Source: Acidobacteriota bacterium (lineage in GTDB: Bacteria; Acidobacteriota; Terriglobia; Terriglobales; SCQP01). Taken from it: DNA of 64,000 nucleotides. Every line of letters starts with the position of its first letter. Position 1 is the stretch's first letter. Where the stretch lies: contig JAJYIU010000003.1 in assembly GCA_021789895.1 (NCBI GenBank), positions 1 to 64,000 of the forward strand. The letters are read 5' to 3'. This document shows, in pieces, positions 1 to 64,000 of the stretch. The translations under genes and the position numbers were made by a program. The notes under the pieces are model-generated. The model saw only the letters and a program-made list of their open reading frames with translations, made no database searches and was not told where the DNA came from.

Positions 1-344
1 TGGATTGCGTGACTTGCCTGAACCATGCCGTGCTGGTGATCGTGCCGGGCGCCATGGACTCGCCCGGCGTCGGCGATCAGGGCCCGGTCTATCACTACGA
101 CGGCAGCGTTTCCGGGGCGCTCTTCAAAGAGGGCGAAAAGATCCGTTTCGATCCCACCCTTGACGTCAACACCCTCAGCGCTTCCACCGCGACCAAGGCG
201 CTGCTCCGCGCGCTGCAACTCTATGGCGGGTTGATCGTGGACCAGACCGGATGCAATTGCTTCGGCATTTATTCCGACCTGGCGACCACGCCGGATAAAA
301 CCGGCATGAGCCTCATCGGTCAGCACCTCTGGCTCTATTACTAA
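1..344 (+). CDS. Secreted protein of unknown function, C-terminal part (cut by window edge)
   Basis: Only the last ~113 codons are inside the window; the frame is open from base 3 and ends at TAA 342-344. The sequence is clearly paralogous to the next gene: both share a CLNHALLAIVP-like segment, a GAxFxEGxKIRxDP segment, an ATKAxxRALQLYG helix, a VDQTG motif and the same HLWxYY C-terminus. A GTG at position 9 is internal to the homologous region and is not a credible start. The same pattern (basic linker, aspartate-proline turn, ALQxYG helix, VDxxG) occurs in uncharacterised secreted proteins of soil bacteria, so an extracellular role is inferred. The exact function is unknown. The tandem arrangement points to a local duplication. 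Confidence 0.75.
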   Translation, partial: DCVTCLNHAVLVIVPGAMDSPGVGDQGPVYHYDGSVSGALFKEGEKIRFDPTLDVNTLSASTATKALLRALQLYGGLIVDQTGCNCFGIYSDLATTPDKTGMSLIGQHLWLYY

Positions 345-496
345 ACGGCTAAGATGCGAACGCCGCCGCCGCTAAGCCGGTGGCGGCGTCGCGCTTCAGG
401 TAAAATCCCCCCACTTATGAGCGGTTGCTTCGATCAAGGGTATGTAGCCGGCTCGATAGTCTGACCGGAAATCAGCTCAGAGGAGCCTTTCCGGTT

Positions 497-1414
497 TTGA
501 ATTTACGTAACTTTGCGTTCTTTTTCTTGTTATCAGCGATGGCGAGTCTGGCCGCCTGCGGCGGCCAACCCGGCGGTGCATCCCGGCCGGCGGAGCAGGC
601 GGCCGGCCAGGGACGCTTGTTTCCCGGCGCCGGAGCGCAATGGCTTTATTCCCCGCCCAGCGGCGCGCCCTTGAATATCTCCAATCTCGCCTCCAGCCTG
701 GGCTTCGGCTTGCGCACGCATCAGGACGGTTTCGACTACCCGGTGGAATACACCCGCGGCCGGCATGGCTGTACCGAGTTTACCGATACCGGAAATTACG
801 GCTATCAGGATCACATCTGTGTTCCCAATCCGGCCAACGGATTTTGGCCTTCAACCGGCGGATGGGGCGCGAACGACGGACACCTGGTCGTGGTCGACAC
901 CGCAACACAGCGCTATTACGATTTCTGGAAACTCCTGGTTGACGCGCAAGGCCGGCCGGTCAGCACGAATGTCGGGGCGATTTTCAGTGGCAGTCTCGAC
1001 GGTGACGGTACGCCGGGCACGACGGCGGCCTATATCAGCGGGCTGGCAGGTGACATCCTGCCAGGCGAGTTGAACTGCGACACCTGCTTGAACCATGCCC
1101 TTTTGGCGATCGTGCCGGAAACCATGAACAGTCCGGGCGTAGGGAGTCAGGCGCCTGTGCGCCATGATGATGGCAACACGCCGGGCGCGATTTTCCGCGA
1201 AGGCGCGAAAATTCGTCTCGATCCTTCGCTGCCGTTGGCCGAAATGAACGCCTCCACTGCCACCAAGGCCATCATGCGCGCGCTGCAGCTCTATGGAGCC
1301 GTCATCGTGGACCAGACCGGGGGCGGCGGCATCGGCTTTTACACCAGCCTGGCCTCGCCGCCGGACGAAACCGGCATGAACCTGATTGGCCGGCATTTGT
1401 GGATTTATTACTGA
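497..1414 (+). CDS. Putative lipoprotein, paralogue of the upstream secreted protein
   Basis: A 305-residue protein starting at TTG 497, chosen because AGAGGAG lies 11 bases upstream and the N-terminus then reads as a clean lipoprotein signal. It has a hydrophobic FFFLLSAM core and a SLAAC lipobox with the cysteine at about residue 21. The mature part has a DGHLVVVD segment, paired cysteines (CDTC near residue 195), an EGAKIRLDPSL segment and an ALQLYG/VDQTG helix-turn. It is shared with the truncated gene ending at 344, suggesting tandem duplication. No catalytic motif is recognised. Its stop overlaps by 7 bases the convergent deacetylase that ends the exopolysaccharide locus, so an extracellular glycan-related role is possible but is only inference. 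Confidence 0.8.
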   Translation: MNLRNFAFFFLLSAMASLAACGGQPGGASRPAEQAAGQGRLFPGAGAQWLYSPPSGAPLNISNLASSLGFGLRTHQDGFDYPVEYTRGRHGCTEFTDTGNYGYQDHICVPNPANGFWPSTGGWGANDGHLVVVDTATQRYYDFWKLLVDAQGRPVSTNVGAIFSGSLDGDGTPGTTAAYISGLAGDILPGELNCDTCLNHALLAIVPETMNSPGVGSQAPVRHDDGNTPGAIFREGAKIRLDPSLPLAEMNASTATKAIMRALQLYGAVIVDQTGGGGIGFYTSLASPPDETGMNLIGRHLWIYY

Positions 1415-2199
1415 GCCCGGGCGGCTCGGGACGCGCCGGCGCGCTGCCAGCGGGCTACTTCGGCATCCCAGGCGCGCTGCCATTCGCGGGGAGTGCCATG
1501 GTAACGCGGGCTGATGGACATGCGCTTGAGATGATATAGATCGTCGCCGGCAGCATAGACGCCGCCATAGCAGTCCATGGCACAGCGATAGCCGGCGGCG
1601 CGTATGGCGGCGCGATCCAGCTCGCGGCAGTCCTGCGGCCAGCCGTAGGGAATGGCGAAGTCGAGCGAGGGCGAGCGCAGCTCCGCGCGCAGCCGCTGCA
1701 GCGGCTGCTCCAGCTCATGCTGCCGTTCCGTTGCCGAGAGCTGGGATAGGCGGGCGTGGCTGCAGGTATGCGAGCCCAGTCTAAAGCCGGCATTTTCCAA
1801 CTCCCGCGCCAGTTGCCAATGCATCATCCGCGGCGCTTTGCGCGCATCGTACCAATGGGGAGCGCACGCGCGGTCCAGGCAGCCGGTGACGATGAAGAAG
1901 GTCGCTTCCAAGCTCATCCGGTAGAGAATGGGTGCGGCGATTTCGGCATTGTCGGCATATCCATCGTCAAAGGTGATGGCCAGCCGCATCCGCGCTGGTG
2001 CCGGCGCCGCGTCCGGCGCCGGCGCTAGCAGCGCCGAGAGCGAAACCATCTCAAAGCGATCCTGCCAATAGCGGCACAAGGCTTCAAAGGATTTTGGCGG
2101 GTAGCGCAGCTCGTCCCGGCTCGCATCCGAGATGCTGTGAAAACAAATGATGCAACCCGTAGGAACGGGCGAAGTCTGAAGGGTGTCATGCCGCCACAT
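1408..2199 (-). CDS. Polysaccharide deacetylase (NodB/CE4 family)
   Basis: A 263-residue protein whose start ATG at 2199 has a good AAGGAG site and sits 2 bases after the stop of the preceding GNAT-FkbM gene. The CE4 metal site is visible: a TFDDGYADN motif (catalytic and metal-binding aspartates, about residue 85) and an HTCSH motif (metal histidines, about residue 150), followed by a FAIPYG strand. CE4 enzymes remove N- or O-acetyl groups from polysaccharides. As the last gene of the exopolysaccharide locus it probably trims the product or an intermediate. No signal peptide is evident, so a cytoplasmic lipid-linked substrate or non-classical export is possible. Confidence 0.88.
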   Translation of the reverse strand: MWRHDTLQTSPVPTGCIICFHSISDASRDELRYPPKSFEALCRYWQDRFEMVSLSALLAPAPDAAPAPARMRLAITFDDGYADNAEIAAPILYRMSLEATFFIVTGCLDRACAPHWYDARKAPRMMHWQLARELENAGFRLGSHTCSHARLSQLSATERQHELEQPLQRLRAELRSPSLDFAIPYGWPQDCRELDRAAIRAAGYRCAMDCYGGVYAAGDDLYHLKRMSISPRYHGTPREWQRAWDAEVARWQRAGASRAARAQ

Positions 2200-2201
2200 G
2201 T

Positions 2202-4232
2202 TCAATCTCCTTTTGAAACCTCGCATCGGCGCTGCGCCAGCACATAACCGACGTGCGCTTCCGGGGCGTAATGGCGGCGAATATCGTAGCCTAGCCACTC
2301 CAGGCGCTGCAGCAATTGGGCCGGTGGACGGGCATCGGACGCGGCGCGGTGATATTCCAGCGCCAGGCGCTGCACGTTGCGCCAGACTCGACGCGGGGTT
2401 TGCCAGATCACGGCGAACTCTTCGCCTTCGATATCCATTTTCAGCAGCTCCACCCGCGTCAGTCCGGCGAGGATCTGCTCCAGGGTGCGCGCCTCCACCT
2501 CCACCGCGGCCACTTGGCCCCCCCCGGCGGCGTCCTCCAGGCGGCTGTCGGTGGAACGTACATTCAGCAACAGACGGCGGGGTCCGGCGCGCGCGGTGAC
2601 CGCGGCGGCCAGCACCTGCACATTGCCGGCTCGGTTGCGTTCCAGATTGCGGCGCAACACATGCAGGCAGGCGGGATTGGGCTCGACCGCCAGCACCTGC
2701 CCCGCCGCCGCCAGCGCCCGCGCCGCGCGCAAGCTGAAGCAGCCGATATTGGCCCCCAGGTCCACGATCCATCCATCGCCGGGCAAATCGGGAAATTCGC
2801 GTTCATAAACCCGCTCGCGGAAAATTTCCCCCAGTTGCCACAATTCCGCCTGCGGCGAAAGGAATTCGATGACCATGCCGTTGCGAAATCGGCACTCGCT
2901 CAGCCGCCAGCCCAACAATTTATGGGCGAAGATTCGCGGCCAGTTTTTTGCCGCCTGCATGAACCAGCCGGCAGCGCGCAGGCGATAGGAAAGGGAGTGC
3001 CTCTGCGGAGGGGCGGGCGCGCCGGAATCATGCGGCCGCTCGCCCCCGGGAAGCTCGCGCGCCGCTGCCGCCGGCATGCGCCCAGAGCGGCTTGCAGCCG
3101 GCGCCGGCGGAGATGCCATTTTGGACGTCATTCCCAAGGCCGGCCATCCGGCCTGGCGGGGCAGCCGGAATGCCAGCTTGCCGGGAAAGGAACGCGCCAG
3201 CCGCAGCCGGTAGGTGGAGCGTGCCTGTTGGGTCCAGCGGTATTTATAGTGTTCATCACCGCGTAAAAAATCGAACCCGCGCTCGCCGCGGCGGATGCAA
3301 TCTTCCAGAATGCAGCTCATCAGGACGGTGCCGGGGCTGAGCGCAGCGGATTCCGGATCAAAGCCGCTTTGAAAAAAAGCGAACCGGTCGCCGGTTTGGA
3401 AGCCATACAGCGCCGCGCGGGGCTGGTCTCCGGCAAAAAGCAGGTACAGCCGCGGGCGGGAGCCGGATGGAGGATCCGCCGCCAGCCGCAGATGAAATTC
3501 GCGCAGGGCGCCGGATTCGAAAATGCCGGGCTGCGATTTTTGGCGCCGGCGCAGGTTATGCATGCGGAACAGCTCCGGCAGCATCTCCGCCAGCCGTGGC
3601 GGCGAGGTGATGCATTCCAGGTGGAAGCTGCCCCATTGGCGCTGCCAGGCGCGCCGCCGCCGCCGGATCTCGGAACGGAAGTTGGGGCTGCACTGCGCCA
3701 GCAGTTGATCGAAACCGGCGGGGAGTGAAAGGAACGGCAGATCGTATTCCGCTGAGTTTTCACATCGCAAATCAGTGCTCTGCAGGCAGGCCTCGAGCCG
3801 GGAAGCCGCGGGCAGGGAATGCAGGTCGGCTAGGCGCCATCCCTCGAGCGCCAGCAGATGCCGCGCCAGGCGCGGCCCGGTTTCCGGATGCGCATCCGGC
3901 GACAGCACCAGATCGAGTTCGTCGCCGCCGCTGCCTTCCGCCAGCCATTCCAGGCGCGGCAGCAGAGGATGGGGCTGCAGCCGCAAAGGCAGCAGCCCCG
4001 CCAGCCGTCCGTCGGGCAGCCATTCCAGCAACACCCGCGGGCGCAGCCGCGGATGAGCGCGCAACCAGCCATATTGCCAGGCCCAGCTTAGAAATGGATG
4101 GTGAACGCCGGCGTCGGCCAGCAGGCGGTCCCAGGCGGGGCGCAGGGCGGCCAATTCGTCTGGATTTTGACAGAGGCGATTTCCGCCGCCGCCAAGCGAA
4201 CGCGCCAAACTTGAGCCGGGGTGCGTAGCCAT
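2202..4232 (-). CDS. Fusion: CelD/BioF2-type GNAT acyltransferase + FkbM methyltransferase
   Basis: A single 676-residue reading frame. Residues ~10-350 form a CelD/FemAB-type double GNAT domain (LSWAWQYGW entry segment, central arginine-rich SEIRRRRRAW, GFDFLRGDEHYKYRW near the end), a family that acylates sugars or amino sugars in exopolysaccharide loci. A proline/alanine-rich linker (~355-400) follows. Residues ~435-670 form an FkbM-type methyltransferase with AdoMet motif VDLGANIGCFS (~486), VEPNP and LKMDIEGEEF. Start ATG 4232 lies 4 bases after the upstream stop; an upstream TTG at 4253 is possible. The fusion should couple acylation and O-methylation of the same polymer or repeat unit. 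Two contiguous complete domains make a sequencing artefact unlikely. Confidence 0.85.
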   Translation of the reverse strand: MATHPGSSLARSLGGGGNRLCQNPDELAALRPAWDRLLADAGVHHPFLSWAWQYGWLRAHPRLRPRVLLEWLPDGRLAGLLPLRLQPHPLLPRLEWLAEGSGGDELDLVLSPDAHPETGPRLARHLLALEGWRLADLHSLPAASRLEACLQSTDLRCENSAEYDLPFLSLPAGFDQLLAQCSPNFRSEIRRRRRAWQRQWGSFHLECITSPPRLAEMLPELFRMHNLRRRQKSQPGIFESGALREFHLRLAADPPSGSRPRLYLLFAGDQPRAALYGFQTGDRFAFFQSGFDPESAALSPGTVLMSCILEDCIRRGERGFDFLRGDEHYKYRWTQQARSTYRLRLARSFPGKLAFRLPRQAGWPALGMTSKMASPPAPAASRSGRMPAAAARELPGGERPHDSGAPAPPQRHSLSYRLRAAGWFMQAAKNWPRIFAHKLLGWRLSECRFRNGMVIEFLSPQAELWQLGEIFRERVYEREFPDLPGDGWIVDLGANIGCFSLRAARALAAAGQVLAVEPNPACLHVLRRNLERNRAGNVQVLAAAVTARAGPRRLLLNVRSTDSRLEDAAGGGQVAAVEVEARTLEQILAGLTRVELLKMDIEGEEFAVIWQTPRRVWRNVQRLALEYHRAASDARPPAQLLQRLEWLGYDIRRHYAPEAHVGYVLAQRRCEVSKGD

Positions 4233-4236
4233 GGGT

Positions 4237-7032
4237 TCAAGTCTCGCTGCCAAAGCTCGCCAGCGGCGCGGGCGTGATCGCCGCCGGGGCGGCCGGGGTG
4301 ATCGCCGGCGCCGCAGTCAAAGTGGGGACGGCGGCTGTCACCCCGGCGCCGCCCGGCAGTGGGAGCGCGGCGGTGGCCGGCGCGGCGGCGAGCTGGCGGA
4401 TTTGTTGCAGCAAGCCGCGATGCCGCGCCTGTAACCAGAACATGTAGCCGGCGGCGCCGGTCAGCGCCAGCACCGGCAATTGCAGCTTCGGCGCCCAGCC
4501 CGAGATTAAATACGCCTCTGGAACCAGCAGGGCGGCCATGAACAGGCTGGCTTCCGCCGCCGGCCGCAAGGCGGCCAGCAGCTCCGCCGGCCGCAGCCGT
4601 ACCACCCGCACCGATATCACAAAATGCAGCAGCGTCATCAGTGTCCGCGCCAGCAGCAGCGCGCAGGCGACTCCATAAATGCCGTTCCAGCGCGCGCCGG
4701 CGATCAGGCTGGGCGGCAATAGCAGCATCCAAAGTACGGTGAAGCGGCTGAGGATTTCCGGCCGTCCCATGGCTTTATAGGCGTCGCCAAAATGATGGCT
4801 GGCGGCCCGCACCAGCGCATACAGCGCCAGTATGCGGAGCACTGAAATCGAGGGCAGCCAATTCCAGCCATACGCGATAATGACCAGCGGCCCGGCGGTG
4901 ATCAGCAGGCCGGTGGCGATGGGCACGGTGAGCAGCGAGCTGTAACGCATGGTGGCCAGCAGCGCGCGCCGTAACGCGGTCATATCCGATTGCAGGCGGC
5001 TGAGGGCGGGAAAGACGACCCGGCTGGCGATATAGATCAGGTTGAGCAGCGCCAAATCGGGGATTCGGTATGCGAGCGTGTAATAGCCCAGCGCTACTTT
5101 GCCGAGCATGCGGGCGATGATGAACGCATCCAGATTGAGCAGCAGCGTGCCGCAAAGCTCCATCAGGTAAATATGGCGGGCGTAGCGCAGCATGCGGCGC
5201 GCCAATTCGCCCGACCAGCCCCAATGCGGATGCCAATCGAGCAGCAGCCACAGCGCCGCGGCATAGACGATGCCGCCCAGCAACTGTCCCCAGATCAGGC
5301 TCCAGGCGCCCAGCCCGAGCAGCGCCAGCAAAACGCTGCTCAGGCCCTTGATCAAGGACTGCGTGAAATCGGGCAGCATTTTCCGGCGAAACGCCAGTTG
5401 GCGGCGCATCAGCGCGTCGGGCGAGCTGCTGAAAGCGCTGCAGAGCAGCGAAAACGAGAGCACGCGCAGCATCGGCGCCACCGGCGGTGCATGGAAAAAC
5501 GCAGCGGCCGGCGGCGCCGCCGCCCACGCCAGCGCGATCGTGAGCAGCGAAGTGGGCAGCAGCAGCCAGAAGCCCAGGTTGGCGGCAGCCTCGGCGTCGC
5601 GGGGCTCGAAAATCACCGCCGAGGCCAGGCCCAGGCTGCCCAAAGTTTCCAACAGGCTCAACGCGCTCAGGACGATGGCCACCTCGCCAAAATCGTTTGG
5701 CGCCAGCAGCCGGGCGAGCAGCATGGTGGTGGCGAAAACCAGTAATTTGCCGAGTGCGAACGAACTGTAGGCCCAAACCATGCCGCTTGCCACCGTGCGC
5801 CGGTTCACATCCGGATCGGCGGCCGCCGACAGGCTGCGTCGGGTGCGTTCCCAGGCGGCCGCCTGCTGCCCGGTCAGGTGCCGGCGCCAGCCGTTCAGGC
5901 ACGCAAACTGCGCCAGGAAGAAAAAGTAAAGCGCTTCCCCCTTGCCCCAGGCGTGATGAAAGCGGCGGGAAATCGCAGCCAGGCCGGCCAGCAGATAGAG
6001 CCCAAATTGCATCCACGCCAGCGCCGCGATCCAGGCCGGTATTTGCGAGGAGAGCACCAGGGGCGGGCTGGAGAGAAGCGCCAGGCTCATCCAGAGGGCG
6101 CTCAACGGGCGCAGCCGGCAATGGCACCAGACTTTCAGCCGGCGCAAGCCGCGCAAGCTGAGCAATTCCGGTCGCAGCAATTGCAACGCCTGCCAACGCC
6201 CAGCCGCCATCCGGCTTCTGCGCTCCCATTCATCCCGGGTGTGCGCCGAAGGTTGTTCATAGGAACGGGCGCCGGCGGCAAACGCGACCCGCCGGCCGCG
6301 GCTGACTACCTGCAGAATCTGGAAAAGATCGTCATTGACCATGACCTGTGCCGGCAGCGCATGGTAGAGTTCGCGGCGCAGCGCCAGAATTTCCCCCGAT
6401 CCGGCCACCACCGTGCCGGTCTCATCTTCGAGCCGCAGCAGGCGGTTTTCGTAATTCCAATAAACGCTCTCGCCGCCGCCGACGCCGGCAAGCGTGGCCA
6501 CCTGTTTATTGCCCACCGCGGCGCCGACCGCGGCATCCGCGAACGGCTCGGCCATGCGCAACAGCGCATCGGCGCTGTAAAGATTGCTGGCATCGGAAAA
6601 CAACAGCACTTCCCCTCGGGCTTGTTGCACTGCCAGGTTCAGTGCGGTGGCTTTGCCTTGGCGCTGTGCGTACGACAACAACCGTACCCGGCCGCTGTCC
6701 CGCGCGCGCACGCAATCGGCGGTGCCGTCTTCCGAACCGTCGTCCACCACCAGAATTTCCAGCCTCTCCGCCGGATAATCCAGTTGCAGCGCGTTGTCCA
6801 GCCGGGCGCCGATGGCGTCGGCTTCGTTATGCGCGGCAATGATCAGGCTGAAGAAGGGCAGCCGTGTTGGGCGCGGCGGCGCCGGCAGCGCTCTTCTCCG
6901 CGCTCGTACCCACAACAGGGCGGGATAGCCGGCCCAGACGGCCAGCAAGACTCCCAGGCCGGTCAAAAACATGCCGGCGTCCAGGCCCAGAAACCAGGAC
7001 CAGGCGTGCATCAATGTGGTGGTGGGAGACAT
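4237..7032 (-). CDS. Fusion: GT2 glycosyltransferase + Wzx-type polysaccharide flippase
   Basis: A 931-residue protein starting at ATG 7032, 11 bases after the GT4 stop, with AGGA upstream. Residues ~1-405 are a membrane GT2: an N-terminal TM segment, nucleotide-binding VVDDGSEDG, a FSDASN divalent-metal loop, GSGEILALRREL, a VNDDLF acid motif and RMAAGRW in the place of QxxRW, then several TM helices. From ~415 (MVWAYSSFALGKLL) to ~900 there is a polysaccharide-transport/MOP-type flippase with about 12 TM helices (PNDFGEVAIVLS, GYYTLAYRIPDL). The C-terminal tail is Ala/Pro low complexity. GT2 enzymes and Wzx flippases are normally separate proteins. The fusion suggests handover of the lipid-linked repeat from the last sugar transfer to flipping. 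Confidence 0.85.
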   Translation of the reverse strand: MSPTTTLMHAWSWFLGLDAGMFLTGLGVLLAVWAGYPALLWVRARRRALPAPPRPTRLPFFSLIIAAHNEADAIGARLDNALQLDYPAERLEILVVDDGSEDGTADCVRARDSGRVRLLSYAQRQGKATALNLAVQQARGEVLLFSDASNLYSADALLRMAEPFADAAVGAAVGNKQVATLAGVGGGESVYWNYENRLLRLEDETGTVVAGSGEILALRRELYHALPAQVMVNDDLFQILQVVSRGRRVAFAAGARSYEQPSAHTRDEWERRSRMAAGRWQALQLLRPELLSLRGLRRLKVWCHCRLRPLSALWMSLALLSSPPLVLSSQIPAWIAALAWMQFGLYLLAGLAAISRRFHHAWGKGEALYFFFLAQFACLNGWRRHLTGQQAAAWERTRRSLSAAADPDVNRRTVASGMVWAYSSFALGKLLVFATTMLLARLLAPNDFGEVAIVLSALSLLETLGSLGLASAVIFEPRDAEAAANLGFWLLLPTSLLTIALAWAAAPPAAAFFHAPPVAPMLRVLSFSLLCSAFSSSPDALMRRQLAFRRKMLPDFTQSLIKGLSSVLLALLGLGAWSLIWGQLLGGIVYAAALWLLLDWHPHWGWSGELARRMLRYARHIYLMELCGTLLLNLDAFIIARMLGKVALGYYTLAYRIPDLALLNLIYIASRVVFPALSRLQSDMTALRRALLATMRYSSLLTVPIATGLLITAGPLVIIAYGWNWLPSISVLRILALYALVRAASHHFGDAYKAMGRPEILSRFTVLWMLLLPPSLIAGARWNGIYGVACALLLARTLMTLLHFVISVRVVRLRPAELLAALRPAAEASLFMAALLVPEAYLISGWAPKLQLPVLALTGAAGYMFWLQARHRGLLQQIRQLAAAPATAALPLPGGAGVTAAVPTLTAAPAITPAAPAAITPAPLASFGSET

Positions 7033-7043
7033 CCGGGTCCTGT

Positions 7044-8369
7044 TCAGGTTGGGATCGGGGTTGGAGTGGAGAGGGCCGCCGGCGCGGCGCTCGCGATCGC
7101 GCGCGAAAGCTGCCGCGCGCAGGTCAATAAATCGAAATCCTCGGCCACGGTTTGCCGCCCGGCTTCGCCCCAGCGGCGGCGCAATTCGGCATCGCGCGCG
7201 CGCTCGATCGCCTCGCTCAAGCCGGCCGCGTCGCCGGGCTCGATCAGCCATCCGTTGGCGCCGCTGTTGATTAATTCAGGGATTCCCGATATCCGGCTGG
7301 AAAGCGCCGGTAATCCGGATGCCATGGCCTCCATCAGCGCCACCGGAATGCCATCCATGCGGCCGCCGGGTTCGCGCAGGCTGGGCAGAACGAACACGTC
7401 CGCCCAGGCCAGTTGTTCGCGCACCTGCGGCAGCGTAAGCCAGCCCAGCAAGCGCACCTGCGCCGCCAGTCCCAGCCCCCCGATCCGGCTTTCCAGCCGC
7501 CGCCGCTCCGGGCCGTCCCCTGCCAGCCGCAGTTCAAATTCCATTCGGCCGCGCAAGCGCGCGCAAGCTTCCAGCAAAATCGAGTGGCCTTTATATGGAC
7601 GCAATGCCGCGACGCACAACAGCCGCAGCGGGCGCTCTGAAACCGGCGTGGCCGCGCTTCTGGCGCGCGCTAACTCCTCATAATCGCCGGTAGGCACGCC
7701 GCAGTGGATGATGCGCAATTTTTCCTCCGCGCCCGGCGCCAGGCGCAGCAGTTCATCGCGGTTGTATCGGCTGATGGCGGCGACGAAGGCCGCCGCTTCT
7801 ATCTTTTGCCTGAGCAGTGTCGGGTGTTCGAACAAATCGTGCGCGTGCACGGTAAAGCTGAAGGGAATGCCGGTCAGCCGATGGATGGCCATGGCCGCCA
7901 TGGCCGGATGGGTGGCGAAGTGTGCGTGCAGGTGGCGTATGCCCGCCGCGCGGCAAGAATCGGCCAGGCGCGACACCTGCGGCCAATAAGCCAGCGTAGC
8001 CGCCAGCAGGTTGAAATCGCGCCGCCCGCCCCAGGCAAGTTCGGCCCAGGCGGATCGTTCGGCGCGATGCCGCAGCCATCGGCTGCCCGCGCCAATCCAG
8101 GCGCCCGGGCCCCAGTCCGGCCATACCATGGCCGAACTCAGCGCCTGGGTTTCCGGATGCTGCCGGCCGGAGGCCGCTCTGCGCAGAGGCAGAATTTTTA
8201 GCTTGTGCCCCAGTTCGCGCATCGCCAGCATCTCGCGCAGAATGAATGTCTCGGTCAATAAGGGAAAGCGGGAAACAATATAGGCAATCGCCGGCCGGCT
8301 GCCCGGCGCGACAAGATCGGCTTTTGACCATTCGGTTTGAGAGCTGTCTAACCCACAATCTACAGGCAA
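7044..8369 (-). CDS. GT4 glycosyltransferase of the exopolysaccharide locus
   Basis: A 441-residue GT-B enzyme. The N-terminal domain opens with IAYIVSRFPLLTETFILREM, typical of colanic-acid-type GT4 enzymes, and contains LHAHFATHPA and FTVHAHDLFE. The C-terminal nucleotide-sugar domain shows the GT4 EX7E region (GIPVALMEAMASGLPALSS, then ISGIPELI) at about residues 345-375. The start is TTG 8369, the only initiation codon upstream of the conserved N-terminus, with GGGGGAG just before it. A 122-base gap without recognisable signals separates it from the tandem GT4 gene upstream. It probably adds one sugar to the undecaprenyl-linked repeat at the cytoplasmic membrane face. Confidence 0.88.
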   Translation of the reverse strand: MPVDCGLDSSQTEWSKADLVAPGSRPAIAYIVSRFPLLTETFILREMLAMRELGHKLKILPLRRAASGRQHPETQALSSAMVWPDWGPGAWIGAGSRWLRHRAERSAWAELAWGGRRDFNLLAATLAYWPQVSRLADSCRAAGIRHLHAHFATHPAMAAMAIHRLTGIPFSFTVHAHDLFEHPTLLRQKIEAAAFVAAISRYNRDELLRLAPGAEEKLRIIHCGVPTGDYEELARARSAATPVSERPLRLLCVAALRPYKGHSILLEACARLRGRMEFELRLAGDGPERRRLESRIGGLGLAAQVRLLGWLTLPQVREQLAWADVFVLPSLREPGGRMDGIPVALMEAMASGLPALSSRISGIPELINSGANGWLIEPGDAAGLSEAIERARDAELRRRWGEAGRQTVAEDFDLLTCARQLSRAIASAAPAALSTPTPIPT

Positions 8370-8491
8370 ACCTCTCCCCCAGCACTCCGCACCCGCCGTT
8401 GCGCATGCGCGAGTATTCCTGATTCCAAAGATGAAATGGATGCCGGACGCCGGGCGGCGGCATCATGCCGCGTTACGAGGCTCGCTGCTTT

Positions 8492-10945
8492 CTACTGTTG
8501 GCTCACGGGCGACGCGGCACAGGCTTTTTCGCGCGTGGCTTGGTTTTTAGGAACGAGTTCCGCCAGAATTTGCGCGGCAATTGCATCCCAGCCGGGATGC
8601 CGCCCCGCGCGCCGCAGGGCCGCTTCGCGATAACGCGCCAGCCGCTCCGGCTGCAATCTGGCCTGCCGCAGCGCCAGCGCCAGCCCGTCCGCGTCGCCCG
8701 GCTCGAACAGCCAGCCGGTTTCGTCATCCTGCACGATCTCGCGCAGTCCCCCCGCCGTGCTGGCCAGCATCGGCTTTCCCCATTGCAATGCCAGGTGCGC
8801 GACGCCGCTTTGCGTAACCGCGCGGTAAGGCAGGCAGACGAAATCGGCCGCTTGAAAATACCAGCCGGCTTCCTCGGCTGGAATGTAACGCACGTCCCAG
8901 CGCACCCATGGATCCAATCCCGAGCGGCGGGCCGAGTTTTTCCATTCCTCCAGGGGAGCATCCGGCAGCGCCCGCCCGGCAATCAGCAGCGCCGGGCGCT
9001 CCTCCGCTCGCAGCCGCGCCATCGCCGCGAGCAGGGTTTCGATGCCTTTGTAACGCGTCAGGGCGCCGAAGCAGAGGCCCAGAGGCAAGCCCTCGGGCAA
9101 CTGCAGTCGGCGCGCGAGGCGCGGATCCGGCCCTTGAAAGTCATGCATCAGTTCAGATAAGCCATGCGGGATGGCGATGATGCGCGGCCGGTCCGGCGTC
9201 CCCAATGGCTCCTCGCCCGTATGCGCCAGCCGGGCCTGCAATTGCTGCCGCGCCCACTCGCTATGAACAAAGATGGCGCGCAAGTGGCGGCTCATGCCAT
9301 CACGCCAGGGCTGCTCTTTCAGCAATTGTCCAACCCGCTGCCGTTCGATTGCCTGCACATTGTGCCAGATGTCGGCCAATTGGTGCTTGCGCGCCAGCCG
9401 GCGCAGAAACCAGGCATCGCAGCGGTGTTCGAGGTCCCCGAGCAGGATCCAGTCTGGCCGCCATTGCCGTGCCGACCAGGCAATCTGCATCCAGGCCGCG
9501 CCGTAGCCGATGCCATGGCCCCAGCGCCGCGCCATGCGTCCCCAGCGGCTGCGCGCCGCCGGCCGGCACGGATCCCAGGTGAGCAGCCGGGGACGCAGGG
9601 TAAACCCCGGCGTCGTGTCCGCCGGCCGCAATTCGGGATCGCGTCCGGTCAAGAGCTGGACTTCGGCCCCTTGTCGCGCCAGCGCTTGCGATAATTGCAG
9701 GCTGTAATGGTAAAGGCCGCCGGTGGAAAAAAATTCCGGAATCAGGATGCGCGGTGCTGCCGGCGTGGGCGGCGGCGGAGCCCCATGCAAACGCCGCCAG
9801 CCGGTGGTGGTGCGCCGCTCCTCCGCCAGGATCGCATCGTAAAGCTCGAACAGTTGCCGGCGCCAGGGTTCGAATTCAAAATTCGCGCGAAAGCGGCGGC
9901 GTGCCGCTTCTCCCTGGCGCTGCCGCAGGCCGGCGTCGCGCGCCAGGCAGAGCAGGCTTTCGCGCAGGGCTGGCGCATCCTGGCAGGGAAAATAAAGGCC
10001 GGCGTCGCCGAGGACTTCGCGATTGGCGGCAATCCCGGAAGCGGCAATCGGCAGGCCCGCGGCCATCGCCTCCAGCAGCGCCGTCGGCTGCGCTTCCTCG
10101 CGGCTGGGAAAGAGAAAGCCATCCGCCGCGGCCAGCCAATCGGCAATCCGATCCTGTGCGCCCGGCAGGTGGAAGCGGCGGTTCTGGCATAAACGGGCGG
10201 CCCGGCGCGCCAGCGGCTCATAACCTTCGCCATCGCCGAGCCAGGCAAAGTGCAGTCCCGGTTGGAGGTCCAGCGCGGTGCTGGTTCCCTCCAGCCATTC
10301 CCGCCAGCCTTTTTTTTCGCGCACCACCGCCACTGTCAGCCAGAGCTGCTCGCCGGCTTCCATCCCAAGTTGCCGCCGCAAACGCGCCCGCGCTTCGGCT
10401 GTCGCTGCGGGCAGCACCAGTCCATGCGGCAGGCGAACACAGCCCTGGCGCAGCACCCCGGCTGCCTCCCATGCCGCCTGTTGCGATTGGGAAAGCGTGA
10501 TCACCCGCCGTGCCAGGCGGTTAAGCGACCAGATTTCGGCTTGCCGCAGCCAGGCCTCGCGCCCGCTTGCATCTCCGGCGGGCAGCACATGCAGCGTGGC
10601 GACGGCGGGCAGCCGCAGCAGCCGTCCCGCCGCCGTGCCCCAGAGTATTGCCGTGCGCAAATGCGCATGCACGATTTTCGCGTTCTCGGCGCGAAGCTGG
10701 CGCAGAAGGCGGGCAAAGGCGGCGGCATCGGTGCGGCTGCGCGCATTCAGGCTCTCGCCGCCGCCGTGAAATCCGCGGGCGGCCGCGCTGGAGACCGATT
10801 GCAATGCCCACAGCCGGAATTCCCAGCCCGGCGGCGCGCCTTTTTCCGCCAGCAGAGCGGCCATGCGCTCAGCGCCGCCCAGGCGCATGCCGTCCACCAG
10901 CCAGATCACCCGCCTTGGTTCGCCGCCGCCGCTTGTGCCCGCCAT
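8492..10945 (-). CDS. Tandem double GT4 glycosyltransferase fusion
   Basis: An 817-residue protein with two complete GT-B/GT4 units. Unit 1 (residues ~12-385) has IWLVDGMRLGGAERM, IVHAHLRTA and an EX7E motif in FLFPSREEAQPTALLEAMAAGLP. A short proline-rich linker follows at ~390. Unit 2 (~398-805) has ILIPEFFSTGGLYHY, an AIPHGLSELMHDF segment and PYRAVTQSGVAHLALQWGKP. ATG 10945 is preferred, 22 bases after the ligase stop; TTG 10987 is an upstream alternative. Both units look catalytically intact, so the protein could add two successive sugars. Unit 2 resembles enzymes with TQSG in place of the classical first glutamate. Confidence 0.87.
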   Translation of the reverse strand: MAGTSGGGEPRRVIWLVDGMRLGGAERMAALLAEKGAPPGWEFRLWALQSVSSAAARGFHGGGESLNARSRTDAAAFARLLRQLRAENAKIVHAHLRTAILWGTAAGRLLRLPAVATLHVLPAGDASGREAWLRQAEIWSLNRLARRVITLSQSQQAAWEAAGVLRQGCVRLPHGLVLPAATAEARARLRRQLGMEAGEQLWLTVAVVREKKGWREWLEGTSTALDLQPGLHFAWLGDGEGYEPLARRAARLCQNRRFHLPGAQDRIADWLAAADGFLFPSREEAQPTALLEAMAAGLPIAASGIAANREVLGDAGLYFPCQDAPALRESLLCLARDAGLRQRQGEAARRRFRANFEFEPWRRQLFELYDAILAEERRTTTGWRRLHGAPPPPTPAAPRILIPEFFSTGGLYHYSLQLSQALARQGAEVQLLTGRDPELRPADTTPGFTLRPRLLTWDPCRPAARSRWGRMARRWGHGIGYGAAWMQIAWSARQWRPDWILLGDLEHRCDAWFLRRLARKHQLADIWHNVQAIERQRVGQLLKEQPWRDGMSRHLRAIFVHSEWARQQLQARLAHTGEEPLGTPDRPRIIAIPHGLSELMHDFQGPDPRLARRLQLPEGLPLGLCFGALTRYKGIETLLAAMARLRAEERPALLIAGRALPDAPLEEWKNSARRSGLDPWVRWDVRYIPAEEAGWYFQAADFVCLPYRAVTQSGVAHLALQWGKPMLASTAGGLREIVQDDETGWLFEPGDADGLALALRQARLQPERLARYREAALRRAGRHPGWDAIAAQILAELVPKNQATREKACAASPVSQQ

Positions 10946-10967
10946 AAATACCGTGCTCGTGCCGCGT

Positions 10968-12485
10968 TTAAGACTGAAATGCGGCAACTGGCGCCGGCGC
11001 TGGCGCCGGCGCTGCCGCGATCGGCGCCGGTGGTTCGAGCACCAGTTGGGCGGCCAATCCCGCCAGCGTAAGCAGCACGAAAAAGTGCCGGAAATAGGCG
11101 TCGTGCAGGAACAGGCTGAGAAACAGATAGGTGGCGATGGAGGCGCTCGTGCCCCATAGCAGTGCCGCGAAGTGGCCCGCCCCGATCGCCTGCAGCCGTC
11201 GCAAGCTGGCCCGCATATTGCCGAAAAGACGCACGATGAAAAAGAGAAATGCCGATAGCCCCAGAATGCCCGTCTCCGCCAGCATCTCCATGAACAGGTT
11301 ATGGACCTGGTGGCGGCGCGATTGCGAAATCAAGCCGGCGCGCGCCTGGTAGCGCAGGAATTCCATGTAGTAGTTGCCCGGCCCCACGCCGAGCAAGGGA
11401 TGGCGGCGCGCCATTGCCCAGCCTACCGCCAGCTCGTTGCGGCGCGCCGCCAACGAAGGGTCTTGCAGGTTATAGACCGACACCGCGCCGGTGACCTGGT
11501 GCAGCGAAAGCATGCGCTGCCAATAATTCGCCGGAGCGATCAGCATCAGCCCCAGCAGGCCGGCGGCTGCCATCCCCCATGCTTGCGGTTGCCGGCGGAA
11601 GTGATACAAAAATACCAGGCCCACAAACAGCAGGCCGAGAAAGCTGGCCCGCGAATAGGTCAGGATCACCGCCCCGCAAATCATTGCCAGGCTGCTCCAG
11701 GAAAATAGCCGGACCGCCCACGAGCGCGCCCGGTAGCCTTCCGCCGCCGCCAGCGGCAACAGCGCCGAGAGCGCCATGGCGAAGAAGTTGGGATCGCCCA
11801 GCGAGCCGCTGGCGCGATATCCCATTCGCCCGCCGTAGATGCCGGCCAGTTTTTGCGGCGCCAGTCCCCAAAAGCTGAAATGGCTGCCGGTCAGTCCCTG
11901 GAACAGCACCGGCAGCGACATCAGCGAGCCCGCCGCCAGCAGCGCCCAGATGCCGTGTTGCCAATCGCGAGGCCGGGGCAGCAGGTTGATGATCAGATAA
12001 AACAGCGCGATATCCTTGAGCAGCTCGAAGAGGTTGGCGGCGGCGACCCAGGGATAGGCGGCAAATACCGAGGAAAGCGCTTGCGCGCCGGCCAGCCCCA
12101 GCAGCGGCAGCCACAGCGGCCAGCGCAGCGGCCGTTCACGGTGCAGCAGCCAGCGATGCAGCAGCCACGCCAGCCAGCTCCAGATCAGCAGGCTGCGCAG
12201 CGTCCAGGCAAAGTGCAGGCGGTCATGGATGATATCGGACGCGTTCCAATACACCACCAGCAGGCATAGGAATGCTCCCCATTCCGGCCGGCGCAGAATC
12301 AGCAGCAGCACCGCCGCCAGCGCGGCGGCCACGCCGAGAGCCGCCACCGAATGCTGCGGCATGCTGCCGGCAGCGGCGAACAGAGCTACCCCGCAGGCGA
12401 CGGCCCCTGCCGCCATCCAGGCCGCCGTTCGCCATCTTCCGGTGGATCGCAGCGCCAGGCTGGGCGCGGCCAAAACCGTGCTCAT
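10968..12485 (-). CDS. O-antigen ligase / Wzy-type polymerase family membrane protein
   Basis: A 505-residue membrane protein with about 11 predicted TM helices. The start ATG 12485 overlaps the preceding stop as ATGA. The PF04932-type periplasmic region is recognisable: RASGSLGDPNFFAM, ILTYSRASFLGLL, HPLLGVGPGNYYMEF and HNLFMEMLAETG near residues 400-440. In a locus that also contains a flippase and a Wzz/BY-kinase, polymerisation of repeat units (Wzy role) is the most likely function; ligase activity cannot be excluded because the two families are hard to separate by sequence. The C-terminal tail is Ala/Pro-rich. Confidence 0.87.
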   Translation of the reverse strand: MSTVLAAPSLALRSTGRWRTAAWMAAGAVACGVALFAAAGSMPQHSVAALGVAAALAAVLLLILRRPEWGAFLCLLVVYWNASDIIHDRLHFAWTLRSLLIWSWLAWLLHRWLLHRERPLRWPLWLPLLGLAGAQALSSVFAAYPWVAAANLFELLKDIALFYLIINLLPRPRDWQHGIWALLAAGSLMSLPVLFQGLTGSHFSFWGLAPQKLAGIYGGRMGYRASGSLGDPNFFAMALSALLPLAAAEGYRARSWAVRLFSWSSLAMICGAVILTYSRASFLGLLFVGLVFLYHFRRQPQAWGMAAAGLLGLMLIAPANYWQRMLSLHQVTGAVSVYNLQDPSLAARRNELAVGWAMARRHPLLGVGPGNYYMEFLRYQARAGLISQSRRHQVHNLFMEMLAETGILGLSAFLFFIVRLFGNMRASLRRLQAIGAGHFAALLWGTSASIATYLFLSLFLHDAYFRHFFVLLTLAGLAAQLVLEPPAPIAAAPAPAPAPVAAFQS

Positions 12486-13591
12486 TTGCCTCCCTTGCCG
12501 GTGATGACGACCGCCACCGTGAGCAGCAGGATTTCCAGGTCCAGGCGCAGCCGCCAGCCGCGGATATAGGCCAGATCCTGGCGCAGGCGCTCGTCGAAGC
12601 TGCAACTGCCGCGCCCCAAGACCTGCCAGAGCCCGGTCATGCCCGGCGGCACGGCCAGACGCTCGGTATGCCACAATCGCCAGGTCTCATAACCGAAGGT
12701 GGTGGGACGCGGACCCACCAGCGACATTTCGCCGCGCAGCACATTCCAGAGCTGCGGCAATTCATCCAGGCTGGTGCGCCGCAGCCAGCGCCCCAGCCGC
12801 GTGACCCGCGGATCATTTTCGATTTTGAAGTCCGGCCACGCCAGCCGGCTCATCGGACGCAGCCGTTCTTCCAGCACTTGCGCGTCCACGATCATCGTGC
12901 GCAATTTCCAGAAGCGGAAGCGCCGGCCGTCTTTGCCGGTCCGCCATTGCGCGAACAGCGCCGGGCCGGGCGAATCCAGGCGAATGGCTAGCATGCAGAG
13001 CAGGCAGATCGCGCCCGCCGGCAGCGCCAGCACGGCCAGCAACGCCAGATCCAGGCCGCGCTTGATCCGCGACTGGGCTTTGTCCAGGCCGGTGCGCCAG
13101 ACCTCGCCGGAAATCACCTGCCGCCGCCTTACCCGCCCGGGCGCGATCAGCCGCCACAATCCGCGAACGGGGTCCGCTGCATCCGGCGGCTCCGCCGCCG
13201 CGCGCCGCGGCTCCGCGCTCGCCGCTGCTGCCGCATTCGCGTCATAGCCGCTCACGCTGGCTGCTCGCATGCCGATTCCGTTCGGGCTCGGCCGCGCGGG
13301 CGGATCGCCGCCGGCGTGTCCCGGCGGGCCGGCGTTCATCGCGGCGGGTAGCGATGCCGGAACGCCGCCATGGCCGTTCAGGTGGAAACTCCCGGGCGCG
13401 CCCTCCCGAACCGCGGCGGCGCCGGCCGGCGGCCAGATGGCCCGCGCGCGGTTGCGCCGCGCTCTGTCCGGATGCGCCTCGCGTGCCGCCGTCTGCGGCA
13501 TGGGTGAAAACGTCGCCACTCGCACCTTCCCCAACCAGGCGTCCGCAACGCTCATGCCCGCCTCCGGGGCCGCATCCCCGGCAGTGTTCAT
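12482..13591 (-). CDS. Initiating undecaprenyl-phosphate sugar-1-phosphate transferase
   Basis: A 369-residue protein starting at ATG 13591, ATGA-coupled to the preceding gene. Residues ~175-369 are a bacterial sugar transferase: a membrane re-entrant segment (DLALLAVLALPAGAICLLCMLAI), FAQWRTGKDGRRFRFWKLRTM, the SLDELPQLWNVLRGEMSLVGPRP block with its Asp-Glu catalytic pair, and VPPGMTGLWQVLGR. This small monotopic type needs only ~200 residues. The first ~160 residues are an Ala/Arg/Pro-rich low-complexity extension of unknown role rather than the usual multi-TM domain. It starts repeat-unit assembly by loading a sugar phosphate on undecaprenyl phosphate. Confidence 0.9.
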   Translation of the reverse strand: MNTAGDAAPEAGMSVADAWLGKVRVATFSPMPQTAAREAHPDRARRNRARAIWPPAGAAAVREGAPGSFHLNGHGGVPASLPAAMNAGPPGHAGGDPPARPSPNGIGMRAASVSGYDANAAAAASAEPRRAAAEPPDAADPVRGLWRLIAPGRVRRRQVISGEVWRTGLDKAQSRIKRGLDLALLAVLALPAGAICLLCMLAIRLDSPGPALFAQWRTGKDGRRFRFWKLRTMIVDAQVLEERLRPMSRLAWPDFKIENDPRVTRLGRWLRRTSLDELPQLWNVLRGEMSLVGPRPTTFGYETWRLWHTERLAVPPGMTGLWQVLGRGSCSFDERLRQDLAYIRGWRLRLDLEILLLTVAVVITGKGGK

Positions 13592-14001
13592 GCCGCAGTC
13601 TCCAGCAGCGCGGTTAAAGTTAATCCCTGTTCGGGAAAGCGCGCTGGCTTGATTTCCAGGTGGAGTTGCAGCTTCGCCGCATAGCGGCGCAGCCGCGCGC
13701 TCACCGGAGCTTCATCCGGGCATTCTTCGAGCAACAGAAATATCCGGTTGTCTTCCCACCACAGCAAATCGGTCAGGCGGCTGTTGACGGCGAGAATTTG
13801 AAAAAAATCCCGCAGCCGGTCTTCCGCTGCCGGCGACGGAGCCAGTTGCAGCAATAGCAGCGGGGCCTCGAAGCGCCGCGCCCGCTGCAGCATGCGCAGC
13901 AACCCGGTTTCCACCTGCCGGCGATGCTTGTAATAAGCCGGAAGCAATTCCTTCAGCTTCGGCCGCGGCGCCTCCCGGCGGATGCCCGGCTCAGGCTGCA
14001 T
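13588..14001 (-). CDS. Degenerate GGDEF-like small protein
   Basis: A 137-residue cytoplasmic protein whose ATG overlaps the BY-kinase stop by 11 bases. The fold pattern resembles a diguanylate cyclase domain: a helix RMLQRARRFEAPLLLLQLA, a helix ending in NSRLTDLLWWEDNRIFLLLEE, and SARLRRYAAKL. The position of GG[D/E]EF is occupied by WWEDN, so catalysis is not expected. A lone, inactive GGDEF-like protein inside an exopolysaccharide operon suggests a regulatory partner, perhaps binding nucleotide or touching the kinase. The assignment rests on pattern similarity only. Confidence 0.6.
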   Translation of the reverse strand: MQPEPGIRREAPRPKLKELLPAYYKHRRQVETGLLRMLQRARRFEAPLLLLQLAPSPAAEDRLRDFFQILAVNSRLTDLLWWEDNRIFLLLEECPDEAPVSARLRRYAAKLQLHLEIKPARFPEQGLTLTALLETAA

Positions 14002-16177
14002 GGCGTTCCTCTCCCGCGTGCAGATAGTAATGTTGGTGGCGCCGGTAGTAACGGAATTCCGGCGCGCTCAGGTCGGCGGCGTTCAGCACGGTGCCCAGCA
14101 GCGGCGCGCGGGCGCGCTGCAGCTCGCGGCCCAGCAGGCGCGCTTCGCTCATCGTGGTCGAGCCCCAGCGCAGCACCAGCACCACTCCGTCCACCACGTG
14201 CGAGAGCAGCAGCACGTCGGCGGTGAGGTTGCCGGGCGGCGAATCCACCAGCACGAAATCGTAGCTGGCGCGCCAGCCGCGCAGCAGTTCGGGCAGGCGG
14301 CGCGGCTGCAGTTGCGCTTCCGGCTGGCGTTCGCAGGCCAGCAGATCGAGCTGCGGAGCCAACGGCAGCGGCTCGACCACTTCTCCCGCCTGCGCCGCCA
14401 TCAGACCGCGCAGGTTCTCCACTTCGAAAAAGCGATGGCAGCCGGGACGCCGTACGTCGCCATCCACCAGTAGCGTTTTCCAGCCCTGGCGGGCGAGCGT
14501 CAGCCCCAACTGGCAGACTGTGGTGGTTTTTCCTTCGCCCGGTCCCGCGCTGGTGAACAGCAGCGCGGCCGGCATTTTGGCGCGGGTGGACAGGTTGGCG
14601 GCCAGGCGGGCGTAATGGTCGAAGGCCGCCATTTGTCCCAGCGGCGCGCGCGCCGGCGCGGGCAGCCCCAGCGCGCTCTCCCGCGCCGCCGGCAGCAGCC
14701 CTCCGTTCAGCTTGGGAATAATACCCAGCGGCCAGAGTTGCGGCAAACCGCTCTGCGCATCTTCGGATTGCAAAATCCGGTCTTCCCAATGCGCCCGCAG
14801 GCCCACGCTCAAGCCCGCCGCCAGCACCCCCAACGCCAGCCCTAAGCCTAAATCGATTGGCAGTTTGGGGTACTGCGGCGCCAGCGGCGGCTGCGCCCGA
14901 TCGAGCGGAAGGATGTTACTGGTGGGCAGCGAGGAGAGCAGTCCCGCCTCGCTCAGTTTCGACATCAGATCGTGATACAGCATGGCGCCGCTCCGCGCCC
15001 TGTCGTTCAGAATCTGATACCGCATCTCCGTGGCGCTTTCCTTCGCCGCCTGCCGCTGCAGCCTGGCCACCAGCGCCTGCAGCGCCGCCTCGCTGCGCTG
15101 CGCGGCGCGCGTGCGCTCCGCCAGCCCGGCGCCGATCTGAAGCCGGAGCGCGGATAATTGCGCTTCGGCCTTGCGCAGTTTCGCCCGCGCCTCGCCCACC
15201 GCCGGAAAAACCGGCTGGTACACCGCCTCGGCCTGATTCAGCGCCGTCCGGTCGGCTTCCACCGCCGCCTCCGCCGCCGTCAGCGCCGCCGGACGCTGGG
15301 CCGCCGGTAGGCTTCCCAGCCCGCCGCGGTACGAGCGCTCGAGCGCCTCCCGCGTGATCCGTTCCGCCCGCGCGACCGTTAATTGCCGGTCGGCGTCTTC
15401 CAGTTGTTGTAACAGCACGTTTTGCTGACCGCCGGGCACTACCAGCGGCGTATAGGCGTGTTGCAGTTGAAAATTCACCACTGCCTTTTGCGCCGCCAGC
15501 GCGTTCTGCTGCACCCCGCGTAGCTGCCCCTGCAGCCAATGCGCTACTTGCTGGCCCGCCTGGAAACGGGTTTCCAGCGAATATGCGGTGTACTCCTGGA
15601 TCGTCGCATTCACAATCTCGGCCGCCAGCCGCGGATCGTGGGATCCATAGCTGACCTCTACCGTGCGGCTGAGCCGGTCGGGCGTCGCTTTCAGATGTGC
15701 GCGGAATATCGCGACCGCGATCTGGCTGCGCGCGCCGCTCGATTTCCCCCGATCCTTCAAGCTCGCGAGCGCTTTCCGGAGGCCGGCCTCGCGCTGTTCC
15801 AGCCCCAGCCGGGCAATGACCCGGCGCGCTACTGCGCGGCTGGTCAGTTCCAGGATGTCGGTCTGGATCTGGCGGTCGGTGTCGCTGCTGTACCAGCGGG
15901 TGGGTGGCTGAATCCGTGCCCAGCGGTTGCTGGGCCGGGCGATCACGATGCTGCCGGTGGCGACGTAGTAGGGGTGTATGACCCAGGTCAGCGCCGCCCC
16001 TAGGGCGGTGAACAGCGCGATGATCGCCAGCGCCATCCAGCGATAGCGGTACAGGATATCCAACATGCGCCGGCGCCCGGAAGGCGCCGGCGAGGATTCC
16101 AGCTCGAGCAGGGCATTGCTGCCCGGCAGTTGCTCCGGCGCGGGACTGCCGGCTTCCAGTTCAAAATGATTGGCCAT
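13991..16177 (-). CDS. Wzz-type chain-length regulator fused to BY-kinase-like ATPase
   Basis: A 728-residue inner-membrane protein. TM1 is at ~45-68, followed by a long periplasmic Wzz/GNVR region with coiled-coil segments (to ~445), TM2 at ~450-475, and a cytoplasmic CpsD/CapB ATPase domain. The ATPase has Walker A SAGPGEGKTTT (~545), Walker A' LLVDGDVRRPG and Walker B FVLVDSPPG. The C-terminus has a tyrosine cluster (FRYYRRHQHYYLHAG), the expected autophosphorylation tail of bacterial tyrosine kinases. Such proteins control chain length and export together with Wza. It follows the export-protein gene by 104 bases. Confidence 0.9.
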   Translation of the reverse strand: MANHFELEAGSPAPEQLPGSNALLELESSPAPSGRRRMLDILYRYRWMALAIIALFTALGAALTWVIHPYYVATGSIVIARPSNRWARIQPPTRWYSSDTDRQIQTDILELTSRAVARRVIARLGLEQREAGLRKALASLKDRGKSSGARSQIAVAIFRAHLKATPDRLSRTVEVSYGSHDPRLAAEIVNATIQEYTAYSLETRFQAGQQVAHWLQGQLRGVQQNALAAQKAVVNFQLQHAYTPLVVPGGQQNVLLQQLEDADRQLTVARAERITREALERSYRGGLGSLPAAQRPAALTAAEAAVEADRTALNQAEAVYQPVFPAVGEARAKLRKAEAQLSALRLQIGAGLAERTRAAQRSEAALQALVARLQRQAAKESATEMRYQILNDRARSGAMLYHDLMSKLSEAGLLSSLPTSNILPLDRAQPPLAPQYPKLPIDLGLGLALGVLAAGLSVGLRAHWEDRILQSEDAQSGLPQLWPLGIIPKLNGGLLPAARESALGLPAPARAPLGQMAAFDHYARLAANLSTRAKMPAALLFTSAGPGEGKTTTVCQLGLTLARQGWKTLLVDGDVRRPGCHRFFEVENLRGLMAAQAGEVVEPLPLAPQLDLLACERQPEAQLQPRRLPELLRGWRASYDFVLVDSPPGNLTADVLLLSHVVDGVVLVLRWGSTTMSEARLLGRELQRARAPLLGTVLNAADLSAPEFRYYRRHQHYYLHAGEERHAA

Positions 16178-16281
16178 GCGACTTCACACCTCTGGTTCGC
16201 GGTGGGCGCGCCGGCGCGGCGGAGAGTTCGATTTTCATTCGAGCGCCTTCGCCGGAGCTGCGCGCCACCGCCCGATACCGG

Positions 16282-17295
16282 CTAATACATGTGCACTACG
16301 TGCAGCGTTTTCGAATCCACCCACCAGCGGCCGGCGCCGCCGAAGAAACTCAGCACCGCCAGTCCCACCCGCCGGACCCCCGAAGTCGGTACCACGATGA
16401 TGTCGTCCGCGTGCAGTTTCACATCCGGCGTCCGGTTTTTCCGGATCGCGTTGCCGTTCACCACCAGCTCCCGCCTCCCGGTCTGGCCGGGAATCAGGCG
16501 CAAAATGCGGACGTCGCTCGCAGCCGCCTCTCCGGAGTAGCCGCCGGCTTCGCTGATGGCTTCATTCAGCGTCATGCCCGCGCGCAGCGGCAGCGCCCCC
16601 ACGCTCTTTACCGCGCCGGTGAGAAAGACGCGGTGCAGCCGCGGGACCTCGATCACGTCGCCCGGCAGCAAGACCCGGTTTAATCCCGGCTGCTCGGCAA
16701 TGCGGCTCAAGTTGATCGTCTCCAGCACCGAATTGATGTGGAAAGCCGGCTGCCCGCCCCCGGTTCGGCTGCGCGTGGCCGGCGGCGAGTGCAGCAGGTA
16801 GACATGGTTGTCGGCGTATTCCGGTATCAGGCCGCCCGCCATGCCGATGGCTTCGAGCAGCGTCACCTGCCCGCTGTAGGCATACACGCCCGGGCGCGGC
16901 ACTTCCCCCAGCACCGAGATCTTGCGGCTGTTGACCTCGATCAGCATGACGCTGACCAGCGGATGCAGCAGCACTTGCGTATAGCGCTGCGCCAGCAGCG
17001 ACTGGATATGGCCCACCGTCTCCCCCGCCACCTCGACTGGCGCAAGAAAGGGCAACTGTATATGGCCATCCGGGCTGACGCGGGTTTCACCGCTTAACTG
17101 CGGCTGGTCGAAGATGCGCACATCCAGCAGATCGCCCGGCCCCACCGTCTCGCTTCCCCCGCCGCCATAAATCTGCACCACTCCCGAACGCGGCATCAGC
17201 GCTGCCATCGCCGGCGCTGCCGCTCCCCCCGACTGAGCTGCCGCCGCCGCGGAGATGACCGCGCATATTCCCATCCCCAACCAGATATTGCGCAT
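16282..17295 (-). CDS. Polysaccharide export protein (Wza-type, SLBB domains)
   Basis: A 337-residue exported protein with signal peptide (MRNIWLGMGICAVISAAAAAQ). A Poly_export domain (~50-125; VGPGDLLDVRIFDQPQLSG, SPDGHIQLPFLAPVEVAG) is followed by SLBB-like repeats (ISVLGEVPRPGVYAYSG ~130; VFLTGAVKSVGALPLRAGM ~225). It forms the outer-membrane and periplasmic exit channel for the polymer. There is no lipobox cysteine, unlike E. coli Wza; the C-terminal FFGGAGRWW may be membrane-interacting. As the first gene of the locus it is the likely start of the transcription unit. Confidence 0.9.
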   Translation of the reverse strand: MRNIWLGMGICAVISAAAAAQSGGAAAPAMAALMPRSGVVQIYGGGGSETVGPGDLLDVRIFDQPQLSGETRVSPDGHIQLPFLAPVEVAGETVGHIQSLLAQRYTQVLLHPLVSVMLIEVNSRKISVLGEVPRPGVYAYSGQVTLLEAIGMAGGLIPEYADNHVYLLHSPPATRSRTGGGQPAFHINSVLETINLSRIAEQPGLNRVLLPGDVIEVPRLHRVFLTGAVKSVGALPLRAGMTLNEAISEAGGYSGEAAASDVRILRLIPGQTGRRELVVNGNAIRKNRTPDVKLHADDIIVVPTSGVRRVGLAVLSFFGGAGRWWVDSKTLHVVHMY

Positions 17296-17362
17296 AGAAA
17301 TGTTCGTACCTCGATGCGTTCTATGGATGCACTCGCGCGTATATGGGTCCAGCTAAGTTAAG

Positions 17363-17391
17363 TCTAAAAAAGCGCGTGAGTGCTGGGTCAA
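17363..17391 (-). promoter_or_regulatory. Candidate promoter of the exopolysaccharide locus
   Basis: On the minus strand TTGACC (17391-17386) is separated by 17 bases from TTTAGA (17368-17363). This gives a leader of about 60 bases before the Wza-type gene. It lies in the AT-rich part of the 312-base divergent intergenic region 17296-17607; the rest of that region is GC-rich and shows no further recognisable signal. Confidence 0.35.
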
Positions 17392-17607
17392 TTTATAAGG
17401 AATGAGGTGAAAATGATGAATTTGCACTTTTGGATAGTTGTAAGTGTTAAAAAGTAGGGCTGGCCATAAGTCGCAGGCCGTCGCCGGCGGCCGCATCGTT
17501 TGGCCGCAGACCCGCGCGTCTGGCCCTGCCGGCGCCGCTGCCGCTGCCGGCCGGCCGCCGCCGCCGGTCTTGACCCGTTTAGCCGGAGCGTAATACAATT
17601 CGCCGCC

Positions 17608-19329
17608 ATGAAGCGAAATCTCGCCTTTTTAGCCGTCAGCGCAGCGCTGCTTGCAGCCGGCGCCAGGCCCGCTCGTGCCGACAGTGCCATGACTTTTTCC
17701 CACCTTTATGACCGCAGCGGCATTCGCTGGGGGCAAGGCGCGCGCGATTACATCTTTGCCGATGGCGAGATCACCGCTTCCACCCCCGCCGCGCTCAGCG
17801 CCGCGCTGGCCAAATATCATGCCCACCCAGGCTTCATTTTGGTGCTGAATTCCCCCGGCGGCGATCTCCACGCCGGCATGGTCATGGGACGCCTGATCCG
17901 CCAGGCCGGACTCTGGACCGAGATCGGCAGCGAATATCCCATGGCTCTGGGGTTGAACCCCAATCTGAATGCGTCTCTTTTCCCGTATCTACAAACCCCG
18001 GGTCATGCTCCTTTCCCCGGCTATTGCTATAGTTCCTGTACTTTCGCCTTCCTCGGCGGCGTGGTCCGCATCGTCAACTACACCTCCGATTACGGGGTGC
18101 ACCGCTTCTATTTCAGCGGCAGTGGGCGTCCTGAAGGCATTCGCGTCAGCACCGAGATGGAAATGGCCCGCATCGAGCACTATCTCAAGGAAATGGGCGT
18201 GGACCCGGATTTCGCCACCAAAATGGTGCTCAAGGGACGTGAACATGTCTCCCATCTTTCCGAACGCCAGATGGAGCAGCTCGGCATCGTGACCCCCTTC
18301 TGGCAAACCACCTGGGACATTCGCCAGGGCGATGGTCTTTTCTACTACTACGGCGATACCACCAGCGTCAACGGTCATCACGATCATGCCCAGCTTTACT
18401 GCGCCCTGCCTGAGCAGCGCGCCAAAGGTTACGACGTGATGCTGAACCTGTTCGTGGACCCTGCGGGCGAAGTTTCCCCCGCCAGTTTTACCGCCGGTGT
18501 GGAGGCCTATAACCTGCGGCTGGATAACGACGGGCTGGTCTTCTCCAACCATAACCGGCTGATCTGGCGTCCGGCGTTCGTGGATGGCAGCACTGGCCGC
18601 ATCGGCGTGATTCTCGGCTTCAAATTGAAGCAATTTACCCAGGTGATGGACAGCCATTATCTCGGCTTCATGTTCTTCAATCCTCGTGGCGAAGTGAATT
18701 ACCTGGGCGCCACCATGACCCTGGGCCGCAAGCGCCTGCTCAGCTTCGCCCAACACTGCATGCCGCGCGCCAATACCGATTTCACCCTGTCCAACTTGAG
18801 CGCTTCGGTGCCGCTGTCGCAACTCTCTTATCGCCCCGCCGGCAGCGGGCAATTCACCGCTTTATTGGGCCACCCGCTCGCCGCCGGCCAGTCCGCCAAA
18901 ATCACCATGCCGCATTACCAGGGCTGCGCCTTTGATATGATCGGCCGCTTCGCCAACCAGGCCGGCGTCGGCTGGCGAAACGTGGATCTTTGCGTGTATG
19001 GGAAAATCAACGCCTTCGCCCCCGCCGCCGGGCCTGCCGGCGCCGCCGGTACGGTGACCGTCGCCAACGGCGGCAAGGCCCAGATCGTGGGCTTGAATAT
19101 CTCGCCGCATAGCAGCCGAAGCTGGGGCGCCAACCTGCTCGCCGGCGCCAACCACGATCAGCAGCAGGCGCTTGCCCCCGGCGCCTCGCGCGCCTTCGAA
19201 GTGCCGCTCAACCGTACCTGCCAGTACGACATCCGCGTGCTCTACGATAGCCGCCATAGCGAGGCCCGCATGAACCTCAATCTCTGCCGCATCGGCACCA
19301 TCACCTTCGCCGCGCCGGCCTTGAAATAA
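17608..19329 (+). CDS. Periplasmic ClpP/crotonase-fold protein with two C-terminal repeat domains
   Basis: A 573-residue protein; ATG 17608 gives a signal peptide ending ARPARA. Residues ~60-230 match the ClpP-fold periplasmic family (COG3904-like): LNSPGGDLHAGMVMGRLIR, then CYSSCTFAFLGG, where the serine between cysteines is the presumed nucleophile, and YGVHRF, the presumed histidine. The C-terminal third contains two copies of a beta-rich domain. The first runs from about residue 393 (LSNLSASVPLSQL, ending NVDLC). The second runs from about 483 (TVTVANGGKAQIVGLNISP, SWGANLL, CQYDIRVLY, ending LNLC). It is divergent from the exopolysaccharide locus. Proteolysis of exported proteins is inferred and not proven. 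Confidence 0.75.
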   Translation: MKRNLAFLAVSAALLAAGARPARADSAMTFSHLYDRSGIRWGQGARDYIFADGEITASTPAALSAALAKYHAHPGFILVLNSPGGDLHAGMVMGRLIRQAGLWTEIGSEYPMALGLNPNLNASLFPYLQTPGHAPFPGYCYSSCTFAFLGGVVRIVNYTSDYGVHRFYFSGSGRPEGIRVSTEMEMARIEHYLKEMGVDPDFATKMVLKGREHVSHLSERQMEQLGIVTPFWQTTWDIRQGDGLFYYYGDTTSVNGHHDHAQLYCALPEQRAKGYDVMLNLFVDPAGEVSPASFTAGVEAYNLRLDNDGLVFSNHNRLIWRPAFVDGSTGRIGVILGFKLKQFTQVMDSHYLGFMFFNPRGEVNYLGATMTLGRKRLLSFAQHCMPRANTDFTLSNLSASVPLSQLSYRPAGSGQFTALLGHPLAAGQSAKITMPHYQGCAFDMIGRFANQAGVGWRNVDLCVYGKINAFAPAAGPAGAAGTVTVANGGKAQIVGLNISPHSSRSWGANLLAGANHDQQQALAPGASRAFEVPLNRTCQYDIRVLYDSRHSEARMNLNLCRIGTITFAAPALK

Positions 19330-19492
19330 ATCCATTTCGCCGGCTGGCAGCCATTTCGGCTTGGCGCCGCGCATCAAGGTGCGTGCGTTCAACTGGTTGA
19401 TTTCGCTCGACGAATCGCTCGGCTGGGCGCGCCATCCTGCCGGACTCGAGCCGGCGACGATGGTCATGCTCGAACACGATCTCGGCGGTTGA
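19325..19492 (+). pseudogene. Orphan 3' coding remnant
   Basis: The 186-base gap between the ClpP-fold gene and the GH42 gene carries a ~55-codon open stretch ending at TGA 19490-19492, with no ATG or GTG before its conserved-looking part. It reads like a real protein C-terminus (FGLAPRIKVRAFNWLISLDE, then PAGLEPATMVMLEHDLGG), reminiscent of methyltransferase or glycosyltransferase tails. A TTG inside the stretch could start a ~40-residue peptide. A remnant of a deleted gene is more likely. Confidence 0.35.
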
Positions 19493-19515
19493 AGAAATCG
19501 TGCCGCATGGCGGCG

Positions 19516-21666
19516 CTATCCGCCGCCCGCGCCGGCGAGCCGCAGCACCCGCACGCCGTACGCCGGCAGTTCGATCTGCGGACCCTCGCGCCCCCCGGTC
19601 AGCGCATTGCGCGCCGCGGCGGTGATCCTCACGCGCTGCGGCCTGCCGGTGTAATTGAGCAGAAACAGCAGCTTCTCGCCCGCTTTTTTCCGGCTGGCCT
19701 CCTCCACGCCTGCCGGCAGCCGCGCGCCCAGGCCGATGCCCGCTTGTTTGGCCGCCAGCAGCGCGAGCCGATCGTAAAAGGCATCGGTTTCCGGCTCAGT
19801 GCCCACGTAGATGACCGCGCCGCGGCCGAAACGGTTGAGCGTGGCCGCCGGCTTGCCGGCGTAATAATTCTGTCCGTAGGTGGCCAGGACGCGCGCGCCC
19901 GCCGGCGTCAGAATATCGAACCACACCCCGGCCGGGTATCGCGCGCCCGCCATCAGAATGGTTTGTTTTTGGGTGGTTTGCGGATCGTAATCGTGAATGG
20001 CGATGCCGGCCAGGCGGGCGAAGCGGCCCGGCAGCGTGCGCCGGGTAAAGACGTTGTGCGCGTCCTTTACCCCCGAGCGGTAAGTCAGCACCAGCACGCC
20101 TCCCGCCGCGACGAAGCGGGTGAGCTTGCGCGCCAGCCCGGCGGAGGCGGCGAAGAGCGAAGGCGCCACCAGCACCTTATAGCGCGAGAAATCCTGCTGC
20201 GGGAAAACCACGTCCACGTTCGCGCGCCGCCGCCGGAAGGCGGCGTAATAGCGTTCGAGTTGGCGGTTGTAATCGAAATTTTTCGTCAAGGGCTGGATAT
20301 GGAACGCCCAGCGGCTCGCGGGCGAGACCAGCAGCGCGATCCGCGCTGCGACGCGCGTGCCTTCGATCAGCGGCGTCAGCCGGCGCACTTCCCGCCCCAT
20401 GCGCGCGATGACGCGATAGCGCTGGTTCAAGACGCTGTCCTGATCGAGAATGCCCTGCCAGTACTGTTCGGTGCCGTAGCGCGAGGTGCGCCAGCGGAAG
20501 TAGCACACCCCGTCGGCGCCATGCGCGATCGCCTGGTAGGCCCAGACGCGGTACAGCCGCGGCGCCGCCTGCCGTCCCCAGAAAGTGGTCCAGCCCGGCA
20601 GCCCGGCCTCCTCCTCCATGACCATGAAGTTGCGGCCGGCTTTGGAGCCGCGCATCAGGTCGTGCGCCAGCGCGGGGCCGAAATAATCGCTATGCCGCTG
20701 GTCGAACATCGGATAGTTGTCCCAGGCGGCGAAATCGATGGCCGTATTCAGCCGTGAGTAATCCACCGCGTCGAACATGCCCATTTCGTTGGTGGTAATC
20801 GCCTTCGCCGGCGCGATGCGGCGCAGTATGCGCGCCTGGAAATCCAGGTAGCGGCGCGTGGTTTGGCTGAAGAAGCGGTCGTAATCGAGCGCCAGGCTGG
20901 GGTTGACCACTCCGAAAAGCGTGTTCCAGGGCAGCGGAATCTCGGTCCAGGCGGTGTAGGTATGCCCCCAAAAAATCGTTCCCCAGGCACGGTTGAGCGC
21001 GTCCAGGCGGTGATACTTGCGCCGCAGCCAGGCCTGGAATGCCGCCCGGCAGTAATGGTCATAGCAATATGGATTGCCTAATTCGTTGTCGATCTGAAAG
21101 CCGAGCACCGCGGGATTGTTTTTGTAGTGCTCGGCTTCCGCGGTCACGATGGCCCGCGTGGCGGCGAGAAAATGCGGGTTCAGCAGGCTGTAGTTGCGCC
21201 GCGAGCCGAAGCGGTAGCGGATGCCTTCGCGGTTGACGGCGGCAATATCCGGATATTTGGCATACAGCCAGGCCGGCGGGGCCGCGGTGGGCGTGCCCAG
21301 CACGGCACGGATGCCGTGCGCCGCCAGCACCTGCAGCGCGCGGTCGAGCCAGGCAAAGTCGAACCGTCCTTCCGCCGGCTCCATCTTGACCCAGGCGAAC
21401 TCGCCCAGCCGCACGAAGTTGATGCCCGCCGCCTGCATGCGCCGCGCATCCTGTTCCCATTGGCGCTCCGGCCAGGCTTCCGGATAGTAATCGGCTCCGT
21501 AAATGAATTGCCCGTGGTTCCAACGGATCAGGTCGAAGCGCTTGGCCGGCGCGGCGGGTTTTCGCGGCGGCTGCGCCCGCGCCGCGCCGGTCCCGATCGC
21601 CATCGCTAGCGGTAGCAGAAATAGCATTTTCCACCGCCGGTAGCCGCCAATCACGCCAGCTTGCAT
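19516..21666 (-). CDS. Secreted GH42 family beta-galactosidase
   Basis: A 716-residue protein; ATG 21666 has a strong TTGGAGGAA site 3-6 bases upstream. A signal peptide (MLFLLPLAMAIGTGAARA) follows a short basic stretch. The TIM-barrel of GH42 begins at IYGADYYPEAWPERQW. The proton donor is in GFQIDNELGNPYCYDHYC (~194) and the nucleophile in NFMVMEEEAG (~351). A trimerisation-type domain and a beta-sandwich follow (GGVLVLTYRSGVKD, ELPAYGVRVLRLAG). The enzyme probably removes beta-galactosyl residues from plant or microbial polysaccharides in the periplasm or outside. It is transcribed alone, divergent from the zinc-ribbon gene. Confidence 0.9.
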   Translation of the reverse strand: MQAGVIGGYRRWKMLFLLPLAMAIGTGAARAQPPRKPAAPAKRFDLIRWNHGQFIYGADYYPEAWPERQWEQDARRMQAAGINFVRLGEFAWVKMEPAEGRFDFAWLDRALQVLAAHGIRAVLGTPTAAPPAWLYAKYPDIAAVNREGIRYRFGSRRNYSLLNPHFLAATRAIVTAEAEHYKNNPAVLGFQIDNELGNPYCYDHYCRAAFQAWLRRKYHRLDALNRAWGTIFWGHTYTAWTEIPLPWNTLFGVVNPSLALDYDRFFSQTTRRYLDFQARILRRIAPAKAITTNEMGMFDAVDYSRLNTAIDFAAWDNYPMFDQRHSDYFGPALAHDLMRGSKAGRNFMVMEEEAGLPGWTTFWGRQAAPRLYRVWAYQAIAHGADGVCYFRWRTSRYGTEQYWQGILDQDSVLNQRYRVIARMGREVRRLTPLIEGTRVAARIALLVSPASRWAFHIQPLTKNFDYNRQLERYYAAFRRRRANVDVVFPQQDFSRYKVLVAPSLFAASAGLARKLTRFVAAGGVLVLTYRSGVKDAHNVFTRRTLPGRFARLAGIAIHDYDPQTTQKQTILMAGARYPAGVWFDILTPAGARVLATYGQNYYAGKPAATLNRFGRGAVIYVGTEPETDAFYDRLALLAAKQAGIGLGARLPAGVEEASRKKAGEKLLFLLNYTGRPQRVRITAAARNALTGGREGPQIELPAYGVRVLRLAGAGGG

Positions 21667-21745
21667 GGTTCCTCCAAGGCACTACAATCCGGTTTGTATT
21701 TTGAATTATTTTCCCTGTTTTCAGCAAGTTGGCATGATTTTTAAG

Positions 21746-21774
21746 TTGTATTAAGGTTTTTCGTAAGCCATAAT
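21746..21774 (+). promoter_or_regulatory. Candidate promoter of the small zinc-ribbon gene
   Basis: TTGTAT (21746-21751) and CATAAT (21769-21774) with a 17-base spacer lie in an AT-rich island and would give a leader of about 50 bases before ATG 21829. Confidence 0.4.
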
Positions 21775-21828
21775 AAGACAATTCCTGTCGCTCTTAGGGC
21801 TACTCGTCCAGTAGTGGAGATTAATTTT

Positions 21829-22044
21829 ATGGATTCCAAACGCGAGCGTGAGTCTCGCAAGCTCAAAGCCATCGTCAATGCTAAAGGATCCATCGTCTCC
21901 TGGCGTTGTACCAGTTGCAACTGGAGCAAACTTGCTGAAAACCCCCTCGGCGCAACCGAAGCCACTCGCGCGATGTTTGCCCGGCATCGTTGCGAAGACC
22001 ATCCTCTTCCCGCCGGCAGCCTGGCCGGCAGCCGCCACGCCTGA
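21829..22044 (+). CDS. Small zinc-ribbon-like protein
   Basis: A 71-residue protein; ATG 21829 follows GTGGAGA at a spacing of about 9 bases (a GTG at 21814 is a less likely start). It has a basic N-terminus (MDSKRERESRKLKAIV), then WRCTSCNWSK and, 20 residues on, FARHRCEDH. The CxxC plus HxC/H arrangement could hold one zinc ion. Small single-domain proteins with this WRCxxCxW pattern are, to my knowledge, common in Acidobacteriota. A DNA, RNA or protein-binding role is inferred. It has its own promoter-like upstream region. Confidence 0.65.
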   Translation: MDSKRERESRKLKAIVNAKGSIVSWRCTSCNWSKLAENPLGATEATRAMFARHRCEDHPLPAGSLAGSRHA

Positions 22045-22151
22045 ACTCCGCTGGCCGCCCGGCGCGGCTCGTCAAGCCGGCCGAGTTAGGGCGGAAAGCT
22101 AACTTTCGCCGCCGCCGGCGTATAAGTCTGAAGCATGGAATCTTTTCCACG

Positions 22152-23221
22152 CTACTTCCAATAAGGTTGCTTCCATAGCTGCATGGGCTGGCCCAGGCCG
22201 GCGGCCTGCGCCCGCTCAAAGATGCGCGCCGCTAGGGCAATGTCTTCAATCCCCAGGCCCATGTGCGCGAAGTGTATGCGCTCCGCGGCTTCGGTGCGCC
22301 CGGGCTTGCGGCCGAGCAGCAGTTCGCCCAGGCTGGCATAAACGCCGCTGCGGTCCAATTCGCCGGCGGCATGCATCAGCGCCGGGGTCATGATGCCGCG
22401 GTGCTCGATCGTCTCCCAATCGTCCACCACCAGCTTTCTGCACTGGCGGATCAGGGCAAACTCGCATTCATGCCCGGCGATTTGTATGGTCAGGGCGTTG
22501 GGCATCACCTGGCGCGCGAGCAGCACCGGCTGCTGCGCGGTGGTCGCGGTGACCACCACGCCGGCGTCGGCCGCGGCCTCGCCCGCCGACGCGGCGGGGC
22601 GCATCCGAGCGCCGCAGAGCATGCGGCAATCGGCGGCGCAGCGTTCGGCGCTTTCCTGGCGCAGCGCGGCGATGGCGATTTCCTCCAGGTGCGGCAGCAC
22701 GGTGGCCAGCGCCAGCGCCTGGGTGCGCGCCTGCACGCCGGCGCCAATGATGGCGGCCTTGCGCGTATTCGCCGGCGCGAGCAGTTGCGCTCCCAGCCCG
22801 CTGACCGCGCCGGTGCGCATCGCGCTGATCAGCGTTCCATCCATGACGGCCAGCGGCAGCCCGGTGCGGGGCGAGTTGAGAATGATCATGGCGCTGGCGC
22901 GCGGCAAGCCGAGGTTGCGGTTGGCGGGAAAGCTGGCAATCCATTTCACCCCCAGCGCCCTGGCTGGCATGCCGACCGAGGCGCACAGGCCGTTGATGCG
23001 TCCTCGCTGTTCGCACTCGGCATTGTCGGCTTCGCGCAGCACCAGCTTGGGCGGCTGCCGGCATTCCCCCTGCGCCAGCAGCCGCAGCGCCTCGCCCACC
23101 ACGGCAGCGCCTGCGGCATGTCCAATACGCCCGCGGTCAGCACCATGGCCTGGTCGAGGTAGAGCCATTCAGCGCTGGGTGAAAGTTCAGCGCTGGGTGA
23201 AGGGTAAGCTTGACTCGACAT
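22152..23221 (-). CDS. Ornithine cyclodeaminase/mu-crystallin family protein with apparent frameshift
   Basis: The family N-terminus (EWLYLDQAMVLTAGVLDMPQA) is encoded in one frame from ATG 23221. The rest (AAVVGEALRLLAQGE onward, to TAA 22152) is in another frame, joined near 23105-23125; restoring one base there would give a normal ~355-residue protein. The Rossmann NAD(P) motif AAIIGAGVQARTQA and the family segments RTGAVSGLGAQLLA and HMGLGIEDIALA are intact. An ATG at 23168 would start a 338-residue form with a non-family first 20 residues. It is the last gene of the GHL15/GT-C/ATP-grasp operon and overlaps the ligase by 35 bases. The frameshift may be a sequencing error or real inactivation. 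Confidence 0.75.
23168..23203. repeat. Tandem 18-bp duplication
   Basis: Two adjacent 18-base units (23168-23185 and 23186-23203) differ at one base. They duplicate SPSAEL/SPSAEW at the N-terminus of the cyclodeaminase-like protein, and the ligase stop codon lies in the second unit. Confidence 0.85.
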
Positions 23222-24419
23222 GGCAATCATCCCGTTCTGGTTTGGCGCCGTTGCGCTGTTCCCGCCAGAGGGCTTGGAACCGCCGCCAGGCGGGTTTGGG
23301 ATCGCGCCAGTTGAAATAAGCGGCTTCGCGCACCCCGGCGTACTCGGCCAGCGAGCTTAATTCCGCGGCGGCGCCGCCGGCGCGCAGCAGCCGGCGGCTG
23401 CGCCAATCGCTGTCTTCGATCACCCAGCGCCGCGGCCGCATTGCCGCCAGCGGCGAAACATAGGCCGGCCAGGCCTCGCCCGCGGCCGCGGTATAGGCCA
23501 GCCAGCCCAGGTCCACGCCGGCGCGGCCCACCCAGGTGCGGTAGTTCTGTCCCAGGCGCGGATTGACGTCGAGCAACAGCGCCTCGCCCCGGCGGCGGTC
23601 GAATTTCAAGCCGCAGTCCACCGGCCCCGTAAAATGCAGTTGCTGGAAGAAGCGCGTCAGGCGCATGGCCAGGCCGGGCAGGGGATAAGCTTCGCTTAAG
23701 CTGGCGGTGCCGAATTCCGGGGGATATTGCCGCCGCTTGCGCCCGGTAAAAATGGCCACCGGCTCGCTGTCCGCGCCAAAATAAGCGTTGTACAGCCATA
23801 CCTGGCGGCAATCGCCGGGGATGTATTCCTGCAGCAATAGCCGGCGGTCCAGACCCTCGACCCGGGCATAGGCGGCGGCCAGTTCGTCCGGATTGCCGGC
23901 TCGCGCCTTGCCCAGCGCCGGATCGCAGCCTCCCGGCTTGCTGTAGGCCGATTTGAGCAGGCAGGGGTAGCCCAGCCGCTCCGCCGCCGCGGTCAGCTCG
24001 GCGGCATTGTGAATGCTGAAGCTGCGCGGCGTCGGCATGCCGTTCGCCGCCGCCAGCTCATAAAGCGCGCGCTTGTCGAGCAAGGTTTCGAGCAATTCGT
24101 GCGGCGGCAGCAGCAGGCGGAAGCCGCGGGCCAGCGCCGCGCGCTGGGCGCTCATCCAGAGCAGGGTCTCGTCGCTGGTCGCCAGCAGCACCGGACGTTC
24201 GCCCAGGCTGCGAATCGCCAGCAGGCGCTCCAGCCAGGCCTGCGGATTCGGCGGCAACAAAACCGCTTCCCGGCAGTAACGCGAATTCATCGCCGCCGCG
24301 CCGGGGCGCGTATCGGCGCAGCCCACGGCAATCCCGGCGCGGCCCAGCCGGCGCGTCAGCGCCAGCGCCGCCAGTTGCGCGCACAGAATCAAGGCTCCGG
24401 GACGCGGCCTGCGCGTCAT
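23187..24419 (-). CDS. ATP-grasp carboxylate-amine ligase (COG3919-like)
   Basis: A 410-residue protein; ATG 24419 overlaps the GT-C stop as ATGA. It has an N-terminal Rossmann-like domain (GALILCAQLAALALTRRLGRAG), then the ATP-grasp fold: DKRALYELAAANGMPTP, the ATP-binding lysine in YPCLLKSAYSKPGG (~175), LLLQEYIPGD, and a FTGRKRRQYPPEFGTASL segment typical of the COG3919 group. The metal site is in LLLDVNPRLGQNYRTW. Members form an amide or ester bond between a carboxylate and an amine with ATP, often in loci for capsules or modified glycans. The substrate is unknown; the neighbouring glycosyltransferase and cyclodeaminase-like protein suggest an amino acid added to a glycan or lipid. Confidence 0.82.
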   Translation of the reverse strand: MTRRPRPGALILCAQLAALALTRRLGRAGIAVGCADTRPGAAAMNSRYCREAVLLPPNPQAWLERLLAIRSLGERPVLLATSDETLLWMSAQRAALARGFRLLLPPHELLETLLDKRALYELAAANGMPTPRSFSIHNAAELTAAAERLGYPCLLKSAYSKPGGCDPALGKARAGNPDELAAAYARVEGLDRRLLLQEYIPGDCRQVWLYNAYFGADSEPVAIFTGRKRRQYPPEFGTASLSEAYPLPGLAMRLTRFFQQLHFTGPVDCGLKFDRRRGEALLLDVNPRLGQNYRTWVGRAGVDLGWLAYTAAAGEAWPAYVSPLAAMRPRRWVIEDSDWRSRRLLRAGGAAAELSSLAEYAGVREAAYFNWRDPKPAWRRFQALWREQRNGAKPERDDCHVESSLPFTQR

Positions 24420-26140
24420 GACTTCCTCCGCGCCATCGCCGCCGCCGCCGCCGGCAACTCGTGGCCGGGCGCCCGCCCCCCGGGATACCAGCGCCGCCAA
24501 TACGGCAGCCGCCGCCATTCCTCGCCTAAAAACCAACGGTGCCGCCCGCGCGGCCCATATTCCAGGCTGTAGCTGCGCCGGCATTGGCTGCCGGCCCGTG
24601 CAAAATCGCCGCTCGAGCGCACGTGCAGGAAGGCAATCCGGCTGCGGCCCTGCTCCACCAGCAGCGCGCTGCCCGCCCGCTCCAATTTCGTGCGGCCGCC
24701 GCGCAGCAGGTCGTATTCCAGGTAAGGATTGCTGTACCAGCCCAGGTAGCAAACCGGCCAGGCGGCCGTCCGCGGCGGCGCCGTCCGCGCCGGCGATACC
24801 GCGGGAATTGCGGGCGCGGCGGTGCTATGCGCCGCGGCGGAGATTGCCGCCGCCAGGCGCCGCATCCGCCGCTGCTGCCGGGCCAGCAGCGTGAAGCTGC
24901 GCGGCACATTCGCCGAGGGGTATAACGTGATATTGGAGTTCGCCGGAATCGCTATCCAGTTGAGCGCCAGCGCCGCCGCCAGCGCCGCGCCCGGGACCCA
25001 AAGCCTCTGGAAAGCATGGCGCCAGGCATGGCAGCCCACCCATAGCCAGGGCAGGGCGAAAAGAATGGCATGACGGGTATTGTTGCCGGCAATCAACAGC
25101 CATAGGAAAAGTCCCGGCAAGCCCCAGCTCAGCAGCATCAGCAGGCGTCCGTTCGCAGCCACCCTGCCGGCTGCTTGCGTCGCGGCCGCCTTCCAAGCGC
25201 CGAAACTGAAGCCTGGCCGCGCGCCTGATTGCTCGGCCCGGGCGGCGATGTCTTGCCGGCGGCGCCACCGGCTGAGTCCCAAGCCGGCAACAATCAACAG
25301 CCAGGCGCCAAGGCCCAGGCTGGTCGCTACCGGCAGCAGTTGCCGCACCCAGAGCGAGCCGCGCGGCCAATTAAAAAATTCCGCCACCGAACCCGATGGC
25401 GTGCTCAGGTTATGGGCCAGGCTGATGCCGACCATTGCATTGCGTGCCGCCAGAGAGAAGCCGATGGCAGCGCCCGGCAACAGCGCCGCCAGCCAACGCC
25501 GGCCGGCGCCGGCGGCGTGGCCGCGCCAGATCGCCAGCGCGGGGAAGGCCGGCAGCAGCAGCAGCAAGTCGCTTTTCAGCAGCAGTGCGGCGGTGAACGC
25601 GGCCATGCCGGCCAGCCACCAGATTGACGCCGCCTTCGTGCGGAAGCTTTCCAGGCTGCGTGCCGCCGCCCAGAGCGCCAGCAGCCCGCAGGCAATCGCC
25701 GGACCCTGAGGATGCGGTTCGATGCCCAGCCACCAGATCCCCGGGCTGAAGCTCCAGATCGCGGCCGCCGCCAGCGCTTCGCCGCGGCCCAGCCAGCGCC
25801 GGCCCAGCAAGTAAGCCAGCGGCGCGGTCGCCGTCGCCGCCAGCACGCTTACCCCATTCAGCCAGCCCGCCAGCCCTGAAAGACTGCCGGCAAAGTGCCC
25901 CAGCGCCATGCCAATGCGGTAGTAGCCGGTCGAGAGCGCCTGGTTGTAGATCATCACCGCTCGCGGCCCATGCGCCAGCCACTGTTCCATGCCGATTAAA
26001 TAACGCGCGCTGTCGGGCTCCCCCGGCCGCGTTGACCACAGCCCCAGCCGGCTGATGCCCGCCGCCAACGCCAGCCCGGCGGCGATGGGCGCATCGCCCC
26101 AGGCGGAAACGAGCGAAATGGCGGCTTTAGCGCGTCGCAT
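24416..26140 (-). CDS. GT-C type membrane glycosyltransferase (ArnT/PMT-like)
   Basis: A 574-residue protein with about 10-12 TM helices; ATG 26140. The first extracytoplasmic loop carries TRPGEPDSARYLIG, whose acidic residues match the catalytic position of GT-C enzymes. IEPHPQGPA and a WPRGSLWVRQL loop follow. The last ~170 residues are soluble, with CYLGWYSNPYLEYDLLRGG and HRWFLGEEWRRLPYWRRW. GT-C enzymes transfer a sugar from a polyprenyl-phosphate donor on the outer face of the membrane. It sits between the GHL15-like and ATP-grasp genes with overlapping ends, so it belongs to their pathway. Confidence 0.78.
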   Translation of the reverse strand: MRRAKAAISLVSAWGDAPIAAGLALAAGISRLGLWSTRPGEPDSARYLIGMEQWLAHGPRAVMIYNQALSTGYYRIGMALGHFAGSLSGLAGWLNGVSVLAATATAPLAYLLGRRWLGRGEALAAAAIWSFSPGIWWLGIEPHPQGPAIACGLLALWAAARSLESFRTKAASIWWLAGMAAFTAALLLKSDLLLLLPAFPALAIWRGHAAGAGRRWLAALLPGAAIGFSLAARNAMVGISLAHNLSTPSGSVAEFFNWPRGSLWVRQLLPVATSLGLGAWLLIVAGLGLSRWRRRQDIAARAEQSGARPGFSFGAWKAAATQAAGRVAANGRLLMLLSWGLPGLFLWLLIAGNNTRHAILFALPWLWVGCHAWRHAFQRLWVPGAALAAALALNWIAIPANSNITLYPSANVPRSFTLLARQQRRMRRLAAAISAAAHSTAAPAIPAVSPARTAPPRTAAWPVCYLGWYSNPYLEYDLLRGGRTKLERAGSALLVEQGRSRIAFLHVRSSGDFARAGSQCRRSYSLEYGPRGRHRWFLGEEWRRLPYWRRWYPGGRAPGHELPAAAAAMARRKS

Positions 26141-27443
26141 GGGTTAAAGGCCAGCCGGGTCGGGCTGCCCTGGAAATCGGCGGCCCGCGATGGTCATGCG
26201 CACCGGCGGGCCGGCGGTGAATGGCGCGCCGCTCCCTGCCGAAGCCGAAGGCTCGCTGCCGGCGTTGCGGAATTCCCGAGGTGTGTTGCCATTGCAGATC
26301 CAGCCGCAGCACTTCCTGGTGAAACGTGCGCGACCACGTCCAGCCGCGGCGGCGGGCGGGCGCGGCGGCCGGCCCCGGGCCATGGTCATAGGCGCTCGTC
26401 CAGGCCACATCCCGGTAGGCGTGTGCAAAAGCATCGGTAAAGCGGTAGAACAGGCGGCCGTTGCTCAGCAGCCAATAGGCTGCCAGCGAGCGCGCCAGCC
26501 GTTCCCGCTCCTTGGGCCGGCCTTGCGCGACCAGCAGCACCGATTTCCCCATCCGCAGCGCCATGGCGACGTTTTGCATCTGGCCCAGCCGGCGCGCCGG
26601 CGACAGCGGCGCTTTCCGCCAGCCCACGAGAAAGTCCTCCACCATCACTCCGTCCAGGTAGGGCAGGTAAGCATCCCAATCCCCGGGCCGGTCGGGATCG
26701 TTGGTCAGGTTGGCCCAGATTGGCGTCTTCGGCAGCGTTCTCCTCAACTGCCGCAAAAAACCGGTCACCGCCACCCGCAGCGCCGCGGAATCGTGAAATT
26801 CTGCCAGCCCCTGGCCGCCATTCGCGGTCTGCCGCAGCCAACCCAGGCTGAGCCACAAATTGTCGAGAAAATAGCCGTCATAACCCAACCGGCGCTCGCG
26901 CAACAGCCGTTGGGCAAAGAAATGCCGCCAGCCGGGAGCGGCCGGATTCATGGCATAGGTCGTGCGCCAGAGGTGGTGCGCTGAAAGCACGCGCGAATAC
27001 ACCCGCTCGCCGTGCCGGTTGTGCAGAAACCAGCTTTCATGCGGATGCAGGTCGCGGCAGAAAACACCCGGCTCGTCCGCAACCGTGCGCTGGTACGGCG
27101 CATAGCTTTCATTGCAGGCCGCCCGATGGTTGGCATAGGGACCCGGGCCCTCGGCTTCATTCGCCCCCACCGTTTGCAAAACCGGTCCCGCATAACCCTG
27201 GCGCCGCAGCTTCCGGCGGAAGGATCCGTCCCCATGGGTCAATAACACGAGATCGAAGCGGGTGGCGATGAAGCTGGCCGGGGTGCCGTCCACCGGGGGC
27301 TTATAAAAATACGCCGTGCGCACGCATGCGCCCGCGCGCGCCCGCCGCGGCGCGCAATGCGGTTGCGCGGCGAGGCTCCAGCCGCCGAGCACCGCCGCCA
27401 AAATGGCTGTCCTGCAGTCCACAATCTCTGTGGACGAGCGCAT
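26127..27443 (-). CDS. Putative GHL15-type glycoside hydrolase (C-terminus possibly frameshifted)
   Basis: A 438-residue protein with an N-terminal signal-like stretch (AILAAVLGGWSLAAQPHC). The body resembles hypothetical glycosyl hydrolase family 15 (TIM barrel): TAYFYKPPVDG, FDLVLLTHGDG, LGYDGYFLDNLWLSLGW, TPIWANLTNDPDRPGDWDAYL and DGVMVEDFLVGW. From about residue 375 the frame becomes arginine-rich and unlike the family. The +1 frame instead gives PREFRNAGSEPSASAGSG and PPVRMTIAGRRFPG, and ends at 26144, 3 bases before the next gene. A frameshift near 26300-26330 is therefore suspected. The first gene of the operon, it may trim the glycan made by the GT-C enzyme. Confidence 0.7.
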   Translation of the reverse strand: MRSSTEIVDCRTAILAAVLGGWSLAAQPHCAPRRARAGACVRTAYFYKPPVDGTPASFIATRFDLVLLTHGDGSFRRKLRRQGYAGPVLQTVGANEAEGPGPYANHRAACNESYAPYQRTVADEPGVFCRDLHPHESWFLHNRHGERVYSRVLSAHHLWRTTYAMNPAAPGWRHFFAQRLLRERRLGYDGYFLDNLWLSLGWLRQTANGGQGLAEFHDSAALRVAVTGFLRQLRRTLPKTPIWANLTNDPDRPGDWDAYLPYLDGVMVEDFLVGWRKAPLSPARRLGQMQNVAMALRMGKSVLLVAQGRPKERERLARSLAAYWLLSNGRLFYRFTDAFAHAYRDVAWTSAYDHGPGPAAAPARRRGWTWSRTFHQEVLRLDLQWQHTSGIPQRRQRAFGFGRERRAIHRRPAGAHDHRGPPISRAARPGWPLTHATR

Positions 27444-27585
27444 AACCGGGCTAAAAAGTTGTACTTACGCCTGCAATCCCGTCTTTAGGCGAAGGTTGCG
27501 CGGAAGGTGCCGGTGAAAAAAGTAGTAGGCGATGTTGAGTATGCGGATGCACCGGGAGCGGCTTGACGGCATCTAAACTTCCGCC

Positions 27586-27858
27586 ATGACTTTGCGCGAA
27601 TGGTTTCTGCTTTTCGTGGTCTCAATCTTCGCAACCGGCGAGGCGCTGCTTTGGGCCATCACTCATGGGCAGTTTCAGAACGTAAACCGCGCCTGCAGCT
27701 TTCCCCTCCGGCAAGGTTATGACCAGCGCCGCGCCGGCGAGTTGCCCGTTGTGGACCGTCCCGCCGTGCGCCGTTATCAGCTCGGTTTGGGTATGATCGC
27801 CGCCGTTTGCTGCCTGGCCATCGTCGCTGCCTTGTTGCTGACCTTTCGACTGGTATAA
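27586..27858 (+). CDS. Small two-TM membrane protein, CcoS-like N-terminus
   Basis: A 90-residue protein with TM helices at ~7-27 and ~67-88. The segment ALLWAITHGQFQNVNRA resembles the WAxxxGQFxD motif of CcoS, the small assembly factor of cbb3-type cytochrome oxidases, but it has a second TM helix that CcoS lacks. It ends 1 base from the stop of the convergent holin-like gene. A role in respiratory-complex assembly is suggested only by this motif. Confidence 0.5.
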   Translation: MTLREWFLLFVVSIFATGEALLWAITHGQFQNVNRACSFPLRQGYDQRRAGELPVVDRPAVRRYQLGLGMIAAVCCLAIVAALLLTFRLV

Positions 27859-27859
27859 C

Positions 27860-28270
27860 TCAGGCGGCCAGCTTCGTCTTCACCCACTGCTTGTCTTTTC
27901 GCACCCGCGTCTTGAGCCGGTCGAAGCGTAAGGTTCCGCCTTGGATCGAGCGCATGGCGGGAATGAGAGTCAGCAGACCGATCAAAAAATAACCTCCGCC
28001 GACGATCAGCGAAGCCCATCCCCAACTGCCCAGCCCAAATGCGATGGCCGCGGTCAGCGCCACGGTGAGAAAGAAAAAGCCGAACAGCAAAAACACTGCT
28101 GCGGCGGCTAGCGAGAGTCCCAGCACCCGCAAATAGCGCGCTTTTTCCCGGGCCTCGGCCGAAATCAGCCGGCCGTAATCGCGCGCGTATCCGGCGGCCT
28201 GTTGCAGCAGTTCGCTGACCAGTTCCCTGACTCCCGGCGTTTGCGGCTCGTCCGATTCGGAAAATTTCAT
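27860..28270 (-). CDS. Holin-X-like two-TM membrane protein
   Basis: A 136-residue protein with an amphipathic N-terminal helix (GVRELVSELLQQAAGYARDYG) and an EAREKARYLRVLGLSL stretch. Two TM helices follow (~50-75 and ~80-105), then a basic tail (RVRKDKQWVKTKLAA). This is the layout of the phage_holin_3-6/actinobacterial holin-X group, which is widespread in chromosomes and is not evidence of a prophage. The ATG overlaps the upstream small gene as ATGA, forming a three-gene unit with the two small membrane proteins upstream. Confidence 0.75.
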   Translation of the reverse strand: MKFSESDEPQTPGVRELVSELLQQAAGYARDYGRLISAEAREKARYLRVLGLSLAAAAVFLLFGFFFLTVALTAAIAFGLGSWGWASLIVGGGYFLIGLLTLIPAMRSIQGGTLRFDRLKTRVRKDKQWVKTKLAA

Positions 28271-28506
28271 GGCCGTGCTCCTGCGTGCCGGAGATTGTAG
28301 TTGTACGGCGCCGCTCCCGGCGTCGGGTTCGGGATGGCGTAGTGGAAATGGTGCATCGTGGTATTGCCGATGGCCGCCCAGGCGAGCAGCGCCCAGGCGA
28401 GCGATAAAAAGGCGAGCCCGCCGACGTAGGCGATTACGGCGTACAACTCGCGTAGCTGCTCGCCCGGCGAACGCGCGTCGGAATATCTTTTAGTACCGGT
28501 AACCAT
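28267..28506 (-). CDS. Small single-TM protein
   Basis: A 79-residue protein with one clear TM helix (AVIAYVGGLAFLSLAWALLAWAAIG) and a His/Pro/Asn-rich tail. ATG 28506 overlaps the upstream stop by 17 bases, and its own stop overlaps the holin-like start, so it is translationally coupled on both sides. No family is recognised. Confidence 0.6.
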   Translation of the reverse strand: MVTGTKRYSDARSPGEQLRELYAVIAYVGGLAFLSLAWALLAWAAIGNTTMHHFHYAIPNPTPGAAPYNYNLRHAGARP

Positions 28507-28771
28507 GCCAGATCACGATGCCGGTCAGCGCGATTGCCCAACTGGCCACCGCCACGATCCAGACCTTCATGAAAAGCGGAACGGTCCCTCGCGCCTCGCG
28601 TATCCAGCCCCCGTAGTGCTCGATCGGCCCGCGTGGATGCTCGGGGTCGTAGGCTTCCTTTCCTCCCCGCCCGCTTAAAAACGCCAGCGCCGCCATCGCC
28701 ACCAGCGCGAATCCCAGCAGCACCGCCAGCGCCAGATGCTGGATTTGTGTCAAACGGTCTAGCCATCCCAT
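28490..28771 (-). CDS. Small two-TM protein, CcoP-N-terminus-like
   Basis: A 93-residue protein from ATG 28771. TM helices lie at ~12-33 and ~66-90, separated by DPEHPRGPIEHYGGWIREARGTVPLFMK. The arrangement (charged loop, GGxREAxxxxP, then a TM helix with WxxxxxxW) resembles the membrane anchor of CcoP-type subunits, but no haem-binding CxxCH is present. The upstream ribosome site is weak. It is the first gene of the coupled trio ending at 27860. Confidence 0.55.
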   Translation of the reverse strand: MGWLDRLTQIQHLALAVLLGFALVAMAALAFLSGRGGKEAYDPEHPRGPIEHYGGWIREARGTVPLFMKVWIVAVASWAIALTGIVIWHGYRY

Positions 28772-28900
28772 TCTTGGCCCGATGCCGGCGGCGAAGCCCC
28801 GGTTGCGCCGGTCCGCCCGGTCTGGCAGCATGGAAAATCGTTTGCCGGGACGCGCTCCGGCGTCCTGGTGTGCATGTGCCTCTGCGCGGGGGGAAAGAGA

Positions 28901-29053
28901 ATGGATACTCAGAGTTTGCTCGTGCTGCTGAGCGCGGTTTTTTTGCTGATCACGCTGCCGCTGCTGGCCGTCGTCGCGCGCCTCCGCCGCATTGGCCGCG
29001 TGTTGGCCCGCATCGAGGCTCTGAATATACGCAGCATCCAGCGCTGGGGCTAA
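28901..29053 (+). CDS. Small single-TM protein
   Basis: A 50-residue protein; ATG 28901 follows GGGGGAAAGAGA. It has one TM helix (SLLVLLSAVFLLITLPLLAVV) and a basic cytoplasmic tail (RLRRIGRVLARIEALN). It is divergent from the neighbouring trio of small membrane proteins. No family is recognised. Confidence 0.5.
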   Translation: MDTQSLLVLLSAVFLLITLPLLAVVARLRRIGRVLARIEALNIRSIQRWG

Positions 29054-29116
29054 GCATGATGAGCCACCGGCGGCGGCCGCGCGGCGGCATTGGCTTGCCG
29101 CGCTGAACTCCTTCAC

Positions 29117-29908
29117 CTACGGGGCGTAACGCTTGAGCGCCTGCCGAATGCCTGCCGCCGCCAACGGCGCCATGACCGCGTAGCCGGCCGGCGAGGGGTG
29201 CACCCCATCGCGGCTGAACTTTTTAGGCAGGCCGCCGGCCTCGTCCGCCAAGGCCGTGTAATAGTTCACGTAAACGTAGCCCTGCCTGGCCGCGTAGGCC
29301 TGAATCCAGCGGTTCAGCGCCACAATGCGGGCCGCGGGGTTCGGCAATTCGGGATGCCACCAGTAATGCACCGAGGGCAGGACCGAGCAGAGCACCACCC
29401 GTATGCGGTTGGCGGCGGCCAATTGCGCCATGGACATCAGGTTGTTTTCCGTGGCCCGCGCCGTCATCGGCCCGGTATTTTGCGCCAGGTCGTTGGTGCC
29501 GCCCAGAATCAGCACTACCTTCGGCTGGAGAGCGATCACGTCCTGACGGAAGCGCAGCAGCATCTGCGGCGTGGTCTGCCCGCTGATGCCGCGGTTGATA
29601 TAGGGCTTTTCGGGGAATGAAATTTTCAGCTTCCAGCCCTCGGTGATCGAATCCCCCATGAAGACGACGCGCGTCTGTCCGGCCGCCGGCGGCCCCAGTT
29701 GCCGATCGGCCTGGCGGAAGCGCGCCAGGTTGGCGAAATCCACCAATAACCGGTGGTCCACCTGGGCCCAGTAGGCGCCATGCTGCCACGCCGGCGCTGC
29801 CACGATGACGCGCGCTTGCGGCGCGGCGGCGGTTTGGGCCCCAAGCTGGGCCGGAAGCAGGAAGGCGGCGAGCGCCGCGGCAGCCACGAAGAGTTTTTTG
29901 AGTTTCAT
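29117..29908 (-). CDS. Secreted SGNH/GDSL hydrolase
   Basis: A 263-residue protein; ATG 29908 follows AAGGACGGA. Signal peptide MKLKKLFVAAAALAAFLLPA. SGNH blocks are in order: GDSITEGW (nucleophile serine, ~100), NRGISGQTT, LGGTNDLAQN and DGVHPSPAGY (Asp/His pair, ~235). The family hydrolyses acyl esters, often acetyl groups on plant or bacterial polysaccharides. It lies 92 bases downstream of the secreted glycosidase-like gene on the same strand, suggesting joint action on a glycan. Confidence 0.9.
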   Translation of the reverse strand: MKLKKLFVAAAALAAFLLPAQLGAQTAAAPQARVIVAAPAWQHGAYWAQVDHRLLVDFANLARFRQADRQLGPPAAGQTRVVFMGDSITEGWKLKISFPEKPYINRGISGQTTPQMLLRFRQDVIALQPKVVLILGGTNDLAQNTGPMTARATENNLMSMAQLAAANRIRVVLCSVLPSVHYWWHPELPNPAARIVALNRWIQAYAARQGYVYVNYYTALADEAGGLPKKFSRDGVHPSPAGYAVMAPLAAAGIRQALKRYAP

Positions 29909-30000
29909 GCCATTCCGTCCTTGAATTGTTCCAACCGCGCCCGCGCCGTCGCGATTGCCGCCGCTGCTAACGGCGGCCCGCGGGTAAATCCTCGGGTAGG

Positions 30001-32370
30001 TTACTTCAGCCGCGCCGGAATCCGTTTCGGCATTCCTTGCCGCCGGAAGGCGCGATACCGGCGTTGCCATTCGGCGCGGAACTGCGCCGCGGCCCCGCGG
30101 TAGCTGTAGGCGGCGGTCGCCGGCCGGCGCTGCCAGCGTATGGCAATCGCCCGCGCGCCGGCGGGAAGCTGCAAAGTCCGCCCGGCGATTTTCACCGCCC
30201 GCCCGTCCACCGTCGCCCCGCTGGCGCGCACGTACCAGGGCAGGTGCAGCACGATCGTTTCCGGCGGCTGGCGAAAGCGGGTGCGCAGCCGCAGTTGCAT
30301 GCCGCTCGCGCTGAAGCGCGCTCGCAGCGTGACCGTGCCGAAGCGCGTCGGCGCGTTCCGCACCGCCAGCTTTTCCCCGGCGTGGCTCCAGGCTGGCGCC
30401 AGCACTGAAAGCAGGTGCAGTTGCCGCCCCTCACCCTCGATCAGCATATTGCGCAGCAGCGCGATGTAGTCGGCGGCAAACCAGCCATGCGGCGCCAGGT
30501 CGCCGCCAAAATCGCGCGTCGTCCAGGGCCGCGGTCCGACTTCCCAGCCCGCCTGAGTCGAGGAAGTGTGCACCAGGATGGCATAGAGCTCCCGCAGCGC
30601 CGCCCGCTGGTTGCCGCGCCGCACCCAGGTTTCGGTATCGTTCATGGTCAGGTAATGGTGCAGGTACGGGCCCCAGGTAATCAGGCCTTCGCCATAGTGG
30701 CTCAACGCATGGCGCAGCGTTCCGGTCACCAGCGGATCGTTCGGCGCCAGCAGCGCGTGGGGATAGACGCCCATCAGGTTGCCCCAGTCCTGGCCGCCGG
30801 CGGCGTCCACGCCGGGGGGCATATAGCCGCCGTTGCTCGCGCCGTCCCGCCGCAGCCGCGAAAACAGCGCCTGGTGGTAGTTGGCATACAGGCGCTGCCA
30901 GGCAACGGCGTGCGCGGCGTGGCCCAGCCCACGGGCGAGCGCGATGGCGGCGTGCAGCCCGTCCAGCGCCAGAAAATTGTCGCCGGTGATGTGTGCCCAG
31001 GTGTTGACGAACTCGTCGTCGTGCGGATTGCCGCCCGGCAGCAGCCCCAGCGGGTCCTTTGCGCGCGCCCGCTCCAGCCAGGCCACGGCGCGCGCGGCGC
31101 GCGGCCACCAGGCGGCGGCGAAGCCGCGGTCGCCGGTCAACTGCTCATGCTGTCCCACCGCCCAAAGCGCTTCGCCCCAGCCGTCGTGCTGTCCCTGCTG
31201 CGAGAGAAAGTTGCCGTCGGCAAGCTGAAAGCGCGGGAAAAACGCCAGGCACTGCGCGGCGCGGCGCGGATGTCCGCTCAGATCGTAGGCGCGCAGCATG
31301 AAGGAGCCGTCGCGCAGCCAGAAGGCGTGGTATTGCAGCTTGTTGACCGTCTGCACATAGAGATTGCGCCCCGGGCGTCCCGGCGCCGCCGCCTGCCGCA
31401 CCCGGTCGCGCGCCAGCATCAGGTACATCAGGCTGGCGCGGAATGTGGCCAGGGTTTTCGGCTCGCCCAGCTCGAGCTGCAGGCCGCGCCGCAGTTGCGC
31501 CCGCCACCAGGCGCGCGCCAGTTTCAGCGCCGCCGCCGTCCGCAAGCCGGTGAAGCGTCGCACCGCCGCCGCATCCGCGAGCGCGATCGGCTCGACCGGC
31601 ATTTTGAAATTCAGCCGTTCCGTCGCGCCCGGCGCCAGGTGCAACGCATAGCGCGCCTCGAGCGCCGGCGTCGCCGGATAGACGCTCAGCTTGCGGGCTT
31701 GACCGTAAGGCTGGCTGAGCCGCGGCCGCGGCGCCGGCGGGAAGCTGTAAACGATCTGTCCGGAGCGCAGCGCCAGGCCAGCGCCGGCCAGTTGCCGGAA
31801 ACCATACGTCCAATGGGGATCGAATTTTACCCCCGGCTGGGAATAATCGCCTGGCTTGCCGGGCGCGACCGGACGCCGAAACCGGTGCGCGCCGGTTGCG
31901 CCCGGCCCCGTCATTCCGCCGCTGTAGCGGAAACCGAGCGTGAAATAGCTGGTGCGCGGCCGGGCCGAAGCGTTATGCGCGACGATAGTGATGTAGTTGA
32001 CCGGCTGCCGGTCGGGATGGCGCGGGTCGAGCGCCCAACTGAATAGCCGCGCTTGGTAGCGCACCTGGCCGTCGCGAAAGCGGTAATGCACGATCGGCAG
32101 GTCGCCGTCTTCCAGGGTCCGCTCCGGCTGCCGCACCGGGCGCAGGGGATAGCCAACGTAAAAATCCAGCTCGCCCCAGCCGGTGTAAAGCCCGCCCGCG
32201 GGCGTGATCTCGGTCGCCATCGGCGCGTCGGCGATGCCAATCTCGTCGGTGGGATAAGCCGTCCAGGTGAAGGGCCCATGCCCAGGCGCCAGGGGCGCCA
32301 TCTGCGCCGCCAGACCGACGGACAGCAGGAGCCACAACGCGCCCATTGTCCACAAGATGCGTAATTTCAT
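30001..32370 (-). CDS. Secreted six-hairpin glycosidase-like protein
   Basis: A 789-residue protein with signal peptide MKLRILWTMGALWLLLSVGLAAQ. A beta-sandwich N-terminal part (~30-270) precedes an (alpha/alpha)6 barrel region: NKLQYHAFWLRDGSFMLRAY, GQHDGWGEALWAVGQH, GGNPHDDEFVNTWAHITGDNF and LITWGPYLHHYLTMNDTET. A C-terminal beta domain follows (GATVDGRAVKIAGRTLQLPAG). The WLRDGS and acidic motifs are like those of inverting GH15/GH63/GH78-type barrels, but no exact family is assigned. It is probably extracellular carbohydrate degradation, paired with the SGNH hydrolase downstream. Confidence 0.75.
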   Translation of the reverse strand: MKLRILWTMGALWLLLSVGLAAQMAPLAPGHGPFTWTAYPTDEIGIADAPMATEITPAGGLYTGWGELDFYVGYPLRPVRQPERTLEDGDLPIVHYRFRDGQVRYQARLFSWALDPRHPDRQPVNYITIVAHNASARPRTSYFTLGFRYSGGMTGPGATGAHRFRRPVAPGKPGDYSQPGVKFDPHWTYGFRQLAGAGLALRSGQIVYSFPPAPRPRLSQPYGQARKLSVYPATPALEARYALHLAPGATERLNFKMPVEPIALADAAAVRRFTGLRTAAALKLARAWWRAQLRRGLQLELGEPKTLATFRASLMYLMLARDRVRQAAAPGRPGRNLYVQTVNKLQYHAFWLRDGSFMLRAYDLSGHPRRAAQCLAFFPRFQLADGNFLSQQGQHDGWGEALWAVGQHEQLTGDRGFAAAWWPRAARAVAWLERARAKDPLGLLPGGNPHDDEFVNTWAHITGDNFLALDGLHAAIALARGLGHAAHAVAWQRLYANYHQALFSRLRRDGASNGGYMPPGVDAAGGQDWGNLMGVYPHALLAPNDPLVTGTLRHALSHYGEGLITWGPYLHHYLTMNDTETWVRRGNQRAALRELYAILVHTSSTQAGWEVGPRPWTTRDFGGDLAPHGWFAADYIALLRNMLIEGEGRQLHLLSVLAPAWSHAGEKLAVRNAPTRFGTVTLRARFSASGMQLRLRTRFRQPPETIVLHLPWYVRASGATVDGRAVKIAGRTLQLPAGARAIAIRWQRRPATAAYSYRGAAAQFRAEWQRRYRAFRRQGMPKRIPARLK

Positions 32371-32512
32371 AAGCGCCTATTGTGGCGAAAACGGGGTGGA
32401 AAATGCCAGCCTGGCGTTTGAAATGAGATTTCTTAAAAATAACGGTTGCGAAATCTGCGTTGCCCCCTTTGCCCCAGCCGAGTTTCGTGCTTCCCGTACG
32501 CAGCCTCCATCC

Positions 32513-32674
32513 TTCGGGTGCCGTTTCGGGTGCCGTTTTTAATTGTAAACGGCACTGGGTCAAATGATTGAAACCAAAGCAATTAGGCCTGTTTTTTCGC
32601 TTCGGGTGCCGTTTTGCTAAAAAATTTGAAGATGTGTTTTTCTAAATTGTCAAAGTGTCTCTTTTTCCCGGACG
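32513..32674 (+). repeat. Structured intergenic repeat, copy A
   Basis: This lies in the 471-base divergent gap 32371-32841. The unit TTCGGGTGCCGTTT occurs at 32513 and 32601, with a partial copy at 32527. The partial copy pairs with AAACGGCAC at 32547-32555 to form a 9-bp stem (loop 32539-32546). The block ends with TGTCTCTTTTTCCCGG near 32656-32670. A second copy with the same internal spacing lies inverted at 58506-58677. The rest of the gap (32675-32841) is AT-rich and shows no further clear signal. Confidence 0.75.
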
Positions 32675-32841
32675 CGGCTTCGTATCTTTCATTCCCACAA
32701 AGGCTTAGCCTCGAAATCTGTTTGCATTGGGCGCGTCCGGGTGTCTCATTTTTCGTCTATCTGGCTGAGCTCTAAGCGCAGAAAGTTAAATTTTTGCATT
32801 TCGATTGCCGCCGCGGTCTTACATTCATAGGTGCCGTGGTC

Positions 32842-33423
32842 ATGGATGCCAAATCGGAGACGCTGCGAATGCCGGCGGCGCTGAAGCCGGAAGCGGCCGA
32901 AACCGCCGCCTGCGATGCGCTCGAGCCGGCGCTGCGCGCGCATGCCGTCCGGCTCTACCGGCTGGCATACGCGATCCTGCGCCGCCCCGATCTGGCCGAG
33001 GATGCGGTGCAGGAAGCGGCGCTGCGCGCGCTGCGCTACCGCCGCCGCCTGGCCTTCGTGCGCGATCCCGCTGCCTGGCTGGCGCGCATCGTTACTCGCG
33101 CTGCGCTGGCGCGCCGGCCCAGCCCCGCCGAGCTGCCGCTCGAGGCCGCCGCAAATTTATCCCGCCTGGCCGCTGCGGGCGCGCCCGCGGATGAGCTGGC
33201 CGCGCGCGCCGAGCTGCGCGCCCTGTTGCGCCACCTGATCGCGACCCTGCCCGGGCGCCTGCGGCTGCCGCTGCTGCTCTCGCTCGACGACGAGCTGGCG
33301 CCTGGCGAGATTGCACGCCTGCTCGGACTGCGCGAGCCCGCCGTGCGGCAGCGCCTCGCTGCCGCCCGCAGGCTGCTGGCCCGCAAGCTGGCCGCCCGAA
33401 TGGAGACGCCCCATGCGCGATAA
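32842..33423 (+). CDS. ECF-family RNA polymerase sigma factor
   Basis: A 193-residue protein from ATG 32842. Region 2: VRLYRLAYAILRRPDLAEDAVQEAALRAL. Region 4: LPGRLRLPLLLSLDDELAPGEIARLLGLREPAVRQRLAAARRLL, a helix-turn-helix for -35 recognition. A short Ala/Arg-rich linker joins them. The stop overlaps the next gene by 11 bases; that gene encodes a TM protein that may act as its anti-sigma factor. The copy-A repeat lies in the upstream gap. Confidence 0.88.
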   Translation: MDAKSETLRMPAALKPEAAETAACDALEPALRAHAVRLYRLAYAILRRPDLAEDAVQEAALRALRYRRRLAFVRDPAAWLARIVTRAALARRPSPAELPLEAAANLSRLAAAGAPADELAARAELRALLRHLIATLPGRLRLPLLLSLDDELAPGEIARLLGLREPAVRQRLAAARRLLARKLAARMETPHAR

Positions 33424-34123
33424 GCAAATTCATCGCGGGAATGAGTTCTGGCAAGACGTGGTCGAACGCGGGCTGGAGCTGGAAAAGCGGGAATTGAGCT
33501 CCGTCGCGCCGCCCGCGTCGCTGGCGGCGCGGCTGGCGGTGCGAACTGCCGAATTGCCGGCGCGGCCGGCGGCCAGCCCTGCCTTGCCGGCGGCATTCAG
33601 CTCGAGCCGCGGCCGGCTGGCGGCGGTCGCGGCCTTGCTCCTGCTTGCGGCCCTGCCCTGGCTCTGGCGCGCTGCTCATTCCACGCCGGCGCCGAATACA
33701 GCGGAAACCGCCGTTGCCAGCCGCCAATCTACACATTCCGCTGCCGCGCCGGTGGTCCCTGCGCCGCGCGCAATTCAGCCGGCCGCATCGCGGCGGTCGA
33801 GCCTGGCGCGCCGCCGGCATCGCTTGCCCGATGCCCGATTGGCGCGCCGCCAGGCCGAGCCGGCGAAGGCCAACCCGCCGAGCCTGCCCGTACTGGCGAT
33901 CTTTCCCACGCCGCTGCCGGCGAGCCCCGCCAGCGTCTTTCCCACGCCCACGCCGGCGACCCGGCAGGAAATCATGCTGGCGCGGTTGCTGGCCTCGCAT
34001 CCCTCGCCGGCGGTGCTGGCGGCGCTGAAGCCGCCGCCGCCGCCAAGTTGGGCGAAAACAACGCGTGAGGGGAGCGATCTGAATCCGGCCGAGACGGCAA
34101 CGACCCGATCCAATCAACGTTAA
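33413..34123 (+). CDS. Single-TM protein, possible anti-sigma factor
   Basis: A 236-residue protein, ATG 33413. It has a cytoplasmic N-terminus (~60 residues; FWQDVVERGLELEKREL), one TM helix (LAAVAALLLLAALPWLWRAA, ~66-85) and a long Pro/Ala/Arg-rich extracytoplasmic tail. The layout and the 11-base overlap with the sigma gene fit a transmembrane anti-sigma factor, but no ZAS zinc motif is present, so the role is inferred from context. Confidence 0.7.
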   Translation: MRDKQIHRGNEFWQDVVERGLELEKRELSSVAPPASLAARLAVRTAELPARPAASPALPAAFSSSRGRLAAVAALLLLAALPWLWRAAHSTPAPNTAETAVASRQSTHSAAAPVVPAPRAIQPAASRRSSLARRRHRLPDARLARRQAEPAKANPPSLPVLAIFPTPLPASPASVFPTPTPATRQEIMLARLLASHPSPAVLAALKPPPPPSWAKTTREGSDLNPAETATTRSNQR

Positions 34124-34129
34124 GGAGCC

Positions 34130-34717
34130 ATGATGCGTATGCGCGCTATCCCGCTTTTGCTTTGCCTCACCGGCGTCTTACCCTGGGCCGCCGCCCAGGC
34201 GCCCGCCTCCAGGCCGGCGGCGGCGCCAATGCCCCACCAGACCTACGCCATCACCTTCACCATCGAACAGCACGTCCCACCGGGCACGCTGCTGAACGGC
34301 AAGCCGGTGCGGGGAACCATCCTGAACAGCCGCAGCTTTCGGATGTCACTGATTTCCGGCAAGATTTCCACCGCCAACGTAAAAGTGGGAAATCGCGTGC
34401 CGGTCGTAACCGGCGGATCCATGCCAACAGCAAGCTCATCAGTTGTCAATGCACAGTTTCAATATCAGTCTATCGGGATAGATATTAATTGCAGATTATA
34501 TCCCCACGATTTAATTGATTACGATGCCAGTGTCACCAGTTTAGCGCCCACGGAACTGACATCGCCGGTCAGGGGTTTTCATGAACCTACCATTCGCACG
34601 ATCTATACGAATGGAATCGTGCAAATTAAATTCGATCGCCGCACGCTATTATCCACGGTTGCGGATCTATCCAGCAAAACGATTTATTACTTCTGGATGA
34701 CGGTGACGAAAGAATGA
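34130..34717 (+). CDS. Secreted protein of unknown function in the ECF operon
   Basis: A 195-residue protein with AAGGAG directly before the paired ATGs and signal peptide MRAIPLLLCLTGVLPWAAAQ. The mature part is beta-rich: TYAITFTIEQHVPPGTLLNG, FRMSLISGKISTANVKVG, VNAQFQYQSIGIDINCRLYP. Codon use shifts to AT-rich from about 34430 onward, unlike its neighbours. It lies 6 bases after the putative anti-sigma gene. Its last 51 bases overlap the convergent PQQ-propeller gene. Function unknown. Confidence 0.75.
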   Translation: MMRMRAIPLLLCLTGVLPWAAAQAPASRPAAAPMPHQTYAITFTIEQHVPPGTLLNGKPVRGTILNSRSFRMSLISGKISTANVKVGNRVPVVTGGSMPTASSSVVNAQFQYQSIGIDINCRLYPHDLIDYDASVTSLAPTELTSPVRGFHEPTIRTIYTNGIVQIKFDRRTLLSTVADLSSKTIYYFWMTVTKE

Positions 34718-36364
34718 CCGGGCGCGGGGGATGGTCATGCTATTGACGCGGCGGTTTCCGGCCGGGCGCGGGGGAGCGGCGGCCGGCAGCAGGCCATAGA
34801 CGCACAGCCGGCCGGTGGCGTTGAGCTGGTCGCCGAAGCTGGCCACGTAAACCTTGCCGTTGGCGACGGTCGGCGGGGCGTCTTTGGAAATGTTGCCGCA
34901 GTGGTCGCGCTGGAAGTGCCGGTCGGAATCCCACAGCTCTTTACTCAGATCGTTGGCGTCGAAGGCCCGCAGCACGCCCAGGGCGGCGTATTGGTGCGCG
35001 CCGGCGTGGTGATGCGTGCCGGCGCGGGCCATGGTGTTGGCCCAGACGATGCCGGCGCGGCCACCATTGGCCGAGAGCGAAAGCATGCCCCCGGGATAGG
35101 CGCTGAGGATGCTGCCCTGCGAAAACGGCTGCGTCTCGAGCCGTCCGCCGGCCAGACGGTAGCCGCGGAGCACGTCGTCCTGTCCCCAGAGATAGAGCAC
35201 CGGGCCCCGCCGGGCGCTGTTCCAGTACACCGGCCCGCCGTTCAGTTCGGAAAGCGAGGCGTGCAGCTTCTCGACCGCGCCGGCGTCGCCCAGATGCCCC
35301 AGGCGCTGGGTGTTGATCAGGTATAAAAATCCCTGCTTGCCGTCGGCGGTGGCCAGGTGGGTGCCGGGGATGAGCAGCACGCCGGAAGCATCCAGGTCGA
35401 GATCGGCCTGGTTCAGCAGGCCATAGTTGGAGGGGGTGAACCAGTCCCGCAGCGCCAGCCCGTAGCGCGGGCTCAGCCGCAGCAGGCTCTCGCTGAAGTT
35501 GTAGCGCCCGTCCCAGTCGCCGTTGCCGGTGGTGAGATAAATATGCCCGCCCGGCCCCGCCGCCGGCCCCTGCCCCGACTGCCAGATGCCGCCGCCGGCG
35601 CCGGTGAGGGTATCGTTGAAGACCGCAATCCGCTGCAGCGTGCGCGCGTTGTAGGCGAATAAAAAGCCGTGATAGCGGCCATGATCGCAATGCGAGCTGT
35701 AGCCGACATAGACCACGCCGTTGGCCAGCAGCAGCGCCGGGCGCTGGTTCTGCTGCAGCGGATGGAAATCGTAGGCGGAAATGACCACCGGGCCGGGCTG
35801 GCGTTCGAAGCCGGTGCGCAGGCTGAGCGCGTGCAGCTTCTGCACGAAGCGCGCATGCTCGATGGTGAGCGAAACCACGTACAGCGTGCGCGCGGCGGCA
35901 TCAATCACCGGCGTGCCGATGATGCCGAACCGCCCGGTAATGTCGCTGCAGCCGAAGTAGTCGTCGTTCACGCTGGCCGAGGGCCCCAGGTTGTTGATCC
36001 AATACGGGGCGGAGGAGGGATGGTCGGCATCGAAGGCATAGACGGTGTTGTTGACCGAGGCGACGTACACCACGTTATGCACCCCGCCGGCGATCTTTAC
36101 GCCCGCCGCCACCAGCGGCTGCCCGTAGAGTTGATCGTCCACGTCCTGGCGGAACAGCAGCCCGAAATGCCGCGGAGTGACCCTGGCCGGCGTCAGCCGC
36201 GTTTCTTGCAAATTGGCGCCGGTGCGCTGGTTGTCGTTGTGCTGGGTCAGCACGCTCACCCCCGCTGCCGCCGGGGGCTGGACGCGGGGCGCAGGGCTCG
36301 AGACCTGCGCGCCGGCGTGCGTGAGCAGCATCGCCATGCCTACAGTCGCCAGGAGAGATTTCAT
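34667..36364 (-). CDS. Secreted PQQ-type beta-propeller protein
   Basis: A 565-residue protein; ATG 36364 gives signal peptide MKSLLATVGMAMLLTHAGAQ. Propeller blades are visible as repeats: VVYVASVNNTVYAFDADHPS, GVVYVGYSSHCDHGRYHGF, IYLTTGNGDWDGRYNF, GFLYLINTQRLG and GKVYVASFGDQLNATGRLCVYG. Early HNDNQRTGANLQETRLTP is typical of secreted acidobacterial and related PQQ-repeat proteins. No dehydrogenase active site is seen, so binding or scaffolding is as likely as catalysis. The last ~25 residues after GLLP read through the overlap with the neighbour and look non-family. Confidence 0.82.
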   Translation of the reverse strand: MKSLLATVGMAMLLTHAGAQVSSPAPRVQPPAAAGVSVLTQHNDNQRTGANLQETRLTPARVTPRHFGLLFRQDVDDQLYGQPLVAAGVKIAGGVHNVVYVASVNNTVYAFDADHPSSAPYWINNLGPSASVNDDYFGCSDITGRFGIIGTPVIDAAARTLYVVSLTIEHARFVQKLHALSLRTGFERQPGPVVISAYDFHPLQQNQRPALLLANGVVYVGYSSHCDHGRYHGFLFAYNARTLQRIAVFNDTLTGAGGGIWQSGQGPAAGPGGHIYLTTGNGDWDGRYNFSESLLRLSPRYGLALRDWFTPSNYGLLNQADLDLDASGVLLIPGTHLATADGKQGFLYLINTQRLGHLGDAGAVEKLHASLSELNGGPVYWNSARRGPVLYLWGQDDVLRGYRLAGGRLETQPFSQGSILSAYPGGMLSLSANGGRAGIVWANTMARAGTHHHAGAHQYAALGVLRAFDANDLSKELWDSDRHFQRDHCGNISKDAPPTVANGKVYVASFGDQLNATGRLCVYGLLPAAAPPRPAGNRRVNSMTIPRARSFFRHRHPEVINRFAG

Positions 36365-36502
36365 CGGGTAGAAGAAGTTCTGTCGCGGGGGGCTGCAGAT
36401 TTTAGATTCACTGCCGCCGCTCCCGGCTGCTCCGCGGCTGCGCATTTCCCGGCTCCGCGCCGGCCAGGGCCGCCCTATGCCGCCGCGAGGCACTATCGCT
36501 GT

Positions 36503-37789
36503 TTAGAGCGTGGCGATCATCAGGATGGTCAGGGCGACGATGGCCACGCTGGTGGTCCAGGCGATGGCGTTGGCCAGGCGCGAGTTGCGATAGGCGCCCA
36601 TGACCGGCTTGCGGTTGATCAGCAGCAGCATGAAGACCAGCACGAAGGGCAGCAGGATGCCGTTGGCCACCTGCGAGAACAGAATCACCTTGATCAGCGG
36701 CAGATGCGGCAGCAGCACCACGCCCGCGCCGAAGCCGATCAGGCAGGTATAGAGCCAGTAAAACGCGGGGGCTTCGCTGAAACGCTTGTTGACGCCCGAT
36801 TCCAGTCCCAGCCCCTCGCAGATGTTATAGGAAGTGGCGAGCGGCAGGATGGCGGCGGACAGCACGGCGGCGTTGACCAGCCCCAGGGCGAATAGCAGCG
36901 AAGCGTAATGGCCGGCCAACGGCTTGAGCGCCAGCGCCGCCTGGGCGGCGTCGGTGATGTTATGGATGCCGGCGGGATGAAGCGTGGCGGCGCAGGCGGC
37001 GACGATGAAAAACGCCACCACGTCGGTGATGATGCAGCCGATAATCACGTCCCAGCGCGAAATCGCGTATTCCCTCTTGCCAATTCCTTTTTCAACCACC
37101 GAGGCCTGCAGATAGAACTGCATCCAGGGAGTGATGGTGGTGCCGATCAGGCCGAGCACGACCAGGTAGTAATCGCTGCCGCGGTGCAGCACCGCCGGCA
37201 CCAGCGTGTCGTGCAGCGACTGCGACCAGTGCGGATGCGCCAGAAAGGCCGAGACCGGGTAGGCGATATAGACTAGCGAGAAGATGATCAGCAGGCGCTC
37301 GAGCGGGCGGTAGGTGCCGCGCACCACCACGGCCCAGATGATGAGCGCGCCCAGCGGCACGGCCACGAACTTGGACACGCCAAAAATGCCCATGCCCGAG
37401 GCCATGCCGGCGAATTCGGCGACGATGTTGGCGAAATCGGCGAGGCCGAGCACCAGCATGGCGAAAAACGTCCAACGGAAGCCGAACTCCTCGCGGATCA
37501 GGTCGCTCAACCCCTTGCCGGTCACCGCGCCCATGCGGGCCGCCATCTCCTGCACCACGATCAGCGCGATCGTGGTCGGCACCAGCGTCCACAGCAGCAC
37601 GTAGCCGAACTTCGCGCCCGCCTGCGAATAGGTCAGGATGCCGCCGGGATCGTTATCCACGTTGGCGGTGATGAAGCCGGGGCCGAAGATGGCGAAAAAA
37701 GCGAGCAGGCGGAAGCGCCAGCTCCGCCAGAAACCGGCGCGGCGCGAGCGGCGTTGCGCCGCGGCCGCGGAGGAGGGCGCGCGCGCCAT
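36503..37789 (-). CDS. NRAMP-family divalent metal transporter with altered metal site
   Basis: A 428-residue protein with 11-12 TM helices. TM1 carries NVDNDPGGILTYSQAG where classical NRAMP has DPGN. TM6 carries GTTITPWMQFYLQAS where classical members have a methionine in an AxxMPH motif. The changed residues suggest altered metal choice, possibly Mg2+ or another hard ion rather than Mn2+/Fe2+, but no experiment supports this here. ATG 37789 overlaps the stop of an upstream small ORF as TGATG and has its own GGAGGAGG site. The 139 bases upstream of the PQQ-propeller start and after this gene are unremarkable. Confidence 0.88.
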   Translation of the reverse strand: MARAPSSAAAAQRRSRRAGFWRSWRFRLLAFFAIFGPGFITANVDNDPGGILTYSQAGAKFGYVLLWTLVPTTIALIVVQEMAARMGAVTGKGLSDLIREEFGFRWTFFAMLVLGLADFANIVAEFAGMASGMGIFGVSKFVAVPLGALIIWAVVVRGTYRPLERLLIIFSLVYIAYPVSAFLAHPHWSQSLHDTLVPAVLHRGSDYYLVVLGLIGTTITPWMQFYLQASVVEKGIGKREYAISRWDVIIGCIITDVVAFFIVAACAATLHPAGIHNITDAAQAALALKPLAGHYASLLFALGLVNAAVLSAAILPLATSYNICEGLGLESGVNKRFSEAPAFYWLYTCLIGFGAGVVLLPHLPLIKVILFSQVANGILLPFVLVFMLLLINRKPVMGAYRNSRLANAIAWTTSVAIVALTILMIATL

Positions 37790-37908
37790 CAGCCGCGGCC
37801 TCCTCCGCAGGCATGGCGGGCAGCCGGCGGCGGCGGTGCGCCGGCGCGCCGCCGCGCTGCCGCGCCGCCGTCAGGCCGGCTCATCTCTTGCCGTTGAGGA
37901 GGGGACAT
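37789..37908 (-). CDS. Possible leader ORF coupled to the NRAMP gene
   Basis: A 39-codon ORF starting at ATG 37908 behind a strong GGAGGAAAAGCC site and ending with TGA that overlaps the NRAMP ATG. The peptide is Met-Ser-Pro-Pro-rich at the start, then Ala/Arg/Pro-rich with one CGGG segment. It is too short and low-complexity for family assignment. Translational coupling to the transporter, or an attenuation role, is inferred from position alone. Confidence 0.35.
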   Translation of the reverse strand: MSPPQRQEMSRPDGGAAARRRAGAPPPPAARHACGGGRG

Positions 37909-38104
37909 GGCTTTTCCTCCGGCACGCGCGCGCCGGAAGAAAAGCGGAGTGGCCGTTCAGGCCGGAAGCATCCGCCCGTCTTGCCGGTGGCGCCCGCGAC
38001 CGCCAGGTTCTTGGGGCGTGGCCATAACGTTGCAGGCGCGCGCGCAGCGCGCCCGTTTCAGGTTAGGTTGAGGCAAGCGGCCAGGTCAAGCGGAATCGGG
38101 CGCA

Positions 38105-38137
38105 AGAAAAACCCCCGGGCGCGAGCCCCGGGGGGGA
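38105..38137 (-). terminator. Rho-independent terminator after the radical SAM gene
   Basis: On the minus strand a GC-rich stem (CCCCCGGG / CCCGGGGG around GCTCGCG) is followed by TTTTTCTT, 30-60 bases after the radical SAM stop at 38166. Confidence 0.8.
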
Positions 38138-38165
38138 AGACAGGGGGAAATGCGTGGCCGGGCGC

Positions 38166-40208
38166 TTACTTGTCGGCGCCGACCAGTTCGGTTTCGCGCT
38201 CGGCGGGCTGGCCGATGTTGACCAGGGCGTCGCGCCGGACGGCGCCCTGGCCGAGCTGCTGCTTCAGCAACTGCTCGCGCATCAGCTTGCGCATCGCCTT
38301 TTCTTCTTCGAAGGCGTTTTCCGGTGCTTCGCTGTGCTGGCGCACGCGGGCGGCGTCCGCCGCGTCGATCTTCAGCGAATGCTCGAAGCTCTCCATCGCC
38401 ACCGGCGCGCCGGAGGCGTAAACCCGGTGCTTGCCGTTCTGCTTGTTCCACTCCATCACCGAGGCGTTCTTGTGCATCGCCTCGATGATGTTGCGCCAGC
38501 CCACGCCGGTGTTGTAGGCGCAGAAGGAGATCTCGCCTTCCTGCGTGCCGTAGGGGATGATGCACATCTCGGTGCGGCGGAAGTCGTAATTGAACAGGTC
38601 CTGGAACCACATGCCGGCGATGAAGAGGAAGTTCCAGGGGTCCTCGCGCCGCTTGCGGATATCGGCCAGGGTGCGTTCCGGCCCCACCTTGCCGTAGTCC
38701 TTGCCGCTGACGCCCAGGGTCTTGTCGAACTTCTGCCACAGCGCCTTCAGCGTGAGGCTGGGCGGGGCGGCGAGCGGGCGGAAGTTTTTCAGCAGCGCCA
38801 GCCCCATGCTTACCGCCGACAGCTTCTTGCCGCGGCCGGCGTCGGTCACTTTCTGCATGTCGCGGATGAGCGCGGGAATGTTGATGAACTGCGGCACCGG
38901 CGCCATTTCCTTGGTGTGCTTGTGCACCATCATCGCCGTGCCCACGCCGCAGTTGGGATGGCAGCCGCAGCTCATCTGCCCCCACTGCGCGTTGGGGCCG
39001 TGCACCAGGTCGGCAAAGTCGGCGAAGGCGCCCATGATCGAGATGGGGAACCAGTCGCGCGTCGGCTCGGTGTAGCCGGTCTGCTTTTTCACGTCCAGCG
39101 CCATGTGCGAGAGGGTGTAGCGCTGGCGCTTGCGCCGGTCTTCGGTGATGTCTTCGTCGCGGCCGGTGAAGGAAACCGGCTGGAAGCTGACAAACGAGAT
39201 CTTGCCCGGGTTCTCGGTGGCGAATTTGACGATCGGGCCCACCTGGTCGTTGGTGATGCCGTTGACCAGCGTCGCCACCAGCACGATTTCGATGCCCGCC
39301 TCGTGCATGTTCTCGATGGCGCGCAGCTTGATGTCGAACAGGTTGCCGATCTTGCGGTGGCCGTTGGCGTCGTTGCCGATGCCGTCAAACTGCAGGTAGG
39401 CGTAGCGCAACCCCGCCTCCGCCGCCTTGCGGCAGAAGGCTTTGCTCTTGGCGAATTCGATGCCGTTGGTGGCGCACTGCACGCTGTTGTAGCCCACTTC
39501 GCGGGCGTAGCGGATGGCGTCGAAGAAGTGCGGCGACATGGTCGGCTCGCCGCCGGAAAACTGGATGGACATCTGCCGCCGCGGCTTGATCTGGATGGCG
39601 TTGTCGAGAATTTCCTTGATCTCGTCGAAGCTGAGCTCGTGGACGAAGCCGACCTGGTTGGCGTCCATGAAGCAGGGGTCGCACATCATGTTGCAGCGGT
39701 TGGTCAGGTCCACCGTCAGCACCGCGCCGCGGCCGTGCTTGATCGAGCTGGAGCCGTGGTTGTGCAGCCCGGTGTCGTTGTGCGCCGGCAGGTCGCGCCC
39801 GGGGAACATCGCCTCGATGTGCTCCAGAAAGCGCTTGTCCACCGCCATCATGTCTTCAAAGCGCCCGTGCCGCGGGCATTCCTTGGTCATCCAGATCTGG
39901 CCGTCGCGCTCGATGATGTCGGCCTTGATCTCGCCCAGATGGGCGGTGATCAGCTCGCGGTAATCGCGCTCGCCGGAAAGAATCTGCTTGCGCGCTTGCT
40001 TGACGCACTCCGGGCAGAGCGAGTCGGTCTGGCGCGGCCAGCCCAGCTTGGGCTTGGTTTTCTGCCACGATTTTTGCAGCGGCTTGTCCGACCAGGCGGG
40101 CGTGAAGGGTTTGCCGGGATGAAACTGGTTGAAAAATTGCAGCGTATTGAAGGCGGCTCCCGCCAGCTTGGTCAGTCCAAACTCGACATATTTGATCGGT
40201 CGTTGCAT
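38166..40208 (-). CDS. Radical SAM enzyme of the COG1964 type, Tes/MSS-like (candidate membrane-spanning lipid synthase)
   Basis: A 680-residue protein, ATG 40208. The N-terminal module has SLCPECVKQA and TKECPRHGRF (~65-110), the extra-cysteine region of COG1964 enzymes. The radical SAM core has CNMMCDPCF (CxxxCxxC, ~173-181), QFSGGEPTMSP and LVATLVNGITNDQ. A second cysteine cluster CGCHPNCGVG lies at ~414. The C-terminus is a charged helical tail (FEEEKAMRKLMREQLLKQQ). The same family includes archaeal tetraether synthase (Tes), MJ0619-type methyltransferases and bacterial enzymes joining lipid tails to membrane-spanning diabolic acids, known from acidobacteria. The function here is inferred; a methyltransferase role is the main alternative. 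A terminator follows. Confidence 0.8.
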   Translation of the reverse strand: MQRPIKYVEFGLTKLAGAAFNTLQFFNQFHPGKPFTPAWSDKPLQKSWQKTKPKLGWPRQTDSLCPECVKQARKQILSGERDYRELITAHLGEIKADIIERDGQIWMTKECPRHGRFEDMMAVDKRFLEHIEAMFPGRDLPAHNDTGLHNHGSSSIKHGRGAVLTVDLTNRCNMMCDPCFMDANQVGFVHELSFDEIKEILDNAIQIKPRRQMSIQFSGGEPTMSPHFFDAIRYAREVGYNSVQCATNGIEFAKSKAFCRKAAEAGLRYAYLQFDGIGNDANGHRKIGNLFDIKLRAIENMHEAGIEIVLVATLVNGITNDQVGPIVKFATENPGKISFVSFQPVSFTGRDEDITEDRRKRQRYTLSHMALDVKKQTGYTEPTRDWFPISIMGAFADFADLVHGPNAQWGQMSCGCHPNCGVGTAMMVHKHTKEMAPVPQFINIPALIRDMQKVTDAGRGKKLSAVSMGLALLKNFRPLAAPPSLTLKALWQKFDKTLGVSGKDYGKVGPERTLADIRKRREDPWNFLFIAGMWFQDLFNYDFRRTEMCIIPYGTQEGEISFCAYNTGVGWRNIIEAMHKNASVMEWNKQNGKHRVYASGAPVAMESFEHSLKIDAADAARVRQHSEAPENAFEEEKAMRKLMREQLLKQQLGQGAVRRDALVNIGQPAERETELVGADK

Positions 40209-40403
40209 GCGCGGCTCGCTTTCCGGCGCGCGGAAAAGACCCGCCGCGCCTTCCGCGTATCTTCACCCGGCCGCTGGGTAGCGACAATGCAATTGCGCCG
40301 AATGGCGGCAAATGGCCCCTCAGAGGCCCAAACCCCGGCCCGAACGGGGGCGTGGAAAGTAATCCCTTAAGGATCAGAAGCTTAGCTAAGGCCGGCTTGC
40401 GGG

Positions 40404-41618
40404 TCAGGAAGTCGTTTCCAGCCGGCTCCACAGCCGCTGCCACAGTCCGGTTTGCTCCTGGCGGCGGCGCAGGCGGCGGTGCGCCGCCAGCGCGCCGCCG
40501 AGCAGGAAGGCGTATTCGGGGGCGGCAAAGGCGCCGGGCATGCCCTCGAGCAGGGGCGGAATGCCCAGCCGCACCGGCAGCCGCAGTTGCTGCTCGACCA
40601 ACTCCGCCAACCCGCCCAGCACCGCCCCGCCGCCGGCTAGCACCACGCCCGCCCCCAGCCGGTGCAGCCAGCCGCTGCGCCGCAAATCCTCTTCGATCAG
40701 GTGAATCAGCTCTTCCGCGCGCTCGCGCAGATGATCGCAGAACTCGCGGTGGCGAATCATGCGGATGGGGCGGTCGCCGATGCCGGGAGCTTCGATTTCA
40801 GCGCGTTCGCTCATGCCCGCGGTCAGCACCTGGCCGAAGCTGTGCTTCATGCCCTCGGCCGCGGGCTGCGGGGTGTTGAATGCGATCGCGACGTCGCGGC
40901 TGAAGTTGTCGCCGCCGACGCCGATGACGCTGGCATGCTGCACCCCGCCCTGGGCAGCTACCAGCACACCGGTGCAGCCGGCGCCGATTTCCACCAGCGC
41001 CACGCCCTGCTCGCGCTCTTCCGCCTGCAGCAGCGCATCGGCGGCGGCCAGCGGCGTAAACAGCAGCTCCAGCACTTTCAAACCGGCCATGTTGGCGGCC
41101 GAGACCCGGTTCTGGATCGGGCCGGAGGCGCCGCTGAACAACAGCACCCGCGCTTCCAGGCGCGAGGCGACCAGGCCGGCCGGTTCGCGCACGCCCGCCT
41201 GGCGGTCGAGGATGTATTCAAGCGGACGTATGTGCAGCAGCTCGTAACCCTCCGGCAACTCCACCTGGCGCGCCAGCTCGAGCACCGCGTGCACGTCCGC
41301 CGGACTGATTTCGCGGCTGCGCGCCGCCAGGCTGGTGGCCGCCTGGCTTTGCAGGCAGCGCATGTGCGGCCCGGTGAGGCTCAGCGTCACTTCCTCGATG
41401 GGCAGGCCGGCTTGCCGTTCCGCCGCTTCTACCGCCAGCGCGATGCCCTGGCTGGCGGCTTCGAGGTTGACCACGGCGCCTTTTTGCATGCCTTGCGAAG
41501 GTTGCGCCGCATAGCCCAGATACTGCAGACGGCCGTCTTCCACCCCGGCCGCCAGCACGCGGGTCCGCGCGGTGCCGAGATCGAGAACGCAGAGTACGGG
41601 TTGTCGTTTGCGCGCCAT
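40404..41618 (-). CDS. ftsA: Cell division protein FtsA
   Basis: A 404-residue actin-fold ATPase; ATG 41618 shares one base with the ftsQ stop (TGATG). Visible parts: phosphate-1 loop LCVLDLGTARTRVLA, SHS2/1C domain (EVTLSLTGPHMRCLQS), phosphate-2 VALVEIGAGCTGVLVA, adenosine motif LAGGGAVLGGLAELVEQQL, and a C-terminal amphipathic helix (GLWQRLWSRLE) that anchors FtsA to the membrane. It tethers FtsZ and recruits the divisome. The expected ftsZ does not follow: the next minus-strand gene, 195 bases on, is the radical SAM gene. Confidence 0.93.
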   Translation of the reverse strand: MARKRQPVLCVLDLGTARTRVLAAGVEDGRLQYLGYAAQPSQGMQKGAVVNLEAASQGIALAVEAAERQAGLPIEEVTLSLTGPHMRCLQSQAATSLAARSREISPADVHAVLELARQVELPEGYELLHIRPLEYILDRQAGVREPAGLVASRLEARVLLFSGASGPIQNRVSAANMAGLKVLELLFTPLAAADALLQAEEREQGVALVEIGAGCTGVLVAAQGGVQHASVIGVGGDNFSRDVAIAFNTPQPAAEGMKHSFGQVLTAGMSERAEIEAPGIGDRPIRMIRHREFCDHLRERAEELIHLIEEDLRRSGWLHRLGAGVVLAGGGAVLGGLAELVEQQLRLPVRLGIPPLLEGMPGAFAAPEYAFLLGGALAAHRRLRRRQEQTGLWQRLWSRLETTS

Positions 41619-42544
41619 CAACGGGGCCGATCGGGGGGCCGCGCGGTGGTGACCGCGCCGGCGCCGGTGTTCAGGATCGCTTCGCCATCGTAGCGCAGGT
41701 CCACCGCGCGCAGCCCGGGATACTGCGCCAGCCAGGATTGAATATGCTGGCGATAGAGCTGATAGCGGAGCTGGAAATGACGGTCGCCGAGCTGCAGCAG
41801 CAAGGCGCGGCCGCCGGCGCCCGCGGGCGCGGCCAGCGCGCGAACGTCATTCGGGTCGCTGAGATCGATTTCGGCGAAATCGCGCAGGCGGTGCGCGCCG
41901 CCGGCGTCCAGCGCCTGGCGCAGCCGGAGAAACTGCGTCATTTGCTCGCGCCGTTGTTGCAGCAGGGCGGCGGGCGCGGCGTTGGCATCGAGCGCCAGGC
42001 CGGTGAGCATCGCGCCTTGAAAGTGCAGCCCCGCCACCCGCGGCAGCAGGGTGCCATCGGCGGCAATCAAAGCCAGGCTCGTCCCCTGGCGGGCAAAGGC
42101 CACCGGCCGGCGTTCGGCCACCTGCACCGCCAGGCGGTTGGGCCAGAGCCGCATCACCGCCGCCTGGGCGATCCAGGGCATGCGCTCGAGCGCCTGGCGG
42201 CGGCGCGCCAGCGGGATGGCCAGCAGATTGCGCCCCAGATCGGCGGCGAAAACCTGGCGCACCGCCTCGGGCGAGGTTTCGCGCGTGCCGCTGACCTGAA
42301 TTTGCTCCAGGCTGGCCAGCACGAAACTGGGGCTGGTGAGCAGCCAATGGCGCAGCCCCCCGCCGATGCCGGCCAGCGCCAACGCCCCCAGCCCGCTCCA
42401 TAAGAGCGGGCGGAAATGGCGCCGCCACCAGGCCTGGCGCACCGGCACCGGGCGCCGGCGGCGGCGAAACGAGCTTTCCGGCTCGTTGCCGGCCGGTTCG
42501 ATTTCCGGCGGGCCGGGCGGATTGTCTGGGTCGGAGCGTCCCAT
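41618..42544 (-). CDS. ftsQ: Cell division protein FtsQ
   Basis: A 308-residue protein with a basic cytoplasmic N-terminus (ESSFRRRRRPVPVRQAWW), one TM helix (~50-68), a POTRA domain (LASLEQIQVSGTRETSPEAV) and the FtsQ beta domain (NRLAVQVAERRPVAFARQG, PGLRAVDLRYDGEAILN). It links early cytoplasmic and late periplasmic divisome proteins. It lies 16 bases after murC. No murB or ddl lies between them, unlike many dcw clusters. Confidence 0.9.
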   Translation of the reverse strand: MGRSDPDNPPGPPEIEPAGNEPESSFRRRRRPVPVRQAWWRRHFRPLLWSGLGALALAGIGGGLRHWLLTSPSFVLASLEQIQVSGTRETSPEAVRQVFAADLGRNLLAIPLARRRQALERMPWIAQAAVMRLWPNRLAVQVAERRPVAFARQGTSLALIAADGTLLPRVAGLHFQGAMLTGLALDANAAPAALLQQRREQMTQFLRLRQALDAGGAHRLRDFAEIDLSDPNDVRALAAPAGAGGRALLLQLGDRHFQLRYQLYRQHIQSWLAQYPGLRAVDLRYDGEAILNTGAGAVTTARPPDRPR

Positions 42545-42560
42545 GCGAACAAGACCACGG

Positions 42561-43997
42561 CTAGGCCGGCTGGGCGGTCATCGAGCGGGCAGACTGCAAG
42601 GCGGCCAGTATTTTGTCGCCCAAGGCGGAGACGTTGCCCGCGCCCTGGGTCAGAATCACATCGCCCGCCTGCGCCGCCTGCGCGATCCGCAGAATCGCTT
42701 CCTCCACCTCGGGTACGTATTCGACCGGCGCGCCGGCGGCCCGCAGCCGTTCCACCAGGCTGCGGGAGTCCACTCCGGGAATGGGCTCTTCGCCGGCGGC
42801 ATAAATGTCGAGCAGGTAGCCCCGGTCCAGGCCGCGCAGCGCGGCGGCGAATTCATCCTGCAGATGATACGTGCGGGTGTAGCGATGCGGCTGGAAGAGC
42901 ATCAGCACGCGGTGGTAGCCGCGCTGGCGCGCGGCGGCGATGGTGGCGGCGATTTCGGTGGGATGATGCCCGTAATCGTCCACCACGGCCACGCCGCCGG
43001 CTTCGCCTTTGAGTTGAAAGCGCCGGTCCACGCCGCGAAATTCCGCCAGCGAGCCGCGCAGCACTTCGAGATCGCGCCCGAGCATGAGCCCGACTGTCAC
43101 AGCGGCGGCGGCGTTGAGCACATTATGCCGGCCGGGCACGGCCAGCACGAAGTCGCCCAGGCCGCGGCTGGGCAGGACATTGCGGCCGAGGGCGGCGGCG
43201 GCGCTTTCGCTCAACTCCAGTTGAAAAACCGTCTGGCGCGGCTCGAGCCGCACTTGCAAAATCCGGATGCCGGCTTCCGGATGCTCGCCGTAGCTCAACA
43301 CCGGGCGCTTCAGGCGGGGAAGAATCGCCCGCGCCGCCGCATCTTCGATGCAGATGACCACGCCGCCGTAGAAGGGCACGCGGTTGGCGAACTCTACAAA
43401 CGCCTGCTGGATGTCCTCCAGATCGGCATAACAGTCAAGGTGCTCGCGGTCGAGATTGGTGATCACCGCGATAATCGGCGACAGCTTGAGAAAGGAGCGG
43501 TCGCTTTCGTCCGCTTCCGCCACCAGGTATTCGGAGGCGCCCAGGCGGGCGTTGGAGCCGATGGTATCCAGCCGCCCTCCGACCACCACCGTGGGATCGA
43601 GCTTGGCCGCTGCCAGCAGCGTGGCGATCATCGAGGTGGTGGTGGTTTTGCCGTGCATGCCGGCCACCGCGATGCCGAATTTCAGGCGCATCAGCTCGGC
43701 CAGCATTTCCGCTCTGGGGATGACGGGGATGTGGCGCTCGATTGCGGCCGCCACTTCGGGATTGCGGGTCGAGACTGCGCTGGAGACCACCACCACGCCG
43801 GCATCGCCGAGGTGGCGGGCATCATGGCCGATGTCAATGCGCGCGCCCAGCGCCGCCAGCCGCTCCAGCACCGGCGAGCCGCGCAGGTCGGAGCCGGAGA
43901 CCGCCCAACCCAACCGCAACAGCACTTCGGCAATGCCGCTCATGCCGATGCCGCCGATGCCGACGAAGTGGACTTTGAGTGTTTTGGCCAGCAGCAT
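42561..43997 (-). CDS. murC: UDP-N-acetylmuramate-L-alanine ligase
   Basis: A 478-residue cytoplasmic ligase that adds L-alanine to UDP-MurNAc with ATP. Motifs: UDP-binding VHFVGIGGIGMSGIAEVL, P-loop AVAGMHGKTTTTSM (~110), NLDREHLDCY, SYGEHPEAGIR and the C-terminal FDDYGHHPTEI-type segment (VVDDYGHHPTE, ~335). The length is normal. ATG 43997 has only a weak ribosome site; 112 bases without clear signals separate it from murG. Confidence 0.95.
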   Translation of the reverse strand: MLLAKTLKVHFVGIGGIGMSGIAEVLLRLGWAVSGSDLRGSPVLERLAALGARIDIGHDARHLGDAGVVVVSSAVSTRNPEVAAAIERHIPVIPRAEMLAELMRLKFGIAVAGMHGKTTTTSMIATLLAAAKLDPTVVVGGRLDTIGSNARLGASEYLVAEADESDRSFLKLSPIIAVITNLDREHLDCYADLEDIQQAFVEFANRVPFYGGVVICIEDAAARAILPRLKRPVLSYGEHPEAGIRILQVRLEPRQTVFQLELSESAAAALGRNVLPSRGLGDFVLAVPGRHNVLNAAAAVTVGLMLGRDLEVLRGSLAEFRGVDRRFQLKGEAGGVAVVDDYGHHPTEIAATIAAARQRGYHRVLMLFQPHRYTRTYHLQDEFAAALRGLDRGYLLDIYAAGEEPIPGVDSRSLVERLRAAGAPVEYVPEVEEAILRIAQAAQAGDVILTQGAGNVSALGDKILAALQSARSMTAQPA

Positions 43998-44109
43998 GCC
44001 GTTTTTTCCGTGTTGATTCCACAGTAACTGAATCCGCGCGGCAACTCACCCGGAAAATGCGGCCGGGCGGCGGCCAGGTTGATGCCGCGGGAACCCGCCC
44101 GGACTCAAT

Positions 44110-45252
44110 TCACTGCGGCCGGGCGGCGGCCAGCACCAGGTCGGCAATCCGGCGGGTGGCGTCGGGGTGAGCGAGCGAGCGCAGGACGGCGCTCATCGCG
44201 GTGCGGCGTTCGGGGTGGGCGTGCAGTTCCAGCAACTGCGTTTCCAGCGCTTGCGGGGTGAGTTGGTCCTGTGGCAGGATTTGGGCCGCGCCGGCCTGGG
44301 CGAGAGCCCGGGCGTTATGCAACTGATGCTGGTCGGCGGCGGCGGGGAAGGGGATGAGCACTGCCGGCCGGCCCAGCGCCGCCAGTTCGGCCAGCGTGCC
44401 GGCGCCGCTGCGGCAGACCACGATTTCGGCGCGCTGCATGGCCTCGGCCATGCGCTCGATGAAGGGAACCGCGCGCAGATCGAGTCCGCCGCGACGATAA
44501 TGCAGCCCGCCGTCTTCCGCCTGGCAGCCGCCGGGCAGCCGCGCATAAGCCTCGCGCATGGCGTCCCACTCGCGCGCGCCGGTCTGGTGCAGAATTTCGC
44601 GCGGCGCGGGCGAATCGCCCCAGAGCGCGGCCAGGCCCAGCACGGCATAGTTGATCGCGCGGGCGCCCTGGCCGCCGCCGAACGAGAGCAGGCGGAGCGG
44701 CGCATCCGCGGCGGCGGCTGCGGGCGGCGCGGGGGCCAGAAATTCCGCGCGGACTGGCAGCCCGGTCAGCACGCTGCGCGGAAAATACGGCGCGGCTTCG
44801 GCAAATGCCACCGCAGTGGAGCGCGCCCAGCCGCCGGCCAGCCGGTTGGCCAGGCCGGGGCGGGTATTGATTTCCAGCAGCACCAGCGGCACGCGGCGCC
44901 AGCGCGCCGCGGCCAGCATCGGGCCGGAGGCATAGCCGCCGATGCCGAGCACGGCGGCGGCGCGGCTGGATTCCAGCAGTTGCTTCGATTGCAGCACGGC
45001 GCGCGGCAGGCTGGCCAGCGTCTCCGCCTGCCGTCTCCAGCCCACGTTTTTCAGCCCCCCAACCTCGACTGTGACCAGTTCGAAGCCGGCAGCGGGCACC
45101 AGGCGGGTTTCCAGGCCGCGTTCGGTGCCGGCGAAGATGATCCGGCCGACGCCGCGCGCGCGCAGCTCATGAGCCACCGCCAGGCCGGGCATCAGGTGCC
45201 CGCCGGTGCCGCCGCCGGCAATGACGAGACAGGCGGGAAGCCCGGCGTTCAC
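44110..45252 (-). CDS. murG: UDP-GlcNAc:lipid I N-acetylglucosaminyltransferase
   Basis: A 380-residue GT28 enzyme that makes lipid II at the cytoplasmic membrane. Start GTG 45252 overlaps the NUDIX stop as GTGA. Motifs: GGGTGGHLMPGLAVAHEL (~13), LGIGGYASGPML, LEINTRPGLANR (family ExN segment), LLSFGGGQGARAIN, and the acceptor/donor region VVCRSGAGTLAELAALGRPAVLIPFP with AADQHQ. The length is typical. Confidence 0.95.
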   Translation of the reverse strand: MNAGLPACLVIAGGGTGGHLMPGLAVAHELRARGVGRIIFAGTERGLETRLVPAAGFELVTVEVGGLKNVGWRRQAETLASLPRAVLQSKQLLESSRAAAVLGIGGYASGPMLAAARWRRVPLVLLEINTRPGLANRLAGGWARSTAVAFAEAAPYFPRSVLTGLPVRAEFLAPAPPAAAAADAPLRLLSFGGGQGARAINYAVLGLAALWGDSPAPREILHQTGAREWDAMREAYARLPGGCQAEDGGLHYRRGGLDLRAVPFIERMAEAMQRAEIVVCRSGAGTLAELAALGRPAVLIPFPAAADQHQLHNARALAQAGAAQILPQDQLTPQALETQLLELHAHPERRTAMSAVLRSLAHPDATRRIADLVLAAARPQ

Positions 45253-45788
45253 AGGCGCGGCCTTGCGGCGCGGAAGGCGGCCAGCGCCGCCAGCGTTTTG
45301 CCGTCGTAGATGCGGCGGCGATCGAGCAGCGCCATCCAGTCCCGGGCCGGGAACCAGCGCACGGCGATGCGTTCGTCGGCTTCCGGGCGGCTGGCGCCCG
45401 CCGCAACCTCGCCGGCCAGGTAAACGAACATCTCCTCATCGAGCAGGCCGGGCGAGGGGAAAAAGCGCAGCCAGCGCCGCCAGCGCCGCGCCCGATAGCC
45501 GGTTTCCTCGCGCAACTCGCGGCGGGCGCAAGCCAGCGACGTTTCGCCCGCTTCCAGCGTGCCGGCCGGCAGCTCCCATAAGGCGCGGCCGGCGGCATGG
45601 CGGTATTGACGCACCATCAGGACCGCGCCGCCGCGGGCGGCGAGAATCACCGCCGAGGGACCGTGGCGGACGATATCGCGCTCGAGCGGCCGCGCCTGGC
45701 CGGGCTCGAGCACGGTTTCACGCGTCACGGCGAAGGCGCGCCCCCGGAACAGCGGTTGGCTTTTCAGCGTTCGCCGGCGCGGAGTCAC
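45249..45788 (-). CDS. NUDIX hydrolase (ADP-ribose pyrophosphatase type)
   Basis: A 179-residue protein starting at GTG 45788. The full Nudix box GTLEAGETSLACARRELREETGY (GX5EX7REUXEEXGU) lies at about residues 76-98. The upstream LERDIVRHGPSAVILAARGG and downstream FFPSPGLLDEEMFVYLA segments resemble ADP-sugar pyrophosphatases. It probably hydrolyses ADP-ribose or related nucleotide sugars in the cytoplasm. It is coupled to murG through GTGA; a metabolic link to murein synthesis is not evident. Confidence 0.87.
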   Translation of the reverse strand: MTPRRRTLKSQPLFRGRAFAVTRETVLEPGQARPLERDIVRHGPSAVILAARGGAVLMVRQYRHAAGRALWELPAGTLEAGETSLACARRELREETGYRARRWRRWLRFFPSPGLLDEEMFVYLAGEVAAGASRPEADERIAVRWFPARDWMALLDRRRIYDGKTLAALAAFRAARPRL

Positions 45789-45826
45789 GCTTCGAGTATA
45801 GCCGCTGAAGCCCGGCCGGGCGCGGC

Positions 45827-47776
45827 TCAGGGAGTGGGCTGCGGCAGCGTGCGGACGCTGCCGTTCTCGGCATCCAGCACCGAAATGCGGTTGTCTTCGA
45901 GAATGCGTCCGGTCAGGACTTCCAGGTTCAACTTCGATTCCTGGAAGGCGGTCATGGCGGCGATCAGGTTGCTTTGCGCCTGCGTGAGCGTGGTCTGGTC
46001 GGTGAGCACGTTTAGCAGGGTCGAGGCGCCGAGATCGAACTTCTTGCGCTCGGCGTCGAGGGTCTGCTGATCGAGCCGGACCGCTTCCTGCGCCGCCATC
46101 ACCTGGGCGTGGCTCTGCAGCAAGGAATATTGCGCGTTGCGCACTTGCAGCGCGATGGTGTTTTCTTCCTGCTGTTCCTGCGTCTGGCTCTGCTGCAACT
46201 CCAGTTGCGCGCGGATTGCCTGCGCCTGGGCGGCGCGGTTGTAGATCGGAATCTGCAGCGTGATGCCGGCGGTGTAGGTGGGATAGTTGTTCGAGAACAG
46301 GTTGCTGTAGGTCTGGCCGATGCCGCCGACGAAGGTGGAAGGCGGAGTGTTGCAGAAAGGATTGCCGGGGGTGCAGGGCACCAGCGTGCCGGCGAGGCCG
46401 GAGGAGCCGTAGGTGCCGAACAGGTTCAACTGCGGCAGCAACTGGTTGCGGATGCCGCGCAGGCTGATGTGCTCGTTGGTCATATTCAGCCGCGCAATCG
46501 CCAGTTCCGGCCGGAATTGCAGGGCCTCCTTGATCAGGTCCTGCACCGGACGGATGTTGATCTGCGCCGGAATCACGATTTTGTCGGTGGGAATCACGCC
46601 GGCCGCCGCCAGCAAGGGATTGTTGACGTTCTTGGTGACGGCGTTTTTCATCAGCAACTGCTGGTATTCGTAATTGGTCTGGGCGACGATCAGTTGCTGG
46701 CGGCTGGTGGCCACCTGGGCTTCGGCCTGGGTGACCGAGATCGGCGCCAGGGTTCCAATCTGCACCTGGCGGCGGTTGTCGGCCAGAATCTGCTGCGACA
46801 GCTTCAACGAGCCTTGCGCGTATTGCAAGGCGTTATAGGCGCTGACCAGGTTCCAGTAAATATCCTCCACCTGGTTGACGGTAGCTTCCACCTGCTGGCG
46901 GAAGGCGATGTCGGAGATTTCGCGGTTGTTTTTGGCGATCAGGATGTCGCGCCCGTTGACGGCGGTGCCGAAGCCGGCCAACAGCGGCTGCGACACGGTG
47001 ACGTTGAGTCCGGAGTTCAGGTAGGGGTTGAACAGCGAGCGCGCATTGTTGCTGGAGCTGCGCGCGTTGTTCAAGGTCACCGACAAAGTGGTGCCGGTGA
47101 GCCAGCCCTTGCTGAAGCCGAAGTTGGTGTTGGTGGTGTGCGAGATCAACTGGTTGGTGCCGGTGATGAAGGTGGTCGTCTCCGGGGTGGTCGCGCTGGA
47201 GACGTTGAAGCCGGTGGTAAAGGTCGGATCGAGGCTGGGGATGGAGGGACCGCCGCCGATGGCGGAGGTGACCAGGCCGCCGGCGCCGGCGCCGGCGCCG
47301 CCGGTGCCGCCGGTGGTGCCGCCGACGCCGCTGCCGCTGGCGCCGGAAGCGCCGGTGGTCGCACCCTGGCCGCCGAGCGTGCCGCTGACGATGCCGGTGG
47401 AGACGCCGCTGGGCGCGATGCCGGCGCGCGCCTGCAGAATATCGGCATCGGCCATGGGCAGGTTGTAGCGCTGGATGGATATATCCAGGTTGTTTTCCAG
47501 GGCGAGGGCGATGGCTTCGCGCAGGGAGAGGTAGATCTGGCCGTTGCGGATGAGGGTGTAGATCCGGTGGGTGTTGCGCAAATTCAGCGGGCGCACCCCG
47601 ACCGCCGACTGCCCGAACAGGGTGGACCACCAACTGCGGCCCTGGGCGAAATTAATCCCCGAAGGGCTGTAATCGATGGGATGGCTCTGCGCCGCCAGCC
47701 GCGGCAGCGGCGCCAGCAGGCAGGCGGCGCCAAGAATCAGGAGATCGCGGGTCAATCGCTTCATTGGGCACTTCAT
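45827..47776 (-). CDS. TolC-like outer membrane efflux protein
   Basis: A 649-residue protein; ATG 47776 (with ATG 47764 as alternative) gives signal peptide ending LPRLAAQ. Outer-membrane efflux repeats are recognisable: LREAIALALENNLDISIQRYN, the paired helices QVEATVNQVEDIYWNLVSAYNAL, TQAEAQVATSRQQL, LGASTLLNVLTDQTTLTQAQ. A Gly/Thr/Ser-rich low-complexity insertion sits near residues 120-165 (47280-47420), and a CTPGNPFC loop at ~470 may be disulphide-bonded and exposed. No inner-membrane pump genes are adjacent. It is divergent from truA. Confidence 0.87.
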   Translation of the reverse strand: MKCPMKRLTRDLLILGAACLLAPLPRLAAQSHPIDYSPSGINFAQGRSWWSTLFGQSAVGVRPLNLRNTHRIYTLIRNGQIYLSLREAIALALENNLDISIQRYNLPMADADILQARAGIAPSGVSTGIVSGTLGGQGATTGASGASGSGVGGTTGGTGGAGAGAGGLVTSAIGGGPSIPSLDPTFTTGFNVSSATTPETTTFITGTNQLISHTTNTNFGFSKGWLTGTTLSVTLNNARSSSNNARSLFNPYLNSGLNVTVSQPLLAGFGTAVNGRDILIAKNNREISDIAFRQQVEATVNQVEDIYWNLVSAYNALQYAQGSLKLSQQILADNRRQVQIGTLAPISVTQAEAQVATSRQQLIVAQTNYEYQQLLMKNAVTKNVNNPLLAAAGVIPTDKIVIPAQINIRPVQDLIKEALQFRPELAIARLNMTNEHISLRGIRNQLLPQLNLFGTYGSSGLAGTLVPCTPGNPFCNTPPSTFVGGIGQTYSNLFSNNYPTYTAGITLQIPIYNRAAQAQAIRAQLELQQSQTQEQQEENTIALQVRNAQYSLLQSHAQVMAAQEAVRLDQQTLDAERKKFDLGASTLLNVLTDQTTLTQAQSNLIAAMTAFQESKLNLEVLTGRILEDNRISVLDAENGSVRTLPQPTP

Positions 47777-47990
47777 CGGGTTGACTACCTCATGGGTGCT
47801 ACGCAATTCAACTTTGTCCTGGCGAGCAATCGTGGCGTGTTTGCCCGCCGCCGAACTGCAGGCAGGGGCGGGGCGCCGAGGCGCCAACATCTTCACTTTA
47901 CGCGCTGGCCGGCATATCCTCTTTACGTTAAACCAGGTAGCGGAGTTTCATATACCCGGTGCGCCAGGATTCGGAATTTCGCCCGCTTCG

Positions 47991-48818
47991 ATGCCTAACT
48001 TCCTGATCAGGCTGAGTTACGATGGCGCCCCGTTTCACGGCTGGCAAATTCAGCCGGGGCTGCGCACGCTGCAGGGGGCGCTGAGCGAAGCGCTCGAACG
48101 CGTCTGCGGCGAGCGCGCCACGGTGCACGGCTCGGGGCGCACCGACGCCGGCGTGCATGCTCTGGCGCAGGTGGCCAGCGTCCAACTGCAAACCCGCCTG
48201 GACGCGACGGCGCTGGCGCGCGCGCTGAATGCCGTGCTGCCGCTTGCCGTGCGCGTGCTGGAGGCGCGCGCGGCGGCGCCCGGGTTCCATGCCCGGCGCG
48301 ACGCCCGCGGCAAAATCTACGGCTATCGCATCTACCGGGAACGCGTCTGCCCGCCGTTTTTGCGCGATTACGCCTATCATTTCCCTTATCCGCTCGACGA
48401 AGCCGTCCTGGCCGCCGCCGCCGCGGCCTTTTGCGGCGAGCATGATTTCCGGCATTTTGCCAGCGGGCCGCCGCCCCCCGGCGGGACCCGGCGCACGGTG
48501 TTCTCCTGCCAGGCCGCGCGCCGGCGGGATGCGCCGGAAGAACTATGGATCCAAATCGCCGGCAGCGGATTCCTGCATCATATGGTGCGCCGGATTGGCG
48601 GCTTTCTGCTGGAAACCGGGCTCGGCTTGCGCCGTCCCGACCAGGCCGCCGTCTGGCTGGACGGCGCCGGCGAAGGCGTTCCCGCCCGCACCTTGCCGGC
48701 CCGCGGCCTTTACCTGATGCGGGTGTTGTATGCCGGCGACAATCCGCTGGCAGGGGCGGAGTTGCCGCCGGCGATGCCCACGGCGAGGATCGTATTCACG
48801 GCCGAGCCGCTAAAATAG
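47991..48818 (+). CDS. truA: tRNA pseudouridine(38-40) synthase
   Basis: A 275-residue protein. The catalytic aspartate is in GSGRTDAGVHALAQ (~52). Other family segments: LIRLSYDGAPFHGWQIQPG at the start, FHARRDARGKIYGYRIY, EHDFRHFAS and GSGFLHHMVRRIGGFLLETG. It converts uridines 38-40 of the tRNA anticodon arm to pseudouridine. ATG 47991 has no clear ribosome site. The next gene starts 27 bases downstream, so it heads the truA-LeuA-like-M20-EamA unit. Confidence 0.93.
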   Translation: MPNFLIRLSYDGAPFHGWQIQPGLRTLQGALSEALERVCGERATVHGSGRTDAGVHALAQVASVQLQTRLDATALARALNAVLPLAVRVLEARAAAPGFHARRDARGKIYGYRIYRERVCPPFLRDYAYHFPYPLDEAVLAAAAAAFCGEHDFRHFASGPPPPGGTRRTVFSCQAARRRDAPEELWIQIAGSGFLHHMVRRIGGFLLETGLGLRRPDQAAVWLDGAGEGVPARTLPARGLYLMRVLYAGDNPLAGAELPPAMPTARIVFTAEPLK

Positions 48819-48845
48819 AGTTCAGGCGCGGGGAGCGGCCTGCCT

Positions 48846-50090
48846 ATGCCGACGGCACAGGAATGGATTCACGACTGGAACCGTTCTGCGGGCCCGGAAT
48901 GCATTCCCGGGCGGCGCTGCGAGTTGAATGACGAGACCCTGCGGGATGGCCTGCAATCGCCCTCGGTGCGCGATCCGGAACTGGAAGACAAACGCGCCCT
49001 GCTGCATTGCATGGCCGAACTGGGAATCGAGCGGGCCGATATCGGGCTGCCCGGAGCGGGGCCGCGCGCGCAAGAGCATGTCCGGAAGCTGGCGGAAGAG
49101 ATTGCGCGCGCCCGCCTGCCGCTGCGCCCTAATTGCGCCGCCCGCAGCCTGGAAAGCGACCTGACGCCGATTGCCGAGATCCAGCAGGCGACCGGAGTGG
49201 CGCTGGAAGCCGCCATCTTTATTGGCTCCAGCCCGATTCGCCGTTATGCCGAAGATTGGACGGTGGATTTTCTGCTCCGCACCACCCGCCAGGCGCTGCA
49301 GCGCGCGCGCGAGCTGGAACTGCGGATCATGTACGTCACCGAAGATACCACCCGCTGCGATCCGGAAACCATGCGCGCGCTCTATCGCGCCGCGCTGGAG
49401 GAGGGCGCCGAGGCGCTGGTTTTCTGCGATACCGTCGGGCATGCCACCCCGGCCGGCGTGCGCGCCCTGCTGGAGTTTGCCCGGCGCGAGATCGTGGCCG
49501 GGCATCGCGGCATACGCCTGGATTGGCACGGTCACAACGATCGCGGCCTGGCCACGGCCAACGCTCTGGCCGCGCTTGAAGCCGGCGCCGACTGTGTCCA
49601 CGCCTGCGCCCTCGGCATCGGCGAGCGCGTGGGCAACACCTCGATGGACCAAATGATGGTGAATCTGCGGCTCATGGGCAGGCTGGAAAACGATTTGTCG
49701 CGCTTGAACGAGTACTGCCAACTGGCGGCGCGCATGCTGGGCATGGCGATTCCGCCCAACTATCCGGTGATGGGCCGGGATGCGTTTCGCACCTCGACCG
49801 GCGTGCATGCCGCGGCGGTGATCAAAAGCCTGCAAAAGCAGGACCTGGAACTCGCCGACCGGGTCTATTCCGGCGTGCCGGCGGCCTGGTTCGGGCGGCG
49901 GCAGGAAATCGAGCTGGGGCCAATGAGCGGCCGCTCCAATGTCACCTGGTGGTTGGAGGCGCACGGCCACGCCGCCTCGCCCCGGCATGTGAACGCGCTG
50001 CTGGCCGCAGCCAAAGCTTCCGACCATGTACTGAGCGACGCGGAACTGGAAACCTTGCTGGGCGGCATCGCGGCCGCGCCGGGCGTATGA
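48846..50090 (+). CDS. LeuA/homocitrate-synthase-like enzyme without regulatory domain
   Basis: A 414-residue DRE-TIM metallolyase-fold protein. The active-site strand reads LNDETLRDGLQSPSV (~27), with metal-binding DWHGHNDRGLATAN (~227) and GIGERVGNTSMDQMMVNL. The C-terminal LeuA allosteric dimer domain is missing, leaving ~150 residues of the helical linker. Candidates are 2-isopropylmalate, citramalate or homocitrate synthase; the substrate cannot be fixed from sequence. The stop overlaps the next ATG as ATGA. Confidence 0.8.
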   Translation: MPTAQEWIHDWNRSAGPECIPGRRCELNDETLRDGLQSPSVRDPELEDKRALLHCMAELGIERADIGLPGAGPRAQEHVRKLAEEIARARLPLRPNCAARSLESDLTPIAEIQQATGVALEAAIFIGSSPIRRYAEDWTVDFLLRTTRQALQRARELELRIMYVTEDTTRCDPETMRALYRAALEEGAEALVFCDTVGHATPAGVRALLEFARREIVAGHRGIRLDWHGHNDRGLATANALAALEAGADCVHACALGIGERVGNTSMDQMMVNLRLMGRLENDLSRLNEYCQLAARMLGMAIPPNYPVMGRDAFRTSTGVHAAAVIKSLQKQDLELADRVYSGVPAAWFGRRQEIELGPMSGRSNVTWWLEAHGHAASPRHVNALLAAAKASDHVLSDAELETLLGGIAAAPGV

Positions 50091-51280
50091 CGATCCGGGA
50101 ATTAGCCGCGGCCCCGGCGGTGGCCGGCTCGCTCCACCGGCTTGCCGGATGGGAAGCCTGGATCAGCCGCCAGCAACTGGAGCTGTCGCGGATTCCCGCG
50201 CCCACCGGCTTGGAAGGGCCGCGTGCAGAATGGTATCTGCGCCAGATGCGCCGGCTGGGCTTGACCCGCTGCGCTCTCGACCCGGCCGGCAATGCGCTCG
50301 GCTGGCGCATCGGCCTGGAACCGGATCTACCTGCGATTGCGCTGTCGGCCCATCTGGATACCGTTTTCCCGCCCGGCTTGCGCCTGCATCCGTATGTACG
50401 AAAGTCGAAGCTGATGGGTCCCGGCATCGCCGACAACGGCGCGGGGTTATCCGCGCTGCTGGCGATGATGCGCGCCCTGCAGCAGGCGCGGCTGCGGCTG
50501 CGGCGCTCGCTTTTGTTTGTCGCCAATGTCGGAGAGGAAGGCGAAGGCAATCTCAAGGGCATGCGGCATCTCGTCGAACGCGGGCGCTGGCGGCGGCAGA
50601 TCGGCTGCATCGTCGTGGTGGACGGCGCCGGCGACAGCGCCGCCACCAATCGCGGGCTCGCCAGCCGCCGGCTGCACGTCAAATTTTCCGGCCCCGGCGG
50701 GCATAGCTGGTCGGATGCCGGCCGCCCCAGCGCGATTCACGCGCTGCAGCGCAGCCTGGCGCGCCTGCTGCAGCGGGCGCGTACCCGGCCCGGCGAAAGC
50801 GTTTTGAACATCGGCGTGATCGAGGGAGGCAACTCGATCAACTCCATTGCCGCGGAAGCCGGCGCCCGGCTGGACCTGCGCTCCGTCGCCGCCCGCGGTC
50901 TCGACCGCCTGGAGCGCGAGGTGCGCGCCGCGGTGGCAGCGGGAGAACGCGAAGAAAACCACCTCGCCCGCGGCGGCCGGGTCCAGGGGCACATTGAAAT
51001 CCTGGGCGCCCGTCCGGGAGGCGCCCTGCCGGCTTCCGCCCCGCTCTGGCGGCAACTGCGCGGCGTGGACCGCTTTCTGGGCATCGCCACCCAACCCCGG
51101 CTGGCCTCTACCGATGCCAATATTCCGCTTTCCAAAGGCATCCCTGCGATTGCCATCGGCGCCGGCGGCAGCGCGGGCGGCACGCATACGCTGCAGGAGT
51201 GGTTTGATCCGGCGGGCAGGGAACTTGGCCTGAAACGCCTGTTGCTGCTGACGCTTTCGCTCGCCGAGGTGGCGCGGTGA
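50087..51280 (+). CDS. M20-family metallopeptidase
   Basis: A 397-residue protein. Metal ligands of the two-zinc site: ALSAHLDTVF (H, D ~86), GIADNGAG (D ~118), VGEEGEGN (catalytic and metal glutamates ~150), and GGTHTLQEW near the end (H ~370). The lid domain has FSGPGGHSWSDAGRPSAIHAL. The family cleaves dipeptides, tripeptides or acyl-amino acids. It starts at ATG 50087 overlapping the LeuA-like stop and ends overlapping the transporter start as GTGA. Confidence 0.88.
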   Translation: MTIRELAAAPAVAGSLHRLAGWEAWISRQQLELSRIPAPTGLEGPRAEWYLRQMRRLGLTRCALDPAGNALGWRIGLEPDLPAIALSAHLDTVFPPGLRLHPYVRKSKLMGPGIADNGAGLSALLAMMRALQQARLRLRRSLLFVANVGEEGEGNLKGMRHLVERGRWRRQIGCIVVVDGAGDSAATNRGLASRRLHVKFSGPGGHSWSDAGRPSAIHALQRSLARLLQRARTRPGESVLNIGVIEGGNSINSIAAEAGARLDLRSVAARGLDRLEREVRAAVAAGEREENHLARGGRVQGHIEILGARPGGALPASAPLWRQLRGVDRFLGIATQPRLASTDANIPLSKGIPAIAIGAGGSAGGTHTLQEWFDPAGRELGLKRLLLLTLSLAEVAR

Positions 51281-52197
51281 AGCGCACCTGGATCGCCACC
51301 CTGGTGTTGATCGCGACGACGGCCATCTGGGGCAGCAGCTTCGTGCTGGTCAAGCTGGCGCTGAGTCAGGCCTCGCCGCTGATTTTAAACGCCGCGCGCA
51401 TGGCGATTGCCGCCCTGCTGCTGGCCGTGTGGTATCAAGGCGCGCTGCGCCGCATCCCGGCGGCGGTTTGGGGCGCGGGGGCAATCCTGGGACTTTCCAT
51501 GGGGCTGGGGTTTGAATTTCAGACCCGGGGATTGCTTTACACTACGCCGGCGCGGTCGGCTTTCCTGACCGGTTTTTCCGTCATCCTGGTTCCTTTTTTA
51601 GGCGCCGGTTGGCGGCGGCGCTGGCCTTCCGCGCGCGCCTGGAGCGGCGCTCTGCTGGCGTTGGGAGGGCTGTACCTGCTGCTGCTGCCCCGGGGAGGGT
51701 GGCTTGGAGGATTGGGACGCGGCGACGCATTGACCCTGATCTGCGCCTTATTCTTTGGCGTGCAAATCCAGGCGCTGGAGATATTCTGCGCCCGCTATAA
51801 CTTCCGCCAATTGGCGGTGCTGCAGGTGGCTTACGCGGCGGTTTTTTTTCTGATCGGCGCGCCATGGCTGGAAACTCCGCGCTGGCAGTCTTCACTGCGC
51901 CTGTGGCTGGTCGTGGCGGCGCTGGCGGTGCTGGCGACTGCGCTGGCGTTTACCTTGCTGGCTTGGGCGCAACAGTATGCCTCGGCGAACCATACCGCCG
52001 TCGTGCTGGCGCTGGAGCCGGTCTGGGCCTGGCTGGCCAGCGCCTGGTGGCTGCATGCCGGCTTCCATGGCCGGCAGATTCTGGGCGCGCTCGGCATCGT
52101 CGCCGCGATGATTCTGACCGGTTGGCGATATGAGGTTGCGGGGGCCGCTCCGGCGGCCGGGCTGGAATCCCCCGGGCGGCCGGAAGTCATCCGATAA
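51277..52197 (+). CDS. EamA/DMT-family transporter
   Basis: A 306-residue protein with ~10 TM helices in two EamA halves (first: LIATTAIWGSSFVLVKLALS, PLILNAARMAIAALLL; second: YLAGLYR-like RQLAVLQVAYAAVFF, SANHTAVVLALEPVWAWLASAW). Such proteins usually export amino acids or other metabolites. Start GTG 51277 is coupled to the peptidase stop, so export of a peptidase or synthase product is possible. Confidence 0.88.
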   Translation: MKRTWIATLVLIATTAIWGSSFVLVKLALSQASPLILNAARMAIAALLLAVWYQGALRRIPAAVWGAGAILGLSMGLGFEFQTRGLLYTTPARSAFLTGFSVILVPFLGAGWRRRWPSARAWSGALLALGGLYLLLLPRGGWLGGLGRGDALTLICALFFGVQIQALEIFCARYNFRQLAVLQVAYAAVFFLIGAPWLETPRWQSSLRLWLVVAALAVLATALAFTLLAWAQQYASANHTAVVLALEPVWAWLASAWWLHAGFHGRQILGALGIVAAMILTGWRYEVAGAAPAAGLESPGRPEVIR

Positions 52198-52218
52198 AGG
52201 TGAAGTTATTCCAAGGGC

Positions 52219-52224
52219 TATAAT
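52219..52224 (+). promoter_or_regulatory. Candidate -10 element before htrA-like gene
   Basis: A perfect TATAAT lies 47 bases before the HtrA-like ATG in the 73-base gap; no good -35 hexamer is seen at the usual distance. Confidence 0.35.
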
Positions 52225-52270
52225 CAGAAAACGCGGCCGGGCCGCGACCTGATCCCCCCCGGTTACCTTG

Positions 52271-53722
<1,452 letters not shown>

Positions 53723-53742
53723 CGTAAGCTGCAGGCAAAAGC

Positions 53743-54468
53743 ATGAATCCAGCCCAAGATCCGTCCAAGCCAGCCCTGCGCCGGGGGCAACCGCGGGGAG
53801 AATTTACCCGCTGGCTGCTGCCGGTGGTGGTGCTGGCATTGAGCGGCGCGCTGGCCGCGCGAGTTAACCCGGCAGCGCCTTCGGCGGGCACGGCGCATGC
53901 CAAACGGCACTATGCGCAACGGCGCCCGGCACGTTCGCGGCATGCCCGCATACGGCACGCCAGTACCAGGCGCAGGCGCCTTCAGGGCCGGCATCGGCCG
54001 GCCCGCCACACTACGATTAAGCCTCGCCGCCGTCTTTCCGCGCGAGCGCGGCGGGCGGAGTTGCGGCGCCGACATCGGGCTTGGCTCCGGCATCTGGCCT
54101 GGCTGCGGCGACGGCGGGAATCCTGGCGCTGGGGCGGGCAGCAGCACATCAAGCCGCAGCGCATTCTGCAGATTCAGGCGGCGATGGTGCGCGCCGGCTT
54201 ATTGAATAGAATGTCGGGCCGATGGGATGCCGCCACCGTGGACGCGCTGCGGCGCTTTCAAAAACTGCATCATTGGCAAACCCGCTATGTGCCCGATTCC
54301 CGCGCCTTGATTGCGCTCGACCTGGGCCCGCCGCAGGATTACCTGCCGGGAGCGCATCAGTTGCCGCCGCTGCCCGCCACCGCGCCCGTCACCGCGCCGG
54401 CGGCCAGTGGCGCGGCTGCGCAAGCCGCTATAGGACCGCGCCATGACCGAACCTCGCACCTTCCATAA
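53743..54468 (+). CDS. Peptidoglycan-binding-domain protein
   Basis: A 241-residue protein with a TM/signal helix (RWLLPVVVLALSGALAAR), a highly Arg/His-rich middle (~55-130) and a PGBD domain (ILQIQAAMVRAGLLNRMSGRWDAATVDALRRFQKLHHW, ~143-180), then a Pro/Ala tail. Similar short proteins are common in acidobacterial genomes. It probably binds the cell wall; the basic region may also contact anionic polymers. It overlaps the aldehyde dehydrogenase start by 26 bases. Confidence 0.75.
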   Translation: MNPAQDPSKPALRRGQPRGEFTRWLLPVVVLALSGALAARVNPAAPSAGTAHAKRHYAQRRPARSRHARIRHASTRRRRLQGRHRPARHTTIKPRRRLSARARRAELRRRHRAWLRHLAWLRRRRESWRWGGQQHIKPQRILQIQAAMVRAGLLNRMSGRWDAATVDALRRFQKLHHWQTRYVPDSRALIALDLGPPQDYLPGAHQLPPLPATAPVTAPAASGAAAQAAIGPRHDRTSHLP

Positions 54469-55945
54469 CCTGATCGCCGGGAGCTGGGAAGAGCCCAGAA
54501 GCGGCCATTATCTGGAAAATATCAATCCCGCGAATCGGGACGATACGGTCGGCTTATTCCCCGCGTCCGGCGCCGAAGACGTGGAGCGCGCGGTGGACGC
54601 GGCCTTGGACGCCTATGCCCGCTGGCGGCTGACGCCGGCGCCGCGGCGGGCGGAAATCTTATTTCGCGCAGGCCAAATCCTGCTGGAGCGCAAGGCCGAT
54701 TTCGCCCGCGACATGAGCCGCGAGATGGGCAAAACCGTAATCGAGGCCGGCGGCGACGTGCAGGAAGCGATTGACATGCTGTTTTTCATGGCCGGCGAGG
54801 GACGGCGATTATATGGCCAGACCACGCCTTCCGAGCTGCCGGACAAGCTCTGCATGACCCTGCGGGTGCCGATCGGCGTTGCCGGCTTGATTACGCCCTG
54901 GAACTTTCCCATGGCGATTCCCAGTTGGAAAACCGCGCCGGCGCTGATCTGTGGCAACACCGTGGTGCTCAAACCCGCCGAAGACGCGCCGCTTTCCGCC
55001 GTCCACTGGGCCCAGGTCTTGCAAGAGGCCGGACTGCCCGCGGGGGTTTTCAACCTGGTGATGGGCGAGGGGGAAGCCGCCGGCGCGCCCCTGGTGCGCC
55101 ATCGCCAGACCCGGATCATCTCCTTCACCGGCTCCAGCGAGGTTGGCCGCGAGGTCGGGCGCGAGGCGGCGGCGCAGTTCAAGCACTGCAACCTGGAAAT
55201 GGGCGGAAAAAACGCCATCCTCATCCTCGACGACGCCCCGCTCGACCTGGCGCTGGAAGGCGCGCTTTGGGGCGCTTTCGGCACCAGCGGCCAGCGCTGC
55301 ACCGCCGCCAGCCGCCTGGTGGTGGCCAAGGGAATTTATCGCCGCTTCCTCGATCGCTTTCTGGAAATGGCCCAAGCCCTGCGCATCGGCAATCCGCTCG
55401 AGGCCGGCACGCAGATCGGTCCGATCATCAATGCCGCGCAATTGGAACGCATCGAAGGCTACATCCAAAGCGGCGAAGCCGAGGGGGCCAAGCTGCGGCT
55501 GGGCGGCCGCCGCTGCACCCAGGGCGCATGCGCGCAGGGCTGGTTCCTCGAGCCGACGGTGTTTGCCGACGTCCATGCCCGCATGCGCATCGCACAGGAA
55601 GAGATTTTCGGCCCGGTGGTGAGCGTGCTGCCCTGCGAGGGCCTGGAAGACGGGCTCGAGATCGTCAATGGCTCCGGTTATGGCCTGTCGGCCGCCGTCT
55701 ATACCCAAAATCTCGCCACCGCCCTGCGCGCCCAGCGCGACCTCGAGGCCGGCCTGGTATATCTCAATGCGCCCACCATCGGCGCCGAAGTGCATTTGCC
55801 CTTCGGCGGCATCAAGCAAAGCGGCAATGGACACCGCGAAAGCGGGCCGGCGACCCTGGACGTCTATTCGGAATGGAAGACCGTGTATGCCGATTTCAGC
55901 GGACGCCTGCAGCGCGCGCAGCTCGACACCCAGTCGGGCAGCTAG
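54443..55945 (+). CDS. NAD(P)-dependent aldehyde dehydrogenase
   Basis: A 500-residue enzyme of the ALDH superfamily. NAD-binding and catalytic segments: LITPWNFPMAIPSWKTAPAL, GNTVVLKPAEDAPLSA, SFTGSSEVGREVGREA, catalytic Glu in NLEMGGKNAILI (~251) and Cys in SGQRCTAASRLVV (~287), with IFGPVVSVLP and LPFGGIKQSGNGHRESG near the C-terminus. The sequence resembles alpha-ketoglutarate-semialdehyde or ALDH7-type enzymes, but the substrate is not assignable. It converts an aldehyde to a carboxylate in the cytoplasm. Confidence 0.92.
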   Translation: MTEPRTFHNLIAGSWEEPRSGHYLENINPANRDDTVGLFPASGAEDVERAVDAALDAYARWRLTPAPRRAEILFRAGQILLERKADFARDMSREMGKTVIEAGGDVQEAIDMLFFMAGEGRRLYGQTTPSELPDKLCMTLRVPIGVAGLITPWNFPMAIPSWKTAPALICGNTVVLKPAEDAPLSAVHWAQVLQEAGLPAGVFNLVMGEGEAAGAPLVRHRQTRIISFTGSSEVGREVGREAAAQFKHCNLEMGGKNAILILDDAPLDLALEGALWGAFGTSGQRCTAASRLVVAKGIYRRFLDRFLEMAQALRIGNPLEAGTQIGPIINAAQLERIEGYIQSGEAEGAKLRLGGRRCTQGACAQGWFLEPTVFADVHARMRIAQEEIFGPVVSVLPCEGLEDGLEIVNGSGYGLSAAVYTQNLATALRAQRDLEAGLVYLNAPTIGAEVHLPFGGIKQSGNGHRESGPATLDVYSEWKTVYADFSGRLQRAQLDTQSGS

Positions 55946-56058
55946 CTCCACGACCCCGGCCCGCGCCGGCGCGAGCGCGCCGCGGCGCCATTTCCGGATG
56001 GGAGAAATCCCGGCCGGAAGCTATCATATGGATGTGACTTTTCAGAGGAGAGGCTGCA

Positions 56059-57174
56059 ATGGTCATTGGCGTACCCAAGGAATTAAAGGATCATGAAACG
56101 CGCGTAGGCTTGACTCCCGCCGGCGTGCGCGAGTTGGTCGAGCACGGACACACGGTGATTTGCGAAACCCGGGCAGGGGAGAATTCTTATCACAGCGACG
56201 AAGAATACCGGCGCGCCGGCGCCGAAATCGCCTCCGGCGCGAATGAAGTCTGGGAGCGCGCCGCGATGGTGGTCAAGGTCAAGGAACCGATTCCGGCCGA
56301 ATACGGGCGGCTGCATCCGGGGCTGGTGTTGTTCTGCTATCTACACCTGGCGCCGCTGCCGGAACTGACACGCGCCTTGCGCGACCGCCAGGTGGCCGGC
56401 GTAGCCTACGAAACCGTGCGCAACGCGCAGGGCGGATTGCCGCTGCTCGAGCCGATGAGCGAAGTGGCGGGGCGCATGGCGGTGCAGGTTGGCGCCAGCT
56501 ATCTGCAGCGCACCCATGGGGGGCGCGGCGTGCTGCTGGGCGGGGTGCCCGGGGTGCCGCCGGCGCGGGTGGTGGTGATTGGCGGCGGCATTGTCGGCGT
56601 GAATGCCGCCCGCATCGCGTTGGGCATGGGCGCCAGCGTGGTCATCATCGAGCGCGACCTTGGCCGCTGCCGCTGGCTCGACGATTTATTCGGCGGCCGG
56701 GCGATGACGCTGGCCTCCAATAGCTATAACCTGGCCAATTCGATCGAGCAGGCCGATTTGGCCATTGGCGCGGTGCTGATCCCGGGCGGCTCGGCTCCCA
56801 AGCTGGTGACCGAGGCGATGGTGAAATCCATGCGCCCCGGCTCGGTGATCGTGGACGTGGCCATTGACCAGGGCGGCTGCATCGAAACCGCGCATCCCAC
56901 CACCCATAGCGATCCCGCATTTATCATCCACGGCGTGGTTCATTATTGCGTCACCAATATGCCCGCCGCCGTGCCGCGCACTTCGACGTTTGCGCTGACC
57001 AACGCCACCCAGGCCTATATCCTGCGCCTGGCGGATATGGGCCTGGAAAAAGCCGCCGCCGGGGATCCCGGGCTGGCCGAAGGCATCAACACTTATCGCG
57101 GCCAGGTGGTGCATCCGGCGGTGGCCGCCGCCCAGAAACTACCGGCGCATACCTTCGCCGCTTTAAGCTCCTGA
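56059..57174 (+). CDS. ald: Alanine dehydrogenase
   Basis: A 371-residue protein with an AGAGGAGAGG ribosome site. Reversible NAD-dependent deamination of L-alanine to pyruvate and ammonia. Motifs: [18 protein letters not shown] at the start, [13 protein letters not shown] (catalytic Lys ~73), [13 protein letters not shown] (catalytic His ~95), NAD motif [16 protein letters not shown] (~175) and [11 protein letters not shown] (catalytic Asp ~270). Normal length. It is a likely source of alanine nitrogen exchange; it is not near the L-alanine-using murC. Confidence 0.95.
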
Positions 57175-57232
57175 TGCCGCGACCCATTCCGCTCCGGCGC
57201 CCAGGCCGCGGATGCTCGGCGCTTCCGGCTGC

Positions 57233-58417
57233 ATGACGGCACTGCCTCTTACCTGGCTGCTGGCGCTCAATGCGGGCCTGCTGCTGTTGGCTTATTTCAG
57301 CCAGCGAGCCTGGTTCGCGGCCACTCGCGCCTGGTGGCGGCGCCGCGGCCTGCCACGCCCGCTCCATAGCGCGCTGTTTTTTCTATTGCTGCTGGCCTCC
57401 GCCTGGGTGATGGCGTCGCACGCCTATCACCGGCCTGCCCTGCTGCGCATACTGTATGGCTGGAGCGCGGTCTATCTGGTCAGCTCCTCGGCCAGCGGTT
57501 TTTTGCTGTTGATTGGACGCGGGTTCCAACGCCGGCCCGCCGCGCCGAACACTCCCCATCGCCGGAACGAGCCGGGCGCGGAGCCTGCCGCCGCGCCGCG
57601 CCGCCGGTTCCTGCGCTGGGCCGGCACGGCCGCGCTCGCCGCGCCCTGGGCCGCATCCGGCTACGGCTACACCATCGAGCGCGGGGATGTGCAACTGACA
57701 CAGATTTCTCTGCATCTGGGCGCGGCGGCGCGGCCCTGGAGCGGCCTGACCATTGCCCTGATCTCCGATATACACCTCGACGATTATTTCTCCGCCCGGC
57801 GGCTGGCGGCGGTGGTGGAGCGCATCAACCGCCTGCGGCCGGATTTGATTGCGATTACCGGCGATTTCATCACTTACCGCCATTCCATTCCCGACCTGGT
57901 GCGTATCCTGGCCCCGCTGCGGGCGCGGCTGGGCAAGTTCGCCAGTCTGGGCAATCACGAAACCAGCGAGCACGCGCAGCGCATTCTTGCCTTGGCCTGC
58001 GCCCGTATCGGCATTGACGTGCTTCGCTTCGCCAGCCGGCGGCTGCGCGCCGGCGGCGGGCGGCTCAACCTGATCGGGGTGGATTTCCTGCAGTCCGGCC
58101 AGGAAGCCGATGTGCGGAGCATCGGCGGCTACGCCCGTGCGGGTGAATTGAATATCCTGCTCTCACACAATCCCAATGTCTTTCCGTATCTCGACCCGCT
58201 GCCGATCCAGTTGACCTTGGCCGGGCATCTGCATGGCGGACAACTGGTAATTCCCGGGCTGGCGGAAATTTCGCCGGCACGGCTGATCTCGCCTTATCTC
58301 GCCGGTCTTTACCGCCGCGGCGGGCATTGGATGTATGTCAACCGCGGCCTGGGCACGGTCGGCGTGCCTATACGCTTCGGCGCACGGCCGGAGATTACAC
58401 GGCTGGAACTGGTTTGA
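57233..58417 (+). CDS. Membrane metallophosphoesterase with internal Tat-like motif
   Basis: A 394-residue protein (ATG 57233 preferred over 57212 because the hydrophobic N-terminus begins there). Three TM helices (~3-25, ~45-68, ~76-98) and a basic linker are followed by PRRRFLRWAGTAALAAPW (~120), a Tat-type twin-arginine motif plus hydrophobic stretch, then the phosphoesterase domain: ALISDIHLDDY (~178), AITGDFITY, SLGNHETSEH, LLSHNPNVF and LAGHLHGGQL. It resembles YkuE/YaeI-type enzymes acting on phospholipid or other phosphoesters on the outer face of the membrane. Confidence 0.87.
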   Translation: MTALPLTWLLALNAGLLLLAYFSQRAWFAATRAWWRRRGLPRPLHSALFFLLLLASAWVMASHAYHRPALLRILYGWSAVYLVSSSASGFLLLIGRGFQRRPAAPNTPHRRNEPGAEPAAAPRRRFLRWAGTAALAAPWAASGYGYTIERGDVQLTQISLHLGAAARPWSGLTIALISDIHLDDYFSARRLAAVVERINRLRPDLIAITGDFITYRHSIPDLVRILAPLRARLGKFASLGNHETSEHAQRILALACARIGIDVLRFASRRLRAGGGRLNLIGVDFLQSGQEADVRSIGGYARAGELNILLSHNPNVFPYLDPLPIQLTLAGHLHGGQLVIPGLAEISPARLISPYLAGLYRRGGHWMYVNRGLGTVGVPIRFGARPEITRLELV

Positions 58418-58505
58418 AGCAAGGCAAAAGCAAGGCAAAAGAGACACAGTACAACGCTGCCAACCACGGGAATTCGACAATAAGTCCAGGTAGAAATTGA
58501 GGATA

Positions 58506-58677
58506 CGTCACCGGGATAAACAAAAAAGAGACAAATGCCGCGTTTGAAAAAACGCGTGTAGCAATTTTTTTTACAAAACGGCACCCGGGCCGGAAATTTC
58601 AAGCTAAAGCCAATAGATTCCATTATTTAGGCAGGTGCCGTTTTCATTTTTAAAACGGCACCCAAACGGCACCCGAA
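58506..58677 (-). repeat. Structured intergenic repeat, copy B
   Basis: In the 313-base convergent gap 58418-58730. Read on the minus strand it repeats copy A: TTCGGGTGCCGTTT starting at 58677, GGGTGCCGTTTT at 58663, and GGGTGCCGTTTTG at 58586, with the same 56-base interval from GGCAC to the last GGG unit. An 11-bp perfect stem (58634-58644 with 58652-58662, loop 7) replaces the 9-bp stem of copy A. It ends in TGTCTCTTTTTT and CCCGG. No U-tract follows the hairpin directly, so it is not a simple terminator. The rest of the gap shows nothing clear. Confidence 0.75.
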
Positions 58678-58730
58678 CCAAAGGTGGAACGATGCGGCAC
58701 CAAGCCGGTTCCATTTTCACTGGAGGCGCT

Positions 58731-60671
58731 TCAGACGGCCGGCTTGAAAAACACCGCCGCCAGCGGCGGCACGGTGATCAGCAGCGAGTAAGGGCGCCCG
58801 TGCTGCGCCACGGCTTCGGCGTTGATTCCGCCACTGTTGCCTATTCCGCCGCCGCCGTACTCTTTGGCGTCGGAATTGAACAGCTCGCGCCACCAGCTGC
58901 CGGCCGGCACGCCGACGCGATAGCCGAGCCGCGGCACGGGGGTGAAATTGCAAACCGCCAGCACCGGCGCGCGCGGATCGCGGCCCAGGCGCAGCAGGCT
59001 GAGCACGCTGTTATCGGCATCGTTGGCGTCCACCCAGGAAAATCCGGCGCCTTCGCTGTCGAACTGGTGCAGCGCGGGCTCGCCGGCATAGAGCCGGTTG
59101 AGGTCGCCGAGCAGTTGTTCGATGCCGCGATGGCGGCCGTATTGCAACAGATGCCAGGGCAGGCTGGCGTCGTGCCGCCACTCATCCCAGGGCCCCATCT
59201 CAGCCCCCATGAACAAGAGCTTTTTCCCCGGCTGGCAGTACATATACGCGAGCAACAGGCGCAGGTTGGCAAATTTTTGCCAGTCGTCGCCAGGCATTTT
59301 GCCGAGCAGCGAGCCCTTGCCGTGCACCACCTCGTCATGCGAGAGCGGCAGCACATAATTTTCGGTGAAGGCGTAAAGCATGCGAAAAGTGAGCTGGTTG
59401 TGGTGAAAGCGCCGGTGCACCGGATCGTGGGCAATATAGGCCAGGGTATCGTGCATCCAGCCCATGTCCCACTTGAAGCCGAAGCCCAGGCCGCCGAGGT
59501 AGGTGGGGCGCGAAACCGAGGGCCAGGCGGTGGATTCTTCGGCGTAAGTCTGCACGTCGGGATGTTCCCGGTAAACGATTTCGTTCATCTGCCGCAGGAA
59601 TGAGATCGCCCCCAGGTTTTCGCGCCCGCCAAACTCGTTGGGAATCCATTCGCCTTCCGCGCGCGAGTAGTCGCGATAGAGCATGGACGCGACCGCGTCC
59701 ACGCGCAGCCCGTCGGCATGATAGCGGTCAAGCCAGAACAGCGCGCTGCTGAGGAGGAAGCTGCGCACTTCGTGGCGGTCGTAATTGAAGATGAAGGTGT
59801 TCCAGTCGGGATGGAAGCCCTGCCGCGGATCGGAGTGCTCGAACAGGTGGGTGCCGTCGAAGTAGCTCAAGCCATGGGCATCGGTGGGGAAATGCGAAGG
59901 CACGAAATCGAGAATCACCCCCAGGCCGTGCTGGTGCAGCAGGTCCACCAGGTACATGAAATCCTGCGGCGAGCCGTAGCGGCTGGTGGGCGCGAAATAG
60001 CCGGTAGTCTGGTAACCCCAAGAGCCGTAAAAGGGATGCTCCATGACCGGCAGGAACTCGACATGGGTGAAGCCGAGCTTGCGCGCGTGCGCGGCCAGGC
60101 GCGGGGCGAGCTCGCGATAGGTGGGCGGGCGATGGTCCTGCTCCGGGACGCGCGCCCAGGAGCCGAGGTGGACTTCGTAGATCGCGATCGGGGCGGCGTG
60201 GGCATTGACCGCGCCGCGGCGGCGCATCCATTCCTGATCGCGCCATTCGTAATCCAGCTTCCACAACCGGGAGGCGGTGCGCGGCGGCTGTTCGTGATAC
60301 ATCCCGAAAGGGTCGGCCTTTTCGATCTGATAGCCGGCGTGGCGAGAGCGGATGTGATATTTGTACAGCGTCCCTTCGCCCAAGCCGGGGATCCAGCCTT
60401 CCCAAATGCCGGAAGAGCCGCGCGGCTCGAGCGGATGCCGATCCGGGCGCCAGAGGTTGAAATCGCCGACCACCGAAACCGCTTCGGCGTTGGGCGCCCA
60501 GACCGCGAAGCCGGCGCCTGCGGCGCCTGCACGCGGATAAAGATGGCCGCCCAACTTATCGGCCAGGCGATAATGCGTACCCTCGTTGAATAAATGCAAG
60601 TCGTCGGGGGTGATGAGGGAAGCGTCGTGGTAAACCTGGGCGTCGCCGGCCACCGGAGTGCGTTCTGCCAT
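58731..60671 (-). CDS. glgB: 1,4-alpha-glucan branching enzyme
   Basis: A 646-residue GH13_9 enzyme; ATG 60671 with AGGGGAAG upstream (ATG 60692 is an alternative). A CBM48 domain (FAVWAPNAEAVSVVGDFNLW, ~45-110) precedes the catalytic barrel: nucleophile Asp in DGLRVDAVASMLYRD (~325), acid Glu in QTYAEESTAWPSV (~375), transition-state Asp in LPLSHDEVVHGKGSL (~447). The C-terminal all-beta domain ends PPLAAVFFKPAV. It forms alpha-1,6 branches in glycogen. No other glycogen genes are in the window. Confidence 0.95.
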   Translation of the reverse strand: MAERTPVAGDAQVYHDASLITPDDLHLFNEGTHYRLADKLGGHLYPRAGAAGAGFAVWAPNAEAVSVVGDFNLWRPDRHPLEPRGSSGIWEGWIPGLGEGTLYKYHIRSRHAGYQIEKADPFGMYHEQPPRTASRLWKLDYEWRDQEWMRRRGAVNAHAAPIAIYEVHLGSWARVPEQDHRPPTYRELAPRLAAHARKLGFTHVEFLPVMEHPFYGSWGYQTTGYFAPTSRYGSPQDFMYLVDLLHQHGLGVILDFVPSHFPTDAHGLSYFDGTHLFEHSDPRQGFHPDWNTFIFNYDRHEVRSFLLSSALFWLDRYHADGLRVDAVASMLYRDYSRAEGEWIPNEFGGRENLGAISFLRQMNEIVYREHPDVQTYAEESTAWPSVSRPTYLGGLGFGFKWDMGWMHDTLAYIAHDPVHRRFHHNQLTFRMLYAFTENYVLPLSHDEVVHGKGSLLGKMPGDDWQKFANLRLLLAYMYCQPGKKLLFMGAEMGPWDEWRHDASLPWHLLQYGRHRGIEQLLGDLNRLYAGEPALHQFDSEGAGFSWVDANDADNSVLSLLRLGRDPRAPVLAVCNFTPVPRLGYRVGVPAGSWWRELFNSDAKEYGGGGIGNSGGINAEAVAQHGRPYSLLITVPPLAAVFFKPAV

Positions 60672-60868
60672 GACTTCTTCCCCTGCATTCATTCTAGCGG
60701 GAGGAAGGCGCAGGCTGCGGGCTGCGAGCGGCAACTTCCGTTATCGAGCGGTTCAATGCTTGAAAATACGGCATCGGCGCGCAGCGTTTTTTCAGCAGAG
60801 AAGATGCAGGCCCACGCAGCCGCTGGAGCGGAGGGCTTCGCCGTGAAAGTTGAAACGCAGAGGCGCGG

Positions 60869-61285
60869 TTATTGCACCGGCAGGGGGCCGTCGCCGTCGT
60901 CGCCATCCACCAGTTCGGCGCGCAGCCGGCCGGCGGCGACGCGCAAGGTGCCGCCGGCGAACACAAAGATCAGCATCGGGTCGGGATCGCGGCGCAATTC
61001 CCAGCTTTCCAATGCCCCAACCGCTTCCGGATCGGAAAAAGCAGCCTCGAAGAGCCGCACTTCGCTGAACGCCATAGCCAAGCCACAATAGTTGCCGGGC
61101 GAATTTTCGAGGGCGATCCAGCCCAGCGTCAGGCCGCGCTCTTCGGCGCCATAGTTGAGCGCAATGAAGCGGAAGTCGTGGCGCAGATCCAGCTTCACTC
61201 CGGAGACTTGGATGTGGGTGGCCCCCACTTGCGGCGAAGGCGGTTCCAGGTTTTCCCATTCCATCGGCGGATATCGGGAGGGCAC
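60869..61285 (-). CDS. Conserved-looking hypothetical protein
   Basis: A ~138-residue soluble protein. Start GTG 61285 is preferred because AGGA lies ~10 bases upstream; ATG 61264 is the alternative. Segments include THIQVSGVKLDLRHDFRFIAL, YGAEERGLTLGWIALENSPG, AFSDPEAVGALESWELRRD and MLIFVFAGGTLRVAAGRLRAELVDGDDGDG. No TM helix or known motif is seen. It lies 61 bases downstream of ssb on the same strand. The 197 bases between it and glgB hold no recognisable signal. Confidence 0.6.
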   Translation of the reverse strand: MPSRYPPMEWENLEPPSPQVGATHIQVSGVKLDLRHDFRFIALNYGAEERGLTLGWIALENSPGNYCGLAMAFSEVRLFEAAFSDPEAVGALESWELRRDPDPMLIFVFAGGTLRVAAGRLRAELVDGDDGDGPLPVQ

Positions 61286-61346
61286 GGTAAAGTTTCCTAG
61301 GGAGCGGCCAATGCATGGGCGCAAGCGAGGCAACGCCCGGTGCGGA

Positions 61347-61802
61347 TCAGAAGGGCAGATCCTCTTCTTCCACGCCGCTCGCCGAGGGCGCGGAAAATTC
61401 CGGCTCCGGCATGCCGCTTTCGCTCGCCGGGGCCGAGGCCGCCCGGGCCGCGCCCTGGCCGGCGCCGCGACCGCCGAGCATGACCATCTCCTGCACGATC
61501 ACCTCGGTGCGGAATTGTTTCTTGCCCTCTTTATCTTCCCACGAGCTGGTCTGCAACCGGCCTTCGATATAGACGCTGGAGCCCTTGTTCAGATACTTGC
61601 TCGCGGTTTCAGCCAGCTTGGCCCATATCACCAGGTGGTGCCATTCGGTGCGTTCCTGAAAATCACCATTCTTATCTTTCCAACGCTCGTTGGTCGCCAG
61701 GTTGATCTTGACCACCGGCTGTCCGGAAGTGGTGTATTTCAGTTCCGGATCCTGTCCCAGATTGCCGATCAGAATTACCTTGTTGACGCTGCGCCCTGCC
61801 AT
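61347..61802 (-). CDS. ssb: Single-stranded DNA-binding protein
   Basis: A 151-residue protein with an OB fold (RSVNKVILIGNLGQDPELKYT, KINLATNERWKDKNG, TEWHHLVIWAKLAETASKYL, KGSSVYIEGRLQTSSWEDKEG). A Gly/Ala/Ser-rich linker leads to an acidic C-terminal tail ending EEEDLPF, the partner-binding tip of SSB (commonly DDDIPF). ATG 61802. It binds single-stranded DNA during replication and repair. Confidence 0.95.
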   Translation of the reverse strand: MAGRSVNKVILIGNLGQDPELKYTTSGQPVVKINLATNERWKDKNGDFQERTEWHHLVIWAKLAETASKYLNKGSSVYIEGRLQTSSWEDKEGKKQFRTEVIVQEMVMLGGRGAGQGAARAASAPASESGMPEPEFSAPSASGVEEEDLPF

Positions 61803-61954
61803 AAATGCACCTCATGTGCCGTACAATATCAACCGCCGCCCGCGCCGGAGCGCTTTCCGCCCGGCCGCGGGCATACCCGATCATAGGCGCATACCGCGCC
61901 GAGGGCAATCAGCCGCCGGCAGGGCCCGCGCCCGGCCGGGGCCGGATATTCAGC

Positions 61955-63019
61955 ATGCCTCCCGACTTTCCCATCGATCTGCGCAGCGATACCGTCACCC
62001 GGCCAACGCCCGCCATGCGCGAGGCCATGCGCCAAGCCGAGGTGGGCGACGATGTCTATGGCGAGGACCCGACCGTCAACCGCCTGGAAGCTCGCGCGGC
62101 GGAAATTTTCGAGCGCGAGGCGGCGCTGTTCGTTCCCAGCGGCACCATGGGCAACCAGATCGCCCTTCACCTGCATACCCGCCCCGGCCAGGAGGTGGTC
62201 TGTGAACGCCGGGCGCATGTGTACGACTATGAGATGGGCATGCCGGCGGCGTTTTCCGGCTGCCTGATGCGCCCCGTTCCCACGCCGGACGGCCGCTTGA
62301 GCTGGGATTTCATTGCGCCGCATCTGCATCTTGAGCAACACGTGCACCAGGCGCGCACCGGCCTGATCGTGCTGGAAAACACGCACAATATGGCCGGCGG
62401 CATCGCGCTCTCCGCCGCGGACGGCGATGCCGTCTGCCGCGAAGCGCATGCCCTCGGCCTGCCGGTGCATCTCGATGGCGCCCGCATCTTCAATGCCGCC
62501 GCTGCGCTGGGCGTGCCGGTGGCGCGGCTGACGCGGGAATTCGATTCAGTGATGTTCTGCCTTTCCAAGGGATTAGGCGCGCCGGTGGGCTCGCTGCTGG
62601 CCGGCGCCCGAAGCTGGATCCAGCGCGCCCGCGTCGTGCGCAAAATGCTCGGCGGCGGCATGCGCCAGGCGGGCGTGCTGGCCGCCGCCGGATTGTTGGC
62701 GCTGGAAGAAGGCCCGGCGCAGCTTGCCGCCGACCACGCCCATGCCCGCCTGCTCGCCGAAGGGCTGGCGCGGCTGCCCGGCATCCGGCTCGATCCGCCG
62801 CAGGTCGAAACCAATATTGTGATCTTCGAGCTCGACGAAGGCATGGACGCCGCTGCCCTGGCCGGCCGGCTGGCCGCTGCGGGCGTACGCTGCGGCGCGG
62901 TTGGGCCGCGCGCCTTGCGCTGGGTCACACATCGCGACGTCAGCCGCGAGCAATGCGCCGCGGCCATCGAGATTCTAGCCGGCCTGCTGCGGCAGCCAGC
63001 GGGGGCCCGTCCCGCATAA
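61955..63019 (+). CDS. Low-specificity L-threonine aldolase
   Basis: A 354-residue PLP enzyme. ATG 61955 begins at the conserved [19 protein letters not shown]. Other motifs: [49 protein letters not shown], the Asp of [18 protein letters not shown], and the PLP lysine in [15 protein letters not shown] (~205). It cleaves threonine or allo-threonine to glycine and acetaldehyde. It is divergent from ssb with a 152-base gap. Confidence 0.9.
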
Positions 63020-63119
63020 AACACGCTTTTTGCAGGCGCCGGGAAGCGGCTCGCCGAGGGTACGGCGCCGCTGCGGAGGAGCCGACCCCGGCCGCGGCGG
63101 CGGCATCCAATCACTTAAG

Positions 63120-63266
63120 ATGTTCGTGGTCAAAAACCCTCCGCCCCGCCGGCCGGGCCCGGAGCCCATGCCGCCGCATCCGGCGCCGCCGATGCCGTCG
63201 CCGCAGCCGCCCGAACCGCCCTTGCCGCCGCCAGTGCCGCCGCTGCCCGGCCCGATGGAACGCTAA
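63120..63266 (+). CDS. Possible proline-rich micro-protein
   Basis: A 48-codon ORF (ATG 63120) encoding [16 protein letters not shown] followed by an almost uninterrupted PP/PPM-rich stretch to PLPGPMER. There is no good ribosome site. It could be a chance open frame in GC-rich DNA. Confidence 0.25.
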
Positions 63267-63333
63267 ACCGCACTTCTTCCGCAGCAACGCGTTTGCAGCA
63301 AAATCAGCCGGGCGCGAATGCTACCATCGAGGC

Positions 63334-64000
63334 ATGGGCGATGCATTCATGCTGGCGGGGCGCGAGTTCCAATCGCGCCTGATTATCGGCACCGGGAAAT
63401 ATCGCAGCATGCAGCAGACGGCGCGCTGCATCGAGATGAGCGGAGCCGAAGTGGTGACGGTGGCGGTGCGGCGGGTGAATATTACCGATAAAAGCCAGGA
63501 AAACCTGCTCGATTATCTCGATCTTTCCCGGCTGCTGGTATTGCCCAACACTGCCGGCTGCTACAGCGCGGAAGAGGCGTTGCGCACCGCGCGCCTGGCG
63601 CGCGAGGCGCTCGACAGCCCCTGGGTCAAGCTGGAGGTGATTGGCGACCAGCGTACGCTCTATCCCGACACCCAGGCGCTGCTGGAGGCCACGCGAACGC
63701 TGGTGAAGGAAGGCTTTATCGTGCTGCCGTATACCAGCGACGATCTGATCGTGGCGCGGCGGCTGATCGAAGCCGGCGCGGCGGCGGTGATGCCGCTGGC
63801 GGCGCCGATCGGCTCCGGGCTGGGCATCCAAAACACCGCGGCGCTGCGCATCCTGCGCGAATGCATACAGGAAGTTCCGCTGATCGTAGATGCCGGCGTC
63901 GGCTGCGCCTCCGATGCCGCCCTGGCGATGGAACTGGGCGCCGACGCGGTGCTGATGAATACCGCCATCGCGGCGGCGCAGGATCCGGAACAGATGGCCC
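63334..64000 (+). CDS. thiG: Thiazole synthase ThiG (3' end beyond window)
   Basis: Open from ATG 63334 to the window end (222 codons visible of ~255-260). Sequence shows [49 protein letters not shown], the Schiff-base lysine in [15 protein letters not shown] (~98), [34 protein letters not shown] with the phosphate-binding NTAALR, and [29 protein letters not shown]. It makes the thiazole phosphate of thiamine from deoxyxylulose phosphate, dehydroglycine and ThiS thiocarboxylate. No thiamine gene precedes it in the window. Confidence 0.93.

Follow-up and report, generated by a model that had tools for sequence, protein, structure and literature searches.

The closest described system to the gene treated here is the archaeal tetraether lipid synthase Tes (also GDGT-MAS), represented by MJ0619 of Methanocaldococcus jannaschii and by Saci_0703. 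MJ0619 has a rubredoxin-like site formed by C9, C12, C33 and H36, an N-terminal cluster with the ligands C73, C77, C80 and a histidine, and a C-terminal cluster with a labile Met439, and Tyr459 is fully conserved (PMC9433317). During catalysis a carbon of the substrate becomes attached to a sulphur in an [Fe4S4] cluster, and each C-C bond costs two SAM; in addition, crystals of Tes held ester-linked phosphatidic acid of E. coli (PMC9433317). Among bacteria, Zeng et al. (2022) counted 456 Tes homologues and proposed them for the synthesis of branched GDGTs (brGDGTs), with identities of 40-42 % for Koribacter and Solibacter and of 32 % for the single homologue of Edaphobacter aggregans, a producer (PMC8941075). 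Solibacter possesses two Tes homologues; it produces branched GDGTs, and iso-diabolic acid was not detectable in it (PMC10087280). The activity of the bacterial Tes homologues was experimentally unconfirmed as of 2025 (PMC11868695).

The window analysed here is a stretch of 64,000 nucleotides from an Acidobacteriota bacterium, and a preliminary description made from its letters had placed a candidate membrane-spanning lipid synthase at positions 38166-40208. These coordinates are exact and the strand is minus: an intact gene runs from an ATG at 40208 to a stop at 38166 and encodes a protein of 680 aa (P0002), with no internal stop codon in this frame. Pfam finds in it a radical SAM domain (E 6.5e-20) and the HMPTM N-terminal zinc ribbon PF23545 (E 1.6e-15). 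The top NCBIfam model is tetraether lipid synthase Tes (NF045702), at 329.9 bits and below the equivalog cut-off of 450 bits, so P0002 is not a member of Tes by score; the TrsS model NF045646 also matches (218 bits, E 1.7e-64), under its cut-off of 490. The closest solved relative by sequence, and the sole close structure, is MJ0619 (7TOL, E 1.8e-63; 32 % identity). The gene is single-copy in its genome, has orthologues 80-91 % identical in three relatives and finds homologues in 168 of the 297 genomes searched across the phylum. By its domain matches, close orthologues and phylum-wide matches it is a real gene and not a chance open reading frame.

For comparison of the metal sites, the residues of MJ0619 were rebuilt from a printed alignment, the numbering of which agrees with every residue stated for the enzyme (PMC9433317). 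The preliminary description had given the protein the cysteine layout of Tes, and much of this is borne out: C65-P-E-C68, C111-P-R-H114-G and C172-x3-C176-x2-C179 are present, as are the second cysteine cluster (C414/C416/C420 plus C549 and C563) and the extended tail, which reaches 114 residues past FCAYN. The rubredoxin-like, radical SAM and C-terminal sites stand; P0002 departs from Tes in lacking the N-terminal [4Fe-4S] motif and in scoring 330 bits against 450. It had been overlooked that the third Tes cysteine motif, CPxxCGxCxxH of the N-terminal cluster, is missing from P0002: in the alignment GCPYDCGLCPNH of MJ0619 lies opposite TGLHNHGSSSIK of P0002, the ligands are gone, and an invariant H-x-HG...GRG stretch at residues 145-161 replaces them. 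Judged by its sequence, P0002 is not a Tes sensu stricto, because two tested features, the N-terminal cluster ligands and the NF045702 cut-off, are lacking. The cysteine ligands of the C-terminal cluster of MJ0619 are taken to be C338, C455 and C470, since these are the conserved cysteines of that domain. The features of the locus are collected in Table 1.

Table 1. Features of P0002 and its flanking genes in the window, with the corresponding residues of MJ0619.
Feature	Residues	Positions	Strand	Basis or remark
Nramp-type metal transporter gene, downstream flank of slot		36503..37789	-	Pfam; synteny
P0002, A-type Tes-like radical SAM protein, 680 aa		38166..40208	-	candidate membrane-spanning lipid (iso-diabolic acid-type) synthase
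Extended C-terminal tail	567-680	38169..38510	-	helical to about 657, disordered beyond
C-terminal auxiliary cluster region	533-566	38511..38612	-	M533 (labile Met439), C549 (C455), Y553 (Tyr459), C563 (C470)
CGCHPNC	414-420	38949..38969	-	C420 = C338
QPVSFTGR	343-350	39159..39182	-	SAM-adenosine/loop-closing; Q343, S346, R350 = Q268, S271, R275
Radical SAM cluster motif CX3CX2C (CNMMCDPC)	172-179	39672..39695	-	C172, C176, C179 = C98, C102, C105
Site of Tes N-terminal [4Fe-4S] cluster, DTGLHNHGSSSIKHGRG	145-161	39726..39776	-	four ligands all missing
Rubredoxin-like site CX2C-X42-CX2H	65-115	39864..40016	-	C65, C68, C111, H114 = C9, C12, C33, H36
Added N-terminal helix of A-type	4-27	40128..40199	-	model secondary structure; moderately hydrophobic/amphipathic
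ftsA, upstream flank of slot		40404..41621	-	Pfam; synteny

An AlphaFold2 model of P0002, built from 24 rows, has a pLDDT of 85.7 and a pTM of 0.86, with disorder limited to residues 658-680. Its top Foldseek matches are 7TOM and 7TOL (E about 1e-35), and VIA-align superposes it on 7TOM with Z 43.1 and an rmsd of 2.6 A over 480 of 498 residues; the next family after Tes is MoaA, at Z 21.1. Therefore the match of the predicted fold covers the Tes-specific domains and not the radical SAM core alone. The N-terminal helix has a hydrophobic moment of up to 0.44, is not present in MJ0619 or in the B-type proteins defined below, and is possibly a membrane-surface anchor.

Homologues were collected from 14 genomes of the window's family (f1), 297 genomes of the phylum, selected genomes, 40 further stretches and 80 named contigs, and gave 184 distinct proteins, 152 of which are P0002-like and are called A-type, whereas 24 belong to a set with the canonical motifs, called B-type. 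The A-type clade, which is acidobacterial, is defined here by the lack of the N-terminal cluster motif and by LTNRCNMMC, CxCHPxC, MWFQD, FCAYN and GRGxVLT; these features occur in 149-152 of the 152 distinct A-type sequences, P0002 included, and the full CxCHPxC motif is found in all but one of the 152 A-type sequences (151) and in none of the 24 B-type sequences. In the common alignment (151 A-type and 22 B-type rows) the N-terminal [4Fe-4S] ligands are absent from every A-type row and kept in all 22 acidobacterial B-type rows. The radical SAM cysteines, and likewise the C-terminal residues equivalent to C420, C549, C563, M533 and Y553 of P0002, are kept in 151/151 A-type rows, and the residues of the rubredoxin-like, radical SAM and C-terminal sites, with the Met439 and Tyr459 equivalents, in 149-151 of them. 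The spacing in the rubredoxin site is 42 in A-type versus 20 in Tes, a W takes the place of H beside the labile Met in A-type, and the tail after FCAYN has a median of 114 residues in A-type versus 35 in B-type. Identity to MJ0619 is 28-35 % for A-type and 38-48 % for B-type, and seven other proteins scanned with NF045702 gave 314-334 bits (A-type) and 472-619 bits (B-type, cut-off 450). On these ranges the Edaphobacter aggregans homologue appears to fit A-type and not B-type, because 32 % lies within the former range and outside the latter, the published query being another archaeal Tes than MJ0619, so that identity ranges are compared across queries.

A quick tree makes A-type monophyletic (100 % SH-aLRT) on a long stem, with B-type proteins from the acidobacterial families f5 and f51 as the nearest branch; the order of depth is tentative because this tree came with long-branch warnings. 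The f1 A-type gene groups with Blastocatellia and Acidiferrales-type sequences, away from its order-mates of family f2. This pattern suggests that the gene was transferred horizontally or that paralogues were lost differentially. Some Acidobacteriota carry A- and B-type together (G048 and G275) or have two A-type copies, so A-type and B-type may act on different substrates. The additional A-type copy, which shares about 50-53 % identity with P0002, forms a clade of its own (L078, L121-L127 and relatives; families f21, f29 and f43) and possibly acts on another chain type. Recoding of an in-frame TAG was considered for the f29 copies and rejected, the TAGs being the genes' own ends, with no stop inside the aligned protein. 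A separate acidobacterial branch is formed by L087 and L089, Tes-like proteins with CPHDCGLCPDH, and KCCKEFLLPG instead of RCxIHY, that score 311-340 bits against the Tes model. The best 80 loci of the named-genome scan are all acidobacterial except for one contig labelled Gemmatimonadetes (L212, a MAG) and one labelled Betaproteobacteria (L215), both carrying A-type; L212 nests within an acidobacterial subclade in a tree without L215, so misbinning is likely for the two and transfer is possible. In the plasmid collection the relatives were all distant, with no more than about 30 % identity, and belonged to haloarchaea, Mycolicibacterium and Persicobacter.

In the window the genes murG, murC, ftsQ, ftsA, the A-type gene and Nramp follow one another, all on the minus strand, and the order murC-ftsQ-ftsA-[A-type]-Nramp of this genome (G000) recurs in G003, G008 and G001 (genera g1, g5 and g2). 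In genus g6 (G009, G011 and G013), murC-ftsQ-ftsA is followed by a B-type gene in the same orientation and then by Nramp, with gaps of about 0.3 to 5 kb. Thus three genera of f1 have A-type and one has B-type in the same slot; genera g3 and g4 have B-type outside it. MurC and Nramp are 63-78 % identical between A-type and B-type carriers, and a concatenated tree of the slot flanks separates the carriers with support of 100/100. The two kinds of gene in the slot share about 36 % identity and have different cofactor sets. No genome among the 14 of f1 has both types, and one of them, A or B, is present in each of the seven whose completeness is 90 % or more. The shared slot argues that both types do one job. 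Its history would be either an in-situ exchange or a former tandem pair from which different lineages lost different members, and either of these would imply overlapping function. Since B-type proteins pass the Tes equivalog cut-off, the swap is a firmer tie between A-type and Tes function than similarity by itself. After murG-murC-ftsQ-ftsA the usual next gene is ftsZ; in the window this division and cell-wall cluster (38166-45252) closes with the lipid synthase candidate in the usual ftsZ position, and the ftsZ of the genome lies on another contig (G000:C13:128001-128483).

The neighbourhood yields less. Neither a conserved lipid operon nor recognisable lipid genes were found beside A-type in the window and about 90 loci, where neighbours recur within subgroups only and none recurs in the window. 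At L159 and eight other loci, the A-type gene has beside it, mostly downstream (78 bp in L159), a gene for a radical SAM/SPASM protein about 550 aa long. This possible partner enzyme stays under every NCBIfam cut-off (its best model is TIGR04545, at 254.6 of 500 bits), and no orthologue of it was found among the genomes of the window's family (best 29-32 %). Among ether-bond genes, the PlsA/Ger-like PF09989 was rejected as a discriminator of the two types, because it is present in 10 of the 14 f1 genomes, in A- and B-type carriers both. It was not found in the window's own genome, 95.5 % complete, so the product there may be ester-linked; this is a weak hint because 4.5 % of the genome is possibly missing.

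P0002 is probably a synthase of membrane-spanning lipids that acts on bacterial phospholipids in the manner of archaeal Tes, coupling chains tail to tail by a C-C bond into iso-diabolic-type lipids. The preliminary description had read it as such a synthase, a reading strengthened by the whole-length Tes fold (Z 43.1), the conserved catalytic residues and the positional swap against a canonical Tes homologue, although the full Tes layout did not hold. What the analysis shows is the predicted fold, the residue conservation, the clade and this swap. The substrate, the product and every chemical step of the proposed cycle are drawn by analogy with MJ0619; the residues that such a cycle would need are present in P0002. 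Two hydrophobic pockets would be occupied by two phospholipids whose acyl (or alkyl) chains are iso-branched; the radical SAM cluster would cleave SAM, and the 5'-deoxyadenosyl radical would abstract H from the terminal carbon of one chain. This carbon would be held through a C-S bond to the C-terminal [4Fe-4S] cluster (C420, C549, C563; displaceable M533) until a second SAM made a second chain radical, which would couple to the parked chain and give a C30-type dicarboxylic (iso-diabolic) chain across the membrane. An acyl substrate would fit with the phosphatidic acid in the Tes crystals and with the production of iso-diabolic acid by Acidobacteria, which the preliminary description had also mentioned. 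This acid occurs in subdivisions 1, 3, 4 and 6, and two iso-C15 chains are its likely source (PMC13274423). Against the synthase reading, one of the four metallocofactors of Tes is absent, the Tes score is under the cut-off and the neighbours are not recognisable lipid genes.

Alternatively, a Tes-fold enzyme could alter membrane lipids in some other way, for example by an H-shaped cross-link, a mid-chain C-C bond or a methylation, and not by terminal coupling. The chemistry could be changed by the missing N-terminal cluster, by CxCHPxC, which is specific to A-type, and by the W for H beside the labile Met; at least one A-type copy may have another role because some Acidobacteriota have two, and the radical SAM enzymes Gms and Grs also form C-C bonds in membrane lipids (PMC11186832). 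However, Gms and Grs are different families, A-type retains the residues that surround the cluster on which Tes keeps its C-S intermediate, A-type swaps with the canonical Tes-type in one slot, and an A- or B-type gene is present in 7/7 f1 genomes at least 90 % complete, so that we consider this alternative unlikely. We give still less weight to an ordinary maturase of the TrsS type or another COG1964 radical SAM maturase with a non-lipid substrate, in which the likeness to Tes would be one of family level only. The TrsS model does match P0002 and the Tes cut-off is missed, but the TrsS score is far under its own cut-off and under the Tes score, the acidobacterial TrsS-like proteins are a distant separate branch, the full-length fold is predicted to be that of Tes, and A-type exchanges position with a Tes-type gene. 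A pterin (6-hydroxymethylpterin) methyltransferase, suggested by the HMPTM name of the PF23545 match, is barely credible and was rejected: the name is the old annotation of MJ0619, overturned by crystal structure, activity assays and lipid binding (PMC9433317). For the same reason the refutation proposed in the preliminary description, a grouping with MJ0619-type pterin methyltransferases, is void, because MJ0619 itself is a Tes.

A Tes-like synthase thus remains the preferred reading of P0002, and it is likely that the protein works like Tes. Branched GDGTs, built on iso-diabolic acid-like chains, are the basis of a widely used palaeothermometer for soils and lakes, and to our knowledge the chain-coupling enzyme of Acidobacteria is unproven. 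A-type is a strong candidate class for the enzyme behind the membrane-spanning fatty acids of these bacteria, and the locus, as an apparent natural in-situ exchange with a canonical Tes-type enzyme, bears on the purpose of the N-terminal iron-sulphur cluster of Tes. It is an evenly balanced proposition that Acidobacteriota evolved a synthase class of their own from a Tes ancestor, in which the N-terminal [4Fe-4S] cluster was given up and a tail and a helix facing the membrane were gained; if this is true, Csp3-Csp3 coupling would not require that cluster, a point relevant to what the cluster does in Tes.

Compared with the known systems, P0002 shares with Tes/GDGT-MAS (MJ0619, Saci_0703; NF045702; 7TOL/7TOM) the fold, the radical SAM, rubredoxin-like and C-terminal sites, the labile Met, Tyr459 and QPVSFTGR. 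Unlike these enzymes, it is without the N-terminal [4Fe-4S] ligands, has X42 instead of X20, an extra N-terminal helix and a tail of about 114 residues, and its substrate is expected to be an acyl phospholipid and not archaeol. TrsS (seleno)proteins (NF045646) belong to the wider family and have the N-terminal ribbon and the radical SAM domain, but they lie on a separate branch of the tree and P0002 reaches only 218 bits against their cut-off of 490. Gms (GMGT synthase) and GrsA/B (GDGT ring synthases) are alike in forming C-C bonds on membrane lipid tails by radical SAM chemistry; however, Gms has a SPASM domain with two auxiliary clusters and Grs probably the radical SAM cluster only (PMC11186832). 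Mss of Clostridia (Sahonero-Canavesi et al. 2022), as described, is alike in its Tes-like architecture and in the proposed reaction, a tail-to-tail coupling of acyl chains (PMC13274423). Among the bacterial Tes homologues of Zeng et al., P0002 falls by homology within the published kind, although the accessible part of that paper does not split the cluster-lacking A-type from the canonical B-type (38-48 %) (PMC8941075). P0002 is accordingly of a published kind, and the cluster-lacking A-type clade and its exchange with B-type in one chromosomal slot are, as far as the accessible parts of these sources extend, apparently described here for the first time.
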